Below are positions 1 through 64,000 of a stretch of 64,000 nt of DNA, one piece after another. This DNA is from Methanolacinia paynteri. GTDB lineage: Archaea > Halobacteriota > Methanomicrobia > Methanomicrobiales > Methanomicrobiaceae. The DNA lies in NCBI RefSeq assembly GCF_000784355.1, contig NZ_KN360926.1:1-64000 (forward strand), read 5' to 3'. Within the stretch, counting starts at the first letter, position 1. The number at the start of each line of letters is the position of its first letter. Both the position numbers and the translations under genes were made by a program. Below the pieces are notes generated by a model. The model was given only the letters and a program-made list of their open reading frames with translations. It did not search any database and was not told where the DNA came from.

Positions 1-874
1 CGTCTTCGCTGCCGACAGAACCTGCCGAGATATCGGAATCGATTGCTGTGAAATCTGTACAATGGAAGCATCCCGGCCTTATACATTCTTCGAGATCTTT
101 TAATGAAATAACCTGAACGGAACCGTCGTTCATCCTGATCTCAAGTTTTCCTTTTACATCGAAGCTTTTGATATTCCACGGTTCGATATTATGTTCCGAT
201 TTCAGTTTTCCGTCGATCAGTTTTCCGTAATCAAAGGTCTCGGTGCAGAAGAGTCCTATTATCAGCCTGATTGCATTGCCGAAGGGTCTTACTAGATCGT
301 TGTCGCTCTCCTTCATCTTTCTGAGCGCCTGTACGGCACATGGAGTGCCGACTACAGCGATTCTGCTTAATTTTTTCTTTATAACCGCTTCTTTGAGAGA
401 TGCAAGCGTCGGAACCCACCAGTTGTAGCGGCTCCCGGCGGATGCGGTTATGGCTTCATCTGAGGTGATCAAAACCGAGAACGGTTCGTGAGTCCACCGG
501 TCTTCAGAGACTGTTATCACTCCGTCGATAAGTCCGCTTTCAAAGGCGTTTGAGAGCAATGCAGTTACTGCACCTCCGCTCTGTCTTCCCGGGACTTCAA
601 ATGCCGATTTTGCGGAACCGATGCTGATGTATTCACCGAGCATCTTTTTGCCCGATGCCGCATCTCCTGTACGGGGGCATACCGCATAGCATGCGCCGCA
701 TTTTACATGATCTGTCAGGTCCTTACAGTAGCCGGTGTTCACAGGTGCTTCTGAGTTATCTCCTTTTTTAAATATGATTGCGTTTGCAGGACAGACGGCT
801 ACGCATGCGCCGCAGCCGGAGCAGATCCCCTTGTCCCAGACCTCTCTCTTCAAATCTTCGTAATTTATTCCCAT
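1..874 (-). CDS. FrhB/FdhB-like F420-type flavoprotein subunit, partial (C-terminus beyond window)
   Basis: Last visible gene of the glutamate synthase operon; it starts with ATG at 874, 6 bp after the GXGXG gene, and runs off the window at base 1 (291 codons seen). It carries two 4Fe-4S motifs near the N-terminus (Cys18/21/24/28 and Cys50/59/62/66) followed by the coenzyme F420 hydrogenase/dehydrogenase beta-subunit domain, including the GTPCAVQAL signature. Family members bind flavin and Fe-S and pass electrons to or from F420. Inference: it takes the place of the NADPH-oxidising small subunit of bacterial GltBD, feeding electrons from F420H2 or ferredoxin into glutamate synthesis. The donor cannot be decided from sequence. 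Confidence 0.85.
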   Translation of the reverse strand, partial: MGINYEDLKREVWDKGICSGCGACVAVCPANAIIFKKGDNSEAPVNTGYCKDLTDHVKCGACYAVCPRTGDAASGKKMLGEYISIGSAKSAFEVPGRQSGGAVTALLSNAFESGLIDGVITVSEDRWTHEPFSVLITSDEAITASAGSRYNWWVPTLASLKEAVIKKKLSRIAVVGTPCAVQALRKMKESDNDLVRPFGNAIRLIIGLFCTETFDYGKLIDGKLKSEHNIEPWNIKSFDVKGKLEIRMNDGSVQVISLKDLEECIRPGCFHCTDFTAIDSDISAGSVGSED

Positions 875-880
875 AATGAA

Positions 881-1630
881 TCACTCCCAGCAGTATTTTC
901 CTGCAAACGGTCTTGCACTTGCCGGCACAATCTTAGTGTAAACGGATTCGGAAAGCTCCTTGTAATCGTAATCGAACAGCCTGCAGTATTCTTTAAGATA
1001 CTTTTCAAGATCTTTACGGTCGTCTTCGGTAAGCTGCTCTTTTTTTGCACCGATACCGAGCAGTTTTTCATCGATGTCTCCACGGATGATTATCTTTCCG
1101 CCATGTATACCGCTTCCGATCCCTTTTCCTTTCACGGGTGCTTCTCTGTCAATGCCGAGGATTATCAGTAGTCCTCCGGCCATGTATTCACCGGAAAAAG
1201 ATCCTGCTTTTCCTCCTACAACAAGGACAGGGCGCTTTTCGCTGTACTCCTTCATGTGGATCCCGCCCCTGTACCCGATATCGCATTTTACGAATACCTC
1301 TCCTCCACGCATGCTGTGAGCGGTAGCATCTCCTGCACTTCCGTAAATGACGATTTTGCCCGAATCCATGGTGTTTCCCGGAGCATGGTCGCAGTTCCCG
1401 CGAACAATAATTGTCGGGCCGCACATGAACATGCCGAGATCGCCTCCGGGAACGCCGTTGACTGTTATCTCGACATCATCACCCCTGATCCCGTTTCCGA
1501 TAAATCTCTGGCCGCAGATATTGTTCAGGATGATCTTCTTTTTTCCCTCTGCGATGAGTTCCCTGATCCTGATATTCAGCGGAGTATAATGTAGATTCTT
1601 TGCATCGATCGTTACTGGTTCCATGTTCAT
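881..1630 (-). CDS. glutamate synthase alpha-subunit domain 3 (GXGXG) protein
   Basis: A 249-residue stand-alone version of the C-terminal GXGXG beta-helix domain of large glutamate synthase subunits. The Gly-rich helical turns are visible from about residue 60 to 170 (GGDLGMFM, GNTMDSGKIVIYG, MRGGEVFVK, GYRGGIHMKEY). In bacterial GltB this domain is structural, packing beside the FMN barrel. Here, as in other methanogens, the enzyme is split by domain into separate polypeptides. Its ATG overlaps the end of the FMN subunit gene by 4 bases, which indicates translational coupling in one operon. Confidence 0.9.
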   Translation of the reverse strand: MNMEPVTIDAKNLHYTPLNIRIRELIAEGKKKIILNNICGQRFIGNGIRGDDVEITVNGVPGGDLGMFMCGPTIIVRGNCDHAPGNTMDSGKIVIYGSAGDATAHSMRGGEVFVKCDIGYRGGIHMKEYSEKRPVLVVGGKAGSFSGEYMAGGLLIILGIDREAPVKGKGIGSGIHGGKIIIRGDIDEKLLGIGAKKEQLTEDDRKDLEKYLKEYCRLFDYDYKELSESVYTKIVPASARPFAGKYCWE

Positions 1631-3138
1631 GCTCCTATTGGCTTAATATCAAGGACCTTCAGCATCTCTTCGTCAAGCATGTAGCCCCTGAGTCTGTCGC
1701 GGTTTCCTCTCAGGCTTTCAAGCGAGTTGATTCCTGCGGCACCCATAAGTTCTGCAAGTTCGAGAGTCCATCCTTTGATGAGGTTCGCGACATTCTTTGA
1801 CGCTTCGTCCGGGTTTATCCGGCTGACGAGTTCGGGCTTCTGCGTGGCGATTCCCCACGGACATAGTCCCCTGTAGCATGATCCGCAGACCCTGCAGCCC
1901 ATTGCGATGAGTGCTGCAGTTCCTATGTAAACCGCATCGGCACCGAGTGCGATGGCTTTAGTGAGGTCTGCACTATCCCTGATCCCTCCGCTTGCCACAA
2001 GCGATACTTCGTTTCGTATGCCCTGCTGCCTGAGTTTGTCATCTACTGCGGCAATGGCGGCCTCAATTGGTATTCCCACGTGGTCGCGGAATACTCTTGG
2101 TGCGGCACCAGTTCCTCCCCTGAATCCGTCGACTACTACTACATCTGCAGAAGACCGGGCAATTCCTGCCGCGATTGCGGCAACATTGTGGACTGCTGCA
2201 ATCTTAACGAAGACCGGTTTCTTCCACTCGGTTGCCTCTTTCAGGCTCCTTACGAGTTGTGCAAGGTCTTCTATACTGTAGATGTCATGGTGAGGTGCGG
2301 GACTTATGGCGTCACTGTGGAGCGGAACCATCCTGGTTTTCGATACTTCCTCTTCTACTTTCTCGCCGGGAAGGTGTCCTCCGATACCTGGTTTTGCTCC
2401 CTGCCCTATTTTAATCTCTATTGCCGCTCCTCTTTCGAGATAATTGATATCGACACCGAACCTTCCCGATGCGACCTGCACGATCATGTGATCCTGGTAA
2501 GGGTAGAGTTTCTTGTGAAGTCCTCCCTCTCCCGTTCCCATGAAAGTGCCCATCTCCGATACGGCCTTTGCCATTGAAAGCTGTGCATTTAGTGATATTG
2601 CACCGTAGCTCATGTGGCCTATCATGACGGGAGTCTCGAGTTTGAGATTGGGGGAAAGTTTTGTTTTTAGATCACAGTCTCCCGACTTTGTTTTTTCCAG
2701 GGTGATCTGCCGCGGCTTCTTTCCTATGTAGGTCCTGAGTTCCATCGGCTCTCTTAGCGGGTCTATACTCGGGTTTGTAACCTGGCAGGCATCGAGAACG
2801 ATACGGTCAAAGATAATAGGGTAGTCGCGTGCATTGCCCATTCCCGAGAGTATAATCTGGCCGGAGTTCGCCTGCTTGTATATGGCCTCTCTTGCATCCC
2901 GTGTCCACAGAGGATGGCTCCTGTAATCATTCGGTTTTTCGATAAGTGTGATTGCATCCCTCGGGCACATGGCGATGCACCTGTGGCAGGCCGTACATTT
3001 GCGGGAATCAGCGACGATCTTTTGTCCTTCGCGCCTGAAAACACCGTATGAACAGTTGTCTATGCATCGTTCACATAGCATACACTCATCGTCGTCTATT
3101 TTAATCTTGTATTTTGGTGGTGTTGCTCCTGTGGTCAT
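1627..3138 (-). CDS. gltB: glutamate synthase FMN-binding subunit with N-terminal 2[4Fe-4S] ferredoxin domain
   Basis: A 503-residue archaeal-type glutamate synthase central domain. Residues 19-29 and 48-58 hold two CX2CX2CX3C clusters (Cys19/22/25/29 and 48/51/54/58), an added ferredoxin module. Then comes the alpha/beta barrel that binds FMN and 2-oxoglutarate, with [11 protein letters not shown] and GTGEGG motifs, and a Cys-rich [13 protein letters not shown] segment near residue 420 that matches the 3Fe-4S ligands of GltB. It performs reductive transfer of ammonia to 2-oxoglutarate. It overlaps both neighbours by 4 bases, so amidotransferase, synthase, GXGXG and FrhB-like subunits probably form one complex. 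Confidence 0.93.
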
Positions 3139-4187
3139 CTGCGAAGCCTCCCTATAACCGGTTCTCCTGCATCCGGCATCCAGATATTTTCAAGATTTGG
3201 CTCCATGACCCTGATGGCAGCCTCTTCACTAGATATATACAGGCGATCACCAGCTTCTGCGGCCACCATGGGCCTGAGTTTAATCCGATCGGTGAATCCC
3301 GCGATGTAATCAGGCCTGGCGACTACAATTGCAAACGGGCCGTTCATCATCGCGGGGCCGTATGCCATTCTCATTGCAGTGTAGAGGTTCCTGTCTTTTT
3401 CAGGCATTTCGTCGATTTCGTCCCAGAAAGGAGGTGCAAGAGCTTTAACCATCATCTCGGGAGGGAGTTCATGCCTTCGTCCCAGAAGATCTGCAAGATA
3501 TGCGACTACTTCGGTATCCGTAAGCATCGTGCATTTGTAACCGAAGCTCTCAAGATATCTCCTGTTCGTCCCGTAAGATGTGATCTCTCCGTTGTGGATG
3601 ACGCTCCAGTCAAGGAGGTTGAACGGATGTGCCCCGCCCCACCATCCTGATGTGTTGGTCGGGTAGCGGTTATGTGCGAGCCAGAGATAACCCTCATAAT
3701 CCTGGATCCTGTAGAAGTCCGCGACTTCTTCCGGCCATCCCGATGCCTTGAACACTCCGATGTTTTTTCCTGAAGAGTAAACAAGAGCCCCGTTTATTTC
3801 CGTATTTATCTTTATTATGAGACTGATTATGGCGTCTTCTTCCTTTGATTCTCTGTTGGCAAAGAGTGAAGTGTCCGGTTTGAAAAAGTATCTCCAGGGA
3901 ATATGTTTCTTCACCATTCTGCCGCTGCTGTATGTCGGAATCTCTTCTGAATGTTCAATTTTTCCCCATTTTTCCAGGAGTTCCTCTACTGCAGCTTTGG
4001 GTTCGAGAAGGTTGTCATAGAACACGTGAAGTGCATAGTAGTCTGCATAGTCAGGATACGCTCCGTACACAGCATAGCCTGCTCCTTCTCCGCTCCCCCT
4101 TTCATCCATTAATGATAATGCCTTTTTTATCGCCTCTCCGTCCATGCTGTTTCCGAGACGATCGATGACACTGATTATTCCACACAT
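3135..4187 (-). CDS. glutamate synthase glutaminase (class II amidotransferase) subunit
   Basis: About 350 residues, homologous to the N-terminal amidotransferase domain of GltB. An upstream in-frame ATG exists at 4205, but the start is placed at 4187 because it gives MCGIISV, whose Cys2 becomes the N-terminal nucleophile after Met removal, as the Ntn family requires. It releases ammonia from glutamine for the FMN subunit. HNGEITSYG and DTEVVAYL are family motifs. First gene of the four-gene operon, divergent from the first amt. A TATA-like sequence at 4209-4217 (minus strand) lies 26 bp before the start, so a leaderless mRNA is possible; another TATA lies at about 4255-4266. Confidence 0.92.
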
Positions 4188-4272
4188 GATGACCACTAAA
4201 ACCAAATCGGATTATATGGGTAATATCCAATATCCCGTATTAACTAAGATTGACTAAATATATATAGTAATA

Positions 4273-4297
4273 TGTAGAAGGAAAATTCCATCCTACA
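4273..4297. promoter_or_regulatory. dyad in glt/amt intergenic region, degenerate NrpR-like site
   Basis: A 25-bp imperfect inverted repeat bounded by TGTAG and CTACA, with GGAA-N6-ATCC inside (4280-4293), one mismatch from the GGAA-N6-TTCC operator known for the methanogen nitrogen repressor NrpR. It lies about 15 bp upstream of the AT-rich TATA candidate of the leftward glt operon. Regulation of glt by it is inference. Confidence 0.4.
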
Positions 4298-4617
4298 TGA
4301 TCTCACTACTAAGAGTATGGAGTGCAAAAACTTTATTGTATCTATATGTGATCATGTTCGGCCTGCACTTCCCCGATCTGTCTGGAAATTTGATGTAAGA
4401 TTTCCGGGCCGGTATTTTAATTCTGTGGGACCTGGCTGAAATGTATTTATGGTGTGGCCCGTTTTTTCTCAAAGAAATCATTGTGGGAATTCCGGTTTCA
4501 AAATAAAAATTTGAAGAAGATTAATTAAAACTTTATTTAATCGGCAGAATGCTGGTGGAAGCTTTGCCAGACCTCTGTATATAGATTATATAATCTATTT
4601 TCCCTAAAAAAGAAATA

Positions 4618-4643
4618 TTTATATATGGTAGAACACCACTTCC
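4618..4643 (+). promoter_or_regulatory. amt-glnK promoter: TATA box plus NrpR-like operator
   Basis: TATA box TTTATATAT at 4618-4626 is followed by AGAA-CACCAC-TTCC at 4630-4643, one mismatch from GGAA-N6-TTCC. The site lies between the TATA box and the expected transcription start near 4648, so bound repressor would block initiation. The same geometry, 12-13 bp from TATA start to operator start, is seen at the second amt promoter. Confidence 0.6.
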
Positions 4644-4742
4644 TTCTGTCAAATCATGATAAAAGCTGCCCAAAAGTTTTTTTGGGTAAGCGCCGGTAGT
4701 GGAAGTATCCATTTGTTACCGGAAAATGATGGAGTAGTTAAA

Positions 4743-5933
4743 ATGATTGACAGTGGAGATACGGCGTTTATAATTATCTGTACGGCAATGGTCATGTTGA
4801 TGACCCCTGGTGTCGGGCTGTTCTATGGTGGAATGGTTCGCAACAAGAGTGTTATATCAATGATCGCACTGGCATTTGTTGCCTTTGCCGTTGTTAGTAT
4901 TCAGTGGGTAATCTTCGGATACTCTCTTGCATTCGGACCTGATATCGGTGGATTCATCGGTGGTCTTGATCACTTTGCACTTAACGGTGTTGGCCTTGAT
5001 GGTGATGGAATACCTGACATCCTGTTTATGGTTTTCCAACTGGTGTTTGCAGGCCTGACACTTGCGATCCTTACATCCGGAATGGCTGAAAGGGTGAAAC
5101 TCAGTGCATTTATTGTCTTTGGACTCCTATGGACTACACTGGTGTACGATCCCCTTGCACACTGGGCATGGGGTGGAGGCTGGGCCTCACAGCTTGGTGC
5201 ACTCGACTTCGCAGGCGGAACCGTAGTTCACATCAGTTCAGGTTTCGGTGCCCTTGCTGCAGCACTTATAATCGGTAAGCGTCTCGGATTCGGCCAGGAA
5301 ACTATGAAGCCGGCAAACATTCCGCTGACGCTTCTTGGCGGTGCCCTGCTATGGTTCGGCTGGTTCGGATTTAACGCAGGTAGTGAACTTGCAGCTGATG
5401 GAATTGCAGCAAATGCGTTTGTCGTAACAAACATTGCAGCGGCGACCGGTGCATTGACATGGATGTTTGCATCATGGTATCATGGAAAGCCCAGCTCACT
5501 GGGAATGATCTCGGGAGCAATTGCAGGTCTTGTAGCAATTACGCCTGCCGCAGGATTTGTTAATGTTATGGGAGCAATTGCAATAGGTCTTGTTGCAGGA
5601 CTTCTTTGTTACGGCGCACTTCTGTTCCGTGTCAAGAAGGGGCTCGACGAATCGCTTGATGCATGGGCAATCCATGGCGTAGGCGGTTTCTGGGGTGCAA
5701 TTGCAACAGGTATCTTCTGTGTTGCAACGATCGGAGGAGTAGACGGACTGCTCTACGGAAATCCGGAACAGTTCGGAATACAGCTGTTGGACGCAGTGGT
5801 TGCAATGGTCTACGCGTTTGTAGTAACATATGTAATCGCCCTGGTTGTCGAGAAGACAATTGGTCTTCGCGTACCTGAAGATGAAGAATACGTGGGCACT
5901 GACATTGCCCAGTTTGGAGAATCACTACTGTAA
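4743..5933 (+). CDS. amt: ammonium transporter Amt (first copy)
   Basis: A 396-residue, roughly 11-helix Amt/MEP/Rh channel in the cytoplasmic membrane. The twin-histidine pore signatures are present ([12 protein letters not shown] and [10 protein letters not shown]), as is the Amt pattern [15 protein letters not shown] 4743 is chosen over ATG 4656 because a GGAG lies 8 bases ahead (4731-4734) and the protein then begins just before helix 1, as in the paralogue at 6407. It is followed 14 bp later by glnK, the usual amt-glnK pairing, so PII can gate this channel. Expected to be induced under nitrogen limitation through the operator at 4630-4643. Confidence 0.95.
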
Positions 5934-5947
5934 GGGAGTGTGTTTAA

Positions 5948-6265
5948 ATGAAGAAGGTTGAAGCAATAATTCGTCCGGAAAGACTTGACAAGGTATCAGA
6001 AGCACTTCTTGGAAATGGATTCCATGCAATGACTGTAACTGAAGTTAGAGGGCGTGGCAAGCAGAAGGGAATTGCTCTCCAGTTCAGGGGAAAGGAGATC
6101 ATGGTCGACATGATCCCCAAGGTCAAGATAGAGATCGTTCTTGAGGATGAACTGGTGGACAAGGTTATAGATATCATTCGTACAAATGCCCAGACGGGAA
6201 AGAACGGGGACGGCAAGGTCTTCGTTTATGATATCGAGAAGTCTATCGGAGTAAGGGCTGAATAA
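5948..6265 (+). CDS. glnK: PII nitrogen regulatory protein GlnK
   Basis: A 105-residue PII protein. It senses ATP/ADP and 2-oxoglutarate and plugs the Amt pore when ammonium is plentiful. The T-loop region (about residues 37-55) contains GRGKQKG and RGKEIMVD. The position of the uridylylated Tyr51 of enteric PII (usually RGxEYxVD) is Ile here, so control must rest on ligand binding rather than uridylylation. The B-loop TNAQTGKNGDGKVFV signature for nucleotide binding is intact. Co-transcribed with the upstream amt; the second amt has no glnK of its own in this window. Confidence 0.95.
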   Translation: MKKVEAIIRPERLDKVSEALLGNGFHAMTVTEVRGRGKQKGIALQFRGKEIMVDMIPKVKIEIVLEDELVDKVIDIIRTNAQTGKNGDGKVFVYDIEKSIGVRAE

Positions 6266-6350
6266 AGTCCTTCTCCTTTAGAAAAACCAAATTTACTTCC
6301 TCTTTTACAACTTTTCCATTTTAACTGATTCCCCGGATATTTTAGATAAT

Positions 6351-6377
6351 TTTATAATTTATCGGAAGCGTACTTCC
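6351..6377 (+). promoter_or_regulatory. second amt promoter: TATA box plus perfect NrpR-type operator
   Basis: TATA box TTTATAAT at 6351-6358 is followed by GGAA-GCGTAC-TTCC at 6364-6377, an exact match to the GGAA-N6-TTCC consensus established for NrpR in methanogens, placed between the TATA box and the expected start near 6380. No nrpR gene is in the window, so the identity of the binding protein is inferred. Confidence 0.75.
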
Positions 6378-6406
6378 TTCTCACATTTATTTGTATGGAG
6401 ATGAGT

Positions 6407-7609
6407 ATGGAAATTAATGAAATAATGATAAATTCTTCTTTTATTCTCATATGCACTGCAATGGTCATGCTGATGACCCCTGCTGTGGGAATTTTTTACG
6501 GTGGTCTGGTCAGGAAGAAAAACCTGATCTCTATGTTGATGCTTTCTTTCATATCCTTTGCACTTGTCACGGTACAATGGATATTCTTCGGTTATTCCCT
6601 GGCATTTGGTCCGGATATCGCCGGTTTTATAGGCGGACTGGATTATGCATTCCTCAACGGTGTTGGTATGGACGGAGAGCCTATTCCCGATCTGTTGTTT
6701 ATGGTATTTCAGCTGGTTTTTGCCGCCATAACACTTGCAATTATCACTTCTGCTGTAGCTGAAAGAGTAAAACTGAGTGCCTTTATTATATTCGGACTTT
6801 TGTGGACTACCCTGATATATGATCCGCTTGCCCACTGGATGTGGGGCGGAGGCTGGGCGTCACAGATCGGAGCCCTTGATTTTGCCGGAGGAATTGTCGT
6901 TCATATCGGTGCAGGTTTCGGGGCACTGGCTCTTGCACTTGCAGTCGGATCAAGGTTCGGATATGGCGATCACAACATGGAGCCCCACAATATTCCTTTG
7001 ACGCTTCTCGGCGGTGCACTTCTCTGGTTCGGATGGTTCGGGTTTAATGCCGGAAGCGCTCTCGCGGTCAATGAAGTTGCAATTAACGCATTCATAGTAA
7101 CCAATGTCTCTGCAGCATGTGGCGCACTGTCATGGCTCGCAGCTGCCTGGATAAAAGGCAAACCCAGTTCCATGGGTATGATCTCCGGAGCAATTGCGGG
7201 CCTCGGGGCAATCACGCCTGCGGCGGGTTTCGTAGGGCCGATGGCTGCGGTATGCATAGGAATCGTAGCAGGTCTTGTGTGTTACGGTGCGATGCTGTTA
7301 AGGCTTAAGAAAGACTGGGATGAGTCACTCGATGCCTGGGCTATACACGGAGTTGGAGGTCTATGGGGCACGATTGCGCTGGGTATATTTGCAATTCCGG
7401 CGATTGGCGGTGTGGCAGGGATATTCTCAGGAAATTTCGGCCTTATTCAGGTACAGATCATTGCTGCAGTTGCTGCAGTCGTATATGCATTTGCCGGTAC
7501 ATTTGTCCTTGCAAAAATTGTGGATTCGTTTATCGGTCTCAGGGTATCTGAAGACGAAGAATATGTCGGTCTTGATATTGCCCAGCACGGTGAGACTATA
7601 TATCCATAA
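6407..7609 (+). CDS. amt: ammonium transporter Amt (second copy)
   Basis: A 400-residue Amt channel closely resembling the first copy along its whole length (shared [53 protein letters not shown]). Twin-His motifs are present ([22 protein letters not shown]). Of the clustered ATGs at 6395, 6401 and 6407, the last is chosen because GGAG at 6397-6400 lies 6 bases before it. Probably a tandem duplication of amt with its promoter, without a second glnK. It may still be gated by the GlnK encoded upstream. Confidence 0.95.
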
Positions 7610-7652
7610 AATCCACTCTTATCTTAATTAATTCTGAATGGACTGATGCCTT

Positions 7653-8435
7653 ATGGATAAGATAAAAGGAGTTCTTCTTGACATAGACGGGGTCCTTTAT
7701 ACCGGGGACAAGCCAGTCCCCGGGGCTTCCGATGCAATCGGATTTTTGGAAGATAGCAAAATCCCTTTCAGGTGCATCTCGAACACCACGAGAAAATCAA
7801 AGAAATCTATCTCTGAAAAACTGGAAAGTTACGGCTTTGATATTCCGGCCGGGCATATATTTACTCCGGCTTCTGTCGTCGTTTCGATATTGAAGGAGAA
7901 CAACGTGAAGAACTGTTTTCTGCTTACATGGGGAGATGTACGGCAGGATATCCTGAAAGACGGCATAACTGAGAATATATCTGATGCCGGTGTGGTTATT
8001 GTCGGAGATGCAGGTGATAATTTTGATTATTCATCCATGAATCAGGCATTCAGACTTATTAACGAAGGTGCTGAATTTTATGCCCTGGAAAAAGACAGGT
8101 ACTGGATGGACAGCGACGGGCTGTCATTATCCGCAGGCCCGTTTGTACTCGGTCTTGAATATGCCACCGGCAGATCCGCCATTCTTGTGGGAAAACCCTC
8201 CCCCTCGTTCTTCACAAAGGCTCTTGAGTCCATGAATGTCAAAGCCCCTGATGCGATCATGATAGGTGACGATATCAACAGTGATGTTGGAGGGGCTCAA
8301 AATATCGGTGTCAGGGGGATACTGGTCAGAACCGGAAAATTCAGCGAGGAAAAGCTGAAAAAATCAGAAATTATCCCTTACAGGATTATCGATTCAATTG
8401 GTGATCTCCCGGAGATTATCGGGAACAGTAATTGA
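7653..8435 (+). CDS. HAD superfamily hydrolase, subfamily IIA (HDHD2/NagD-like)
   Basis: A 260-residue phosphatase of the HAD IIA class. Motif I DIDGVLYTG lies at residues 9-17, the cap-linked SNTTRKSK motif II follows, then K (VGKPS) and the acidic motif IV GDDINSDVGGAQ near the C-terminus. Members dephosphorylate small sugar or nucleotide phosphates; the substrate here cannot be told. It follows the second amt by 43 bp and may be read through from it. Its 3' end overlaps the convergent amidotransferase gene by 20 bp. Confidence 0.88.
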   Translation: MDKIKGVLLDIDGVLYTGDKPVPGASDAIGFLEDSKIPFRCISNTTRKSKKSISEKLESYGFDIPAGHIFTPASVVVSILKENNVKNCFLLTWGDVRQDILKDGITENISDAGVVIVGDAGDNFDYSSMNQAFRLINEGAEFYALEKDRYWMDSDGLSLSAGPFVLGLEYATGRSAILVGKPSPSFFTKALESMNVKAPDAIMIGDDINSDVGGAQNIGVRGILVRTGKFSEEKLKKSEIIPYRIIDSIGDLPEIIGNSN

Positions 8436-8976
8436 TGAAATTCCTGACGACCCATTCGTTTCTGACCTCGGGATGGAAGAGAACTCCCCACACTGGCATG
8501 ACAGAATGACGCACGGCCTCCAGGCCTTTGTCCGATTCTGCTAGTACTATGAATTCTTCACCGGGAACAATTCTCATCCCGTGAAGTTTATAGGCCTGAA
8601 TCGTCCTTTTTTCTCCCAGTACTTCATCTTCTTTAATTATTCTTATCCCGTTCATGCCGGTTTCATATGACTCCGCAAGTTTTGCTCCGTATGCGAGTGC
8701 AACGGCCTGCATTCCTGCACAAATTCCCATGACTGGCAGTTTGATCTCTTTAATTATGCTAAATAAATGTTTATTTTTCCTGAATTCATTATCCTTTAAA
8801 GCCGTCCCGCAAAGTATTATCCCGTTGAATTCATCTCCAACTTTAAGATCTTTTGAGAGATGGTGAACGATCCTGAACTGCTCTCCCGATGACTTTACAA
8901 TATCTGCAATCGGGCCGACGAATTCAGGTTTCGATAATGAATCCTCCTTCCAGCATAGATCGATTACCAGTATCAT
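8416..8976 (-). CDS. class I glutamine amidotransferase-like protein
   Basis: A 186-residue stand-alone class I (triad) glutaminase domain. The nucleophile elbow GICAGMQ holds the catalytic Cys at about residue 94, and HPEVRNE near residue 170 supplies the His-Glu pair. It resembles the GuaA-A/PabA type, but no synthase partner is adjacent. Its start overlaps the end of dph6 by 4 bases. Dph6 is itself an ATP-dependent amidating ligase, so the amidotransferase could feed it ammonia; this is inference only. Confidence 0.8.
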   Translation of the reverse strand: MILVIDLCWKEDSLSKPEFVGPIADIVKSSGEQFRIVHHLSKDLKVGDEFNGIILCGTALKDNEFRKNKHLFSIIKEIKLPVMGICAGMQAVALAYGAKLAESYETGMNGIRIIKEDEVLGEKRTIQAYKLHGMRIVPGEEFIVLAESDKGLEAVRHSVMPVWGVLFHPEVRNEWVVRNFINYCSR

Positions 8977-9653
8977 TTATCCTCCAGGTGGGCTTTCTTT
9001 ATGATGAACCGCCCGTTGTAATTTCTGCAGAATGATTCTGATTCGTCAATAACTATTCGCTTGGAAAAGAACGGGGCATCGAGGACGAACGATTCATATT
9101 CCCCGCCTTCACCCGAGAGGGTAATTGAATATTTCTCAGAGAGGATCTTTAATTCGTCTATCATTTCCCTGTTGATCTCTCTTCCCAGCCATCTTTCATC
9201 GAAAGGATATGAGAAGACTCCGGCGATAATGACCTTAAAACCGGAGGAGATGATCTTCTGCATGTAGTCTTCCTGGTTTGTATACCAAAGGGGTGAAAAA
9301 CAGCAGATATCGAGATCATGGCAGATTCGCTGTATCCTTGCAGCCTGGTATACGGACATGACTGCACCTGTGACAATTCCTCCGATGCCGAATCTGTCAA
9401 CAGCTTCCTCGATCCCTCTCTTCAGGTCCTCCAGTTCAATCTCTTCTTCTCCGGGGGTGTCGACCAGGATCTGCGGGATGCCGGCGGCCTCTGCCTGAAG
9501 GGATGAAAGATTCACATTCGGCGTGTGGAACATATAGCTGTGATCGTTTTCAGAGATGATCGAGATCAGGCATGCGACCTCCTCGTGCTGCATCGCCATA
9601 TGGCATGCAAACGCCGAATCTTTTCCACCGGAGAACAGAACGCCAAGTTTCAT
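8973..9653 (-). CDS. dph6: diphthine--ammonia ligase (Dph6), ATP pyrophosphatase family
   Basis: A 226-residue protein with the PP-loop SGGKDS at residues 9-14 and the Dph6 signature EGGEYES near residue 187. Dph6 carries out the last step of diphthamide formation on elongation factor 2, amidating diphthine with ammonium and ATP. Length and motifs fit the archaeal single-domain form. It shares a leftward unit with the class I amidotransferase (4-base overlap) and follows the acetolactate decarboxylase gene by 3 bases. Confidence 0.85.
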   Translation of the reverse strand: MKLGVLFSGGKDSAFACHMAMQHEEVACLISIISENDHSYMFHTPNVNLSSLQAEAAGIPQILVDTPGEEEIELEDLKRGIEEAVDRFGIGGIVTGAVMSVYQAARIQRICHDLDICCFSPLWYTNQEDYMQKIISSGFKVIIAGVFSYPFDERWLGREINREMIDELKILSEKYSITLSGEGGEYESFVLDAPFFSKRIVIDESESFCRNYNGRFIIKKAHLEDK

Positions 9654-9656
9654 GGT

Positions 9657-10406
9657 TTATTCATCTTTCGTCCACGGGTTCATCATCGTGTAGGAATCTT
9701 CCGAATCAATTGCTATTGTTCCCGATTCCATCGTGAGATCAAGGAGGTGGCCCCCGTAATTCCTGTCTTCACTTATGAAATGCAGGTGAAATCCTTCCGC
9801 ATTAACTCCGCTCATGTATTCTGGATGATAAAAGCCTATTGCAGTTCCTTTGACATTTGTATCTGGAAATGTCGCCTGTTCATCCGAGATTACCTCTTCA
9901 AGCGGCCGGTAGGGATAATCCTGTGCGGGAACACTTCGTGTCAGGGTCTCGCTGAACAGACCGTCGAGCCTTATGGTGCTGATCGTAGCATTCGAGGGCA
10001 ATATTTCACTGATGTAGTCCCTGATCTCCGAATAATTCATTGGATGATCTATCTTCACGACCAAATCGGGATTGAAATATGTTATCTCTGCGAAAGGAGT
10101 TGTCATTTCGCCGGTAACGGTGTGTACTGTTCCGTCGTCTGCAACGCGATATGCGAAACCGTCGATAAGTATCATCTCGCCGTCAAGCTTGTCGAAGGTC
10201 CCTAGTCCCGCATCTCCGTGTTCCAAGACCTCTGCATATGATATCGTTCCGTTGTAATTTCCTTCGGAAAGCCATTCAAAAGGAGCTGACTGGTATACGG
10301 TGTCGGTGATCTCCGTTTCAGCGGGCATTACTGATGCAAGTGCCGCATATATGAAAAATACTATCGCGATTGCGGCTCCAAAACCCAGAAGATGTTCTTT
10401 TCTCAT
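9657..10406 (-). CDS. budA: membrane-anchored or exported acetolactate decarboxylase family protein
   Basis: A 249-residue protein with an N-terminal hydrophobic segment (residues 8-27) acting as signal or anchor, then the alpha-acetolactate decarboxylase fold. HGDAGLGTF, LDGEMILIDG, TPFAEITYF and GFHLHFIS followed by GGHLLD are family hallmarks. The zinc-binding pattern His-x-His-x10-His is intact, so the enzyme looks active. It converts acetolactate to acetoin. An extracytoplasmic form in a methanogen is odd, because acetolactate is a cytoplasmic intermediate of branched-chain amino acid synthesis. Together with dph6 it forms a tight leftward cluster. Confidence 0.85.
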   Translation of the reverse strand: MRKEHLLGFGAAIAIVFFIYAALASVMPAETEITDTVYQSAPFEWLSEGNYNGTISYAEVLEHGDAGLGTFDKLDGEMILIDGFAYRVADDGTVHTVTGEMTTPFAEITYFNPDLVVKIDHPMNYSEIRDYISEILPSNATISTIRLDGLFSETLTRSVPAQDYPYRPLEEVISDEQATFPDTNVKGTAIGFYHPEYMSGVNAEGFHLHFISEDRNYGGHLLDLTMESGTIAIDSEDSYTMMNPWTKDE

Positions 10407-10436
10407 TTCTCACCCGTGAAGAAGTAACTGTTAATG

Positions 10437-12131
10437 TCAGCTCCTGTTCAGGAGATATGTCTTTCGTTTCTCTAGTTTCTTTCTGTCTTTTTCCGATTCG
10501 GTCTTTTGACCTGTCATAGGATCGTACCCGAGATAATACATGGCCGTCGATCTTGTCATCGGGGTGGGTGTGAAGATCTGGGACTGCGCACCTGAGAGCC
10601 CGAATCTTTTAAGGAACTCCGAGGTTTCAAGTATTTCCTTTTCTCCTTCTCCCGGGTGGCCTGTAATGAGATAAGGAGTGAGTATACATTTCAGGCCGGA
10701 TTTTTTACGTATGCCTGCAAATCTTTTGTAAAAATCTTCAAATATTTTCACAGACGGTTTATTCATAAGTTCAAGGACTTTATCGCTTCCTGACTCGGGT
10801 GCGATCTTCATCCTTCCCGAGATATATTTTCCGAGTATCGATTCGATGGCTGAATCATTGAGAATGCATTGTTCATACCTGATCCCTGAATTTATCTGTA
10901 TTCGTTTGACACTCTGTATTCTCAGGGCTTCGTCGAGTATCGACAGGTATTCCTTCGTTCCGGGAACAAGATTTTTACAGCCTTCACCTGATTTGAGACA
11001 GTCATGAGATATGCATCCGCCGGAGGCACACTTCGATCCGTACATGTTGGCCGTGGGTCCGCCGATATCGGTTATTGTTCCCCTGAAATTATTCATCCCT
11101 GATATCGCTTTAACCTCTTTCAATATCGAGTCCCTGCTTCTCGATACGATCTCTTTTCCCTGGTGTGCGGATATTGCACAGAACGAGCAGTCCCCGAAGC
11201 AGCCCCTGTGCGATGTAACAGAAGTTTCGATCATATCGAAGGCAGGGATTCGTTTATATTTCGGATGCGGCCTTCGTTCAAACCTGAGATCATAGATATA
11301 ATCGAGCTCTTCCGGCGCTACCTGTTGTTTAGGCTGCTGGACATAGTATCTTGTATCATATTTCTGGACCAGAACATTCCGGTCGTCGTTCTTTTCAAAG
11401 AGTCTCCATGCCTCTGCGAATTTATCTTTCGAATCTTCAACCTCTTTGAATGAAGGAAGTATAACGGTGTTTTCATCATTCTGATAATCGTCGAATTCCC
11501 TGCATATAACAGCCGTATTCGGAACCCGGATCTTTTCCGGGGGGATCCCGTTTTCGAGATTTTGTACAGTTTCAAGAAGAGGGTATTCTCCCATTCCGTA
11601 GACAAGGATGTCTGCCTTTGAATCGAAAAGTATGCTTCTCCGGATCTTATCTGACCAGAAATCATAATGTGCAATTCTCCTGAGAGACGCCTCGATTCCC
11701 CCGATGATTATCGGGACATCCCTGCATGCGGTCTTAATCTGGTTGCAGTATACCGCCACTGTCCTGTCGGGTCTGATCCTGTATTTCTTTCCTTCCCCTT
11801 TTTTGGAAAAATATGGATTTCCGTCTTCACAGAACCGGTCTTCCTTTCGTGGGATCTTTTTTGCGGTATAGTTTATGACCATGGAGTCGGCCTGACCTCC
11901 AGAGACGGCGAATGCTATCCTCGGAACGCCCAGTTCAAGAAAACTTTCAGGGTTCTTCCAGTCTGGCTGCGAGAGAATTCCTACTTTGTAGCCTTGTCTC
12001 TCTAAAAATCTGCCGAGAATAGCCATTGCAAAAGAGGGATGATCAACGTATGCGTCAGGAGTTACAATGACGATGTCGCACTGCTCGATCCCCTGTTTCT
12101 GCATCTCAAGTCTGGAGGTCGGAAGAAACAT
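10437..12131 (-). CDS. YgiQ/UPF0313-family radical SAM protein
   Basis: About 564 residues. An N-terminal B12-binding-like alpha/beta region (IVTPDAYVDHPSFAMAILGR) is followed by a radical SAM core with CFGDCSFC (CX3CX2C) and a C-terminal PTPMTRSTAMYYLGYDP signature typical of YgiQ proteins. The reaction is unknown. The reading frame extends up to 12215, but start 12131 is chosen since homologues begin MFLPTSRxEM and the longer form would overlap the upstream gene. Confidence 0.85.
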   Translation of the reverse strand: MFLPTSRLEMQKQGIEQCDIVIVTPDAYVDHPSFAMAILGRFLERQGYKVGILSQPDWKNPESFLELGVPRIAFAVSGGQADSMVINYTAKKIPRKEDRFCEDGNPYFSKKGEGKKYRIRPDRTVAVYCNQIKTACRDVPIIIGGIEASLRRIAHYDFWSDKIRRSILFDSKADILVYGMGEYPLLETVQNLENGIPPEKIRVPNTAVICREFDDYQNDENTVILPSFKEVEDSKDKFAEAWRLFEKNDDRNVLVQKYDTRYYVQQPKQQVAPEELDYIYDLRFERRPHPKYKRIPAFDMIETSVTSHRGCFGDCSFCAISAHQGKEIVSRSRDSILKEVKAISGMNNFRGTITDIGGPTANMYGSKCASGGCISHDCLKSGEGCKNLVPGTKEYLSILDEALRIQSVKRIQINSGIRYEQCILNDSAIESILGKYISGRMKIAPESGSDKVLELMNKPSVKIFEDFYKRFAGIRKKSGLKCILTPYLITGHPGEGEKEILETSEFLKRFGLSGAQSQIFTPTPMTRSTAMYYLGYDPMTGQKTESEKDRKKLEKRKTYLLNRS

Positions 12132-12207
12132 AATGAAATTGCCTGAACTGCTGTTAGAAGATTGTATTAAAAGAAGAAAAATGTTAAGAAAGGTTAAGTA
12201 TGGGGGA

Positions 12208-13800
12208 TTATTCAAGGAGAATGTCCAGAGCTTCGTCCTTGTATGATTCCATAACGTACGGTATTCCCGATACTTCCGAGGCTTCGGGTGTCAATGCCAT
12301 AAGATCGTTTCTGGAAATTGAATTCAGGCTGAAATTGCGGCTTCCTGCCATGATCTGCTGCATGCCGGTTCTGAAGCGCTGAGCATATGTGTATATGCCG
12401 ACTGCTCCGAGCGGGATCTCGTCGATTCTTCCGTCGTATTTTTCTTTGAGCTCCTGGTAAGATACGAAGATCTCCTCAATCTTTGTGCCGTACTTGGAAA
12501 CTGTCTTCGGGAGTTCGTCTTTCTCGAGCCATTTCCCGATATTCTTTCCGACCATTCCGGGGATCATGAGTGCACGGCCCATACAGACTGCCTTGAAGTA
12601 CGGTGCACCCATACAGAGTGCCTTGAAGGCGTTTGCTTCGTCTGCGAATCCGCCGGCGATGGCGAGATCGGGTACGCGGTACCCCTTCTTCTCGAGTTTT
12701 GTTGCGAATTCGTATGCAAGTGACTGTAGATAGAATGTCGGAATACCCCATTCGTTCATCATCGGCCACGGGCTCATTCCGGTTCCGCCGGGTGCGCCGT
12801 CGATCGTAAGAAGGTCGATCTTTGCTTCCGATGAATAGCGGATCGCCATTGCAAGCTCCTTCATCGAATATGCGCCTGTCTTAAGAGTGACCCTCTTGAA
12901 ACCGATATCACGGAGACGGTCGACTTCTTCGAGGAATCCTTCCTTTGTTACGAATCCAAGACGGGAATGGCGCTCAAACTCTTTGATTGCCCCGTCTTCA
13001 AAGGCCTTCTGGATGTCGTGGCGTGTCGGGTCTGGAAGAACTATATATCCACGCTCTTTGAGTTCAGTCGCTCTTGAGAGTGAGCGAACTTTGATCTCAC
13101 CGCCGATACATTTTGCTCCCTGTCCCCACTTGAGTTCGAGAGTTTCAAGATTGTGCTTGCTCGAGACATATTCGGCTGTTCCGAGCCTGGTGTCCTCGAC
13201 GTTCATCTGGACGAGGATCTCTCCGTAACCTTCGTGGAACTTCTTGTAGGTCTCGATTCTCCTGTCCATCTCGGGTGATTCTATGACCTTGCCCTTGTTG
13301 TCGCGTTTAAGATCGGGGTCTACACCGCACACGTTTTCACCGCATACAAGTGTAATTCCCGATATTGCGGCGCCTACTGCAAAGTGCTCCCAGTTTATGC
13401 GGGCGATATCGGTCGATCCGAGTGCACCGGTAAAGATCGGAACCCTCATCGGTACTTTGATATCCCATCCGTATTCGGTTTCAGTGTTGACATCTTCAAA
13501 AACCGCAGTGTCGGGATCTGCACTGACTCCTTCCGGCAGCCCGTTGGCGCCTACTGCATATCCGTGTATGTTAAGATGCGAATAATCGATCGGGTAGTCT
13601 TTATCCGCTCCTGCGGTTACTTCGCCGAAGGGTCCCGGGTACAGTACTTCACGTCCCCTGAAAGAGGACAGCCAGATGTCACAGTTGCCTTTGCATCCGT
13701 CAACACATCTCGAGCACATGCCTGACATAGGTACGACATTTCTTGAACGGTTCGATGTGTGTACAGCTTCATTTGCATTTGGTGTCTTTAGATTCGCCAT
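12208..13800 (-). CDS. second glutamate-synthase-like FMN protein
   Basis: A 530-residue member of the FMN-binding glutamate synthase domain family, separate from the glt operon. A Cys-rich N-terminal patch (Cys29/32/36/40) suggests an Fe-S site. The barrel has the DGAPGGTGMSPWPMMNEWG region and PDLAIAGGFADE phosphate-binding segment. It lacks the amidotransferase and GXGXG partners, and the GCxxCxxC cluster of true GltB is not where expected. It may use free ammonia or act on another substrate; function unknown. SD-like AGAGGT lies 5 bases before the ATG. Confidence 0.75.
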   Translation of the reverse strand: MANLKTPNANEAVHTSNRSRNVVPMSGMCSRCVDGCKGNCDIWLSSFRGREVLYPGPFGEVTAGADKDYPIDYSHLNIHGYAVGANGLPEGVSADPDTAVFEDVNTETEYGWDIKVPMRVPIFTGALGSTDIARINWEHFAVGAAISGITLVCGENVCGVDPDLKRDNKGKVIESPEMDRRIETYKKFHEGYGEILVQMNVEDTRLGTAEYVSSKHNLETLELKWGQGAKCIGGEIKVRSLSRATELKERGYIVLPDPTRHDIQKAFEDGAIKEFERHSRLGFVTKEGFLEEVDRLRDIGFKRVTLKTGAYSMKELAMAIRYSSEAKIDLLTIDGAPGGTGMSPWPMMNEWGIPTFYLQSLAYEFATKLEKKGYRVPDLAIAGGFADEANAFKALCMGAPYFKAVCMGRALMIPGMVGKNIGKWLEKDELPKTVSKYGTKIEEIFVSYQELKEKYDGRIDEIPLGAVGIYTYAQRFRTGMQQIMAGSRNFSLNSISRNDLMALTPEASEVSGIPYVMESYKDEALDILLE

Positions 13801-14054
13801 AGTTTACCTCTGGATTTTCGTATAGCAGGAATATAACCTCTGAATACAACTAAACCTGCGATAAGTATACCTTAAACTTTCAGGATTTCTAGTTTTCCCT
13901 GAAAAAAGCATGTTTTAGCATGCACCATCACTCATGCTTTTCACGAGTGCATACAAACATCTTCTTTCTGACGCTTATAAATTTTTCTATATAGATTATT
14001 GTAATGGGGAAATTGCAAAATATCATTCTATAGTTTGTGGGGAAACAAAAAAAA

Positions 14055-14705
14055 TTAGTAGAATTTAATCCCTACATCTTTCATATTGTTGTATTTCGCG
14101 ATATTGAGTATCAGGGGGGTGATGCTCTCGATGATAGAAGAAGACTCGAGCGGGCCTGCATCATATGCGGTAAGTTCCGATACCTCTTCTACAAGGCCCA
14201 TAACGATCTGCTTTGATTGAAGGTCATCGCCACATACTGCGACCGAATAATCCAGAACTTCATCGAGTTTCTTCCATTTTTGCGCTGAGATGTTGTTGAA
14301 AGCTCCTACGATCTTTGCACTCTCCGGAAGCATTTTTTTAATTGCAAGCGCTGCCGAGCCTTCCTCCGGAGGGTCATAGTAGAAATGATCTGTTTTTCCA
14401 ATCGGGTTAACCGGAGTTACTACTATCTTGTCTTCAAAACCTGTCAGGGATTTTATCGTTGATTCAAGGTGCCTGTAATTGACGGATATGACGACGATAT
14501 CGCCCATGTCGACAGCATCCTGGTTGGTTACTCCCTGGCAGTGGGCATTTATGCCCTTTTCCGAAAGGGCTTTGATCATGCATTCACTTGTCTCGCATGC
14601 CTTGTCCTTGTCGCGTGAACCGATGTAGATCTCGTGATTCTGTGAAAGGCGATGTGCAAGCCCCTCACCAATGTCGCCCGTACCTCCGATAATGCCAATC
14701 TTCAT
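14055..14705 (-). CDS. npdG: F420H2:NADP+ oxidoreductase (NADPH-dependent F420 reductase)
   Basis: A 216-residue protein starting with the Rossmann motif GIIGGTGDIGEGLA and the NADP-phosphate-binding IGSRDKDKA. Later segments (VTPVNPIGK, AFNNISAQKW, VCGDD) match the archaeal Fno family. It moves hydride between F420H2 and NADP+, supplying NADPH for biosynthesis in a cell whose main hydride carrier is F420. Monocistronic, with about 250 bp of leader region shared with the gene to its left. Confidence 0.92.
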   Translation of the reverse strand: MKIGIIGGTGDIGEGLAHRLSQNHEIYIGSRDKDKACETSECMIKALSEKGINAHCQGVTNQDAVDMGDIVVISVNYRHLESTIKSLTGFEDKIVVTPVNPIGKTDHFYYDPPEEGSAALAIKKMLPESAKIVGAFNNISAQKWKKLDEVLDYSVAVCGDDLQSKQIVMGLVEEVSELTAYDAGPLESSSIIESITPLILNIAKYNNMKDVGIKFY

Positions 14706-14822
14706 GATAATTCCTGAATATGGTTGTATTTGAGAATATGATAATATTTCTCTATTTAACTGAGAACACTGATTGTTATCGAAGTTTGGCGAAAAAATCC
14801 CTGTGATATTTTGAGAAAAAAA

Positions 14823-15716
14823 TTAATTGTCGATTTGTTTAAGAATATTTTCCATTACTTCGTCGACATGCTTCCATGTGACTTTGTTCTGTTCGCTCCC
14901 GTCTCTTTTCAGGATGAACGGCTTTCCTTCGTCGCCTGCGATTCTCATATCAGGATCGATCGGAATGCTCCCGAGGTATGGAACGTTGAGCTCTTTTGCA
15001 GCTTTTTCTCCGCCGCCTCTTCCGAAGAGATCGATTACATCGCCGCAGTGCGGGCAGACCAGTCCGCTCATATTCTCGATAATTCCAAGAACCTTCAGTC
15101 CAAGTTTTTCAATAAACTTAACGGACTTTGAAGAGTCGAGAATTGCAACATCCTGTGGTGTTGTCACGATTACGGCACCTGCAATATTCGGGGCCAGCTG
15201 GGCGACCGAAAGTGCTTCATCCCCGGTTCCCGGCGGAAGATCAACTACCAGATAATCAAGTTCTCCCCAGTTGACATCTTCAAGGAACTGCTTTATGGCA
15301 GTATTCTTCATAGCGCCCCTCCAGACAACAGGGCTTGATGTATCGGGCAGGAGGAATGCCATCGAAACTACACCCAGCTTTCCTGAGACCTTTACCGGTT
15401 CTATGGTCTTTCCGTCATACGATCCGAGCTTCTGGTCCTCGATTCCGAGCATTTTCGGGATGTTGGGGCCATGAATATCCAAATCGGCAAGGCCCGTGTT
15501 GTATCCCTTGTTCGAAAGCGCCATTGCAAGATTTGTTGCTACAGTACTCTTTCCGACTCCTCCCTTCCCGCTCAGGACAAGGATAACGTTCTTTACGTTC
15601 ATCTGGACTTTGGGCTGAATTCCTGAAGCCGCTTTCTGGGGATCATTGCAGTTTGTAGCTGAAGGACATGATGAACACTGCCCGTCGCATGATGATTGTT
15701 CTGTCTTCTCTGTCAT
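14823..15716 (-). CDS. apbC: Mrp/ApbC-family Fe-S cluster carrier ATPase
   Basis: A 297-residue P-loop ATPase. The deviant Walker A GKGGVGKST is at about residue 45, followed by GLADLDIHGPNIP, DYLVVDLPPGTGDEAL, and the C-terminal CPHC pair that bridges Fe-S clusters in dimers. An N-terminal Cys-rich segment (CDGQCSSC, then C) resembles Nbp35/ApbC proteins. It carries 4Fe-4S clusters to apo-proteins. Start 15716 is preferred to the in-frame ATG at 15797: GGAGTGG lies ahead of it and the upstream stretch is not conserved-looking. Confidence 0.9.
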   Translation of the reverse strand: MTEKTEQSSCDGQCSSCPSATNCNDPQKAASGIQPKVQMNVKNVILVLSGKGGVGKSTVATNLAMALSNKGYNTGLADLDIHGPNIPKMLGIEDQKLGSYDGKTIEPVKVSGKLGVVSMAFLLPDTSSPVVWRGAMKNTAIKQFLEDVNWGELDYLVVDLPPGTGDEALSVAQLAPNIAGAVIVTTPQDVAILDSSKSVKFIEKLGLKVLGIIENMSGLVCPHCGDVIDLFGRGGGEKAAKELNVPYLGSIPIDPDMRIAGDEGKPFILKRDGSEQNKVTWKHVDEVMENILKQIDN

Positions 15717-15955
15717 TATAATTCCACTCCATATATCAGAATAATGAATGTTTTTATTCAGAATCCATAAAGCTATCAATTTTGCCAGATGTTTCAATTG
15801 TTTTTGAATCTACGGCAGAATAATATTTTGGATTCTTTCATTCGCATGTCATGCAATTCCTGTTGTTCAAAAGGATCGTAATTAAGGAATTGCACTTTTT
15901 ATAGTGATGTAATTCAGAATTTCAGAATTGCAGGAATTTTTAATTTAAAGAGGTT

Positions 15956-16285
15956 CTATTTCGGCTTTCTGGTAATCTGGTTTACTTTCTGGACGCAGCG
16001 GCATATATCGCAAATCGTAACTGAACCTTCGCCGGTTATCACTCCGTCGGCCCACGACTCGATAATGTCATCCAGATCCATGCTAATATAGATCTCTCCG
16101 GACCCGCGCTTTCTGCTCATGTACTGGGACACTGCTGCCCTCGATATGCCCATCCATTTTGCCACCTTTGCCTGGGATATGCCTTTTTCTTCGACGAGGC
16201 GGCAGACAAGTTCTGCACGGAGTTGCGGAAGATAATTTCTAACCACCTCGTCACAGGTCATTATATCACAGAGGGGCAGGTTCAT
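15956..16285 (-). CDS. HTH transcriptional regulator (COG2522-like)
   Basis: A 109-residue protein with a helix-turn-helix at residues 38-58 (ISQAKVAKWMGISRAAVSQYMS), resembling the archaeal COG2522 regulators, and a C-terminal CDICRC Cys cluster that could bind Fe-S or metal. Its ATG overlaps the end of the upstream winged-helix gene by 4 bases, so the pair is one operon read from the GTTAAC promoter. Target genes are unknown; autoregulation is likely. Confidence 0.75.
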   Translation of the reverse strand: MNLPLCDIMTCDEVVRNYLPQLRAELVCRLVEEKGISQAKVAKWMGISRAAVSQYMSRKRGSGEIYISMDLDDIIESWADGVITGEGSVTICDICRCVQKVNQITRKPK

Positions 16286-16551
16286 ACCGTAGCCACATCC
16301 GGAGAATCTCCAAGTTCTGGCACTTCTTTCTTCTGGTAAAGAACCTGCCTTGCGTCACGGAAGTTGAACTTCTCGATGATAAGGCCCTTCTCCTTTAAGC
16401 GCTTCAATGCATAGCGTATAGTACGGGGTGCTATGTCGGCTTCGTTCGTCATGTCCTTAAACGTTCGCGGCTTTCCGTCATCAAGCACCCTCATTAGGAT
16501 CCTTGCGGAGGGCGGAAGCCCAGTCTTGTTCACAGCGTTAACAACTACCAT
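16282..16551 (-). CDS. MarR/winged-helix transcriptional regulator
   Basis: An 89-residue winged helix-turn-helix protein: PPSARILMRVLDDG (helix 1), FKDMTNEADIAPRTIRYALKRL (recognition region), then the wing (LIIEKFNFRDARQVLYQ). The annotated ATG is about 26 bp from a minus-strand TATA box, which implies a leaderless mRNA. Three GTTAAC motifs lie at the start, one within the coding region, pointing to self-repression. Confidence 0.75.
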   Translation of the reverse strand: MVVVNAVNKTGLPPSARILMRVLDDGKPRTFKDMTNEADIAPRTIRYALKRLKEKGLIIEKFNFRDARQVLYQKKEVPELGDSPDVATV

Positions 16552-16585
16552 GATACATAGTTAACGCTGTTAACATATATAATTT
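16534..16585 (-). promoter_or_regulatory. regulator promoter with GTTAAC operator cluster
   Basis: GTTAAC occurs at 16537-16542, 16560-16565 and 16569-16574. The first two are part of an inverted repeat AGCGTTAAC / GTTAACGCT (16534-16542 and 16560-16568) centred near the start codon at 16551. A TATA-like ATTATATAT (minus strand) lies at about 16575-16585. A repressor bound here would cover the transcription start and start codon, so autoregulation by the winged-helix protein is the simplest reading. Confidence 0.6.
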
Positions 16586-16656
16586 TCGTAGATCCAAGGG
16601 GTTATTAAATTAATCAAATTAACAAATCCAAAAAAATAAACACAATTTTATAATTA

Positions 16657-17841
16657 TTATCTGCCTGTGTAACACTGAATAATTCCTTTATACACCTCTA
16701 CGGATTTTTTCAGCTCTTCAATAGAAACCGCCTCATTTACACCATGCAGCGTATTGATCTCCCCCGGTCCGTATTCTATGACATTGAATCCGTTTCGCCT
16801 CAGGAATCTCGCATCCGTGGCCGCCCATTGTACAAAAGGAGACGGGATATCTTTGTACACCTTTTGGATATTCTGAAGAGCTATTTTGACAATATCGGAA
16901 TTTTCATCCGTATACGTCGGCCAAGAGAATTCTTTTGCCGTTATCCTGTCATTAGTGCATATAGAACTCAGTTCTTCGAGAAGTTCCTCCGGACTGCATC
17001 CCCATGGGATTCTCATTTCAAGTTCGAGACAGCATTTCTGTGCAACGATGTTTATCCTCTCCCCGCCCCTGATAAGTCCGGGGTTGTACGTTACCTTCTT
17101 CAAAATGTTTTCAACGGAAGTAATGCCTGTCGCTTTCCCAATAATTTTTCCGGATTCCTTAATAATGCAGTCGAATTCTTCTGAAACAGGATAGGTTCTC
17201 CTGTTTATTTCTCTTATGTGGCAGACGAATTCAAGTGCTTTTTCTATCGAACTGACTCCGACTTCCGGATAAAGTGAACCGTGTCCCGGTTCTCCTGTGA
17301 ACTCGATCCTCATTCTAAGAATTCCTTTCTGCCCTATAGACGGGTGAAGAGACGGAGTACATTCTGCAATGAGACAATCGCAGGGCTGTAAAAGACCTTC
17401 CTTGATCAGGTGTCTGGTCCCGGACGGTCCGCCGGACTCTTCGTCGCAGACGAAACAGAGATTGGCAGGGACATCCCGGTTTTCTATCCACTTATCAATA
17501 AATGCCGTTATTAGTGCAGCACAACCGCCCTTCATATCCGCAGTGCCGCGGCCGAAGATGTACCCGTCGACGATCTTAGCCGAGAAGGGATCATACTCCC
17601 ATCCTTCTGGCATGGCAGGAACCACATCGACGTGGCCGAGGAGGAGAAGCGGACGGTTTTGAAGAACTGTCTGGATATTGCTCTTCCCACAGGGAAGATC
17701 CGTTCTAAAAAACGGAATATCAAAATTCTCAAAAATGGTTTGTATATAATCGATAACTGCCGATGTATCGCCCGGAGGGTTCTCACTATCAATCCTTACA
17801 AGCTCCGAGCATAATTCTACAACATCGGGTCTTTCGTTCAT
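16657..17841 (-). CDS. M20-family metallopeptidase (ArgE/DapE/CPG2-like)
   Basis: A 394-residue di-zinc deacylase. Metal and catalytic motifs are in order: LLGHVDVVP (His ligand and Asp), GRGTADMKGG (bridging Asp), CDEESGGPSG (Glu base and ligand), ECTPS, and a late His in NTLHGVNE. Family members remove acyl groups from acetylornithine or succinyl-diaminopimelate. This archaeon's lysine and arginine genes elsewhere in the window do not decide between them. The start overlaps the end of the upstream orphan gene by 4 bases. Confidence 0.85.
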   Translation of the reverse strand: MNERPDVVELCSELVRIDSENPPGDTSAVIDYIQTIFENFDIPFFRTDLPCGKSNIQTVLQNRPLLLLGHVDVVPAMPEGWEYDPFSAKIVDGYIFGRGTADMKGGCAALITAFIDKWIENRDVPANLCFVCDEESGGPSGTRHLIKEGLLQPCDCLIAECTPSLHPSIGQKGILRMRIEFTGEPGHGSLYPEVGVSSIEKALEFVCHIREINRRTYPVSEEFDCIIKESGKIIGKATGITSVENILKKVTYNPGLIRGGERINIVAQKCCLELEMRIPWGCSPEELLEELSSICTNDRITAKEFSWPTYTDENSDIVKIALQNIQKVYKDIPSPFVQWAATDARFLRRNGFNVIEYGPGEINTLHGVNEAVSIEELKKSVEVYKGIIQCYTGR

Positions 17842-18347
17842 TTTTTAGTCGCCATGAATTCATTGAAGAGTTGATCGAGCGAGGCGCCTTTGTAGATACT
17901 CTTGATGAAATCTTTCGAGAAGAACTCCTCGATCCAGACAAGGAACTGGTTTGTGGTTGTGGGCTGGTTGCTGCCCGGATCGATTGAGATCCTGAAACTC
18001 CTGTATCCTGCAGGAGTAGAGTTGTCGTAGATCTCTCTCCACAGCGAAGGGAGTGAACTAAACTTTTCAGGATGATTCTCTTTCAGCCAGTTGATAAATT
18101 CGGGGAAAAATGCCCGTTCTCCTTTCTTCTCCTCATCGATCCTCCACCTGAGATATTCCATATTCATCTTGTTCCTGACATTGTGGTAATTATATGCCAG
18201 GATGCAGACCGAGAAGTCGATATGTGCTATTGCATCGATAAAGTAGAAGTATAAAACCTGGTTGAAATCCCCGACGGATTCCAGGACAAGAGATTTGCTG
18301 TATAAAACATCCAGAACATGGTGGTATTCATTCTTTTCAAGAAGCAT
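17838..18347 (-). CDS. uncharacterised 169-residue protein
   Basis: Not recognised. A soluble, predicted mostly helical protein rich in aromatic residues (WRIDEEKKG, FINWLKENHP, WIEEFFSKDF), without signal peptide, membrane segment or Cys clusters. It overlaps the M20 peptidase by 4 bases and lies 67 bp from moaA, so it is translated together with the peptidase. Its frame is clean and its codon use matches neighbours, so it is probably a real gene. It might be a toxin-unrelated cytosolic factor; no function is proposed. Confidence 0.6.
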   Translation of the reverse strand: MLLEKNEYHHVLDVLYSKSLVLESVGDFNQVLYFYFIDAIAHIDFSVCILAYNYHNVRNKMNMEYLRWRIDEEKKGERAFFPEFINWLKENHPEKFSSLPSLWREIYDNSTPAGYRSFRISIDPGSNQPTTTNQFLVWIEEFFSKDFIKSIYKGASLDQLFNEFMATKK

Positions 18348-18395
18348 ATCTACCAGTTGGATTACAATTCAAAAATATTTTTGCAAATGAGCATT

Positions 18396-19280
18396 CTATT
18401 TGAAGAAAGGTTCCCTCGCATCGACTGCAGCCCTGAAGAGGTCTTCCATCTCCTTTCCGCGTTTTCCCCTTATGTCGATGTGATTGTCGTTCCTGAGAAG
18501 GCACGGTTTCAGGAAACCATCCGATGTAATCCTGAGCCGGTTGCAGTGCCCACAGAATTCGTTGTTATGCATCGGTTTTACAATCTCTATCTCGGCTCCT
18601 TCGAGGCAGTATTTCTTCCGGTGATGCATCCTTCTTGTAATTATGGTCCTTGACCTGGTCTCCAGATCCTCCTCCAGCTTATTTATGTCAAATCCCCCGC
18701 ATTCGCCACTGCTGAAATCCATCAGTTCGATAAACTGCAGTACCAGGTTTTCTTTTGTTTTTGCAAATTCAATAAAATCATCGATCTCGGTGTCATTGAT
18801 CCCTTTTAGCAGGACTACATTCAGTTTTACAGGGGTAAGACCTTCAGCAATTGCCGCGTCGATACCGGCGAGAACTTTGTCGAGAGAATCGACACCGCTT
18901 ATCTCTTTATAGCGTTCCCGGCTCAGGCTGTCTATACTGATGTTGACCCTTGACAGGCCGGCCTCTTTTAGGTCATGTGCGCAACCCGCAAGAAGAGTGC
19001 CGTTTGTAGTAAGTGAAGACTGCATGCTTTCCGGGATCATGGAGATGATCTCGCAGATATCCTTCCTGAGAAGAGGCTCTCCGCCGGTCAGCTTCACGCT
19101 GTTTATATTGAAGAGTTCCGCGACCCTGAAGATCTCGCGAAGATCCTCTATCGGGATCTCCCCGCCAGATTTTTTCTCTCCCTCCCGGTGGCAGTATGAA
19201 CATTTCAGGTTGCACTTAGGAGTAAGGCTTATCCTGAGGTTGGTAACCGGCCTGTTATAGCGATCAATCAGGTGCTCCAT
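18396..19280 (-). CDS. moaA: GTP 3',8-cyclase MoaA (molybdenum cofactor)
   Basis: A 294-residue radical SAM enzyme with CNLKCSYC at residues 23-30 and the C-terminal HCNRLRITSDG plus CLL that hold the second 4Fe-4S cluster. It converts GTP to the 3',8-cyclo intermediate of molybdopterin, needed for the Mo/W formylmethanofuran and formate dehydrogenases of methanogens. Start 19280 has AGGGGA 5 bases upstream; the alternative ATG at 19304 lies inside the rlmE gene. The chosen start still overlaps rlmE by 17 bp. Confidence 0.93.
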   Translation of the reverse strand: MEHLIDRYNRPVTNLRISLTPKCNLKCSYCHREGEKKSGGEIPIEDLREIFRVAELFNINSVKLTGGEPLLRKDICEIISMIPESMQSSLTTNGTLLAGCAHDLKEAGLSRVNISIDSLSRERYKEISGVDSLDKVLAGIDAAIAEGLTPVKLNVVLLKGINDTEIDDFIEFAKTKENLVLQFIELMDFSSGECGGFDINKLEEDLETRSRTIITRRMHHRKKYCLEGAEIEIVKPMHNNEFCGHCNRLRITSDGFLKPCLLRNDNHIDIRGKRGKEMEDLFRAAVDAREPFFK

Positions 19281-19863
19281 TGTATCCCCTGAAATTTTTT
19301 GCAATGATATATGTCTCAGTGCTTCCCCTGCGTGACGCCGTTGTCCTGTAGACCTTCACGGAATAGAAAGATCCCCTGATATCGTTCAGCAGTTCCGGGA
19401 ACATCTCTCCCTGGAAGGATTTTATGACAAAGTTTCCGCCTTGTTTAAGGACTCTGCGGGCGAACTCAAATGCTTCCTGATTGAGTCCTATAGCTCTTGC
19501 CTGATCGTATGATTTGCTTCCGGAAAGTTTGGGAGATGCGTCGCATACCACTACATTAACCTCGTGAATATGCGAGATGATCTTTTCCTGTATCTTTTCA
19601 GTTGTGAAATCTCCTGTTATCTGTATTGTATTCTCTATTGGGGCGATTGGATTCAGATCGACGCCTACAATAGCTCCTGAAGTCATATCGCGCAGCACCT
19701 GCATCCAGCTTCCGGGTGCAGCACCGAGATCTACGACATTGTCGTCATCCCTGATTATGGCGAACCGCTTCTGGATATCGAGAAGCTTGTATGCGGCCCT
19801 TGAACGATAGCCTTCGGATCTGGATTTATTGTAATATTTGTCCTTTCCCCACTGAGATCCCAT
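19264..19863 (-). CDS. rlmE: RlmE/FtsJ rRNA 2'-O-ribose methyltransferase
   Basis: A 199-residue SAM methyltransferase. The AdoMet motif DLGAAPGSWMQ, catalytic K-D-K elements (SRAAYKLL near residue 25, VVCDASP, GNFVIKSFQG) and C-terminal ASRRGSTETYIIAKNF match the RrmJ family, which modifies the A loop of 23S rRNA. Standard length. Co-transcribed with moaA; divergent from pcn across a 248-bp region. Confidence 0.93.
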   Translation of the reverse strand: MGSQWGKDKYYNKSRSEGYRSRAAYKLLDIQKRFAIIRDDDNVVDLGAAPGSWMQVLRDMTSGAIVGVDLNPIAPIENTIQITGDFTTEKIQEKIISHIHEVNVVVCDASPKLSGSKSYDQARAIGLNQEAFEFARRVLKQGGNFVIKSFQGEMFPELLNDIRGSFYSVKVYRTTASRRGSTETYIIAKNFRGYNGAPD

Positions 19864-20111
19864 AATTCTCCTGATTAAAGTATAATTTAAATTTTGTCAG
19901 CACTTCATATAAATCATTCAATATGTGCATAGTGAAAGTGCATGGCATATCGCCATACTTTTTTAACGCTTTTTTCATATCGAATCCGATCTTTTACACG
20001 AAAACCAATCAAAATATATTTCTCTTCTCTGCCTAATTTAAGAATAATATAATAAATGTACGGATAAACACTATATGTTTAATCTTAACATTCAGGATTA
20101 CGGGGTAGAAT

Positions 20112-20855
20112 ATGTTAAAAGCAGCAATTAACACTGGTATCTTTAAGGAATTAATAGATGTAATGGCCGCAATGGTTACGGAATGCCGCATGCACGTCAG
20201 CTCTGAAGGCTTCAAGATGCGTGCCGTAGATACGGCCAACGTTGCAATGGTATCCCTCGAACTCTCATCCAATGCATTTACTTCTTACAATGCAACGGAG
20301 AACGAGATCGGGGTTGACATCAACAAGATGAAGAATATCGTCGCAATGATGGAAAGAGATGAGATCCTTTCTCTTGAGCTCCCTGAAGGAGGCCATAAGA
20401 TGGAGATGTCTTTTTCGGGCTATAAATACTCCATCGCGCTTCTGGATGTGAATACGGTACGCAAGGATCCGAACCCCCCGTCTATAAGCCTTCCGGGAAA
20501 GGTCGTAATATCGGGTACAGCGCTTAATAATTCGATCAAAGCAGCCGCACTCGTCTCGGATAAGATCGCATTCGGTATAAATCCCGACAAGGGAGTCTTC
20601 TATATGGAGGCAGACGGGGATATGGATCACATCTATTATGAGCTTGCGAAAGAGGATCTCGTCTCGTTTATCCCGGCAGAGGCAAGATCTCTGTTCTCAC
20701 TGGATTACCTGAAGGACCTTGGAAGGGTTATGGGCAAATCCGATCAGGTCGAGATTCATATCGGTGTGGATCACCCTGTTAAATTCGTATTCAGCATCGC
20801 AGACGGAAAAGGGCATGTAGAATATCTTCTTGCACCGCGTATTGAAGCTGACTGA
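20112..20855 (+). CDS. pcn: DNA polymerase sliding clamp PCNA
   Basis: A 247-residue PCNA, the normal length. The start MLKAAINTGIFKELID, the central VNTVRKDPNPPSISLPGKVVISG and the C-terminal YLLAPRIEAD are typical. It forms the trimeric ring that tethers polymerase, FEN1 and ligase. TATA (CACTATATG) lies near 20066-20076. priL follows after 2 bases, so clamp and primase large subunit are coupled, a frequent archaeal replication pairing. Confidence 0.96.
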   Translation: MLKAAINTGIFKELIDVMAAMVTECRMHVSSEGFKMRAVDTANVAMVSLELSSNAFTSYNATENEIGVDINKMKNIVAMMERDEILSLELPEGGHKMEMSFSGYKYSIALLDVNTVRKDPNPPSISLPGKVVISGTALNNSIKAAALVSDKIAFGINPDKGVFYMEADGDMDHIYYELAKEDLVSFIPAEARSLFSLDYLKDLGRVMGKSDQVEIHIGVDHPVKFVFSIADGKGHVEYLLAPRIEAD

Positions 20856-20857
20856 AG

Positions 20858-21901
20858 ATGCCGGTTGAGCTCGACAAGAAAGACCTTGCAAAATATCCTT
20901 TTTTAAAAGAAGCCCAGAAACTTGTCGGCGAAAGTGGTTACTCTATCGATTCTCTTATCGGTAAAAAATCCTTCATTGTCAAAAAAGGCGCTGAAAGGGT
21001 TGAGAAAGCAATAAAATTCGACTACAACTTCGATGATGTCCGGCTCGATATGGCCGAGTGGGAGATCTTGTCATATGCATTCGCAAGGATCCTGATCTCA
21101 TGCCTGAGCGAGAGGAATCTTATCGGTCGTTTATGCCGCTATGAATCTGAAAGGGCCTCTTTTTTTCTCCAGGCTGAAGTGCCGGATAAAAAAAATTACA
21201 TAGCCTCTGTAGTCGGCCTTAATCCTGACGAGAACCAGATCCCTGTCATCGAATATATCGGTCTCTGCACGACCCTGCACGATTCGAAATGGAGGCTGAT
21301 AAACAGGGATGTCGGCTCAGGTTTTGTAAAGATCGATAAGAGCGAATATGATGAACTGATAAAAGAGAGAATCCGGGCGATGCTCGAGGATCAGCTCCCC
21401 CTTAAGGTGGGTGAAGAGATCTGCGGCATGCTCAAATCCCTTACTGACGAACTTTCCGCCGGCTACCAGGAGATGCTCCTGGAACAGTTCGGGGAAGTGG
21501 ATGAAGACTCCTTCCCTCCGTGCATGAAGGCAATAATAAACGCGGTTACCGAAGGAACGAATATTCCTCACACCGCCCGGTTTTCACTCACGGCATTCAT
21601 GCATGTAATCGGTATGGACAGCACCCAGATCGTTGAGGTCTATACACGCGCCCCTGATTTCGATGTGGAAAAGACGATGTACCAGGTCGAGCATATCTCG
21701 GGCAGCGGGGGAACCGAGTATACTCCCCCGTCGTGTCCGACCATGAAGACATACGGATTATGCGTAAACAGGGATTCTTATTGCAAAAATATCAGCCATC
21801 CTTTGTCATATTACAGGGCAAGAAAGAAGGCCCAGAAGAATAATCCTGCAGATAATGAGGAAAAACCTCAGAGCAGTCAAAATAAAGAAGAGAATTCCTG
21901 A
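20858..21901 (+). CDS. priL: DNA primase large subunit PriL
   Basis: A 347-residue primase regulatory subunit. The C-terminal Fe-S domain is recognisable (CPTMKTYGLC, then YCKN and HPLSYYRARK), and the upstream HTARFSLTAFMHVIGM motif is the family signature. It works with the catalytic subunit PriS, not in this window, to start RNA/DNA primers. Starts 2 bases after pcn. The C-terminal tail (KNNPADNEEKPQ) is low-complexity. Confidence 0.93.
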   Translation: MPVELDKKDLAKYPFLKEAQKLVGESGYSIDSLIGKKSFIVKKGAERVEKAIKFDYNFDDVRLDMAEWEILSYAFARILISCLSERNLIGRLCRYESERASFFLQAEVPDKKNYIASVVGLNPDENQIPVIEYIGLCTTLHDSKWRLINRDVGSGFVKIDKSEYDELIKERIRAMLEDQLPLKVGEEICGMLKSLTDELSAGYQEMLLEQFGEVDEDSFPPCMKAIINAVTEGTNIPHTARFSLTAFMHVIGMDSTQIVEVYTRAPDFDVEKTMYQVEHISGSGGTEYTPPSCPTMKTYGLCVNRDSYCKNISHPLSYYRARKKAQKNNPADNEEKPQSSQNKEENS

Positions 21902-21905
21902 TCTT

Positions 21906-22088
21906 TTATTGAGCCTTATAGGTATTGCTGATTAAATATCCGCCTGCGCTCATGCATGCCATGAATAATATGAGGGCGAGAAGTGTTGCATATCCTGCCG
22001 GCAAAACCATCGGAAGGGCAAATACTGCAAGTATTAACACGATAAGGCTTGCTGCAGCAACAGATACATCCAGTACGACCGAATTCAT
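21906..22088 (-). CDS. small two-helix membrane protein
   Basis: A 60-residue protein with two hydrophobic segments (about residues 8-30 and 33-54) separated by a Pro-Gly turn (VLPAGYA). It is convergent with priL and ends 4 bp from it. Not recognised. The composition is that of a genuine small membrane protein, and the open frame fills the gap between priL and the thiN promoter. Confidence 0.5.
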   Translation of the reverse strand: MNSVVLDVSVAAASLIVLILAVFALPMVLPAGYATLLALILFMACMSAGGYLISNTYKAQ

Positions 22089-22193
22089 GAATACATATTG
22101 GTAAATTCCCTTTATTAATGATAGGTAGGAATTCCCGTCATCTCATTTCCGGCGACCTCTCATGAAATAAAGTATAATGACCATATAATTATC

Positions 22194-22748
22194 ATGGGCC
22201 CGGACGGAAAAGAGAAAGTAATCGGAGCGGTTCAAAAGGCAGTCGGAAAGATCTCGGAATATATGAACTCCAAACTGATACCGGAAGTCGGAATGAACAT
22301 AGGGTTCGCGATTCCCGATGCGACGTCAGTAAGTGATGTTGCAGCGGTGGAGGGAAGAATCGTCAGAAAAGGAGATGCCGTATTTCCGGTAGGAGACGTT
22401 AAGATGGGTGCAAGCGATCATGTTGCACGGATAATAATAACGGCAATGAAATACGATCCTGAAATGAGGGCCGCAGCAAACGTCCGGTATTCCGATGCGA
22501 TTCTTAAGGTACTGGAAGATATGCCGCTTGAAATCCGGTCGTTCGACCGGGGCAGAGAACCTGCGGGTGTCAGCACCATGGACTGGGGTGTTGCCTCGTG
22601 CTGCAGTGAGGACGACGTGCCCGACGTAATCTATGACATGGGGGCAGTCGGAAAAGAGCCTATGATACGAATTCTCGGTGAAGATCCTGCCTCTGTCGTC
22701 AATAATATTCTTATGCTCTCAGAACGCATAAATGATAAAATATTGTAG
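22194..22748 (+). CDS. thiN: ThiN-family thiamine-phosphate synthase domain protein
   Basis: A 184-residue stand-alone ThiN domain, with the SFDRGREPAG and TMDWG motifs seen in the C-terminal domain of archaeal ThiDN. ThiN condenses the pyrimidine and thiazole moieties into thiamine phosphate; without the ThiD half it may instead be a ligand-sensing protein. A TATA-like AGTATAATGA about 25 bp before the ATG suggests a leaderless start. rps17e follows 9 bp later. Confidence 0.8.
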   Translation: MGPDGKEKVIGAVQKAVGKISEYMNSKLIPEVGMNIGFAIPDATSVSDVAAVEGRIVRKGDAVFPVGDVKMGASDHVARIIITAMKYDPEMRAAANVRYSDAILKVLEDMPLEIRSFDRGREPAGVSTMDWGVASCCSEDDVPDVIYDMGAVGKEPMIRILGEDPASVVNNILMLSERINDKIL

Positions 22749-22757
22749 GTAGAGTAA

Positions 22758-22949
22758 ATGGCAATTAAACCGACATACATCAAAGCGACAAGTCTTGAAC
22801 TTCTTGAGAAGCACGGAGACAAATTTACAGGAAGTTTCGACGAGAACAAACTGGCAGTATCCGAAGTTGCAATCATAAGCTCAAAGCGTGTCCGCAACAG
22901 AATTGCAGGCGCAGTGACGAGAAAAGTTAATAGAAGAAAAAACATATAA
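22758..22949 (+). CDS. rps17e: 30S ribosomal protein S17e
   Basis: A 63-residue archaeal/eukaryotic-type ribosomal protein. The start MAIKPTYIKATS, the middle FDENKLAV and the basic tail (VTRKVNRRKNI) are diagnostic of S17e. It lies between thiN and dapA with gaps of 9 and 6 bp, so all are probably on one transcript. Confidence 0.93.
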   Translation: MAIKPTYIKATSLELLEKHGDKFTGSFDENKLAVSEVAIISSKRVRNRIAGAVTRKVNRRKNI

Positions 22950-22955
22950 ATCCTC

Positions 22956-23831
22956 ATGTTTGAGGGTGTTTATCCGGCACTAATTACTCCTTTTAGGGAT
23001 AACCTGAACCGGGATCTCGATCTTGACGGGTTATCTTCCAATATTGAATTCCTGATTTCAGAAGGAGTTCATGGAATTGTCCCATGCGGCTCCACCGGCG
23101 AATCGGCAACGCTTACTTTTGAGGAGCATGAGAAAGTAACCTCAAAGGCTATCGATACGGCAAACGGCAGGGTGCCTGTGCTTGCCGGAACCGGCTCCAA
23201 TAACACCGTGGAAGCGGTCAGGTTTACCAAAGCTGCAAAGGACCAGGGAGCTGACGGTGTCCTTGTTCTCAGCCCGTATTACAATAAGCCCAACAGGTCC
23301 GGGCTTGTCAAGCATTACAACACGCTTGCCGATCTGGATATACCGGTAGTCGTCTATAATGTGCCCGGAAGAACGGGACAGAATCTTCCTGCCGATCTTA
23401 TAATCGAGCTGGCGGAAAACCCGAACATAGTAGGGATCAAAGAGGCATCCGGCGATCTCTCGCAGATGTCAAGGATCATCGAGGGAACCATCGATATGGA
23501 TTTTGATGTGATCTCCGGTGACGACATGCTGACACTTCCCCTTCTTGCCATCGGCGGGACAGGGGTCATAAGCGTGGCCGCAAATGTCGAGCCAGGCCGT
23601 ATGGTTTCCATGTACGAAAACTTCATGGCAGGAGACCTTGAGGCCGCCCGAAAGATCCATTTCGAGATGGGCCCTCTCTTCAGGGGGATGTTCATAGAGA
23701 CGAACCCGATACCTGTAAAGAAGGCCGTCGGACTCCGGGGGATGGCGGCAGGCCCATTAAGGCTCCCTCTTGACGATCTTGAGGAAGAGAAGGTTAATTC
23801 ATTGAAGGAGGTTCTGAACCTTTATGATTAA
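22956..23831 (+). CDS. dapA: 4-hydroxy-tetrahydrodipicolinate synthase DapA
   Basis: A 291-residue aldolase-type barrel. GSTGESATL, the YYNKPNRSG region, YNVPGRTG and the Schiff-base Lys in VGIKEASGD are present. It condenses pyruvate and aspartate semialdehyde in the diaminopimelate route to lysine. It overlaps dapB by 8 bases; asd, which makes its substrate, lies 1 kb downstream on the same strand. Confidence 0.96.
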   Translation: MFEGVYPALITPFRDNLNRDLDLDGLSSNIEFLISEGVHGIVPCGSTGESATLTFEEHEKVTSKAIDTANGRVPVLAGTGSNNTVEAVRFTKAAKDQGADGVLVLSPYYNKPNRSGLVKHYNTLADLDIPVVVYNVPGRTGQNLPADLIIELAENPNIVGIKEASGDLSQMSRIIEGTIDMDFDVISGDDMLTLPLLAIGGTGVISVAANVEPGRMVSMYENFMAGDLEAARKIHFEMGPLFRGMFIETNPIPVKKAVGLRGMAAGPLRLPLDDLEEEKVNSLKEVLNLYD

Positions 23832-24585
23832 AGTTGCAATATGCGGCGCCCTCGGAAGGATGGGGCAGACTATAGGAAAGATGGTCGATGAATCTGACGA
23901 CCTGGAGCTTGTAGGCGGGATAGATGTAAAAGCAGGCAGTACTTTTGGTGTTGAAGTTTTTCCGTCCACGGAGATTGAAAAGTTCCTTGAGGAGAAGAAA
24001 CCTGATGTCCTTGTAGACTTCACGATCGCATCCGCTGCAGTTGGGAATATCCGTGCCGCCTCGAAACACAAAGTAGCGCTTGTAGTCGGGACCACGGGAT
24101 TTACTCCCGAACAGCGCAGTGAGATCAATTCAATGATCGAAGGGAATGTTCCCGCCGTGATATCCAGCAATTTCAGTGTTGGGGTCAATATCTTCTGGAA
24201 ACTTGTGAGGGAAGCTGCGAAGAGGCTTGGCGATTACGATATCGAAGTCATCGAGGCCCATCACCATTTCAAAAAGGATGCACCCAGCGGAACCGCGAAC
24301 ACGATAATCGATATCATCAAACAGGAAGTCGGCGACAGGGAGGAAATGTACGGCCGGAAGGGCATGGTCGGAGAGAGAGGCAACGAGATCGGAGTTCATG
24401 TCATCCGCGGCGGCGATATCGTAGGTGACCATTCCGTTCTTTTCGCGGGCAACAATGAAGTGATCGAACTCTCTCACAGGGCCTCTGATCGCGCAGTGTT
24501 TGCGCACGGCGTATTAAGATCAATAAGATGGGTCTATGGAAAGAGTCCTGCCGTTTATTCGATGAACGACGTGCTTAATCTTTGA
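23824..24585 (+). CDS. dapB: 4-hydroxy-tetrahydrodipicolinate reductase DapB
   Basis: A 253-residue reductase with the N-terminal Rossmann motif AICGALGRMGQTIG, the conserved EAHHHFKKDAPSGTA active-site stretch and the substrate loop of the C-terminal domain. It reduces the DapA product with NAD(P)H. Translationally coupled to dapA through the 8-base overlap. Normal length. Confidence 0.96.
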   Translation: MIKVAICGALGRMGQTIGKMVDESDDLELVGGIDVKAGSTFGVEVFPSTEIEKFLEEKKPDVLVDFTIASAAVGNIRAASKHKVALVVGTTGFTPEQRSEINSMIEGNVPAVISSNFSVGVNIFWKLVREAAKRLGDYDIEVIEAHHHFKKDAPSGTANTIIDIIKQEVGDREEMYGRKGMVGERGNEIGVHVIRGGDIVGDHSVLFAGNNEVIELSHRASDRAVFAHGVLRSIRWVYGKSPAVYSMNDVLNL

Positions 24586-24666
24586 ATAATAATGCATTTT
24601 TTTCATTGATAACAATCGAAACTTTATTTTTCTTTAATTGGCATACTTTCTTCGAGGTTTTTAAAA

Positions 24667-24840
24667 ATGGTAGCAGTTGTAGACGCTGATAAATGCACAG
24701 GCTGTGAAACCTGCGTAGATGTCTGTCCTTCAGAAGCAATTCATATGGAGGATGGCATTGCCGTCGTTGACGCTGATGCATGTGTAGATTGTGAATCCTG
24801 TGTGGATGAGTGCCCTGCAGAGGCAATCCACATGGAGTAA
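24667..24840 (+). CDS. small 2[4Fe-4S] ferredoxin
   Basis: A 57-residue ferredoxin with two CX2CX2CX3CP clusters (KCTGCETCVDVCP and ACVDCESCVDECP), each followed by EAIHME. The two halves are near-perfect internal repeats (VVDADxC ... EAIHME), a minimal clostridial-type fold. It is a cytoplasmic one-electron carrier. It sits alone between dapB and asd (82 and 51 bp gaps) with TATA-like TTTATTTTTC upstream, so it may have its own promoter. Confidence 0.93.
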   Translation: MVAVVDADKCTGCETCVDVCPSEAIHMEDGIAVVDADACVDCESCVDECPAEAIHME

Positions 24841-24891
24841 AAAAGGAAAATAATCCTTTTATACTTAAGTTAACCTATCCTTTTCTAATCC

Positions 24892-25911
24892 ATGATCAAT
24901 GTAGGAGTACTTGGTGCGACCGGGGCTGTAGGTCAGAGGTTTGTTCAGCTTCTTTCCGATCATCCGTGGTTTAACCTGCAGACACTAACCGCCTCTGAAA
25001 GAAGTGCGGGCAAAAGGTACTGTGATGCCGTCAACTGGCGGCTTGATGAACCGTTCCCGGAAAGTGCAGGAGAAATAATTGTTAAAGATACTACTGTGGA
25101 CTGTGTAAAAGATCTCGACCTGGTCTTTTCCGCGCTTCCCGCCGACCTTGCCGGAGGGCTGGAGACCGCCATTGCAGATGCGGGCGTTGGCGTTTTCAGC
25201 AATGCCTCCTCCCACAGGATGGACGCGGATGTTCCTCTTGTCGTGCCCGAAGTAAATCCCGATCATCTCGGCCTGATTGATGTCCAGCGTGACAGGGGCC
25301 GTGACGGTTTCATCGTTACGAACCCTAACTGTTCGACAATTGTCATGGTAATGGCGTTAAATCCGATCAGGAACCGCAGCTTCAGCGATGTCCGTGTCGC
25401 AACGATGCAGGCAATCTCGGGAGCAGGCTTTCAGGGAGTCTCGGCGATGGAGATCTATGACAACGTCGTTCCTTACATCGGTTCAGAGGAAAAAAAGATG
25501 GAGACGGAGCCCCTGAAGATCATGGGGCGCCTGGACGGGTCAGTTATACAAAATGCCGGATTTTCCGTCAGCGCCAGCTGCCACAGGGTTCCTGTAATAG
25601 ATGGCCACACGCTGGCTATATGGGCGGATGTTAAAGAGGAGCCCGATCTGATAAAGGACGATTTCAGAAATTACAGGGCGCCTTTCTCAGGTCTTCCGAC
25701 CCAGCCGGCCGAATCCGTTCATTTCTTCGATAAAGAGCAGGATCGCCCGCAGCCCAGGCTCGATCGCCGCCGCGGGGATGGTATGACCGTCTCTGTAGGT
25801 CGTGTGCGCGAGGGATTAAGATTTATAGCTATGGGCCATAATACCATACGTGGAGCAGCCGGAGCTTCGGTAATGAATGCGGAACTGGCCGTCAGCAAAA
25901 AAGTTCTCTGA
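24892..25911 (+). CDS. asd: aspartate-semialdehyde dehydrogenase
   Basis: A 339-residue enzyme of the archaeal/fungal Asd type. The NADP-binding [13 protein letters not shown], the catalytic Cys in TNPNCSTI, and [15 protein letters not shown] are seen, with the active His in ASCHRVPV. It reduces aspartyl phosphate to the semialdehyde used by DapA and by threonine and methionine synthesis. The ATG lies about 25 bp after a TATA-like TTTATACTT, so it is probably leaderless. albA follows 16 bp later. Confidence 0.95.
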
Positions 25912-25927
25912 AGAGGAGATGGTTACA

Positions 25928-26197
25928 GTGTCAGACAACACAGTGTTCGTAGGAAACAAACCTGTTATGAACTATGTTCTTGCAGTAGTGACGCAGTTCA
26001 ATCAGGGTGCAGAGGAAGTATCGGTAAAGGCGAGAGGGAAGGCGATTTCCAGGGCTGTGGATACGGCGGAGATCGCCCTGAACAGATTTCTTGAAAATGT
26101 GCAGAAATCTGATATTCTGACCTCTACTGAGATTGTAGATACTGAAAGCGGTAAGACCAATGTCTCAAGCATTGAAATTACCTTAAAAAGGATTTAA
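25928..26197 (+). CDS. albA: DNA/RNA-binding protein Alba
   Basis: An 89-residue chromatin protein ([30 protein letters not shown]). The lysine pair of Sac10b-type Alba is partly replaced by VGNKP. GTG 25928 is chosen: AGGAG at 25914-25918 ends 9 bases before it, whereas the ATG at 25919 touches the SD. Protein length then matches the family. Alba coats DNA and RNA and is a major nucleoid protein in many methanogens. Confidence 0.9.
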
Positions 26198-26254
26198 TCC
26201 TCTTTTTAACTTTTGACCATAAAGACTATATTGCCTGATTGATTACATTTACTG

Positions 26255-26710
26255 ATGAAAAAATTGCTTCCGGTTGTGGTCATACTATTCGCCGTATTTC
26301 TCGTGTCTCCTGTAATGGCGAATGAAACTATGGGCCGTTATAGTTATATTCAGGTGGAATCGGTAGCAATTGATGTAATAGATCTGGATAAAGCCACATT
26401 CAATGTTACTTACCAGGTGGATGACAATGTGGATTTCCTTGTATTGCTACTCGGAAAAAATGATTTAAAACAAAAATTATGCGAAATATTCGATCTTGAT
26501 AGTTGCAGTTTTGAATCTGTCGGGATGAACCATGCGAGTTTTGCTTCAGATATTCATTCATATAATTACGGGGAAGGAACGTACTGGTTCCCTGAAATGA
26601 CCTTCAAAACGGAGATACCCAACCTGACCATAAAAGCGCAGGATAGTTCCAAGACATTTGATTCGGTACAGGAGTTCCCCGGCATCGGGTACTTCTACGA
26701 AGTTCCTTAA
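26255..26710 (+). CDS. secreted hypothetical protein
   Basis: A 151-residue protein with a clear signal peptide (MKKLL, hydrophobic to about residue 19, then PVMANE with an AxA-like cleavage site). The mature part is beta-rich, with two Cys (KLCEIF, DSCSF) that could pair. No domain recognised. No transmembrane anchor follows, so it is probably released or bound at the surface. Short promoter region (57 bp) after albA. Confidence 0.65.
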   Translation: MKKLLPVVVILFAVFLVSPVMANETMGRYSYIQVESVAIDVIDLDKATFNVTYQVDDNVDFLVLLLGKNDLKQKLCEIFDLDSCSFESVGMNHASFASDIHSYNYGEGTYWFPEMTFKTEIPNLTIKAQDSSKTFDSVQEFPGIGYFYEVP

Positions 26711-27133
26711 TCTCTTTTTCAATATTATAGTTTGAACAGATGCGTTTATACATCCATATCTCTATGGAAGTCCTTCAGAGGGCTCAGTCAGGTATTCTAA
26801 AAAGTCCTGCATTAACTCCTGTTTAATTCTTCACAGATATCTTTAGATTGCACAATACAGCGAATAAGAAATATGGGCGATATGTTTCTCTTATCTGTAT
26901 TATTGTCCTGATGTAAACTTTGACCTCCGGGTCAGGCATAACTACAGTTTCGACACTATGTTATCCGGAATTAAACAAAAAAAAATGATCCGCGAACACA
27001 GTTTATCAATTTTGAAATCCTGGCATAGAAACCAAAATCTGTTTGAGTAGCATGTTTGCCCACATCCTCATGGAAGAAGGTAAATCAAATAACCTGCTAT
27101 TGATCCCAAAATAATCAGATGAAATAAAAAAAA
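26711..27133. other. intergenic region between convergent genes
   Basis: 423 bp of AT-rich sequence between the secreted protein (+) and the DUF373 gene (-). I see no convincing open frame, RNA gene, repeat or strong hairpin in it. Confidence 0.5.
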
Positions 27134-28285
27134 TTAGAATGCTTTATTCTTATCAGATGCTTTTTCTGTTGTTTTATTATTCAATGAAAGTTTTTTTGTC
27201 CATTTTGTTACATATTTCTGGAGATAAATTCCGAATCCTGCACAGATCAGGCCTCCTAGGGTGGTATATATGATTAATTTAATGCTATTGCCTCCAAGGA
27301 CCGGGAAATCAATATCCATACTTATTGCAATAGTGTAGACACATGCGCCGTAAGCAATAATTCCGATTGCCAGGACAAAGAAAGGAATTGCTATAAATCT
27401 TCCCAGAGACTTGATCTCATTGAGGAATATATCGATTATTTTTCCGATTGAAGCTATGAGTGCAGATGCCGTGAAGTACCATATGGCTCCATATACAAAC
27501 AGGAGGGCATAGAGAAGGATTCCCTGGTCGGATGAATACCATTCCAGAAGGGTTGTAAGTCCGATAATTATTCCCATTATACCAATGAATATTGCTGCAA
27601 TATATGTAACAAAGGTAAATTTCCCGCCGAAAAATGACGATTGCAGGGATCTAAGTGTAATTTCAAAGTAATCGTCGATTCCATACCCCTTAAATAAAAG
27701 ATACAGCCCCAGCACGCCAACTACAATGACGACTGCGATACCGGGGTACCCGAGCAATACTGAAACAGCATAAAGAAGCATTGCCAGACCTACTGGCACC
27801 AGAATTGTTTTGGCAATTTCCGGGTCGTCGAACAGTTTTTTGACGATGTAATATGTGCCTTCGAGGTTCGGCATCTGTTTTACTATTACTCTCTGTACAC
27901 TTTTTACATCAACCGTGGACTGTATTACAGGTAGGATAAATTCGTCTTCCGCACCGTCGGTGACCAGAATGCATTCGTTGATCTCGAAATCCCATACGAT
28001 CTTCCCGAGATCGTGAGAGATTCTCCTGTCGCCTTCAAGCATATTGGTATGGCTTCCGCCGATGACTGCGATATAAACGTCTTCGCCTTTACCCTTTAAT
28101 TCATCATATGTTTTTATTCCCTGGAATATCGCATTAACGTCAGAATCTTCGGGATCTGCTATTGCGAGTTTTTCGGCAGTATTCAGGCATTCCTCCCTTC
28201 CTACGGGTGGAGATGTCACTCCTGCTTTAAACCCTATATCGTCGTCCCGATCGACACAAAGTATCAGTGTCCTGATGTTTTCCAT
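27134..28285 (-). CDS. DUF373 family membrane protein
   Basis: A 383-residue archaeal protein. The N-terminal half is soluble (LCVDRDDDIG, VTSPPVGREECLN, GGSHTNMLEGDRRI, VTDGAEDE), matching DUF373. The C-terminal half has roughly six membrane helices starting at about residue 160, and a short Lys-rich cytoplasmic tail. Function unknown. The acidic CVDRDDD motif suggests metal binding. It lies 63 bp from the coiled-coil gene on the same strand. Confidence 0.85.
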   Translation of the reverse strand: MENIRTLILCVDRDDDIGFKAGVTSPPVGREECLNTAEKLAIADPEDSDVNAIFQGIKTYDELKGKGEDVYIAVIGGSHTNMLEGDRRISHDLGKIVWDFEINECILVTDGAEDEFILPVIQSTVDVKSVQRVIVKQMPNLEGTYYIVKKLFDDPEIAKTILVPVGLAMLLYAVSVLLGYPGIAVVIVVGVLGLYLLFKGYGIDDYFEITLRSLQSSFFGGKFTFVTYIAAIFIGIMGIIIGLTTLLEWYSSDQGILLYALLFVYGAIWYFTASALIASIGKIIDIFLNEIKSLGRFIAIPFFVLAIGIIAYGACVYTIAISMDIDFPVLGGNSIKLIIYTTLGGLICAGFGIYLQKYVTKWTKKLSLNNKTTEKASDKNKAF

Positions 28286-28348
28286 CTATTTAGAAATCAA
28301 TTCGGAGGTATAAATAAGTGCCTGATATTTTTAGAAAAAAAGAGTGAT

Positions 28349-29212
28349 TTAAAGTAATTTTGCACGCTGGAGGAGCAATATATCGTCTGTCGTAAGTTTT
28401 TCTCCGCTTCTGAACTGCTGGAAGACCTGCTCTGCCTCTTTGCGTACTGCCTTCTGCTCTTTCGTGACTTTTGTCTTCTTTGTTTTCTTTCTGAGTCCGC
28501 CGATAACCTTATCGAAGTCCCTGATCTCCTTCTGGCAGGCGATGAACTTCTGGTGTTCTTCATCCGCCTGTTCCTGGGCCTCTACGAATTTCTTGTGGGA
28601 CTCGTCTGCCGCTTCCCTGGATTTGTCGGCCTTCCGGTAGCATTCCACCATGATGTCATGGTATTTCTGCGCAAGTTCTGCACTTTCGGTTACCTTGTCA
28701 TGGAGGTCGGATGCTGTCTTGCGGAGGTCGCGGGCTTCCTGAAGCTTGACATGGATCTCTTTGTTCTGCTCAAATTCGTCTTCCTGTTCCCGGATCTGGG
28801 ATTTGAGCTGTTCAATTTTTTCGATTATCTCGCGTTCCTTCTCTTTGGTGAGGACACGGGTCTGCTGATCTGTTTCAAGTTTGTCGATCTGCTTGTGAAG
28901 ATCTTTTATACCGCGGTTTTTGCTTACAGGTCCGTGCTCTTTTTTGTATTTGTCGATATCTTCAAAGAGAGCGTTTGCCTTTTCGTTAAGGACATTTCTT
29001 TCGTCCTTAAGCCTGTGGACGTCCTTGTTGGCTTCATCACGGAGATCTTTGTTCTTCTGGGCTTCATCGACAAATTCGCGTGTCTGGCCGTTCAGCTGAT
29101 TTCTCTCCCGTGCAAAGGTGCTTGCGAGAGCATTTAATTCATTTCTTTTTTCTTTGTGTTCTTCCGAGTCGGCAAGAACTTTCTTTCTTTTCTCAATCAG
29201 TTCATTTAACAT
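28349..29212 (-). CDS. archaeal coiled-coil protein (COG1340-like)
   Basis: A 287-residue highly charged protein, nearly all coiled coil from residue 1 to about 245 (heptads rich in Glu, Lys, Leu), then a basic segment (KKTKKTKVTKEQKAVRK) and a short C-terminal helix ending TDDILLLQRAKLL. It resembles archaeal COG1340 proteins related to Smc-like coils; function unknown. The ATG at 29212 is preferred to 29242 because homologues begin at this first heptad. Confidence 0.8.
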   Translation of the reverse strand: MLNELIEKRKKVLADSEEHKEKRNELNALASTFARERNQLNGQTREFVDEAQKNKDLRDEANKDVHRLKDERNVLNEKANALFEDIDKYKKEHGPVSKNRGIKDLHKQIDKLETDQQTRVLTKEKEREIIEKIEQLKSQIREQEDEFEQNKEIHVKLQEARDLRKTASDLHDKVTESAELAQKYHDIMVECYRKADKSREAADESHKKFVEAQEQADEEHQKFIACQKEIRDFDKVIGGLRKKTKKTKVTKEQKAVRKEAEQVFQQFRSGEKLTTDDILLLQRAKLL

Positions 29213-29578
29213 GGTAAACTCAATCCTTAAACCAGTCTGCATTAATCCTGAAATCGATTATGCATAGCTGATGTCTTTGGAAAGTGAGTCTAAGATTAAC
29301 GAAGCAAAAGTCATTTTCCGGAAAATAATCCGTGTTCATCAAGCTTTTCGTTGTTCAACTCCCTGTCCATCAGAATCATCAAGAGATTCTGCATTATTCA
29401 GCTATGTGATCCATGTTTGGATTACACAGTTATCTCTCTATTATGAGAATTAGTGATTAATAAATGTTATGTAAATATGTGCCTTTGGTTCAGAATAGAA
29501 ATTATCTGTCTGCCTGCCAAAAATAAATATTGCCGGGTTGAAACTCCCGTTTTGGCAACAGCAGGAATTGATATGGCT
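29213..29578. other. intergenic region downstream of ftsZ
   Basis: 366 bp between the ftsZ stop and the coiled-coil gene, both leftward. AT-rich. A GCCAAAA / TTTTGGC pair (about 29516-29556) could form a hairpin just after ftsZ and serve in 3'-end formation. No gene seen. Confidence 0.4.
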
Positions 29579-30748
29579 TTATCTTATGAAGTCTATAAGT
29601 CCGCCGGATGTCTGTTCCATTGCTGCCCTTCTTCCGCCGGACATATTATGCGGTTGTGATGAGCGTGCAGTATTGCGCTCGAACGGCCCCTGTGCTATGG
29701 ATGATGCATTCATTCCCTGGCTGTGTCCGAGAACCTGTGCACTCTTGACACCTGTCATAATTGCCATCACTCTTACTTTGCCTTCAAATTCACTGTTGAT
29801 ACGGGCACCCCAGATGACATCTGCGTGCGGATCGAGTTCATATGTCAGTGTGCTTGCAATATCTTCAGCATCGGAGAGTGTGAGATCGCTGCCGCCTGTT
29901 ATGTGGATGAGACTGCCTGTCGCTCCCCTGTAATCGATATCCAGGAGCGGGTGGTTCAGGCATTCGTGGACTACGCTCTCGGACTTGTTCTGCTGCTTGC
30001 TCTCGCCGACAAGCATTACTGCGACTCCGCCTTTGCTCATGATCGCCCTGACATCTGCATAGTCGATATTGATCAGTGACGGTTCGGTTATTGTCTCTGA
30101 GATTCCCTTTACGGTCTCTGCGATAAGCTGGTCCATTACAGAGAATGCCTGGCCAAGCGGCAGGTTGGGAACAAATGTCATCAGCCTGTTGTTGTCGAGA
30201 ACAATAACTGAGTCAGCCGCATTTGAAAGGGCTTCAAGTCCCTCTTCTGCACGAATGAGTCTTGCCTTTTCTACCTGGAAAGGATAGCTCACCATTCCTA
30301 TGACAATTGCTCCCTGCTCCTTTGCAATCTGTGCTACGACCGGTGCGACACCTGTGCCGGTTCCCCCGCCCATTCCTGCAGTTACGAATACGAGGTCTGC
30401 GTCCTGGAGAAGTCCTTCAAGTGTTGTGCGTGCCATCTCGGCCGCTCTCTTTCCGACATCCGGGAAACCTCCCGCTCCAAGACCCTTTGTCAGTGACTTT
30501 CCGACAAGGACTCTCTTGTCAGCCTGGATCATCTCGAGGTGCTGTTTGTCGGTGTTGACCGCGATGGTTTCAGCGCCCTTGACCTTCATGTGGTAAAGCC
30601 TGTTGATGGTGTTGTTGCCTGCACCTCCGCAGCCGACGATGACGATGCGTGGCTGACCTACGAAATCATCATCTCCGATGACCCCGGGCTTCTTATAATT
30701 CTGTTCAAATTCAGCGTGTTTTAGTGCTTCGTTAATAATGCTCTGCAT
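29579..30748 (-). CDS. ftsZ: cell division GTPase FtsZ
   Basis: A 389-residue tubulin-family GTPase. The G-box [12 protein letters not shown], the tubulin signature [10 protein letters not shown] and the T7 catalytic loop NIDYADVR are intact. A C-terminal linker ([12 protein letters not shown]) ends in the conserved-type tail GGLIDFIR. Start 30748 is set by AGGAGG 8 bases upstream rather than ATG 30772. It lies 54 bp after the RHH regulator on the same strand, matching the cdrS-ftsZ2 arrangement of haloarchaea. Confidence 0.96.
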
Positions 30749-30802
30749 TTTCAAATTCCTCCTGTTCCTCAAATTTTAATTCCGAATCCTCCGAAATCAG
30801 AA

Positions 30803-30979
30803 TTACATTTCAAACGAGATCTGCTCGCTGTCTCTTATCACACGATTTGCATGCCTTTCGATTAAGTCCCTGACTGCATATCTGACAGCTTCTGATACCG
30901 TAGGGAATTCCCCGGCATCGACAAGCTTTTCCAGCATTGCTACCTGTTGCGGAGGCAGTCTTATCGTTACTCGTTCCAT
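30803..30979 (-). CDS. cdrS: CdrS-like ribbon-helix-helix regulator of cell division
   Basis: A 58-residue RHH (CopG/MetJ-type) protein: beta-strand MERVTIRLP, helix 1 QQVAMLEKLVD, helix 2 VSEAVRYAVRDLI. Start, size and position before ftsZ match haloarchaeal CdrS, a regulator of ftsZ2 and cell division (established in Halobacterium and Haloferax). The frame is open up to 31132 with in-frame ATGs at 30982, 31003 and 31036, but these run through the operator repeats; 30979 gives the family N-terminus. Regulation of ftsZ by it is inferred. Confidence 0.8.
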   Translation of the reverse strand: MERVTIRLPPQQVAMLEKLVDAGEFPTVSEAVRYAVRDLIERHANRVIRDSEQISFEM

Positions 30980-30993
30980 CATTGAAATCACTA

Positions 30994-31095
30994 TGTCTGA
31001 CATTTGACAGACAATTGTCTGCTTTTTGTCTGACATTTGTCGTTCATTTGTCAGACTTAATCTGACATTGATAGAATATACATCCATTATATAAA
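30994..31095 (-). promoter_or_regulatory. cdrS-ftsZ promoter with TGTCAGACA operator repeats
   Basis: TTTATATAA on the minus strand at 31087-31095 is the TATA candidate, with initiation expected near 31065. Downstream lie repeats of TGTCTGACA in both orientations: 30994-31002, 31027-31035 (perfect), TGACAGACA 31005-31013, TTGTCTGC 31015-31022, TGTCAGAC 31049-31056 and TCTGACA 31061-31067. The array covers the leader, as expected for an autorepressing RHH protein. Confidence 0.65.
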
Positions 31096-31179
31096 TACTA
31101 ATCGGTTTAATACACCGTCTGCCGACAAACAATTTTATCCCTGAAAACCCAATTATTTCTAAAAAGGAGGAATATTAGT

Positions 31180-32178
31180 CTGAAATCAGGAAGTTTGTCC
31201 AAAGTAAAGCACGGGGGGGCCATGCAGATTAAAAATAAAAACCCCTCTAAGGATCTCCTTGATTTCAGCGCCAGCCTGAATCCTTATCCCCCGGAAATTG
31301 ACTGGGACCCTTCTTCGATTTCGATAGCCGAATATCCGGACGATTCCTATTACGAACTGAAAGAATCAATTGCCCGCAATTTCCGATGCGATACTGAAGA
31401 GATATGTGTAGGCAACGGTTCGATTGAAATCATTAGAGCATATTTCCATACAGTTCTCAATCCCGGGGAAAAAGTTGCCCTCGATAAGCACACATTCGGC
31501 GAATATCAGCTCTCTGTGACTCTTGCAGGCGGTTCATGCGTAGATTTAAATTCTCCTTATTCGGCAAGGGTAATCTGCAACCCTAACAACCCTACAGGCT
31601 CTTTAATCCGGAAAGATGAGATGCTTGAGATCGCCGGGGAAGAATATGAAAAAGGGCGGCTACTGTTCATCGACGAGGCATTTATGGATCTCTCGGATAC
31701 AGATGAAACACTTATTGGCTACAGGAAACCGGGGACATTCATCAGCCGGTCTATTACAAAATCATTCGCGGTTCCCGGTATCCGGTTCGGATTCGGGGTG
31801 GGAGAACCTGAACTTATAGAAAATATTGAGATCGTAAGAACTCCATGGACCGTGAATTCATTTGCGGCTGCCTATTGTATCGAGGCAATGAAGCATTACG
31901 GCGAACTTGAAGATTCCAGGATTAAGATAATTTCTGAAAAGAAGTGGCTTTATGGTAAATTTGAAGATCTAGGTCTCGAATATCTTCTTTCAGGTACAAA
32001 TTATATTCTCCTGAAATGCCCGGTTCCTGCATCTGATTTTACTGCGGCACTATTGAATCATGATATCTTTGTCAGGGACTGCACTTCGTTCGGCCTTCCG
32101 GACTGTATCCGGGTAGCAGTCAGAAAAAGAGACGAAAATCAACAGCTTGTGGAGGCGATTGAGTCCTGCTTGCTTTAA
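31180..32178 (+). CDS. cobD: L-threonine-O-3-phosphate decarboxylase CobD
   Basis: A fold-type I PLP enzyme of about 332 residues. It has the N-terminal KHGG typical of CobD, CNPNNPTGS, FIDEAFMDLS and SRSITKSFAVPGIRFGF, in which Lys binds PLP. It supplies aminopropanol phosphate for cobamide synthesis; histidinol-phosphate aminotransferase is the alternative, but the adjacent cobY supports CobD. The open frame has TTG at 31195 with no spaced SD, while AGGAGG at 31165-31170 lies 9 bases before an in-frame CTG at 31180. CTG initiation is my choice; the TTG remains possible. Confidence 0.85.
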   Translation: MKSGSLSKVKHGGAMQIKNKNPSKDLLDFSASLNPYPPEIDWDPSSISIAEYPDDSYYELKESIARNFRCDTEEICVGNGSIEIIRAYFHTVLNPGEKVALDKHTFGEYQLSVTLAGGSCVDLNSPYSARVICNPNNPTGSLIRKDEMLEIAGEEYEKGRLLFIDEAFMDLSDTDETLIGYRKPGTFISRSITKSFAVPGIRFGFGVGEPELIENIEIVRTPWTVNSFAAAYCIEAMKHYGELEDSRIKIISEKKWLYGKFEDLGLEYLLSGTNYILLKCPVPASDFTAALLNHDIFVRDCTSFGLPDCIRVAVRKRDENQQLVEAIESCLL

Positions 32179-32771
32179 TCATGGCCGGCGGTGCGGGGTC
32201 AAGGCTTGATATGGGCGAAAAGCCTTTGGTTAAAGTTTCAGGAAAACCTATGCTGCAGTATGTCGCAGAAGCTTTCATAGGTGCAGGCTGTGATATCCTT
32301 ATAATTACTTCGCATCTCGTACCTATGACAAAGAACTGGTGCAGGGCGATGGGTTATGATACCTATAATGCTTCCGGCACGGGATATGTCGAAGATCTCT
32401 TTGAATGTATAAGAGAAACCTCTCTGAAAGGTCCTGTATTTTCCTGCGTATCCGATCTTCCGGGAATAACTGCCGATATAATCAGCGAGGTTTTTGAAAC
32501 ATACCGGTCAAAAGGAAAACCGGCATTTTCCGTTTGGGTTCCGGAAGAATATTTTATTGAAGCCGGGTGCACTCCATCTTATGTTGAAGATGTTGAGAGT
32601 TGTCCTGCATGCCCTGTCGGTCTGAATATCATCGATGCTTCGATGGCGGACGATGCCCAGGATGAGTACCGTTTTCTTTTTAGAAAACCTGAACTTGCTT
32701 ATAATGTAAATTGCAAAAAAGATTTTGAATCTTTCCTCAAATTTATTGAAAGAGATAAATTAGGGCTGTAA
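32166..32771 (+). CDS. cobY: adenosylcobinamide-phosphate guanylyltransferase CobY
   Basis: About 200 residues; archaeal non-orthologue of CobU, attaching GMP to adenosylcobinamide phosphate. The nucleotide-binding LIMAGGAGSRLDMGEKPLV opens the protein. The first ATG (32181) would start inside this motif and lose its first strand. An in-frame CTG at 32166 restores the family pattern MxALIMAGG and has GGAGG (32151-32155) 10 bases upstream; a TGA directly precedes, at 32160. The gene overlaps cobD by 13 bases if CTG is used. Confidence 0.85.
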   Translation: MLALIMAGGAGSRLDMGEKPLVKVSGKPMLQYVAEAFIGAGCDILIITSHLVPMTKNWCRAMGYDTYNASGTGYVEDLFECIRETSLKGPVFSCVSDLPGITADIISEVFETYRSKGKPAFSVWVPEEYFIEAGCTPSYVEDVESCPACPVGLNIIDASMADDAQDEYRFLFRKPELAYNVNCKKDFESFLKFIERDKLGL

Positions 32772-32811
32772 TGCAAAATATAATGTCATTGGAAGCCCAA
32801 CAAATAACGAT

Positions 32812-34038
32812 ATGGAGACGTCCAGGGAAATAGAACTTGAAGGTCATATTATCGATTCCGGAATAATGACCCGGGTTTTTGATAAAGTTCTCGACATGGG
32901 CGGAAATTTTGAAGTGATGAACTTCGAAATCGGCAAGAAAAAGCAGGATGTAAGTTATGCAAGACTGTTGATCTCCGCCCCTGACCAGATTCAGCTTGAT
33001 GAGATTCTTAGTGCACTCCATCGCCTGGGTGCGAAGATGCCGGAGGTTGAATCGCTTGTATGCGAACCTGCCGAAGGAGATAAGATCGTCCCGAAGGGAT
33101 TTTACTCGACGACGAATCATCCGACATTTGTGAATTACAACGGCAAATGGATTGAAGTCGAAAACATAGAGATGGACTGCCTTATAGTCCTTGATAGAGA
33201 TAGCCGCAGGGCTTTTTGTACGCCTCTTTCAAATCTTAAGAAAGGCGACTACGTGGTCATTGGAGAAAAGGGGGTACGTATTGTACCGCCTGAAAGGCCC
33301 CGTAAGGTCAATATATTCGAATTTATGCAGAATACGGTGTCTTCAGAGCGGCCTAGTGAAACAATTATCTCCAAAATAGCTGCCCAGATGATCGACATGA
33401 AAGAGAAAGGCTCAAAGATCGGACTTGTCGGAGGTCCGGCGATCATCCACACCAGAGCAGCACCTGCTCTGGCGGAGATCATCAGGGAGGGCTATATCGA
33501 TGTTTTGTTCGCGGGCAACGCTCTTGCCACGCACGATATCGAATACAATCTCTTCGGGACATCGCTGGGTATGGAGCTTGATTCGGGAAAACTTACAACA
33601 GGTGGACATAAAAACCATATCTACGCAATAAGCGAGGTTATCAGGGCAGGATCGATAAAGCAGGCAGTAGATAAAGGCATAATCAAAAAAGGAATCATGT
33701 ATGAATGCATTAAGAATAATGTCCCGTTTGTTCTCGCAGGGTCGATACGCGATGACGGCCCGCTTCCTGATGTAATTACAGACGTGATCGAAGCTCAGGA
33801 GGAGATGAGGAAGTACATCCGGAATCTGGATATGGTGCTGATGATAGGAACACTCCTTCACTCGGTCGCTGTCGGCAACTGTCTGCCGTCATATGTAAAG
33901 ACAATATGCGTGGATATCAATCCTGCATCAGTTACAAAACTTAATGACAGGGGATCTTCGCAGGCCATAGGCGTAGTAAGCGACGCGGGAACATTCCTCC
34001 CGCTGCTTGCGGAAAAACTTAGAGAACTTAAAAAATAA
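32812..34038 (+). CDS. TIGR00300-family protein (archaeal ornithine cyclodeaminase-type)
   Basis: A 408-residue protein of the LOR/SDH-related TIGR00300 family. An N-terminal domain (MNFEIGKKKQDVSYARLLI) is followed by GGPAIIHTRAAPALAEII, AGNALATHDIEYNLFGTSLG and a Rossmann part ending VDINPASVTKLNDRGS. Homologues in methanogens have been linked to ornithine-to-proline cyclisation with release of ammonia; that activity here is by family only. It follows cobY by 40 bp, but its role seems unrelated to cobamides. Confidence 0.8.
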   Translation: METSREIELEGHIIDSGIMTRVFDKVLDMGGNFEVMNFEIGKKKQDVSYARLLISAPDQIQLDEILSALHRLGAKMPEVESLVCEPAEGDKIVPKGFYSTTNHPTFVNYNGKWIEVENIEMDCLIVLDRDSRRAFCTPLSNLKKGDYVVIGEKGVRIVPPERPRKVNIFEFMQNTVSSERPSETIISKIAAQMIDMKEKGSKIGLVGGPAIIHTRAAPALAEIIREGYIDVLFAGNALATHDIEYNLFGTSLGMELDSGKLTTGGHKNHIYAISEVIRAGSIKQAVDKGIIKKGIMYECIKNNVPFVLAGSIRDDGPLPDVITDVIEAQEEMRKYIRNLDMVLMIGTLLHSVAVGNCLPSYVKTICVDINPASVTKLNDRGSSQAIGVVSDAGTFLPLLAEKLRELKK

Positions 34039-34431
34039 TTTTATGAATTTGTTAATATTTACTATAAAAATCTGGATCCTGATCCTTTAGATTTCCTTGC
34101 CCTAACCCCTAACTTTTTGGCTTTTTGCTGTCTCATATCTTTCTCCGGCGACCCCGGGCACCCACGGCCAAAGGCCGGTGGACGGCCCCTACCTGGGGGC
34201 CTTGCCTTAAGATAACCATCTCATTGCACGCTCAGGGGACCGGCAAGGGTCCTCTGAACTGTTTAATTTAGCTTTGTTTGGAAATCCGGAGACTTTTAGA
34301 TCTCTCGTTTTGATTCCAACAAGTTTTGTAGATTTTCATCGGTTTTTGTATGATGAAATCGCACATCATGGGCGTTTTATATCAATATTTTTAATGACTG
34401 GCATATTTGCTGATCAACAAAAATTTAAAAA
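34039..34431. other. intergenic region between TIGR00300 gene and RaSEA
   Basis: 393 bp between convergent genes. It holds the partial hairpin element (34147-34263). The rest is AT-rich without a convincing gene. A box-C-like ATGATGA occurs at about 34349, but no complete C/D RNA could be built. Confidence 0.5.
34147..34263 (-). repeat. partial third copy of hairpin-rich element (3' segment)
   Basis: A 117-bp GC-rich segment that matches, on the minus strand, the 3' half of the elements at 48315-48627 and 54521-54850: a stem around GGACC-CTTGCC-GGTCC, the GGCCCC/GGGGCC hairpin, and a CCAC...GTGG hairpin. Several differences from the other copies keep pairing. The 5' half and promoter are missing here. 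It sits between the TIGR00300 gene and RaSEA. Confidence 0.75.
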
Positions 34432-35424
34432 TTAACTGGTAAGGGGCATCCCGTAAGGTCTCTCGTTTTCAAGAATAAATTCCCATTCATTTTTGCACTT
34501 GCAATCGGTTTCGAAATGGGCCTTCAGGTATTCCCTGTCTGCATTTAATGAATAGTTATTGATTGCATCCACCAGGTCATAATCGCATATTCCGCAGTTA
34601 TGAGGGCCGCGTTTCTTTCCGCCGCCCACAGGATCGCATGTTATATGAATTCCGCAATCGGTATTGACAAGGACATCAATGACACTCCATAAATATGCCG
34701 GCCTGTATGCACCTCTCTTCCAGTAATATTCTACTTCGGTTTTGCTCTGGACAGTGCACACATTCATCGAGATCAAATCGGAATACGATGCAGATTCATG
34801 TATCGACTTTTTCATATCCTCTATGGACTCTCTTTCCGACAGGAAAAGAGGTTTCATCATGAGATATGTCTTCACTCCTGCCCCATACTTTTTTGTGATT
34901 TCTGCAGCATTTCTGAAATCATTAAAAGTGTTGCCTTTGTCTATGCATTTCTCTCTTATTTTATCGTTAGTGGTTTCAAGCCCCATCGAGATATAGAAAT
35001 TTCTGCCGGATTCATCCTGTTTCATTGAATTTGCGACTTCGTCAAGAACTTCATCATTTACATATTCCGGACGTGTTTCGAAGATAACGATCTTATCTCT
35101 GAACCTGACTAGTATCTCATTCCTGGCGTCTTCAGGGACTTCAACAGGATCGAGAAAACTACCTGAAGTGAATATTTTGATCAGCCCGAATTTACCTGTC
35201 TCATAATTATTGCTGATCCAGTTAAGCTGACTTATAATGCTGTTCTTCAGAAACAGGGGATCTTTATGGTCGTGCCTTTCAAATTTATATCCGCACATCA
35301 GGCAGCGGTTCCAGGAACATCCTCCCGTTTTGAAGATAATTGTCAGACAATCGATAATTTTGCCGTCGATCCGGTCTTTTCCCGTCCAGCTTGCAAGTGG
35401 TTTTTCCTGGTGATCCAATATCAT
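34432..35424 (-). CDS. raSEA: archaeosine biosynthesis radical SAM protein RaSEA
   Basis: A 330-residue radical SAM protein with the unusual CX4CX2C cluster motif (Cys36/41/44 in GGCSWNRCLMCGY) and a Cys-rich C-terminal part (PHNCGICDYD, TDCKCKNEW). This matches TIGR01210/RaSEA, which with ArcS converts preQ0-lysine-modified tRNA to archaeosine at position 15 of archaeal tRNAs. No ArcS gene is in the window. Divergent from the surface protein gene, 28 bp away. Confidence 0.88.
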   Translation of the reverse strand: MILDHQEKPLASWTGKDRIDGKIIDCLTIIFKTGGCSWNRCLMCGYKFERHDHKDPLFLKNSIISQLNWISNNYETGKFGLIKIFTSGSFLDPVEVPEDARNEILVRFRDKIVIFETRPEYVNDEVLDEVANSMKQDESGRNFYISMGLETTNDKIREKCIDKGNTFNDFRNAAEITKKYGAGVKTYLMMKPLFLSERESIEDMKKSIHESASYSDLISMNVCTVQSKTEVEYYWKRGAYRPAYLWSVIDVLVNTDCGIHITCDPVGGGKKRGPHNCGICDYDLVDAINNYSLNADREYLKAHFETDCKCKNEWEFILENERPYGMPLTS

Positions 35425-35452
35425 TTAATGCTATAGTGATTGATTTTTAGAT

Positions 35453-36559
35453 ATGAAAAGGATCGCCTTTGTTCTGCTAATCGTTGCAGCACTAACAGCA
35501 TCGGCGTCGGCTTACAGCTTCGTATTTGAAGTTCCTTCAACAATATATAAAGGTGAAGATATCTATATTGAAGGTTCAAGTAATTTACCTGCCGGAACTA
35601 CGATGCAGCTGGCTCTGTACCAGCAGAAAGGAACAATTAAAGAATTAGAAAGGAATTCATTAACAATCCAGGACGGAGGATACTGGAGTACATATTTTGA
35701 GACATCGGATCTTAGTGCAGGAACGTATAAGATAGGAGTTCCTACCGAATATTCAGGGGATCTCGGCTCCAGTTCTACTAATAACCAGATGTTTGAGATC
35801 GTTGATCGTTCTTCGGAGATCGTGATAACTTCATCTTCCGAACAGCAGTATAACGGATATCTTAAAATATCAGGGAAATGCGCAACACGCGGCTCTGCAG
35901 GTGTCCAGCTGCTTGTCGAGGGCCCGTATGGAATAGTATACCCGAAACAGTGGATAAGTACTGATTCATCGGGATATTTTAGTGAATCCGTCCCTATCGA
36001 GACCGAAGGAACCTTTGAAGCATCATTCTATGACAACAACGGCCTCATAGCGATGGTAACCTTTGAAGTGACCCCGGGTGTTATGACGCCGCAGCCTACG
36101 ACTTCATCAAATACGTCTTCGACAGGAACCGGATCAATAATGCAGGCGCAGGCATTTTCATCGTTCAGTTCTCCTGCATATTTTACAGTAGAAACGGAAC
36201 CGGGAATTCTTGAAATATACACGTCAGCGGGAAAGAACTGGGTTGTATGTTATGTAGGAGAAGATCTCGCTGAATTTACCGTTGATCAGCATAATGATAA
36301 TTCGGCTGAAAAAGTCACTATCCCTGTTGAAGGCGGCAAGGTTTATGTAAAGGTCTATCCTGCAGACGAATCGGAAAGCGGGTATGTAACCTTGTATGCG
36401 GATGGAGCATCATCGATTAAGGTGTCAAGCGATGCAGAAGAAATTTTCAGCAACCTGGAAAATGAGAAAAACCCGCAGAGCGGCCCTGAAATGTGGATAG
36501 CTTTAATTTCAGCATGTATTGCATTTGCGGTCGCGGGCTTTGCCATTAAAAGGCAATAA
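35453..36559 (+). CDS. surface-anchored secreted protein
   Basis: A 368-residue protein with signal peptide (residues 1-20, cleavage after SASA), beta-sandwich regions (about 21-125 and 126-205), a Thr/Ser/Pro-rich linker (PQPTTSSNTSSTGTGS), a further beta domain, and a C-terminal membrane helix followed by KRQ. The overall form is that of Methanomicrobiales cell-surface proteins with Ig-like repeats. No enzymatic motif seen. Function unknown; possibly envelope-associated. Confidence 0.7.
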   Translation: MKRIAFVLLIVAALTASASAYSFVFEVPSTIYKGEDIYIEGSSNLPAGTTMQLALYQQKGTIKELERNSLTIQDGGYWSTYFETSDLSAGTYKIGVPTEYSGDLGSSSTNNQMFEIVDRSSEIVITSSSEQQYNGYLKISGKCATRGSAGVQLLVEGPYGIVYPKQWISTDSSGYFSESVPIETEGTFEASFYDNNGLIAMVTFEVTPGVMTPQPTTSSNTSSTGTGSIMQAQAFSSFSSPAYFTVETEPGILEIYTSAGKNWVVCYVGEDLAEFTVDQHNDNSAEKVTIPVEGGKVYVKVYPADESESGYVTLYADGASSIKVSSDAEEIFSNLENEKNPQSGPEMWIALISACIAFAVAGFAIKRQ

Positions 36560-36598
36560 CGCCACATTTTTTAATTCGTAGATTTAATTAATATGAGG

Positions 36599-36682
36599 GC
36601 CGAGATAGTCTAGTCCGGGAAGGCGGTGGCCTTGAAAGCCACTGGTGTTTGCACCTCGGGAGTTCAAATCTCTCTCTCGGCG
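36599..36682 (+). tRNA. tRNA-Ser (anticodon UGA)
   Basis: An 84-nt class II tRNA. The acceptor stem GCCGAGA pairs with TCTCGGC, with discriminator G. The anticodon stem GTGGC/GCCAC encloses loop CTTGAAA, giving anticodon TGA (serine). The long variable arm (TGGTGTTTGCACC) and T-loop TTCAAAT are present. CCA is not encoded. AT-rich TTTAATTAAT about 20 bp upstream is the likely TATA element; a T-run follows. Confidence 0.95.
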
Positions 36683-36730
36683 TTTTGCCAGAATAAGAAT
36701 AATTATTCCTCATAGAGGAGGATTTCTATT

Positions 36731-36955
36731 ATGTGTATTGCTATACCTGCAGAAGTGCTGGAGATAAAGGATGGCAATGTGGCTTTAGTTGATTATGGTG
36801 ATCTTCAACAGGAGGTTCGCATTGATCTTGTCGATGTTGAGGTTGGAGAATTCGTCCTTGTTCACGTGGGCTTCGCGATCCAAAAATTAAGCCGTGAAGA
36901 GGCTTTACAGACAAGACAGGTCTTTAAGGAAGTATACGCTGCAATGGAGGAATAA
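36731..36955 (+). CDS. hypC: hydrogenase maturation protein HypC
   Basis: A 74-residue chaperone with the essential N-terminal MCIAIPAEV, whose Cys2 binds the Fe(CN)2CO precursor, and the VHVGFAIQKL motif. It delivers iron to [NiFe]-hydrogenase large subunits. AGAGGAGG precedes the ATG. hypA starts on its stop codon, and hypE follows, forming a hypCAE operon that serves the F420-reducing and other hydrogenases of a hydrogenotrophic methanogen. Confidence 0.95.
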   Translation: MCIAIPAEVLEIKDGNVALVDYGDLQQEVRIDLVDVEVGEFVLVHVGFAIQKLSREEALQTRQVFKEVYAAMEE

Positions 36956-37302
36956 TGCACGAGTACTCCATTGCATATGATATATATGCAACCGCGAAAA
37001 GGGCAGCGGAAGACAATTTTGCAACTAAAGTAAAGAAGGTTCACGTCGGTGTGGGCGAACTGACGATGATAAATCCCGAACAGGTTATCTTCCTGTTCGA
37101 GACTATGTGCGAGGAAGAATCTCTTTTTAAGGACTGTAAGATTGAATGTACGAGTATTCCTGTCAAAAGCGAATGCGAATGCGGGTATTCCGGAAACGAG
37201 AGATTTGTATGTCCTGATTGCGGGAAGCTTCCTGTTGTTAAAGAGGGTATGGAGATTCTGGTTACAAATATCGAGATAGAGGTTGAAGATGAAGACGATT
37301 GA
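36955..37302 (+). CDS. hypA: hydrogenase nickel insertion protein HypA
   Basis: A 115-residue protein beginning MHEYSIA, where His2 binds nickel, with the zinc site CECGYSG and CPDCG in the C-terminal half. It helps insert Ni into [NiFe]-hydrogenases. It overlaps hypC by 1 base and hypE by 14 bases, so the three are coupled. The tail is very acidic (EIEVEDEDD). Confidence 0.95.
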   Translation: MHEYSIAYDIYATAKRAAEDNFATKVKKVHVGVGELTMINPEQVIFLFETMCEEESLFKDCKIECTSIPVKSECECGYSGNERFVCPDCGKLPVVKEGMEILVTNIEIEVEDEDD

Positions 37303-38290
37303 CCTGATGCACGGAGCCGGCGGCGCGATCTTTGCCGAACTCCTTGGAAAGACTTTGACTGCATATACTCACAATAATGCCGGAGGTATTGGCCTCGAAG
37401 CTCTTGATGACGGAGCGGTTATCCCAATCAACGGTTCTAATATCGTTCTTACTACAGATTCCCATGTTGTAAGGCCTCTTTTCTTCCCGGGAGGGGACAT
37501 CGGGAGGATCGCAGTATGCGGAACGGCCAATGATCTTGCAATGATGGGTGCGAAGCCCATAGCTTTGACATGCGCAATGATAATCGAAGAGGGCTTCGAG
37601 ATCCCGCAGCTTGAAAGGATCGTGAAATCGATGGATGAGGCCCTTGGGGAGTGCGGTGCGTCCATCGTTACAGGGGATACGAAGGTTCTTGAAAAGGGAG
37701 CACTTGACGGCATTGCAATTAATACCGCCGGAATCGGGGTCGCGGAAAAACCTGTAAGGGATTGCGGCCTTAAACCCGGTGATGTGATTCTATCGAGCGG
37801 AACCCTGGGGGATCACGGACTTGCGATTCTTACAGCAAGAGAAGGCTTCGATCTCGGCGAACAGATACACTCCGATGTTGCGCCTGTTTGGAATATCGTC
37901 GAGAATGCGATGGCTGCAGGCGATGTGCATGCGATGAAGGATCCTACACGCGGTGGTTTTTCAAATGCGATCAATGAGATGGCTGAAAAATCGGGTGTCC
38001 AGGTAAGAATCAGGGAAGAAGATCTCCCGGTGAGAAGGTCGGTTGCAAGCGCATCCGAACTCCTTGGCATAAATCCGCTTGATGTCGCCAACGAGGGAAA
38101 GGTGATCATGGGCGTTGCAGCGGATGATGCCGAAGAGATTCTTGCGGCGATCCGCATGTCAAAGTATGGACAGGATGCCGCAATTATCGGTTATGTAGTC
38201 GAAGGGAGTTCGGTCATTATGGAGACTTCAATAGGCGGCGAGAGGTTTATCGAACCCCCTATAGGCGATCCGGTCCCGAGGGTCTGCTGA
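37289..38290 (+). CDS. hypE: hydrogenase expression/formation protein HypE
   Basis: A 333-residue PurM-fold protein starting MKTIDLMHGAGG and ending in the conserved PRVC, whose last Cys carries the thiocarboxamide dehydrated to cyanide for the active-site iron. ATG 37289 is chosen over TTG 37283; GAGGT lies just upstream. HypF and HypD, the partner enzymes, are not in the window. Confidence 0.96.
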   Translation: MKTIDLMHGAGGAIFAELLGKTLTAYTHNNAGGIGLEALDDGAVIPINGSNIVLTTDSHVVRPLFFPGGDIGRIAVCGTANDLAMMGAKPIALTCAMIIEEGFEIPQLERIVKSMDEALGECGASIVTGDTKVLEKGALDGIAINTAGIGVAEKPVRDCGLKPGDVILSSGTLGDHGLAILTAREGFDLGEQIHSDVAPVWNIVENAMAAGDVHAMKDPTRGGFSNAINEMAEKSGVQVRIREEDLPVRRSVASASELLGINPLDVANEGKVIMGVAADDAEEILAAIRMSKYGQDAAIIGYVVEGSSVIMETSIGGERFIEPPIGDPVPRVC

Positions 38291-38345
38291 AGACCGATCG
38301 CCAGTTTTATTTTTATTAATGGATATTATCTTCTGAGTTCGTTTT

Positions 38346-39611
38346 ATGTCCGGTTATTGCGATCTAATCCTGAAAAATGTCTCTACCCCGTCGGGTATTG
38401 TAGTCGATATTTCAATAAAAGATGGTGTTGTAGTCCATTCCGGGTCCTCAGGACGGGCTGAAGAGATCATTGATTGCACAGGACTGCGTGTACTTCCGGG
38501 CGCAATAGATATGCATGTCCATATGAGAGGGGGAATGGCGCAAAGTTCGAAGGAGACATGGGAGACGGGTACGAAGAGCGCTCTTGCCGGTGGCGTTACG
38601 CATGTCGTGGACCAGCCGAACTGCATTCCCCCGGTAAAGGATGTTCCGTCATTTGAATCCAGACTTGCCGAAGCGAAGGAACAGGCATTCTGTAATTTTT
38701 CCATCAATGGCGGTGTAATGGAGGGTGCGGACCTTCCCGGAATGCATCGTGCCGGTGCGGCGGCCTTCGGGGAGATCTTTGCAGCACCGTCAAGCTACGG
38801 CGAGGGAATTCCTGAAGAATTCCTTGGGCAGGCGTTTCTGGAGCTTGAGAAGATCGGTGGCCTTGCGACGGTCCATGCCGAGACAGTTACGGAAGGTTTG
38901 GATGATTCGCTCTTCGCACATACCAGACTGAGGTCGCCTGAAGGTGAGGCGCTTGCGGTCTCAAAAGTAATCGAAATGGCTCCCAAAAACCTGAGACTTC
39001 ATTTCTGTCATCTTTCCTGCCCTGAGTCCGTGAATCTTGTATCGGGGAAGAATACATTTGAGGTAATGCCTCATCACCTCCTGCTTTCGACGGAGATGTT
39101 TGATAATCACGATACCTTTGCAAAAGTAAATCCCCCGGTAAGGGATGAAGAGACAAGACAGGAACTTTGGAAGTACTGGGACCGGATAGATGTCCTTGCA
39201 TCTGATCACGCCCCCCATACAATCGCCGAAAAGTCGGCTGAGTTCTCCTGTGCTCCGTCCGGCATCCCGGGTGTCGAGACGATGATCCCTCTCTTCCTTG
39301 CGCTTGTATACAGGAAGAAGATCTCTCTCCGGTCGCTCATCGATAAAACAACCGTCAATCCTGCACGGATTCTTCATATGAATTGCGCCGGGTTCGAACC
39401 GGGAATGCGTGGAGACTTTGCCATATACCCGAAGACCCCGGAGTTGATCGATCCGGAAAGACTTCACAGTCTTGCAGGATGGACTCCTTACGAGGGTATG
39501 GAAGGTGTGTTCCCGGAGAAAACAATTCTTGGCGGAGATGTCGTTTATTCGGATGGGGAATTCTTCAGGGGTAATCCCAAGTGGATTCCTGGAGACGGAT
39601 ATATAGAATAA
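38346..39611 (+). CDS. pyrC: dihydroorotase PyrC
   Basis: A 421-residue type I amidohydrolase. The metal site DMHVHMRGG is near residue 56, later His ligands in VHAETV and LHFCHLS, and the catalytic Asp in ASDHAPHT. It closes carbamoyl aspartate to dihydroorotate in pyrimidine synthesis; pyrE lies further on at 45.2 kb. The sequence NPARI in the C-terminal region is typical. Start 38346 gives the standard length. Confidence 0.93.
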   Translation: MSGYCDLILKNVSTPSGIVVDISIKDGVVVHSGSSGRAEEIIDCTGLRVLPGAIDMHVHMRGGMAQSSKETWETGTKSALAGGVTHVVDQPNCIPPVKDVPSFESRLAEAKEQAFCNFSINGGVMEGADLPGMHRAGAAAFGEIFAAPSSYGEGIPEEFLGQAFLELEKIGGLATVHAETVTEGLDDSLFAHTRLRSPEGEALAVSKVIEMAPKNLRLHFCHLSCPESVNLVSGKNTFEVMPHHLLLSTEMFDNHDTFAKVNPPVRDEETRQELWKYWDRIDVLASDHAPHTIAEKSAEFSCAPSGIPGVETMIPLFLALVYRKKISLRSLIDKTTVNPARILHMNCAGFEPGMRGDFAIYPKTPELIDPERLHSLAGWTPYEGMEGVFPEKTILGGDVVYSDGEFFRGNPKWIPGDGYIE

Positions 39612-39616
39612 ACTTC

Positions 39617-39800
39617 AATATATACTGTCGAAAATTGCGATTCATATAGGTCCCCGGGTGATTACAGGACTAAAGCCCTAATGTGAGCCATGGGACAACC
39701 CGGAATCGCTACAGACATCAAAGCCCGGCGTTAGGGTTTAAATGGTGAAGAACGGCGAGATGCCACTTGTGATCCGATTTTGTTAAATGCCGGGCGATAC
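39617..39800 (+). ncRNA. candidate structured small RNA between pyrC and DUF167 gene
   Basis: A TATA-like CAATATATACTG at 39617-39628 lies about 25 bp before a GC-rich body starting near 39648. The body has several pairing segments: GTCCC/GGGAC (39650-39654 with 39692-39696) or CCGGGT/ACCCGG (39654-39659 with 39698-39703), CCCTAA/TTAGGG flanked by TAAA/TTTA (39671-39681 with 39731-39740), and GCCCGGC/GCCGGGC (39723-39729 with 39789-39795). No known family was recognised. It could also be a 5' leader of the downstream gene. Confidence 0.5.
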
Positions 39801-39818
39801 TCATTCTTAAATAGATAT

Positions 39819-40136
39819 ATGAATTACAGGGACGCTCTTTTACAGTCAGGCGATGCTGTCCTGATCAGTCTTGATGTCTCTCCCGGTAGTAAAAAAACCG
39901 TCTTCCCAGCAGGGTACAATGAATGGCGAAACGCGATCGAGTGCAGAATTAAATCACCGGCGACCGAAGGAAAGGCGAACGCCGAGATTATAAAGACGAT
40001 AGCAGACTATTTTTCGGTTAAAAAAAGCGATGTGGCGATTGTCTCCGGTTCAACTTCCGGCCAGAAGAAAATAAAGATCTCGGGGATCTCTTTGGAAGAT
40101 GCTTTGGGGAAGCTTTCAGTGGATCTTGGGGAATAA
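39819..40136 (+). CDS. DUF167 (YggU) family protein
   Basis: A 105-residue small basic protein with the DUF167 signature: VLISLDVSPGSKK, EWRNAIECRIKSPATEGKANAEII and VSGSTSGQKKIKI. Function unknown in all domains. ATG 39819 is chosen; the longer frame from TTG 39780 would run through the structured RNA candidate. No SD is visible before 39819. Confidence 0.85.
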   Translation: MNYRDALLQSGDAVLISLDVSPGSKKTVFPAGYNEWRNAIECRIKSPATEGKANAEIIKTIADYFSVKKSDVAIVSGSTSGQKKIKISGISLEDALGKLSVDLGE

Positions 40137-40726
40137 CTTGTTTTTGGATTTTTTGATTCTGATATCTTTTTAAAATTACCACAATAATCTAATAATTTTG
40201 GTTACATTACTTTTTTATCTGGAGGGAGAGTTGCTATTTTGGGTAATTAATTGCAATTTTTTGGAACCGGAGGGATGCTCGTCCATCCCGAGGCGACCTA
40301 TCGCAACGAGGGGGAGGGTCACAGGGAGGGGGAAAACATCCCCCTCTCTGAATACTGATTTGATTAGGGCATAAGCCCCTGACGGGGCAGCCCTATGCTC
40401 AGTCCGCTTCGCGAACTTTCGCAATCGTGATAACCCGGCCTGGACGCTACCCTCCGGGTAGCCTCGGCCGGGTGACAAAACTCTTGCTCCGTTGGATGGG
40501 AACAAGAGATAATCTCCTTCTTTCCATCCATCGACCATTCAATATTCTAACTTATTTTTAATCTGGTGACCAAAGGTCGCCCCTTGGGTTTCGAAAGGGG
40601 GACTGTCCTTCAGATCATAAGATAATTTAAATAATTTTAAGTAATATTTGTGAATTGCTTCATGAATTTAACATTTCACGTATTTGGAATATTCACAGCA
40701 TTACAGCATTACAGGAGGAATTATTA
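40137..40726. other. non-coding region with GC-rich hairpin array
   Basis: 590 bp before dnaG. About 40260-40612 is GC-rich and full of inverted repeats: GGGATG/CATCCC (40272-40289), GCCCC/GGGGC (40375-40388), nested CCCGGCC/GGCCGGG with inner GCTACCC/GGGTAGC (40434-40472), and CTCTTG/CAAGAG. A leftward open frame across it looks spurious. It differs in sequence from the element at 48.3/54.5 kb but has the same character. Confidence 0.55.
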
Positions 40727-41920
40727 TTGTACATACCTGAAACAACAAAATATCAGGTTCACCTTGGATTCGCTATCGAGGGGGTGGTCGAGAAGTCCGA
40801 TATAATCGGAGCCATATTCGGGCAAACCGAAGGACTTCTCGGCGAAGACCTGGACCTGCGTGATCTCCAGAGATCAGGAAGAATCGGAAGAATCGATGTA
40901 GCAAGTGAGAGTAAAAAGGGCGAAACGAAGGGTGAGATTCTTATCTCGTCCTCGCTTGATAAGGCGGAAACAGCAGTGCTCGCCGCTTCTCTTGAGACAA
41001 TAGAAAGAGTAGGTCCGTGCAGCGGGCGCTTTAATGTAAAGAAGATAGAGGATATCAGGATCTCAAAACGGAAACACATCGTCGGAAGGGCCAAGGAGAT
41101 ATTGATCGAATCCTTTGAAGAAGGAATTATCGACACGAATGAGATACTCGATCAGGTCAGGGAATATGCACGTATAGAAAAAATCGTCGAGATAGGGGAA
41201 GAAAAACTTCCTGCCGGCCCGAATGTCGAGAGTTCCGATGCGATAATTATCGTAGAAGGAAGGGCCGACGTCATCAATCTCCTCCGTTATGGCATAAAGA
41301 ACGCCATCGCAGTAGAGGGGACGAAGGTCCCGGGAATCATCAGCCGCTTATGCGAGCAGAAAACCGCGACTGCGTTTCCCGACGGCGATCGCGGCGGAGA
41401 TATGATCTTAAAAGAACTGTTGCAGGTCGCAGAGATCGACTACGTCGCCATCTGCCCGAGGGGCAGAAGCGTAGAAGATATGTCCCGAAAAGAGATCATA
41501 AAATCCATGAGAAACAAGGTCCCTGCCGAACTTATAACCGATGCAGGAGGGACTGTCAATATCGAATCTTACGTACATTCCGTTGAAGAAGGGGCTTTAA
41601 AACCCGAAGCGTCAGATGTGGAATCAGAAGCTGTCGCTGTTGACAAAACTCTCCTCAGGCATATGGAAGAGCTGCACGGGGAAAATCTTGTGAGGTTCCT
41701 TTCGGATGATTATGAAACAACCGGAGAAGTTCCTTTTTCGGATATCGAAGCCGGCCTGAAGAAAGTAAATTCATCCACATACGGATTAATCACGGACCAG
41801 ACCGTAAACCAGGTGATAATCGACATGGCTTCCGCAAAAAAGATAAACTTCATCGCTGCTCCCGATTTCCGGGGAATAATCAAAAAGCCGGTGAATATCA
41901 GGCTGCTGAAGATACCTTAA
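40727..41920 (+). CDS. dnaG: archaeal DnaG (Toprim primase-like, exosome subunit)
   Basis: A 397-residue archaeal DnaG. The Toprim domain has EGRADVINLLRYG and the acidic DGDRGGD motif. In archaea this protein is a stable part of the RNA exosome and may also prime DNA. Start is a TTG at 40727 because AGGAGG (40713-40718) lies 8 bases upstream; family members begin M-x-x-x-x-TTKYQVH, fitting this. The longer frame (TTG 40655) has no SD. Confidence 0.93.
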   Translation: MYIPETTKYQVHLGFAIEGVVEKSDIIGAIFGQTEGLLGEDLDLRDLQRSGRIGRIDVASESKKGETKGEILISSSLDKAETAVLAASLETIERVGPCSGRFNVKKIEDIRISKRKHIVGRAKEILIESFEEGIIDTNEILDQVREYARIEKIVEIGEEKLPAGPNVESSDAIIIVEGRADVINLLRYGIKNAIAVEGTKVPGIISRLCEQKTATAFPDGDRGGDMILKELLQVAEIDYVAICPRGRSVEDMSRKEIIKSMRNKVPAELITDAGGTVNIESYVHSVEEGALKPEASDVESEAVAVDKTLLRHMEELHGENLVRFLSDDYETTGEVPFSDIEAGLKKVNSSTYGLITDQTVNQVIIDMASAKKINFIAAPDFRGIIKKPVNIRLLKIP

Positions 41921-41978
41921 ATGGTTTGAGGGACAATAATACTATAACTTTTTAAACAGTTGTCAGAGTGTGGTCTTT

Positions 41979-42275
41979 ATGCATAAGGAAGAGTTAATTG
42001 CCCTCCATCAGTTTATGTTTACTATCAAGGAAAACCTTGAAAGCGAGAACCCGAATTTATCTTTTGAACACTACAATTCCCTGAAGATAAATCCCAACCA
42101 GGTACACAAAAGCAAGATGGAGCACAAACATGCGATATTTGTCCTCGGGGAGGAGATCGCGGATGCAATGAAGGACGTCGAACCTTCCGCTTCAAAGAGA
42201 ATCGCGGCACGTATGAGTGAACTTGCCCGGAGAACAGAGAAAGAGATAGATGAAATGCCTGATGAAAAATACTGA
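41979..42275 (+). CDS. UPF0058 family protein
   Basis: A 98-residue archaeal protein starting MHKEELIALHQFMFTIK, typical of UPF0058 (unknown function; helical, euryarchaeal). A TATA-like CTTTTTAAACAG at 41947-41958 is about 25 bp before the ATG, so the mRNA is probably leaderless. A GTG at 41970 would extend it by three residues. Its 3' end nearly meets the convergent ATP-grasp gene. Confidence 0.85.
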   Translation: MHKEELIALHQFMFTIKENLESENPNLSFEHYNSLKINPNQVHKSKMEHKHAIFVLGEEIADAMKDVEPSASKRIAARMSELARRTEKEIDEMPDEKY

Positions 42276-42276
42276 G

Positions 42277-43074
42277 TCAGGCTTTAAGTGATTTTTCTTT
42301 TTCAACCAAATATTCTGCAATATATTCCGGAATCGGGGCACTCATGCAGTGCCAGTTAGGCGTTCCGTTCACCTCGAGCACGAGATACGAATCCTCCCAC
42401 GGTAAGAGATCCACTCCGCAGTAATCTATATTCACTGCATTTGCCGCTTTTGATGAGATCTCCGCCATGTTATCGGGGATCTCGGCAACCGCTTCTCCGA
42501 GTCCTCCCTGGTGTATGTTGTGCGCAAATGTATCCGAACTTCTCCTTATGGCCCCGACAGCTTCACCGTCGATGACAAACACGCGGTAATCGCAGTTGTT
42601 CTTAATGAATTCCTGGATGTAATACGGACTCTCACCAAGTTCGCTGATATTTGTCATCGGATATATTCCGTTTCCGTCGAACCCGTATACCGGTTTATAG
42701 ACCACTTTTCCGTGCTTCTCAAGAAAAGTCTCTACATGCTCCTGCGAATTGGTGAAGATGGTTTCGGGCGTAGGAACACCCGCTTTGATAAGTCTCGCGG
42801 TTGTCTGGACCTTGCTTGCGCAAGTCGCTATGGATTCAGGACTGTTGACGACAGTGTTCGATAGTCCGAGGACCGACAACGCTTCAAACTGAACACCGTC
42901 CTGGCGGATGCCGCAGGCCCAGATCAACTCACCTTCGATTCCCGGATTGAAAGGATTGATTTTATCAAGATCCAGGTATTCCCAGGGAGCATTCCGCTTA
43001 TCAAGTGCGGAAACGACCATCCCCGTAGAATTGTCATCAGGCGTATCCGTCGGTTTCTTAATTATATGTATCAT
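42277..43074 (-). CDS. ATP-grasp ligase (RimK-like)
   Basis: A 265-residue ATP-grasp enzyme: VVYKPVYGFDGNGI (ATP-binding loop), YIQEFIKN, YRVFVIDGEAVGAIRR and the metal-binding VDLLPWEDSYLVLEVNGTPNW. Relatives in methanogens add glutamate to tetrahydromethanopterin (MptN) or to F420 (CofF), both with this domain layout. Which one, if either, cannot be settled here. It is downstream of tes, 9 bp away on the same strand, and is probably co-transcribed with it. Confidence 0.8.
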   Translation of the reverse strand: MIHIIKKPTDTPDDNSTGMVVSALDKRNAPWEYLDLDKINPFNPGIEGELIWACGIRQDGVQFEALSVLGLSNTVVNSPESIATCASKVQTTARLIKAGVPTPETIFTNSQEHVETFLEKHGKVVYKPVYGFDGNGIYPMTNISELGESPYYIQEFIKNNCDYRVFVIDGEAVGAIRRSSDTFAHNIHQGGLGEAVAEIPDNMAEISSKAANAVNIDYCGVDLLPWEDSYLVLEVNGTPNWHCMSAPIPEYIAEYLVEKEKSLKA

Positions 43075-43083
43075 AAAAAAAGT

Positions 43084-44574
43084 TTATTCTAAATTATCTA
43101 ATGGATCAAGTTCTTTTATGTCTTTCCCGTATTTTCTCCAGACCTTTTCCCTGAATACGGGGCCGGAGTTATATGTGCAGAAAGGAATCAGGCGTCCTTC
43201 AGGTGTTGCATAATGGATGCAGCATCTCTGGACGCGGCTCACATCATAATTATAATTGTCCATGAAGTGCATTGTGCCGATGAACAGGGCGTTCCAGTGG
43301 AATTCCTTCAATGCCTCGAAATCATGTTTTATAAGTGCATGATAGAGCATCTTCCAGAACTGCGTGGAATTTGAATATTCCCCTTTCTTCAGTGAGGAGT
43401 GAACTCCCTTAAGGCCCTCGGCCAGTGTCATGTACTTGTTGATTACCGAAGGATCATCGATCTTCTGCGACATATTATTCATGACTTCAAAGAAGGTGTC
43501 CACGTCGATCATCTTATTGATCGGAACCAGGCCTTCATCCGTTACAAAGGCATATGTCGCCGCACCGCAGTGTTGGTGTGCCGTGAAGGTGATTTGCGGT
43601 TTTCCTGTATATTTTTCTATGAGCTCTGAGATCGGGACAACCGACGGAACCGGGTAAAAATATTCCTTTTTCATCACGCCGTCGGTCTGTTCTTCTATTC
43701 TGTCCAGGAGATCCGGAATTGTGACGCGTTCCTTCTCGATATCGTCTTCCGATGCAGCGCCTGTAAATGCTACCGGCTGGAAGTTAATTCCCCTTACGAC
43801 GTCGTTATGCTCGGCTGCGAATTTTATTATATCCCCGACTTCGTGATCGTTCTTTCCGTTTATTACCGTAGGAACCAGAACAACTCCCTGGCCGCACGCA
43901 GCGCAGTTATCTATAGCTTTTTTGCTTAATTTTATGAATGGATTGGTTTCCTTCGTTACGCCGTCAAAATGCAGGTATACTGTAGAAAGACCCGCATCTT
44001 TGAGCTGTTTTACATATTCGGGATCACGCGCAAGTTTAATTCCGTTCGTCGCCATCTGGACCTGATTGAAACCCATTTCACGTGCTTTTTTTATGATTTC
44101 AATAAGATCGTCGCGCATTGTCGGTTCTCCGCCGGAGAACTGTACTGCCGGTGCAGGGCATGGCCTTTCATCCCTGAGCACCTTAAGCATCCCGACAATC
44201 TGGTCGAAGTCAGGTTCGTAGACAAAACCGCATGCCCTTGCGTTTGCAAAACAGAACTCGCAGTTGAGGTTGCACCTGTTTGTAAGATCGATATTCGCCA
44301 GCAGGGTTGTGGATTTATGGTTGTTGCAAATTCCGCAGGCTGTAGGGCATTCTTCTATGGAAGCCGTTACCTGTGGATTTTCCAGGCCCGATCCCGGGCT
44401 GTCGTACTGATCGTATCGCCTGAACATCTCGGCATCAGACCAGTATAATGCCTTATAAGTCCCATGTTCCGGACATGTCCTGACGATCCAGATTTTATTG
44501 TCTTCCTCAATAATTTCTGCCGGCAGAACCGCACCACATTCCGGGCAGAGACTTTTGGTATTTTTGATCACCAT
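43084..44574 (-). CDS. tes: tetraether lipid synthase Tes (radical SAM)
   Basis: A 496-residue radical SAM enzyme. N-terminal Cys pairs (CPEC, CPEHG, CPTACGIC) precede CNLNCEFC (Cys101/105/108) and the SAM-binding FSGGEPTMR. This matches the MJ0619-type Tes/GDGT-MAS family, shown to join archaeol tails into macrocyclic archaeol and GDGT. Later Cys residues (HQHCG, RCCIHYATPEG, PFCTYN) bind further clusters. It is divergent from carS, which makes the CDP-archaeol precursor, so the pair links membrane-lipid steps. Confidence 0.93.
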   Translation of the reverse strand: MVIKNTKSLCPECGAVLPAEIIEEDNKIWIVRTCPEHGTYKALYWSDAEMFRRYDQYDSPGSGLENPQVTASIEECPTACGICNNHKSTTLLANIDLTNRCNLNCEFCFANARACGFVYEPDFDQIVGMLKVLRDERPCPAPAVQFSGGEPTMRDDLIEIIKKAREMGFNQVQMATNGIKLARDPEYVKQLKDAGLSTVYLHFDGVTKETNPFIKLSKKAIDNCAACGQGVVLVPTVINGKNDHEVGDIIKFAAEHNDVVRGINFQPVAFTGAASEDDIEKERVTIPDLLDRIEEQTDGVMKKEYFYPVPSVVPISELIEKYTGKPQITFTAHQHCGAATYAFVTDEGLVPINKMIDVDTFFEVMNNMSQKIDDPSVINKYMTLAEGLKGVHSSLKKGEYSNSTQFWKMLYHALIKHDFEALKEFHWNALFIGTMHFMDNYNYDVSRVQRCCIHYATPEGRLIPFCTYNSGPVFREKVWRKYGKDIKELDPLDNLE

Positions 44575-44701
44575 GGTAACTCACTTATTTTTTCTTGATC
44601 CTTATTTAATTCATTTATGAGAACTGATAATGCATTAAAGTTATTTTTTCAACTGTTTTGATACATTATATATTTTATTAATACTTTAATTATTAGACAT
44701 A

Positions 44702-45256
44702 TTGTTGCCGGACAATTTAGATTTATGGAGTGTAATTTATCCGTTTCTTCTTGCATTCTGGATAATGATACCTGCATATGTACCCAACTCAGCTGCTGCA
44801 GTCTTCGGAGGAGGAAGACCTATCGACGGAGGGGAAAACTGGAGCGACGGGAGACGCATATTCGGGGAGGGAAAGACATGGAGAGGCTTCATAGGTGGTG
44901 TTTTGTCGGGAATCATATTCGGTATACTGCTTATAGTTATCGAAAATGCCTTCGGCTGGTCGATCCAGACTCTTCTTTCGGTTATTCTCCTCTCGCTCGG
45001 TGCACTTCTGGGGGATCTCGTCAAGAGTTTCTTTAAAAGAAGGCTGGATAAAAAACGCGGTGAGGAATGGCTTATCGCCGATCAGTATGATCTTGTGGCA
45101 GGCTCCATGCTTCTCGTTTTCGTCTTCGACTACGGCTGGGCCGTTCAGCATATAACAATTGCAGTTTTAATATGTATTCTGATAATCACTCCTCTACTTC
45201 ACAGGGGTGTAAACATAATCGGTTATATGATTGGAGTAAAGGATGTTCCATGGTAA
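44702..45256 (+). CDS. carS: CDP-archaeol synthase CarS
   Basis: A 184-residue membrane protein with about five helices. DUF46/CarS signatures are seen (AAAVFGGGRPIDGG, GEGKTWRGFIGG, LGDLVKSFFKRRL, ADQYDLVAGS). It activates digeranylgeranylglyceryl phosphate with CTP. The start is a TTG at 44702 (no in-frame ATG nearby), about 30 bp after the TATA box TTATATATTTTA, so a leaderless TTG start is likely. It ends inside the start of pyrE. Confidence 0.9.
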   Translation: MLPDNLDLWSVIYPFLLAFWIMIPAYVPNSAAAVFGGGRPIDGGENWSDGRRIFGEGKTWRGFIGGVLSGIIFGILLIVIENAFGWSIQTLLSVILLSLGALLGDLVKSFFKRRLDKKRGEEWLIADQYDLVAGSMLLVFVFDYGWAVQHITIAVLICILIITPLLHRGVNIIGYMIGVKDVPW

Positions 45257-45768
45257 ACAGAATTGCGGATATTCTCATTAAATACGGTGCGATAGAGTTC
45301 GGTGATTTCACCCTGGCCTCCGGTGCCAAAAGCAGTTACTATATCGATATGAAGACTGCATCTACAAACCCGGAACTTCTCGCGATTATCGGTAAGGAGA
45401 TTGCGGAGAATTATGAGTTCGATGTGGTCGCCGGAGTTGCGGTCGGCGCAGTTCCGATCGCCGTTGCAGTATCCCTTGCGTCGGGGAAACCCTACTGTAT
45501 CATCAGGAAGGAGGAGAAGGCTCATGGAAAATCCGGTAAACTTATCGGTGATGTCATAAATAAAAAGGTACTTCTCGTCGAAGACGTGACGACTTCGGGG
45601 GGCAGCGTTCTCTTCGGAGTCGATGTCCTCCGGGAGAATGATGCGGATATAAGTGAGGTTGTAACTGTGGTTGATCGTGAGCAGGGTGCGTTCGAGCGGC
45701 TTAATTCCGCCGGCGTCATTTTGTCGGCACTTGTAAGGGCATCCGAAATTGTTGATATAGAATCTTAG
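45250..45768 (+). CDS. pyrE: orotate phosphoribosyltransferase PyrE
   Basis: A 172-residue PRTase with the PRPP motif [13 protein letters not shown] and the family [17 protein letters not shown]. It converts orotate and PRPP to OMP. The ATG at 45250 overlaps the carS stop (CCATGGTAA), so translation is coupled to carS. The frame extends upstream inside carS, but that part is not PyrE-like. purD follows 25 bp later. Confidence 0.95.
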
Positions 45769-45793
45769 GTTTTTTGTTTTTGCGGTGATACAG

Positions 45794-47086
45794 ATGGTTA
45801 TGAAAATACTTGTCGTGGGTGGCGGCGGAAGAGAACATGCAATAGTATCGGCATTATCCCGCAACAGCGACGCAGAGATATATTCGGTGATGTCAAAGAG
45901 GAATCCGGGTATCGAAAGTCTTTCGGAAAGAATTTTGATCGCAAAAGAGACGGACGTTTCGTCCGTAGTCCGGTTTGCCGAATCCGTAGGGGCCCGGTAT
46001 GCGGTAATCGGACCCGAGGCGCCGCTTGAGGCAGGCATTGCGGATTCCCTTGAAGAGAAGGGGATCGGGTGTTTCGGGCCGGGAAGAGCGGCGGCACGTC
46101 TTGAAACCGACAAGGGCTTCTGCAGGGAGATGATGGAGAAGCACGGTGTTGCCGGCTGTCCCCACTACAGGATATTTAATAATACGGATGATGCGTGCGA
46201 TTTCGTCATGGATTATGACGGCGATCTCGCCATTAAACCCGTCGGCCTGACCGGAGGCAAGGGCGTAAAGATAATGGGGGAGCATTTCGATAAGGAAGGA
46301 GCCGTAGAATATATAAAAACTCTTTCCGGGGGCGTTGTTCTTGAAGAGCGCCTTATAGGGGAAGAATTTACCCTTATGGCCTTTGTCGACGGCATAAATC
46401 TTGTTCCGATGCCCCTGGTCCAGGATCACAAGAGAGCATTCAATGGTGATGTCGGACCCAATACCGGCGGCATGGGCTCATATTCGATGCCCGATCATAT
46501 GCTGCCGTTCGTAACCGGTGATGACTATCAACGTGCTCTTGAGATAATGAAGGACACTGTGGCGATGATGGCCGAAGAGGGGCATGTATATAAGGGAATT
46601 TTATACGGCCAGTTCATGAATACATCCGAAGGCCCCAAGGTTATTGAATTCAATGCGAGATTCGGCGACCCTGAAGCGATGAACGTCCTGACACTGCTGT
46701 CATCCGATTTCACGGAGATCGTGGAAGCTGTGGTGAACGGAACGCTGGATGAATGCGACGTCACATTCAGGAAGATGGCTACGGTATGCAAGTACCTCGT
46801 TCCCGAAGGATACCCCGAAAACCCGACTGCCGGGGACCCTTTCTTCATTAAAGATCAGGGAGACGCCTACCTGTATTATGCAAATGTGCTTGAAGAGGAC
46901 GAACGCCTGTACACCCAGACTTCAAGGACTCTCGCCTTCGTCGGGATGGCCGAAACCCTGCAGGAGGCGGAAGCAATTGCAGAGAAGGCCGCCGGATCGG
47001 TTAAGGGCGCCGTAAGATACAGGAAGGATATCGGGACCGATGAAGTCCTCCAAAAGAGAATCGCACATATGAAGGAGATCAGATGA
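45794..47086 (+). CDS. purD: phosphoribosylamine--glycine ligase PurD
   Basis: A 430-residue ATP-grasp enzyme. [13 protein letters not shown] opens it, then [22 protein letters not shown] and [11 protein letters not shown]. It makes GAR in purine synthesis. ATGs at 45794 and 45800 are both possible; 45794 is 5 bases after GGTGA, and 45800 gives the common MKILVVGGG start. It overlaps argF by 4 bases. Confidence 0.95.
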
Positions 47087-48018
47087 AAAAGGACATCCTG
47101 TCGATCCTGGATTTAAACAGCGAAGAACTTACCGGAGTACTTGCCCTTGCGGATAAACTTAAGGGCGAGAGAAAGAACGGGATCTTCCCGGAGTATCTGT
47201 ACAAAAAATCCGTCGGGCTGATATTCGAGAAGGCATCGACCCGGACGAGAATCTCATTTGAAACCGGAATATTCGAACTCGGCGGCCACCCGCTGTTTTT
47301 GAATCCGAACGACATGCAGCTCGGAAGAGGCGAGACGATCTCCGATACTGCAAAAGTCCTGTCAAGATATCTTTCGGCGATAATGATGAGATCGTACAGC
47401 CACAGGACTGTTGAAGAACTTGCCCTTCATTCGACGATACCTGTCATCAACGGCCTCTCGGACGAGGAGCACCCCTGCCAGATCCTCGCAGACATAATGA
47501 CGATGCGGGAGAATTTCGGGAATAACCTGGAGGATCTTACGATCGCATGGATCGGGGACGGAAATAACGTCTGCAACTCCCTGATGCTCTCGTCTGCCCT
47601 GACAGGATACAGGGTAAATGTAGCAAGTCCGCCTGCTTACGGGCCGAAGGAGAAGTACATCGGACTCGCTGAAAAAGTGGGTGCACACGTGAAATTTTTC
47701 GATAATCCGCGGGACGCCGTAAGCGGAGCGGACGTGATCTATACCGACACCTGGATCTCGATGGGTCGTGAGAATGAAAAAGAGGCCCGCATTAATGCAT
47801 TTAAAGGATACAAGGTGGACGGATCTCTCCTGGCTGAATGTGATAAGGATTCGATCGTCCTCCACTGCCTTCCTGCCCACAGGGGGGAGGAGATCTCCGA
47901 CGATGTTATCGACGGCCCGATGAGCAGGGTATGGGACCAGGCGGAAAACAGGCTTCATGCACAAAAGGCTCTTCTCGCAAAATTGTTGGGCGACGATATC
48001 AGTCAAGAAGTTTCATAA
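47083..48018 (+). CDS. argF: ornithine carbamoyltransferase ArgF
   Basis: A 311-residue transcarbamoylase. The carbamoyl-phosphate motif [20 protein letters not shown], and the ornithine-binding [11 protein letters not shown] are all present; the last separates it from aspartate transcarbamoylase. It produces citrulline; argG, the next enzyme, lies at 58.8 kb. Coupled to purD by the ATGA overlap. Its 3' end overlaps the convergent small gene by 20 bp. Confidence 0.95.
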
Positions 48019-48277
48019 AATCGATTATCTTTTCTCCGTCTCCGGATCTTGATCCTTCAATATGAAGGATCATCTCCTCGATAATTTCATTATTTGATTT
48101 CGGTTTGTCCCCTGCGAGTATGCTTTCAAGGGCACGCATCTGGAATATCTTGTGCTGCAGTCTTGAATCTTTATATCCAACAACAGCAACGAAGGAGTTG
48201 CATTTTTTATCGAATGTAATCGAGAGGATGTTATCCACGTTGATGTAGCTTCCTTCGAGAGACTTTATCCAGACCAT
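47999..48277 (-). CDS. uncharacterised 92-residue protein
   Basis: Not recognised. A soluble protein with a beta-rich start (WIKSLEGSYINVDNILSITFDKK, reminiscent of small bacterial-type fragments that sense nucleotides or bind nucleic acid) and a helical end (NNEIIEEMILHIEG). Convergent with argF. It has an ATG start and clean frame; a TATA-like sequence is present in the 30 bp before it. Confidence 0.5.
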   Translation of the reverse strand: MVWIKSLEGSYINVDNILSITFDKKCNSFVAVVGYKDSRLQHKIFQMRALESILAGDKPKSNNEIIEEMILHIEGSRSGDGEKIIDFMKLLD

Positions 48278-48314
48278 GATTAATATTATGTAAATTCGGA
48301 TTATGTTTTTTTTG

Positions 48315-48627
48315 GCTCTTCGTTAATCTGCGTGGGTATAAAAGCAAGTTTCACTACTTTTGGCAACCCCTCGCCGCGAACCGCACAGCAGGTTCGCGGA
48401 TCGGCCCCGACCTCGGGGCCTCTCAATTGTGACAGGCCGCACAGGGGATAGACAAGTATCCCATGAGCGGCGAGATGCGGTAAACTCCATAGTGTGAACT
48501 GAATATGTCAAAAACAGCTTAGGGGACCCTCGTCGGTCCCCTGAGCGTGCCGTGAGATGGCTATCTTAAGGCAAGGCCCCTGGGTAGGGGCCGTCCGGCG
48601 GCTTAGCCGCCGGTGCCGGGGTCGCCC
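48315..48627 (+). ncRNA. hairpin-rich repeated element, copy 1: candidate structured RNA
   Basis: A 313-bp element with an inverted near-copy at 54521-54850. TATAAAA at 48337-48343 is about 25 bp before the conserved body starting near 48362. Stems in order: CCGCGAACC/GGTTCGCGG (48374-48399), GGCCCCG/CGGGGCC (48403-48420), CCGC..GATA/TATC..GCGG (48437-48470), GCTTAGGGGACC/GGTCCCCTGAGC (48517-48546), GGCCCC/GGGGCC (about 48575-48592) and CCGGCGGC/GCCGCCGG (about 48594-48612). Copies differ by several substitutions that preserve pairing. No protein-coding frame is shared. Function unknown; a mobile hairpin element is the main alternative. Confidence 0.65.
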
Positions 48628-48752
48628 GTGTAAGGTATAGTAAGGTATGTAAGCAATATGGCAGTGCTATGAATGTAATATCCGAACTTATGTGAAGATG
48701 AGGAAATGCTTTGCATTTCCGGACTCCGAACACATTTTTTTATTCTGATCTT

Positions 48753-49007
48753 TTAGTTTTCGTCTTCACCGATAAATTTATTCAGTTCGGCCATCATGTA
48801 GTCCTGGACCTGAATCGCCACATCCTTTTTGCACCTGAAGGCAAGAAGATTACGGACATCCCCGTCCATGTTTGCATATTTTAACGGACGCTGGCGGGAT
48901 ACGACTTCGACATCGAATTTATTCGAGATATCGACAATAATTGATCTCGGGACTCCCGGGGGTACGATTACATCATATAATTTCTCACTTGCTTCGGATT
49001 CGCTCAT
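48753..49007 (-). CDS. small protein downstream of methanogenesis marker 14 gene
   Basis: An 84-residue acidic soluble protein (VIVPPGVPRSIIVDISNKFD, LKYANMDGDVRNLLAFRCKKD). It follows the marker-14-like gene by 13 bp on the same strand. No known domain recognised. The single Cys and the compact alpha/beta pattern suggest a small regulatory or chaperone-like partner. Its conservation with marker 14 across methanogens would test a shared role. Confidence 0.65.
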   Translation of the reverse strand: MSESEASEKLYDVIVPPGVPRSIIVDISNKFDVEVVSRQRPLKYANMDGDVRNLLAFRCKKDVAIQVQDYMMAELNKFIGEDEN

Positions 49008-49020
49008 TAATATAACTCCA

Positions 49021-50511
49021 TTACTTTCCTATCTTCATCCGGCGACTCATGATGCACGGCCCGCCCCTGACACCGCCGATCGGATCGTTCGGTTTTCCGA
49101 GAGAGCACATGCAGCGGCCCATAAGAGCGGCGCCTCTTGCAAGACCGTCATCTACAAAGATCACGTGCTTGTAGGGATCTTCGAAAAATCCCCTCTCTTC
49201 GATGCCGTTCATGATATATGTCGGCTTGAAGCCGGAAATTGCCGCCCTTCCCGTAAAACCTATGGATGTATTGGGGAGGATCAGGCCTTTTTCATTTGCG
49301 ACATCGACAAGACGAAGGGCCATGCCGGCACATACGTGATCGATGACCTGGGTCATTATGCCGATGCCGTGTTTCTTATATATTTCTGCGCCGATTGTCT
49401 TTAAATCCTCTTCTCCGCTAAAATCTTTACCGCAGTCGCACCCGATCATCGCTATTCCCGATTCCATGGCAAGGTCTGCGCATACAGGGACTTTACCGAA
49501 TCTCGTCCTGTCGGGAGGAACGATCCTGATGTCTATAAGATCGTGGATCCTCTCTTCGTATTCGGATACCGTCTTTGTCTTCTTCAGCGATAATGAGGAT
49601 TTGATGCTCTTGTCCCCGAAGAGATCCAGAGCCGTTCCTGTTCCTTCCTTTACCTTGCCTGTACCTCTTATGATCGCATCGGGAATTGCTCCTGCAAGGC
49701 CGCAGAAATTTCCGATTGTCTTTGCAAATGGATAAGGATCGTCAGGGGATACGTCGCTTGTTATCCTTCCGTCAAGTGTAGTTCCGAAGTCGATGGATAC
49801 ACAGGGATTCCTGAAATCGACAGGCGTCCACTTGGCTCCTTCTTTGATGCCCGCCATTGCAAGTTCGCCCTCCATCTCGTTTGCGACCATCTCTACACCC
49901 GAAGAGCCTATAGGGGGCGAAACACCGGCGACAGTTCCGCAGAACGTGAGTTTGTCCGCAAAACTGAACTCCCTGAGTTTCGGCGGAAGGTTCTCCTTGC
50001 TCATGGGGGGGGTCATCTTCTTCGGGGGAACGCCCGCCTCCAGGCAGCCGTTTGCGAGTGCGATGACGAAATCGCCGACCTGTTCGGGTTTGTCCATCGC
50101 CGCAACGACACCCGTACTTCTCACGACAAAGTCGAGATCCTCCTTCACGGACAGTTTTGCTTCCTTGTGGCACTGAAGAAGAGTGTCCCGGACCAGTTCG
50201 GTTACGGATTCCCTTGATATCGGAGTTCCGACGAGTGTCTCCCCGAATACCTCTTCGCCGGGTTTTGGGGGCCTGACATCGCGGCTCATGCTGACGGTTT
50301 TATTGATAATATATGTCCTGCCCGTCTCGAGGTTGGTCCCGGTCAGTATGCATTTCGTGGTGGTATTTCCCATTTCGACGGATGCGACAATAAAGTAGGG
50401 TTTCGTGAGATATTCGGGAACCCTCATCCCTGCCCCCTGCCCTACCACGGGGGGAGGGGGGCTTTCAACGATATTGGGAGTTTTCCTTTTGAAAGAAAAG
50501 AGTGCACACAT
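49021..50511 (-). CDS. methanogenesis marker protein 14 family (ASKHA-type ATPase-like)
   Basis: A 496-residue protein of the conserved methanogen marker 14 family (family assignment by recall). ATPase-fold motifs of the activator/reductase type are seen: VEMGNTTTKCILTG (phosphate 1 loop), SIDFGTTLDGRIT, and late VDDGLARGAALMGR. This resembles proteins that reactivate corrinoid or nickel enzymes with ATP, so a role in maintaining a methanogenesis enzyme is plausible but unproven. Its N-terminal 30 residues are Pro-rich and look unstructured; the start could lie at Met29 (MRVPEYLTKP). Confidence 0.75.
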   Translation of the reverse strand: MCALFSFKRKTPNIVESPPPPVVGQGAGMRVPEYLTKPYFIVASVEMGNTTTKCILTGTNLETGRTYIINKTVSMSRDVRPPKPGEEVFGETLVGTPISRESVTELVRDTLLQCHKEAKLSVKEDLDFVVRSTGVVAAMDKPEQVGDFVIALANGCLEAGVPPKKMTPPMSKENLPPKLREFSFADKLTFCGTVAGVSPPIGSSGVEMVANEMEGELAMAGIKEGAKWTPVDFRNPCVSIDFGTTLDGRITSDVSPDDPYPFAKTIGNFCGLAGAIPDAIIRGTGKVKEGTGTALDLFGDKSIKSSLSLKKTKTVSEYEERIHDLIDIRIVPPDRTRFGKVPVCADLAMESGIAMIGCDCGKDFSGEEDLKTIGAEIYKKHGIGIMTQVIDHVCAGMALRLVDVANEKGLILPNTSIGFTGRAAISGFKPTYIMNGIEERGFFEDPYKHVIFVDDGLARGAALMGRCMCSLGKPNDPIGGVRGGPCIMSRRMKIGK

Positions 50512-51001
50512 ATCTAATCGATTATTTTTTTCAGGATTAAATCTTTTGTTTTCTCTAAATTGTTCAGATTTATCCTCTCAAAAATTCTACGTTTTGTTAA
50601 TTCGCAGATACTGATCTCTGTAATGGATATATTCCTGCAGGATACTTCAGGTTAAAAAAAAAGAACAGGTGCGAATCCTGTTTACCAAAAATAATCCTGA
50701 ATTAATGTTTTTATGTTGTTCTTTTTATTTACACCAATATATATGAATTAACTTCCCGGTTAAATGACTGATTTTTTTTAATTATTTCATATAAATGCCA
50801 CATTCATGAAATACTATCTGAGTATTGCTGCCTGTGATCGTCTCAATTTACGACTCACAATCAAAACAGACCCAATCCCCCAATAAACAGACACCATCGT
50901 TTCACCATTGGAAAATGCTTCAGGCAGCAGTACCGCAATAATATTTCCTGGAAGATTCTTCATTCAATTTTCAGGATTCTTAAGAATCAAAGGTATGTAA
51001 A
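50512..51001. other. divergent intergenic region upstream of ABC transporter
   Basis: 490 bp between the marker-14 gene (-) and the ABC ATPase (+). AT-rich. It holds a hairpin AACAGG/CCTGTT (50664-50682) and a perfect 14-bp palindrome GATTCTTAAGAATC at 50975-50988, 13 bp before the ABC start codon. No open frame of note. Confidence 0.5.
50975..50988. promoter_or_regulatory. 14-bp palindrome before the ABC transporter operon
   Basis: GATTCTTAAGAATC is a perfect dyad directly upstream of the SD-like AAAGGT and ATG (51002). Its position in the leader fits an operator for a dimeric repressor; no regulator gene is adjacent, and the role is inferred. Confidence 0.4.
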
Positions 51002-51922
51002 ATGATAGAATTTAAAAATCTGGTCAAAACCTACGGTAAAATTAACGCTGTAGACAATCTCTCCATAAAAATAGATAAAGGGGAGGTATTTGGTCTCCTT
51101 GGCCCGAACGGTGCGGGAAAAAGTACTACTATCCTGATGCTGTGCGGGCTTATTCAGCCGACTTCGGGAGAATGCTATATCGACGGGACGGAAGTCTCGA
51201 GAAATCCCATCGAAGTAAAGAGAAGAATCGGCTATATGCCTGAAGATGTCGGGTTTTATCCCAACCTTTCGGCCGAACAGAACCTGGAATTTTTCTCCAA
51301 GCTATACAATATTCCCGAAAAGGAGAGAAGGACAAGGACAGACGAACTCCTTGAACTCGTAGGATTATCCGGTGTTGAGAAGAAGGTCGGCGGGTACTCG
51401 AAGGGAATGCGCCAGCGGCTGGGGATTGCCAAGGCGCTGATCAATGATCCCGATGTGGTCATTCTTGACGAACCGACGGCCAATCTCGATCCGCAGGGAG
51501 TTTCCGATTACCGCAAGATCATCAGGAATATTTCAGGCTCGGATAAGACGGTTCTCGTATCTTCGCATATTCTCTCGGAGGTCAGCAAAGTCTGTTCGAG
51601 GGTCGGGATCATGCAGAAGGGAAGGATAATAAAAGACGGGTCCTGGGACGAACTTGCGAGAAACCTGGATCTTTTAGGTCTGCCCGAGATAATTATCAAT
51701 GTCGAGACCGCGTCCGGGATGCCCGAACTTGTTCATGACGATATCATCAGGGTTGATTATTCCGGGGGAATGACCAAGGCGAAGATTATCGCTTCATGCG
51801 ATATCAGGACCGACATAGGCAGAATCCTGATCGAGAACAGGATCGTTCCGAGGGAGATCGCACTTGATGCCATAACAATGGAAGACGCCGTTCTTTCGTA
51901 CTACAACGAGGTGAACAGCTGA
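51002..51922 (+). CDS. ABC transporter ATP-binding protein
   Basis: A 306-residue nucleotide-binding subunit. Walker A GPNGAGKST, signature GGYSKGMRQRLG, Walker B VVILDEPTANLD and switch VSSHIL are all intact. A C-terminal extension of about 80 residues resembles CcmA/NatA-type exporters. It forms a complex with the downstream permease (1-bp gap). Substrate unknown; NosF/NatA-like systems include peptide and Na+ exporters. Confidence 0.92.
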   Translation: MIEFKNLVKTYGKINAVDNLSIKIDKGEVFGLLGPNGAGKSTTILMLCGLIQPTSGECYIDGTEVSRNPIEVKRRIGYMPEDVGFYPNLSAEQNLEFFSKLYNIPEKERRTRTDELLELVGLSGVEKKVGGYSKGMRQRLGIAKALINDPDVVILDEPTANLDPQGVSDYRKIIRNISGSDKTVLVSSHILSEVSKVCSRVGIMQKGRIIKDGSWDELARNLDLLGLPEIIINVETASGMPELVHDDIIRVDYSGGMTKAKIIASCDIRTDIGRILIENRIVPREIALDAITMEDAVLSYYNEVNS

Positions 51923-51923
51923 T

Positions 51924-53030
51924 ATGAAATCCGTTGGACTTTTTGCAATAACAGAAAAGGAATTCCAGGATCATACCCACAGCAGAAAATTCCTGATGTT
52001 CCTTTCGATCATCCTTGTCGTAACGATCATAGGGATGGCTTCCGGATCTGTGGACTATAACAAGCAGATCGACGATTATAACGAACAGGTCAGCGTGGTC
52101 GATGAGAATTCTGAGACGGATTCGTATTGGTACAAGCCGTCGATAATGACGATCTTCAATAGTGTGGGAGCTCTTCTTGCATCCCTGGGAGCCATACTCG
52201 GAATCGCCATGGGATTCGACCTGATTACGAAGGAAAAAGAGAGTAAATCGCTCAAAATCCTGTTGTCTCACCCGATATACCGCGATGAAGTCATAAACGG
52301 AAAAGCCGCGGGCGGAATTCTTGCATTGCTGCTAGCTTTATTCGTAACTTTTATTATTGCAGCAGGCATCATGCTGATCTTCGGGATAGTTCCTTCGGGC
52401 GAAGATTTCATATACATAGCCTTCTTCGGGCTTGCAGCGTTTTTGATGATCTTTTCATACTTCGCCATCTCCATGTTCATGTCAACGGTTGCAGAAGACA
52501 GCGGCAATTCTCTTGTTTATACTCTTATCCTCTTCGTCTTCCTTTCGAGTCTCCTGCCGGTTTTTGTCTGGAGTTCGACGACCGACCTCATTATCGGACC
52601 TGCACCCGAATACCCGGAAGGATACTTCGATATTGACTACGGTTTCAACGGGGCAGCGGTTACGATGACCGTAAGTGATACCGGAGAAGTGACGAAAACC
52701 GAAAATGCGTATGTAAAAGAGGAGGATGAGGCCTGGGAGAAATACATGGATGAAATGGAAGAATATTGGGGTAAAAGAGAGATGTTGTCGGGCTTCATCA
52801 GCCTTCTTTCGCCGACCAACAATTTCCAGGATATCATGAATACGCTGACATATTCGAGCAGCGGCTTTGACGACCTCCTGAGGTCTTCTTATTCTCCTGC
52901 GGATAAAGAGAGTGCCGGTGTTATGGATGTTCTCGGGAAACTCTTGTGGAACTTCGTTGCCCTGATCGCAATTCCGGCAGTATTCTTCGGTGCGGCATAT
53001 GTCCGTTTCATGAGGATTGACGTGAGGTGA
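51924..53030 (+). CDS. ABC-2 type permease
   Basis: A 368-residue membrane subunit with about six helices: helix 1 at residues 20-38 (FLMFLSIILVVTIIGMASG), then an external loop, four central helices (about 80-230) and a final helix near the C-terminus. The LITKEKESKSLKILLSHPIYRDEVINGK motif is typical of ABC-2/NosY permeases. A long extracytoplasmic domain lies between helices 5 and 6. Operon with the ATPase and the NEW3 protein. Confidence 0.88.
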   Translation: MKSVGLFAITEKEFQDHTHSRKFLMFLSIILVVTIIGMASGSVDYNKQIDDYNEQVSVVDENSETDSYWYKPSIMTIFNSVGALLASLGAILGIAMGFDLITKEKESKSLKILLSHPIYRDEVINGKAAGGILALLLALFVTFIIAAGIMLIFGIVPSGEDFIYIAFFGLAAFLMIFSYFAISMFMSTVAEDSGNSLVYTLILFVFLSSLLPVFVWSSTTDLIIGPAPEYPEGYFDIDYGFNGAAVTMTVSDTGEVTKTENAYVKEEDEAWEKYMDEMEEYWGKREMLSGFISLLSPTNNFQDIMNTLTYSSSGFDDLLRSSYSPADKESAGVMDVLGKLLWNFVALIAIPAVFFGAAYVRFMRIDVR

Positions 53031-53032
53031 AA

Positions 53033-54478
53033 ATGACGGGAATTAATCAAAAATTGCTGAACTGTTTATTGGCATCGGCATTTTTAATCCTGCTTCTCTT
53101 ACCGCAGGGAGTTTTTGCATCAGACAATGCAACCCCCAATGTAGAGATTATATGCAGTTTTCCCGGGAGGATCGTTGAAGCCGGTGAAACGGTAAAGTTC
53201 GACCTGAAAATAAAGAACAACTACGGCACATATCCAAAGATGCTCGATGTGGATACGTTTAAAGGAGAGAACGACTGGAAGTTTGCTTTTTACTCCGGCG
53301 AAAATAAAATCGACCGTGTTTTAATGGGAAAAGGCGAGGAGTTAGCAGTTACCCTTGAAGTAGATACGGCAGGCGACACTCCTGTAGATACATATCCGGT
53401 AAGAATCCGGATCGACGACGCACGGCTGTGGATTTATATCAAAATCGAAAAAACACATGCCGGAGAGTCCGGCGTCCTTAAGGTTACGGTTGTCGACGAA
53501 CAGGGAGAAAAGATAAAAGGCGCAGTGGTGAAGGTTGTCGATGACAGAATGCATAACATCGTAAAAGAGGTCCTTACAACCGCAGACGGGCAGATCCGGA
53601 CCGAAGTCGATCAGGGGGATTATATTCTTAATATCGAAAGCAGCGGTTATATCGGTTCTCAAAAGGACGATATAGCGATAAAAAGCGGCTACACCACCGA
53701 CGCCGGAACAATAATGCTCGAGAAGAAAAACTACGGGCTGACCATAGACGTTAAATCCCCGCTTGTGACGGCAACCATCGGAAACAAGCCGGTATATGAA
53801 ATACTGTTGTCTAATGTCGGAAAAAGCGACGATATATTCGATCTCGGTGTCGAGGGTCTTCCTGCAGGATGGTACGGGAGATTTAAACTTGCATCGAGTT
53901 CGAACGAAAGCGCATCGAGTCTCTATATTGACGCAGGTTCTGAAAAAACCGTCTTCCTCGAGATCATTCCCCCGTATTCCGTGGAGAAGGGAGATTACTC
54001 TTTCAATATCTCGGTAAATTCGTCGGATAACAGTTATACAGAAAAGCTCGAGGCAAAGATTACAGGCAGCAGCAACATGGTTGTATTCTCCGAGAAATAC
54101 CGTTATGAGATCACAAAGGGTGACACGGCGGAAATTTCGATGTCGATATCGAACAAGGGAAGCGGCGAAGCGCTGACCAATGTAAGAGTCGAAGTCTCGG
54201 CACCTGACGGATGGAATGTCCGGACGACACCTTCTACGATCCCGTCCATACAGCCGGGTCAAAAAGCGGTCGTCAATCTCAAGGTCACTCCGCCTGCAAA
54301 CATCGCCGCCTCGGATTACAAGATCTCCGTTAAGGTCATCTCCGACCAGGAAGAAGATACCGAGGATATTAAGATTATAGTGAGCGAGAGTTCGCTCGTC
54401 GGAATATTAGGCGTGCTGCTTCTAGCGGGAGCATGTTTCGGGGTATATTATTACTTCAGAAAACACGAGAGAAGATAG
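53033..54478 (+). CDS. surface-exposed protein with NEW3-type and carboxypeptidase-regulatory-like domains
   Basis: A 481-residue exported protein: signal peptide (about residues 1-30), then an Ig-like NEW3 type domain, a carboxypeptidase-regulatory-like domain (GVLKVTVVDEQGEKIKGAVV, TADGQIRTEV), two further NEW3-like domains, and a C-terminal membrane helix ending YYFRKHERR. The NEW3 fold is known from extracellular and ABC-linked proteins. It belongs to the ABC operon, overlapping the permease frame end by none and starting 2 bp later, so it is likely an external partner of that exporter. Confidence 0.8.
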   Translation: MTGINQKLLNCLLASAFLILLLLPQGVFASDNATPNVEIICSFPGRIVEAGETVKFDLKIKNNYGTYPKMLDVDTFKGENDWKFAFYSGENKIDRVLMGKGEELAVTLEVDTAGDTPVDTYPVRIRIDDARLWIYIKIEKTHAGESGVLKVTVVDEQGEKIKGAVVKVVDDRMHNIVKEVLTTADGQIRTEVDQGDYILNIESSGYIGSQKDDIAIKSGYTTDAGTIMLEKKNYGLTIDVKSPLVTATIGNKPVYEILLSNVGKSDDIFDLGVEGLPAGWYGRFKLASSSNESASSLYIDAGSEKTVFLEIIPPYSVEKGDYSFNISVNSSDNSYTEKLEAKITGSSNMVVFSEKYRYEITKGDTAEISMSISNKGSGEALTNVRVEVSAPDGWNVRTTPSTIPSIQPGQKAVVNLKVTPPANIAASDYKISVKVISDQEEDTEDIKIIVSESSLVGILGVLLLAGACFGVYYYFRKHERR

Positions 54479-55266
54479 AATTGATCTATGGCACTGCTGT
54501 ATTTTTTTCAAATATTAGCTGGGCAACCCCGGCACCGGCGGCCAGGTCCGCCGGACGGCCCCTGCCCAGGGGCCTTGCCTTAAGATATTTCTCTCACGGC
54601 ACGCTTAGGGGACCGGCAAGGGTCCCCTAAGCTGTTGAATTTGTTTTTTTAAACATATTAAGTGCCGTAAACACCTTGAATTTACCGCATCTCGCCGCAC
54701 AGGGGATACTTGTCTATCCCCTGAGCGGCCTGTCACAATTGAGAGGCCCCGGGGTCGGGGCCGATCCGTGAGCCTGCTGTGCGGCTCGCGGCGAGGGGTT
54801 GGCAATGAAGTGAGACCTGCATTTATACCCACATAGATTAACGAAGAGCTGATCTTTTTTTCATTTTTTTAATGAAAGCCGGATTACAGGTTTTTTGAAT
54901 ATGATCCCCCAGTATATCATGATCACTTTTTGTAACAGAATGTATGCCTGAAAACCCGTAATCCGGGCTTATTCCGCTCTTTTTTATGCGTGTTTCCTGG
55001 GTCTAAAATAAATCTCGCCAATTTGTGGATATTTAGCTGTTTAAAGGCCGGATCGTATCGATATAGCGGCACGTATTTGTCCTGTTTTTTTCAGACGATA
55101 TTTATACCCGGCAGGCAGGAGATCGTGGAACACAGGGCTTCTGTGTGGATTTTGAAAATCAGGTTTTTCGCAGGATTTAGGGTTTATTTAAGTTTTACTT
55201 TACAATCCGGCCATCATTAAAAGAACCGGCCGCAGGGAAAAATATGGAGGAACTGTATATCCCTCT
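54479..55266. other. long intergenic region with repeated element and distant inverted repeat
   Basis: 788 bp between convergent genes. It contains element copy 2 (54521-54850, minus). Beyond it, CCGGATTAC at 54879-54887 and GTAATCCGG at 54958-54966 form an inverted repeat with a 70-bp loop, a possible hairpin. The rest is AT-rich with no convincing gene. Confidence 0.55.
54521..54850 (-). ncRNA. hairpin-rich repeated element, copy 2: candidate structured RNA
   Basis: Minus-strand near-copy of the element at 48315-48627, with the same order of stems and TATAAAT at 54821-54827 (minus strand). Relative to copy 1, the A-T pair in the first stem becomes G-C (GAGCC/GGCTC against GAACC/GGTTC), and the T-G wobble in the fourth stem becomes T-A. 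The first stem has one new C-A mismatch, so not every change is neutral. The stretch between the two halves (54632-54690) is poorly conserved. Confidence 0.65.
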
Positions 55267-56988
55267 TCAAAGATTTCCAGAAATCTCTTTCAAATCCTTA
55301 AGGAAACTTTCGATATCCGGATATCTTTGTTCCGGGTCTCTCCTAAGGCATCTCATAATAATCCTGTCGAGATCGGTATAAGAGGGATCGCCCAGGATCT
55401 CCGAGACCGGAACGATGCTGCCTTTATCCCCGCCCGAGAGCATCTCCTCGATTAAATCTCCCTTAAAGGGCTTTTCACCGGTAAGGAGTTCGTAAAAGAG
55501 CACTCCGGTCTGGTAAATATCGGTCCTGGTTCCGGGTTTTCCAAATCTTGAAGGGAACAGCTGTTCCGGTGCTGCATAGACGAGTGAGAATCCTATATTC
55601 GAAGACTCGAAGTTGTCCGCGATCGTTTTGCTGAGGCCCCAGTCCGTGATCTTCGGGGTATCCCTGTCGTCGAGAAGTATGTTGTTGGGTTTTATATCGT
55701 GATGGACGATTCCCATCGCATGTGCATACTCAAGGCCTTCGGCAATGCCTGTGATGATGGAGATGGTCTTTTCCACCGGAAGAGGGAATGCGAGAGACAT
55801 GAGATTTCTGTCGAGATATTCCATCTCGATGTACGGCGAAGGGAAGATATTTGCCGAATAGATCTCGACGATATTTTCATGCTTCAGCGTTTTCCATACC
55901 GAGATCTCCCTGATGAACGATTTTCCGGCAACCTCATCCCTGGATATCGGGATTTTTAGTGCAACGATTTCCCCGTCGCTTTCTCTTTTGGCCCTGAAAA
56001 CGATCGCTGCACCGCCGGTCCCTGCTATGGAAATATTTCCGTACTTCTCGTAAAGTTCACGTGGGAATAATGAAATATACTGCCTGTCCCGGTCTTCCCC
56101 GTTATAATAGAAGGTCTTTTCATTTTCAGGAGTTTTATTTTCAGCCGGCGGAGTCCCGGACGACCATAGCCTGGAGACTGCCATAAGCACCAGTGACAGC
56201 AGCAGCAGCGTCGGTATGAATATGACGTTCATCCCGAACAATCCCGGGTTGCCGGAGATTATACACTCGAAATAAAATAAAAATGAGATTAACAGCACGA
56301 TGCAGTGCACTTGACCGGTATACCCCCTGCGCCCGTTTTTTATGATTATAATCGAAAGCATGAGAGACGATGCACCGGTATAGACGAGCGATGCAATAAG
56401 CCCGAGATACACAAACAGCCCGTTTTCATAATAGGCGAACATGTTGTATGAGGTGGATATCATATGAGCGGTGATAAGGGACAGCAGAACGAAAATTGCG
56501 AAATGACCTGCCGCGATAAGATTCCTCTCAAAGGGTTCGGGTTTGCCGGCTGAATTTGCCTTCTGCTTCGCAGGGACTATGGAGAGAATTCCGGATACGA
56601 TCAGCGAGATTATCAGGAAAAACAGAAATGCATCCATCTCGTCGGAGTACCAGAGATCGTAGGAGATTGTATTCAGCGGAGATGTATCTTCGGCAGATCG
56701 CGGGTAATTGTCCGAATAAACGGTGACAATACTAAGATTTCCCGAATCATTATTATTTATCCCGTATAGAAAAGGATTTTCGAAGATTATCATGCTGTTC
56801 GTATCGGATACAACATGAACCGCAGTTTCATTGTAATCATCCGGAAGTAATTCGTCAGGTGATACGATAGTGACAGTAAATGTGCTGTTTGCGCTGTCAT
56901 TTACCGGGTATTCAAATTCTGCATGTACGGGTGAAATTACGAGAAAGGAGATGATCAATAAAAGTAATACCAGCCGGTTTCTTCTCAA
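55267..56988 (-). CDS. membrane-tethered Ser/Thr protein kinase
   Basis: A 573-residue kinase. Signal-like N-terminus, an extracytoplasmic beta domain (about residues 24-115), five membrane helices (about 120-280), then a C-terminal cytoplasmic kinase domain (about 310-570). Kinase motifs: GTGGAAIVF loop, Lys in VALKIP, catalytic HHDIKPNNILL (HRD changed to HHD), DWG in place of DFG, and APEQ. Active-site Lys, Asp and Asn are all kept. It senses at the envelope and probably phosphorylates the nearby FHA protein. TATA-like sequence at about 57018-57028. Confidence 0.9.
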   Translation of the reverse strand: MRRNRLVLLLLIISFLVISPVHAEFEYPVNDSANSTFTVTIVSPDELLPDDYNETAVHVVSDTNSMIIFENPFLYGINNNDSGNLSIVTVYSDNYPRSAEDTSPLNTISYDLWYSDEMDAFLFFLIISLIVSGILSIVPAKQKANSAGKPEPFERNLIAAGHFAIFVLLSLITAHMISTSYNMFAYYENGLFVYLGLIASLVYTGASSLMLSIIIIKNGRRGYTGQVHCIVLLISFLFYFECIISGNPGLFGMNVIFIPTLLLLSLVLMAVSRLWSSGTPPAENKTPENEKTFYYNGEDRDRQYISLFPRELYEKYGNISIAGTGGAAIVFRAKRESDGEIVALKIPISRDEVAGKSFIREISVWKTLKHENIVEIYSANIFPSPYIEMEYLDRNLMSLAFPLPVEKTISIITGIAEGLEYAHAMGIVHHDIKPNNILLDDRDTPKITDWGLSKTIADNFESSNIGFSLVYAAPEQLFPSRFGKPGTRTDIYQTGVLFYELLTGEKPFKGDLIEEMLSGGDKGSIVPVSEILGDPSYTDLDRIIMRCLRRDPEQRYPDIESFLKDLKEISGNL

Positions 56989-57040
56989 TCCCGTTCACCT
57001 TTACATAAATTATTTATTTTTTATATAGATTATATGACCG

Positions 57041-57832
57041 TCAGTCCATATGAAAAATCAGTCTCGCACGTGTCTGTCCCCTGCCGAGATCGATAATATC
57101 CCCGTCGGAAAGAATTATCGATTCTCCCTTTATAACCAGCTTATAATTGATATACGATCCGTTGGTGCTCCCCGGGTCTGAGAATATATACTGTGTACCG
57201 TTTTTTTGAATTTCCGCATGTATCCCGCTTATTCTCGTAACCGAGAGATATGACCCGGAGAGTATTACGGAGCATTTGTCTTCTTCAAAATACTTCCCCG
57301 TCGTCCTGCCGATCTTTGTGAGGGGGGATATTACAGGAAATATCTTCTTATCGTCGTCCCCTCCAAGCACCTGCAGGTAAGGCTCTTTTCCGGCCGGTCC
57401 CGACAGATTTTCATTTAGAATTTCTATGGCTTCCATTGCCTTGTCACTGATAATCTTAAGGTCGAGATTCGAGAAAGAATTCAGGTTCCTGATAATCGAT
57501 TCGATACCGCCGTACATAAGAGAATATTTCCAGACCGGAAGAGCACCCCTGGATGTCTCTTTTCCTATTCCCGGCTCTTTCTTTATGATCCCTGCATTCA
57601 GCAGCCTGTCGATGTGCTTTTTTGTATTGTCGTAATTGGAGTTGATATGGTTCGCAATCTCCCTGACGGATCTCGGACCTCTTTCGATAAAAGTGATGAT
57701 CTCGAGCCTAACGGGATTTGATATCGCCTGGAGGTATTCCAGGAGCTCTTCGAGAAGGCCGGGTTCCGCATGATCCTCCAGCGTAACATCTCCGGACTTC
57801 GTCTCATCAGGCGGGGTTTTGTGGAATACCAT
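57041..57832 (-). CDS. winged-helix (ArsR-like) plus FHA domain transcription factor
   Basis: A 263-residue two-domain protein. An ArsR-type winged helix (about residues 30-105: ISNPVRLEIITFIERGPRS, then YDNTKKHIDRLL) is followed by a helical linker and an FHA domain (about 165-263) with IGRTTGK, SVTRISGIHAEI and DPGSTNGSYIN. FHA domains bind phosphothreonine, so DNA binding may respond to phosphorylation. It lies 52 bp upstream of the kinase on the same strand. HTH-FHA fusions are uncommon. Confidence 0.88.
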   Translation of the reverse strand: MVFHKTPPDETKSGDVTLEDHAEPGLLEELLEYLQAISNPVRLEIITFIERGPRSVREIANHINSNYDNTKKHIDRLLNAGIIKKEPGIGKETSRGALPVWKYSLMYGGIESIIRNLNSFSNLDLKIISDKAMEAIEILNENLSGPAGKEPYLQVLGGDDDKKIFPVISPLTKIGRTTGKYFEEDKCSVILSGSYLSVTRISGIHAEIQKNGTQYIFSDPGSTNGSYINYKLVIKGESIILSDGDIIDLGRGQTRARLIFHMD

Positions 57833-57933
57833 ATATCTGATACTTATTATTTTGTCGAAAATATATCTTTAAAATTACTGTTGAAATTTTATCTGAATTT
57901 AATCTCTAATCCAAAATCAGGTATGTCCGGCGA

Positions 57934-58743
57934 TCAGAGAAAAAGATTCACTGCCATAATGATGCATACGAATACCAGGAAAAGCCCGAACCCGAATGAC
58001 AGCTGGCTGCTCCTGAGTCTTCTTGCGTATCTCGTGCCTGCAATCGCACCGCACACGGCGCCGGTGATGTACAATGCCAGAAAACCCAGCGAATGAATAT
58101 TGCCGAGCTCCGCGTGAGTGATCGAGGCCGCCATACACGCGAGAAACACGACCATTGTCGAGGTCGCGGTCGCATAGTGCGGGGGAATCTTTGCCGCGAT
58201 CATTGCTGGTACGTTTATGCTTCCTCCGCCGAGTCCTGTCAGGCCGTTTACAAGTCCACCGCCGCTTCCCCAGGTGATCATATGAAGTGCATGAAAATCG
58301 CCGGAGAACTCATCGCCGTACCTGTTCTTACAGCCGTCACGATACTCCGGGCCATTTTTGATTTCCGGGAGGGAGATCAGGTCCGGTTTGAGAAGAGTCG
58401 ATGCAATGACCAGTAGTATGGCGATCAAAATCAGCTTTAGCGTCACTGCGGGCAGCGATATCGAGACGAGAACCGACAATACCGATACCCCTATAGCCGG
58501 AACCCCCAGGAACAGTGCCGTCTTATAGAGTATTCTCTGCTGCCATGCATAATTCACCATCGAAGTAAAGGATATTGCGACACCTATGGCAAGAGAAAGA
58601 GCGATCGCATTAATCTGGTCGAATGAAAAGATAAGTATCAGCACGGGCACGTTCAGCGTCCCCCCGCCTATCCCGAGAATCGATGCGATCATCCCGACGA
58701 CGAATGCGATTATTAAAATGAACACTATCACTTCAGGTGTCAT
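57934..58743 (-). CDS. TauE/SafE family permease
   Basis: A 269-residue membrane protein of about eight helices with the paired motifs GIGGGTLNVPVL and GLGGGSINVPAM typical of the TSUP (TauE/SafE) family, each on one half of the internal repeat. Members export sulfite, sulfoacetate or related anions. No sulfur gene is adjacent. Preceded by about 55 bp from argG, which lies upstream on the same strand. Confidence 0.85.
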   Translation of the reverse strand: MTPEVIVFILIIAFVVGMIASILGIGGGTLNVPVLILIFSFDQINAIALSLAIGVAISFTSMVNYAWQQRILYKTALFLGVPAIGVSVLSVLVSISLPAVTLKLILIAILLVIASTLLKPDLISLPEIKNGPEYRDGCKNRYGDEFSGDFHALHMITWGSGGGLVNGLTGLGGGSINVPAMIAAKIPPHYATATSTMVVFLACMAASITHAELGNIHSLGFLALYITGAVCGAIAGTRYARRLRSSQLSFGFGLFLVFVCIIMAVNLFL

Positions 58744-58799
58744 ATGAATCTCTGTTCCGCGGGGGATGATACTTGTAATATCGGTATATGATAAAAAAA

Positions 58800-59984
58800 T
58801 TATTTCTTAAGGTTCTTCCAGATTCTTGCCTGGAATCCGAAGAAAGATGAGAAGCCGATCGAATCCTTCTGGTCGATAGTCTTGCTCTCGAAAGAGACTA
58901 GATCGCCGGAATAAAGTGCATCGGGCGAGCTCCTTCCTGTAACGGTGGCTTTGCCCTTGTAGAGTTTCATATCTACTTTGCCGTTCACTCTCTCCTGCGT
59001 CTTGTTGATGAATGCGGTAAGGGCCGCGAATAACGGCTCGTGAATCAGACCCATGTACCCGAGTTCGGACCATTTTTCATCGACGATGTTCTTGAACGAG
59101 AGTTCCTGCCTGCTGAGGACCAGCCTTTCGAGATCCGAATGCGCTGCGATGAGAACGGTTGCGGCCGGGTGCTCGTAGACCTCGCGGGCCTTTAAGCCGA
59201 GGATCCTGTCCTCGATCATATCGTTCCTGCCGATCCCGTGTTTCCCTGCAATTTTGTTTACAGCGAGGATAATATCGTAGCCCTTCATTTTCTTTCCGTT
59301 AAGCGCGACCGGAATACCGTTTTCGAACTCTATAGTAATCTCTTCCGGTGTGTCGGGCGCCTCTTCCGGCGATACGGTCCATTCATAGATGTCGTTTGGC
59401 GGGTGGAAAGACGGATCCTCGAGTTTCCCTCCCTCGATACTCCTGCTCCAGCAGTTCTCGTCGACCGAATAGGGTTTGTCCTTTACAACAGGCACGGGGA
59501 TCTTGTGCTTCTCCGCATAATCCATCTCCCATTCTCTTGTAAGATTCATCTCCCTCATCGGGGCCACAATATCGAGTCCCGCTCCCCTGAAGATGAAATC
59601 GAACCTGAGCTGATCGTTTCCCTTGCCGGTGCAGCCGTGCGCTACCGCACGGGCGCCTTCTTTTTCCGCGATCTTCACGATCTCTTCTGCAATTAGCGGC
59701 CTTGCAAGTGCAGTGCCCATAGGATATCCTTCGTATGAGCCGTTGGCTTTGATAGTCGGAAAGAGCTGCTCTTCCACGAATTTATCCTTTATATCGATAG
59801 TAAAATGCTTGTCGGCAATCAGGTGCCCCTTGTCTGTCGCCTTTTTTATATCTTCTTCAGGCTGACCTACGTCGACTGCGACTGTAATGACTTCGTCATA
59901 GCCGTATTCTTCTTTTAAAAGCGGCACACAGATGGATGTATCAAGGCCTCCTGAAAAAGCCAGCACAATTTTACCTTTTCCCAT
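58800..59984 (-). CDS. argG: argininosuccinate synthase ArgG
   Basis: A 394-residue enzyme with the N-terminal PP-loop [33 protein letters not shown] and [14 protein letters not shown]. It joins citrulline and aspartate with ATP in arginine synthesis. Standard length. It is followed 57 bp later by the TauE permease. Its own promoter region is about 160 bp. Confidence 0.96.
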
Positions 59985-60142
59985 ATTGGTCTCCCGATTT
60001 TGTATATAGTGTTAATAAGGCCTGAAATCATGCAAAAATTTGAAATCTACAGGAGATTCAGGATATTTATCACCACTATATGTCATCATAATTTTGATTT
60101 ACAACAATATAATGGTGCTTTAAAAGAAGTAATTTTTGAATT

Positions 60143-60637
60143 TCAGGGATTCGGGATTACGGCTTTCGCCGGGACAAGACTGTCATAGATTACGTAAGAT
60201 CCGATTACTCCCATGAAGTTGACCGTAACTTTTACCCTGTCCTGGAGTTTCTGGTTTCCGGGGAACTCTACCTGGTCGCCGACCGCATTGCCAAGATCCT
60301 TTGATTCGTGACTTCCGTCAGGATAGTAGACATCCACGACGATCGACTGTATGAAGTTCTGCCCGAGACCTCCCCTGAATATGGCGGTAATCGTACCGTA
60401 GACCGGGTCCTTGTTTACCTGTACATCGACCTGGTATTTGTTGTCGGGCTGTTCCGTCGGTCCGGGGATCATATCGGATGGCTGCCCCGTAGTTGCCTCG
60501 GCAGTCATTGTGGGCTCGGTCGTAGCGGCAGTCGTGCCCTCCGCCGGACCGGAATCCGTACCTGTACATGCAGCACAAAATGTCATTGCCGACATAATCA
60601 CCAGAAGAATAAAAACAATTCTCATTCTCATAACCAT
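60143..60637 (-). CDS. putative lipoprotein
   Basis: A 164-residue protein with an N-terminal hydrophobic stretch and lipobox-like CAAC (SAMTFCAAC), a Thr/Pro/Ala-rich linker (GTTAATTEPTMTAEATT), then a beta-sandwich (about residues 68-150) ending AKAVIPNP. Probably a lipid-anchored external protein; function unknown. ATGs at 60637, 60631 and 60625 are all plausible starts; the lipobox favours no one of them. Confidence 0.6.
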   Translation of the reverse strand: MVMRMRIVFILLVIMSAMTFCAACTGTDSGPAEGTTAATTEPTMTAEATTGQPSDMIPGPTEQPDNKYQVDVQVNKDPVYGTITAIFRGGLGQNFIQSIVVDVYYPDGSHESKDLGNAVGDQVEFPGNQKLQDRVKVTVNFMGVIGSYVIYDSLVPAKAVIPNP

Positions 60638-60672
60638 GAGAATGTCTTAAAAATATATTTAATTTTTTAAAG

Positions 60673-61713
60673 TCAGTTGAAGGCGGGCTTTGTTTTCAGT
60701 GCTGCAACAAGCAGCTTTATGCCTTCTTCGATGTCCGTCAGGTCCACGACCTCGATGGGAGAGTGGATATATCTTGTCGCGATCTGGAACGGAATGCTCG
60801 GGATGCCGTCTCTTACAAGGTGGATGATCGTTGCGTCCGTATTCCCGCCGTCTCCGACTTCCAGCTGGAGAGGGATGTTGTTCGATTCTGCGGTCTTTCT
60901 CAGCCATTCGGTTACCCTTGGATCGGACATTATGCCCCTGCCTGCGGCACTCACCAGTGCGATTACCGGCCCTTTTCCCATCTCAACGGAGGCTTCTTTC
61001 TTCGTGATCCCGGGGTGATCGCCCGAGATGGTTACGTCGGTCGCGATTGCACAGTCGGGTTCGATTGCGAATGCACTGACCTTTGCTCCCTTCAGGCCGA
61101 CTTCCTCCTGGACGGTGAAGACGCCGTATATCGTGTGCGGGGATTTGGCCTGCTTCAGGGTCTCTATGAGCATTGCGACGCCGACCCTGTTGTCAAGCGC
61201 CTTTCCGGTCAGCCTGTTGTTTGCAAGAAGCCTGTATTCCCTGTCGATGGTGATCGAAGTTCCGATCTCGATCCCGAGATCGTTTACTTCCTTCTCGCTC
61301 GTTGCACCGACATCTATGAACATGTCGTCGGTCTTGATCTCTTTCTTCCTGTCCTCGGGGGTCATCACATGGGGCGGTTTTGCACCGATAACGCCGGTTA
61401 CCTGCCCTTTCTTTCCGTGAAGGACGACCCTCTGGGTATATGCGACGGGATTGTACCATCCGCCGATGGGGACGAACTTGATGAAGCCCTTCTCGTCGAT
61501 ATACTGGACCATGAAACCGATCTCGTCCATGTGCGAGGCGATCATGATCTTGAAATCGTCGCCTTTTTTGACCGCAACCAGGTTGCCCATCTTGTCCTCG
61601 TAGATCTCATCGACGAAGCCGTTGAGCTCCTCCCTGATTATCGCCCTGACATTTCCCTCGCTTGCCGAGAGGCCGTGGGCGTTTGAAAGTTTTCCAAGCA
61701 GTTCTTTTACCAT
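60673..61713 (-). CDS. M42-family aminopeptidase (TET-like)
   Basis: A 346-residue dinuclear metallopeptidase. ASHMDEIGFMV, ALDNRVGVAM, TVQEEVGLKGA and the C-terminal YIHSPIEVVDLTD metal and catalytic motifs are intact. TET peptidases form dodecamers that digest peptides downstream of the proteasome. The gene lies 10 bp after the aminotransferase and is probably part of its transcript. Confidence 0.92.
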   Translation of the reverse strand: MVKELLGKLSNAHGLSASEGNVRAIIREELNGFVDEIYEDKMGNLVAVKKGDDFKIMIASHMDEIGFMVQYIDEKGFIKFVPIGGWYNPVAYTQRVVLHGKKGQVTGVIGAKPPHVMTPEDRKKEIKTDDMFIDVGATSEKEVNDLGIEIGTSITIDREYRLLANNRLTGKALDNRVGVAMLIETLKQAKSPHTIYGVFTVQEEVGLKGAKVSAFAIEPDCAIATDVTISGDHPGITKKEASVEMGKGPVIALVSAAGRGIMSDPRVTEWLRKTAESNNIPLQLEVGDGGNTDATIIHLVRDGIPSIPFQIATRYIHSPIEVVDLTDIEEGIKLLVAALKTKPAFN

Positions 61714-61723
61714 AAATCTTCAC

Positions 61724-62839
61724 TTAAATTATACTCTCTATTCTCTTAAGTGCTTCATTGATATCATCTCTCGATGCCGCATAGCTGAACCGGGCATAGT
61801 CGACGGCATTCTTGCCGAACGCATCTCCCGGAATTATAACGACGCCTGCATCAAGGATCTTATACTGCATCTCTGTTTCCATCGGGACGAACATATAGAA
61901 CGCCCCCTCGGGTTTGGGAAACTCGAATCCGAGATCTTTCAGGCCGTTGTAGAGCAGATCCCTTCTTGTCGCATATTCGGACTTCATCTCAAGAACACAT
62001 TCGTTTGTTCCGGTGTATCCTGCAATGGCCGCGTACTGCGATATGGAGGTCGCACAGGTTAGACAGTACTGGTGGACCTTGATCATCTGGTCGATCAGTT
62101 CCTGTTCTGCCGCAACAAAGCCAACTCTCCAGCCTGTCATCGAGAAGGTCTTGCTGGCCGCATTTATCGTGACCACGTTGTCGCCGAAGAGTGCGGCACT
62201 CGTATGCTCCTTGTCGTATATGAAGTGCTCGTAGACCTCGTCAGAGATTACAGTCACCCCGGCGTCGTCGGCATATTCGACGAGGTCCCGGATGGTCTCG
62301 CGATCCTCCACCGCTCCTGTCGGATTTCCCGGTGAGTTGAGTACCATGACCTTCGCCCCGTCGAGCATCTCTTTGCAGACTTCGGTCTTTATGTGCAGGT
62401 TTTCGTCCAGCGGGATTCCCTCGGGGATTCCTCCGGCAAGGATTGCGCATTCCCTGTAGGATACGAACCCGGGATCGGGATAGAGAACACGATCCCCGTT
62501 GTCAACGAGAGACTCCATGGCGATATGGAGGGCCTCTCCTGCTCCCCCGGTTACGATGATCTGGTCCGGCGAATACGAGAGCCCGTTCTCTCTTTTAAAT
62601 TTGGCCGAGATCGCTTCCCTGAGTTCGGGGACTCCGGTATTGAACGTATATCCTGTCAGGTTGTCCTCGATTGCCTTTATCCCGGCCTTTTTGATATGGT
62701 CCGGGGTGGGGAAATCCGGCTGACCGATCCCGAGGTTGATCGAACCGGGTTTGGCCTTCTGGAAGAACTTCCTGATGCCGGACATCTCTATTCCCAGGAC
62801 TCTTTCGGAAAAAAGATTGTTCTTCATCTCAACTTTCAT
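61724..62839 (-). CDS. class I/II PLP aminotransferase
   Basis: A 371-residue fold-type I aminotransferase of the aspartate/aromatic group. INLGIGQPDFPTPDHI, NSPGNPTGAV, VISDEVYEHF and the PLP-lysine SKTFSMTGWRVGF are present. Substrate not determined; aspartate, alanine or aromatic keto acids are candidates. ATG 62839 is preceded by AAGGAG at a 7-base spacing; a second ATG at 62827 is possible. It lies 12 bp downstream of hxlB. Confidence 0.9.
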   Translation of the reverse strand: MKVEMKNNLFSERVLGIEMSGIRKFFQKAKPGSINLGIGQPDFPTPDHIKKAGIKAIEDNLTGYTFNTGVPELREAISAKFKRENGLSYSPDQIIVTGGAGEALHIAMESLVDNGDRVLYPDPGFVSYRECAILAGGIPEGIPLDENLHIKTEVCKEMLDGAKVMVLNSPGNPTGAVEDRETIRDLVEYADDAGVTVISDEVYEHFIYDKEHTSAALFGDNVVTINAASKTFSMTGWRVGFVAAEQELIDQMIKVHQYCLTCATSISQYAAIAGYTGTNECVLEMKSEYATRRDLLYNGLKDLGFEFPKPEGAFYMFVPMETEMQYKILDAGVVIIPGDAFGKNAVDYARFSYAASRDDINEALKRIESII

Positions 62840-62851
62840 CTCCTTTCTCCT

Positions 62852-63454
62852 TCATTCGATGTTGGCATGCCTTCCCTTGAGATCCTTTTCCTCGCAATTG
62901 AGTATGATCATAATCGCCGAGATAATGGAGTCGGCGAATATCATCGCACCGGTCTCAAACAGCGTTCCGAGAGGAGCGAAGGATTTGAGTTCGCCTTTCA
63001 TCTGCTTGATCTCGAACTCGGACGATTCGTCTTTTATGTAATCCCTGTGGCTTTCGAGGACAACCGTGCAGTCGGAGATCCTTCCGATCCTTGAGTCGGA
63101 CTTGGATGTCACGAGACATATCCTGCCCCCGAGCATCTTTGCAGTCTCGCAGAGTTCCGCGATAGTCTTCGTCTCCCCGGACCCGGAGAACGCGACAATC
63201 ATATCCCCTTTCTCCATGGCGGGAGTGATCGTCTCGCCGATGACATAGGACTTCAGCCCAAGGTGCATCAGTCTCATGGCAAAGGATTTTGCGACAAGCC
63301 CGGATCTTCCGGCACCCATTACGTAGATCCTGTTTGCCTTCAGGATTTCCTCAATAAACAGGTCTACCTCCTGATCGGAGATAGAATCGGCCATCTCTTC
63401 TATCTTGGTGCTCATGAGACGGATCATATCTTCTACTGTTTTGCATTCGGACAT
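62852..63454 (-). CDS. hxlB: 6-phospho-3-hexuloisomerase HxlB (Phi)
   Basis: A 200-residue SIS-domain isomerase. MGAGRSGLVAKSFAMRLMHLG and IVAFSGSGETKTI are characteristic. With hexulose-6-phosphate synthase (often fused to Fae in archaea, not seen here) it makes ribulose-5-phosphate from fructose-6-phosphate in organisms without the oxidative pentose phosphate path. It heads a leftward group with the aminotransferase and M42 peptidase. Confidence 0.92.
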   Translation of the reverse strand: MSECKTVEDMIRLMSTKIEEMADSISDQEVDLFIEEILKANRIYVMGAGRSGLVAKSFAMRLMHLGLKSYVIGETITPAMEKGDMIVAFSGSGETKTIAELCETAKMLGGRICLVTSKSDSRIGRISDCTVVLESHRDYIKDESSEFEIKQMKGELKSFAPLGTLFETGAMIFADSIISAIMIILNCEEKDLKGRHANIE

Positions 63455-63541
63455 ATAACCACCAGTACGGTTACTTAGTTATAGTGGCTTTATGGAGTTA
63501 TTTTCTTTGGATCGACGAGATCGATCCCGGTAAAAAAGAGT

Positions 63542-63844
63542 TTATTTAAGTTTTTCAATCTCTTCTTCGACTTCTTCGTAGCCCTCTTTGTAGAATCCTT
63601 CCTCGTCGGGGGCAAGTTCGCGCAGAAGGCGAAGGAATTCTCCGGCGTGCACTTTCTCTTCATCAGCGATATCGAGAAGGACCGCCTTTGCCAGTTCGTT
63701 GTCTGTGGACTCGGCAAGCTGAACGTAGAGCTGTATTGCTTCGTACTCTGCCGAGACCATGAACCTGATTGCTCTTATCAGTTCGTCGGGGGTAAGCTTG
63801 CGATCGTTTTTGAGACCTGCAAAAGGATTTCCAAATTCTGGCAT
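63542..63844 (-). CDS. encapsulated-ferritin-like protein
   Basis: A 100-residue two-helix protein resembling the EncFtn class: SAEYEAIQLY on helix 1 (Glu33, Glu35) and IADEEKVHAGEF on helix 2 (Glu62, Glu63, His66) give the ferroxidase ligands. A short acidic tail (EEVEEEIEKLK) replaces the usual encapsulin targeting peptide LTVGSL. Start 63844 is chosen over ATG 63952: GGAAAG precedes it, and homologues begin MPEF. It probably oxidises iron inside or next to an encapsulin shell, whose gene is not in the window. Confidence 0.75.
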   Translation of the reverse strand: MPEFGNPFAGLKNDRKLTPDELIRAIRFMVSAEYEAIQLYVQLAESTDNELAKAVLLDIADEEKVHAGEFLRLLRELAPDEEGFYKEGYEEVEEEIEKLK

Positions 63845-63909
63845 TTTAATCACTTTCCTTTGGTTACAAGTCCTTATTTGGAGGACATTTCTTATTAATT
63901 TATTGGGAT

Positions 63910-64000
63910 CTATACTCTCCTTGCATAGCCCCATTTGACTGCCGACGCCCATACCGCCTCGGCTATTGAAATAGTAACCTCCCTGTCGAGAACCCTCGGG
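63910..64000 (-). CDS. C-terminal fragment of an unidentified protein
   Basis: An open frame entering at the window edge and ending at TAG 63910-63912. The 30 codons read as PRVLDREVTISIAEAVWAS followed by AVKWGYARRV. The pattern PRV, then AEAV, then G-x-AR is reminiscent of the C-terminus of malic enzymes, but the piece is too short to assign. Upstream of and on the same strand as the ferritin-like gene. Confidence 0.35.
   Translation of the reverse strand, partial: PRVLDREVTISIAEAVWASAVKWGYARRV

Follow-up and report, generated by a model that had tools for sequence, protein, structure and literature searches.

Copies of the element in the window

The window, a stretch of 64,000 nt at the start of contig NZ_KN360926.1 of Methanolacinia paynteri, contains two full copies and one partial copy of a repeated hairpin element. 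An initial annotation had proposed these as a multicopy hairpin RNA; the multicopy hairpin element was confirmed and proved to be larger than first described. The two full copies are alike, 54521–54849 (-) matching 48315–48627 (+) at 85% across the whole 313-base query. The limits originally given were too narrow, with copy 1 extending from about 48314 to 48734 and copy 2 from about 54490 to 54849. The only ORFs within the window copies are of 62–75 aa.

Copy 1 (48314–48734, +), a putative ISL3-type MITE with a paired-arm core, is present in M. paynteri and absent from Methanolacinia petrolearia. Its left terminal inverted repeat, GGCTCTTCGTTAATCTGCGTGGGTA, was read directly at 48314–48338 (+), and its right terminal repeat is not recognisable; the flanking T-runs TTTTTTTT and TTTTTTTA look, by eye, like the target duplication. 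The inner edge of the left end carries the TATA box TATAAAAG, also read directly (48337–48344, +). The core, closed by GGCAACCCC/GGGGTCGCC, occupies 48362–48626 (+; profile match 1–283, E 4.7e-80). Within it the left arm is an inverted right-arm unit (48362–48474, -; E 9.5e-8 with the right-arm covariance model R1) containing hairpins hpA (48374–48399), hpB (48403–48420) and hpC (48436–48471), and the right arm (48511–48626, +; R1 match of 139.8 bits) contains hpD (48517–48546), hpE (48575–48592) and hpF (48595–48613).

Copy 2, read directly at 54490–54849 (-), is likewise a putative MITE with a paired-arm core. Its flanks, TGATCTAT (54482–54489) and TGATCTTT (54850–54857), make a 7/8 target duplication by eye; its core lies at 54522–54803 (-; profile match 3–283 at 54801–54522, E 1.2e-90) and its TATA box, TATAAATG, was read directly at 54820–54827 (-). 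The orthologous site in M. petrolearia is occupied (G001:1348467). The partial copy (34119–34265, -) comprises a single right arm at 34147–34265, found by R1 with 100.1 bits and E 3.9e-23, and a degenerate terminal repeat, GGCTTTTTGCTGTCTCAT, at 34119–34136 (-); its orthologous site, G001:1328443, holds a full-length core.

The core is an inverted dimer

All six hairpins are present in the full window copies. They do not form the single body that had been described: the core consists of two copies, in opposite orientation, of a three-hairpin arm some 115 nt long. R1, which was built from right arms, matches the left arm over its full length on the other strand, as at 54691–54804 (+, E 7.8e-9) in copy 2. 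The loops, said to be the variable parts, are not all variable, and those of hpC (GACRAG) and hpD (CTYGCC) are strongly conserved. Single arms and tandem arrays occur besides paired arms, the spacer between arms varies, and both orientations are found.

Some orthologous cores are inverted between the two Methanolacinia species, and at two orthologous loci (C43:91652/G001:1663858 and C30:102363/G001:779168) the inverted core stands beside the same flank. Together with the presence of at least two unrelated left flanks adjoining cores, this could suggest that the core is a cassette able to invert or move by recombination at its GGCAACC/GGGTTGCC ends, with the ISL3 ends as no more than one of its vehicles. 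We think this very improbable. Independent insertion or exchange between copies accounts for the same data, the recombinase searches covered the ISL3 and Y1 families, and for one inverted orthologous pair the best reading is that the whole element flipped inside one duplication.

Copy number and distribution

The window had been said to hold three copies, a number far exceeded genome-wide in M. paynteri by 53 BLAST pieces and at least 93 right-arm model matches, of which at least 54 are strong right-half matches (E < 1e-20, R1). A search of related genomes, as proposed earlier, gave for M. petrolearia a count similar to that of M. paynteri (model search, lower bound); in the other 58 relatives surveyed, two weak matches were found among those listed by a model search with stricter filters than the M. 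paynteri R1 search. All model counts are lower bounds, with scoring limited to 61 candidates per genome in the search of relatives and to 150 in the R1 search. Searches of a largely open-access literature listed no paper describing this repeat.

Transposon ends, target duplications and an empty site

Copies with both ends measure 306–490 bp and carry ISL3-type terminal inverted repeats. Elements of the ISL3 family typically have GGCTCTT ends and make 8-bp duplications, and this was verified on the ISL3 copies of relatives. In two genomes, G007 and G012, from one other genus of Methanomicrobiaceae, possibly Methanoplanus, ends closely similar to those of the repeat flank ISL3 transposase genes (414–415 aa), and these elements have exact 8-bp duplications; the left end of copy 1 is comparable with the ISL3 left end GGCTCTTCGCTAAATCCTGTGGGTGA in G007. 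The repeat is thus like the G007 and G012 elements in its ends, GGCTCTTCGCTAATC... and ...CCCACATGAAACAGCGAAGAGCC, and in its 8-bp AT-rich duplications, but differs in its interior, a conserved palindromic core that contains neither a transposase nor any recognised relic of its gene.

In 7 of 15 both-ended copies the 8-mers on either side agree at 7 or 8 positions, two of the seven being orthologues of one insertion, and the other 8 copies fall below 7/8; under mismatched pairing only 4/210 reach 7 or 8. At the one locus examined for an empty site, the copy 1 insertion is missing from the M. petrolearia counterpart: window segments 47005–48311 and 48735–50000 align to adjoining segments of that genome (1341250–1342557 and 1342554–1343818). 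The ISL3 transposase domain (PF01610) was undetected in both Methanolacinia genomes and is present in 6/60 surveyed genomes. Because ISL3 ends are not recognisable in many copies, another route of spread may exist for the core as well.

The initial annotation had named terminal repeats of a transposon remnant as evidence that would speak against its RNA reading; ISL3-type terminal inverted repeats and target duplications are indeed present. Given these ends, the 8-bp duplications and the empty site at copy 1, the reading as a dedicated RNA gene is not supported.

Conservation of the stems

The three sets of substitutions quoted earlier between window copies (in the first stem, at position 4 of the fourth stem and in the last stem) do keep pairing. 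Cores were extracted with a first pattern giving 4 and a second giving 65 candidates, of which 55, then 54, were aligned. A profile then gave 165 hits, of which 88 covered at least 215 columns; 76 of these reached 60% and 64 reached 75% identity to the consensus, the last 12 rows removed being of 60–65% identity and chiefly opposite-strand self-matches. The arm alignments A1 and A2 contain 40 of 50 and 40 of 54 available arms. A structure computed with RNAalifold from the raw alignment was poor because of rows bearing deletions, and the hand-drawn structure was therefore tested instead.

Stem cells are paired in 97.7% and 93.9% of cases in the two arm alignments, and the stems are kept by compensatory change, as had been supposed: two-sided changes occur in 9/30 right-arm and 10/31 left-arm pairs, compared with shuffled means of 2.8 and 3.9, and in both arms lie above all 500 shuffles. 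Stem columns have 2.63 inferred substitutions each versus 6.17 in other columns. Between the species, 12 colinear orthologous pairs (23 compared minus 11, of which 5 had inverted cores and 6 were partial or deleted) differ at 138/1753 stem sites versus 248/1542 sites elsewhere; the pooled difference over all 23 pairs is 15.8% in stems and 24.6% in the remainder of the core.

With a tree-based null, a home-made imitation of R-scape with 40 simulated alignments, 3 of 74 pairs reached E < 0.05, but unpaired columns rank equally high; when corrected over all column pairs, none is significant, structural or otherwise. The covariation, which falls in three hairpins, is modest.

Wobble pairs, folding and the transcribed strand

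Wobble events in the main hairpins are biased in opposite senses in the two arms, unlike what a single plus-strand RNA gene would give. The left-arm hairpins hpA–hpC show 50 A.C versus 21 G.U events, and the right-arm hairpins hpD–hpF 33 G.U versus 7 A.C. Two stems run counter to their arms, hpB in the left arm (5 G.U versus 2 A.C) and the doubtful small stem hpS2b in the right (20 A.C versus 15 G.U). Folding of whole arms was better for the minus strand in 44 of 60 left arms and for the plus strand in 58 of 63 right arms; for hpA and hpC alone, the minus strand is not more often the stabler. On the strand supposed to be transcribed, wobble pairs are favoured in the main hairpins of the right arm and not in those of the left.

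Stems could also be kept at the level of DNA. A BIME-like palindrome with no RNA function, forming a cruciform or binding a protein, would have its stems maintained by DNA recognition and gene conversion, and the two-fold symmetry, in-place inversions, tandem arrays, presence of both orientations, and tolerance of A.C mismatches in one arm are all consistent with such an element. Selection on DNA alone predicts no wobble strand bias that flips between arms; mutational bias could give one, and may be the source of the asymmetry seen here. We consider the DNA-level explanation possible but somewhat unlikely.

The TATA box and RNA families

A TATA box was reported about 25 bp before the core, and it is found there in both full copies, at 48337–48344 before 48362 and at 54827–54820 before 54803. 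A text search that excluded degenerate boxes found TATA 10–40 nt upstream of just 18 of the 61 cores extracted, one row of which is an opposite-strand artefact, so by this search the promoter is not conserved across copies. In ISL3-type copies the box is located on the inner margin of the transposon end. No known RNA family was recognised, in agreement with the earlier reading: in a scan of the whole window at curated cut-offs, Rfam's threshold was reached only by a tRNA at 36599–36682, and in a permissive scan of the copy 1 region the best weak match to the element was RF04311, which scored 22.9 bits (E 0.21) where the cut-off is 45.

A family of dedicated ncRNA genes of about 280 nt, each with its own TATA promoter and a GGCAACCCC/GGGGTYGCC closing stem and carried by the transposon, would explain the spacing of TATA and core in the full window copies, the covariation and high pairing of stem cells, and the preservation of stems between orthologues. 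It sits poorly with the scarcity of TATA boxes and their place in the transposon end, with wobble in hpA and hpC favouring the other strand, and with the single arms, tandem arrays and inverted orthologous cores. We judge it improbable.

Position among genes

The copies are enriched in gaps between convergent genes. With gene orientations taken from a crude ORF caller and orthologous sites of both species treated as separate sites, convergent gaps make up 42 of the 77 with elements, compared with 12 of the 89 control gaps (p ~2e-8); the figure for M. paynteri alone is 26 of 40. An earlier orientation control, the gaps flanking elements (9/92 convergent), was discarded, since next to a convergent pair no neighbouring gap can be convergent. 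Copies also adjoin tandem and divergent genes, so convergent read-through is not a requirement for the element, and the enrichment may reflect only selection against insertion into promoters. The ORF caller labels copy 2 as tandem; the family-supported neighbours there are convergent.

Interpretation and relation to known repeats

In sum, the repeat is probably a family of small non-autonomous ISL3-type MITEs with a REP/BIME-like core, whose arms fold in read-through transcripts. An ISL3 transposase, undetected in either genome today, most likely spread the copies in trans, with an extragenic palindromic core, two inverted arms around a variable spacer, as cargo. Since evolution keeps the hairpins, they may still serve the host. 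The core would then act like a REP or BIME repeat rather than as a self-promoted RNA gene: read-through transcripts from neighbouring genes would carry the arms, the outward-reading strand of each arm would fold as a stable 3'-end hairpin cluster, and such clusters would stabilise or end mRNAs.

A stronger version, which we hold to be unlikely, is that the domesticated MITE is a two-fold symmetric, bidirectional 3'-UTR module whose arms act mainly on the outward strand, so that insertion in a convergent gap would give both read-through transcripts protective or terminating hairpins. From the contrary wobble biases of the two arms a simple prediction follows; if it is confirmed, the family would offer a model for the domestication of a MITE as a gene-end regulator. 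The arm size and the copy number in two species allow a sequence test between RNA and DNA reasons for retention.

The closest analogues are REP, BIME and REPIN repeats. REPINs, or REP doublets, are described as pairs of palindromic units in inverted orientation, separated by a spacer that varies; they are intergenic, present in many copies and accompanied by singlets (PMC3116915). The Methanolacinia repeat shares each of these traits, and differs from the single short palindrome of REPINs in its arms of about 115 nt with three hairpins and in its ISL3 ends. GTAG/CGTC-tagged REPs and BIMEs are intergenic, lie mainly in convergent and unidirectional gene gaps, have GT pairs in their stems, and are proposed to act as transcribed RNA elements (PMC3733652). 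The present repeat is like them in its intergenic location, in convergent and unidirectional gaps, and in its stem GT pairs, and unlike them in being larger, archaeal and associated with ISL3 target duplications. A Y1 transposase of the RAYT type (PF01797) was found in neither of the two Methanolacinia genomes at E <= 0.001. The repeat is an apparent archaeal counterpart of the REP/BIME/REPIN repeats, with ISL3 ends and no detectable Y1 partner.

Sequences outside Methanolacinia were also considered as members. Of four archaeal loci with the hairpin C pattern described next, L119, L120 and L122 have in common another, low-copy repeat, and L118 comes from a genome without a match to that repeat; none was accepted as a member. 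In a scan of genome contigs, a set outside which the source genome and its near relatives possibly lie, the exact 19-nt pattern of hairpin C occurred in 5 contigs, and it occurred in no viral contig. One hit, in a Flavobacteria contig, was taken as coincidence; the archaeal contigs, from Methanospirillum, Euryarchaeota and, twice, Methanoregulaceae, have the pattern in other sequence contexts.

Transposon ends, target duplications and insertion sites

Sequence reading and BLAST confirmed two full copies of the element, at about 48314-48734 (+; copy 1) and 54490-54849 (-; copy 2), and a partial copy, a single right arm, at 34147-34265 (-); the places are those of the initial annotation, whose limits for the full copies were narrower. 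Copies with intact ends start with GGCTCTTCGCTAATCTGTGTGGGTA and finish with TACCCACATGAAACAGCGAAGAGCC, or with degenerate forms of these. Both ends were located in 15 copies, 306-490 bp long. In seven of the 15 (361-490 bp) the flanking 8-mers agreed at 7 or 8 positions, versus 4 of 210 mismatched pairings, and in three of the seven the agreement was exact. Because two of the seven, C46:15139 of M. paynteri and 997658 of M. petrolearia, are orthologues, six insertions are marked. The initial annotation had proposed a multicopy hairpin RNA, and had correctly named the terminal repeats of a transposon remnant as a finding that would speak against it; such repeats, as ISL3-type ends with duplications, are what was found, and a dedicated RNA gene is not supported. 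Its description of a real, structured, multicopy element was confirmed. We read the element as an ISL3-type MITE with a REP/BIME-like core of paired arms.

ISL3 transposases or fragments were present in six of the 60 genomes surveyed, and none was detected in either Methanolacinia species. Near-identical ISL3 copies with ends GGCTCTTCGCTAAATCCTGTGGGTGA and ACCCACATAAAACAGCGAGGAGCC occur in G007, a relative from another genus of the same family (L124, L129, L131); both copies with two readable boundaries have exact 8-bp duplications. A similar ISL3 element in G012, of the same genus as G007, has its own exact 8-bp duplication (L123). These elements are possibly relatives of the missing partner transposon.

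Copy 1, whose site was the one checked for emptiness, is missing from the orthologous place in M. petrolearia, where its flanks adjoin. For copy 2 and for the partial copy, the orthologous M. petrolearia site is occupied as well. Around BLAST-found copies, 27 of 38 M. paynteri blocks match (over at least 550 bp) a copy-holding M. petrolearia stretch; 11 have no such match.

Copy number and distribution

A 313-bp query gave 53 BLAST pieces in M. paynteri (2.79 Mb, 46 contigs) and 54 in M. petrolearia. DNA searches gave matches in four of the 60 genomes surveyed, M. paynteri included in that number, namely these two and, weakly, the relatives G002 and G009. With stricter filters, a covariance model of the right arm gave at least 58 matches in each Methanolacinia genome (61 candidates scored per genome), plus a single weak match in G002 and another in G017. 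A deeper search of M. paynteri with this model gave at least 93 matches, 54 of them with E < 1e-20. Since the other genomes surveyed give at most weak matches, the family seems, within this survey, confined to the two Methanolacinia species. BLAST-found copies in M. petrolearia contig C1 all lie within 0.499-2.297 Mb of the 2.84-Mb record; the model search added at least one beyond this range, at 2,484,548.

Core anatomy

The conserved core of copy 1 runs from GGCAACCCC (48362) to GGGGTCGCC (48626), and other cores are mostly 240-295 bp. The core has six strong hairpins, hpA, hpB and hpC in the left arm and hpD, hpE and hpF in the right, with a variable spacer between. The model built on right arms alone recovered left arms end to end on the opposite strand, in copies 1 and 2 and many other cores, which makes the core an inverted dimer of a single ~115-nt arm. 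Right arms also stand alone, for example at 34.1 kb, and two to five cores or arms can be joined in tandem arrays (M. paynteri contig C39; M. petrolearia 1.68-1.70 Mb, C1:1680000-1696000), whose members mostly have linker sequence where the ISL3-type left flank would be. Another repeated stretch, at 34290-34400 (containing CATGATGTGCGATTTCATCATACAAAAACC; similar in locus L091), precedes some right arms, replacing or adjoining the left arm, which makes the family a mosaic of several modules.

Conservation of arm structure

The structure of the arms is kept, modestly but consistently. In sequence alignments of 40 arms from each side, 97.7% of stem cells were paired in the right arm and 93.9% in the left. 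Pairs with two-sided change numbered 9 in the right arm (shuffle mean 2.8) and 10 in the left (shuffle mean 3.9), each above all 500 shuffles. Among 64 cores, stems had 2.63 substitutions per column versus 6.17 in other columns. Twelve colinear orthologous pairs differed at 138 of 1753 stem sites versus 248 of 1542 sites in the rest of the core, the stems being slower in 11 of the 12. Three pairs of 74, one apiece from hpD, hpA and hpF, had E < 0.05 against a tree-based null, a level at which unpaired columns can rank equally, and no pair was significant after correction across all column pairs.

Strand bias of wobble pairs

Selection on a single plus-strand RNA is expected to leave more G.U than A.C tolerated mismatches in both arms. 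Hairpins hpD-hpF had 33 G.U versus 7 A.C events; hpA-hpC had the reverse bias, 21 versus 50, with hpB by itself going against the left-arm trend (5 versus 2). Outside these sums, hpS2b, a doubtful small right-arm stem, had 15 versus 20, and the closing stem 5 versus 17. Whole right arms folded better as plus-strand RNA in 58 of 63 cases and whole left arms as minus-strand RNA in 44 of 60; for hpA and hpC individually the minus strand was not more often the stabler. Because the arms are homologous, the favoured strand is the same strand of the one arm unit in both, reading out of the element. The wobble bias was seen in every gene context, and it could still have a mutational cause. A published REP study interprets GT pairs in REP stems as pointing to RNA function (PMC3733652). 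At present the Methanolacinia arms may serve as RNA 3'-end modules or as DNA sites, or may merely persist as selfish palindromes.

Gene context and inverted cores

Genes were called with a crude ORF caller. On this basis, 42 of 77 element-holding gaps lay between convergent genes, orthologous sites of the two species being counted separately, versus 12 of 89 control gaps (at least 50 bp; the window and seven 20-kb M. petrolearia stretches). For M. paynteri alone the count was 26 of 40. Copy 2 has as neighbours the final gene of an ABC-transporter cluster and, running in the opposite direction, a kinase-like gene; the partial copy is flanked by genes for ornithine cyclodeaminase and, again in the opposite direction, archaeosine synthesis. 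Copy 1 lies between two same-direction genes, beside methanogenesis marker 14. A comparable positional preference is published for REPs (PMC3733652).

In five of the 23 orthologous pairs compared, all at conserved intergenic sites, the core has opposite orientations in the two species when set against its flanks (M. paynteri C43:91652, C30:102363, C41:182092, C44:140389 and C7:33807, with their M. petrolearia counterparts). The pair C41:182092 and M. petrolearia 1037235 is consistent with the whole element having flipped inside a single duplication site. Two pairs show the same flank next to cores of opposite orientation. Some of the inverted cores can be accounted for by separate insertions into one gap or by exchange among copies.

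Other archaeal MAG contigs (L118, L119, L120 and L122) carry a 19-nt hairpin with the exact sequence of hairpin C (GGGGATAGACRAGTATCCC). It is conceivable that a shared factor binds the loops of hairpin C and the MAG hairpins. Three of these four loci share a different, low-copy repeat.
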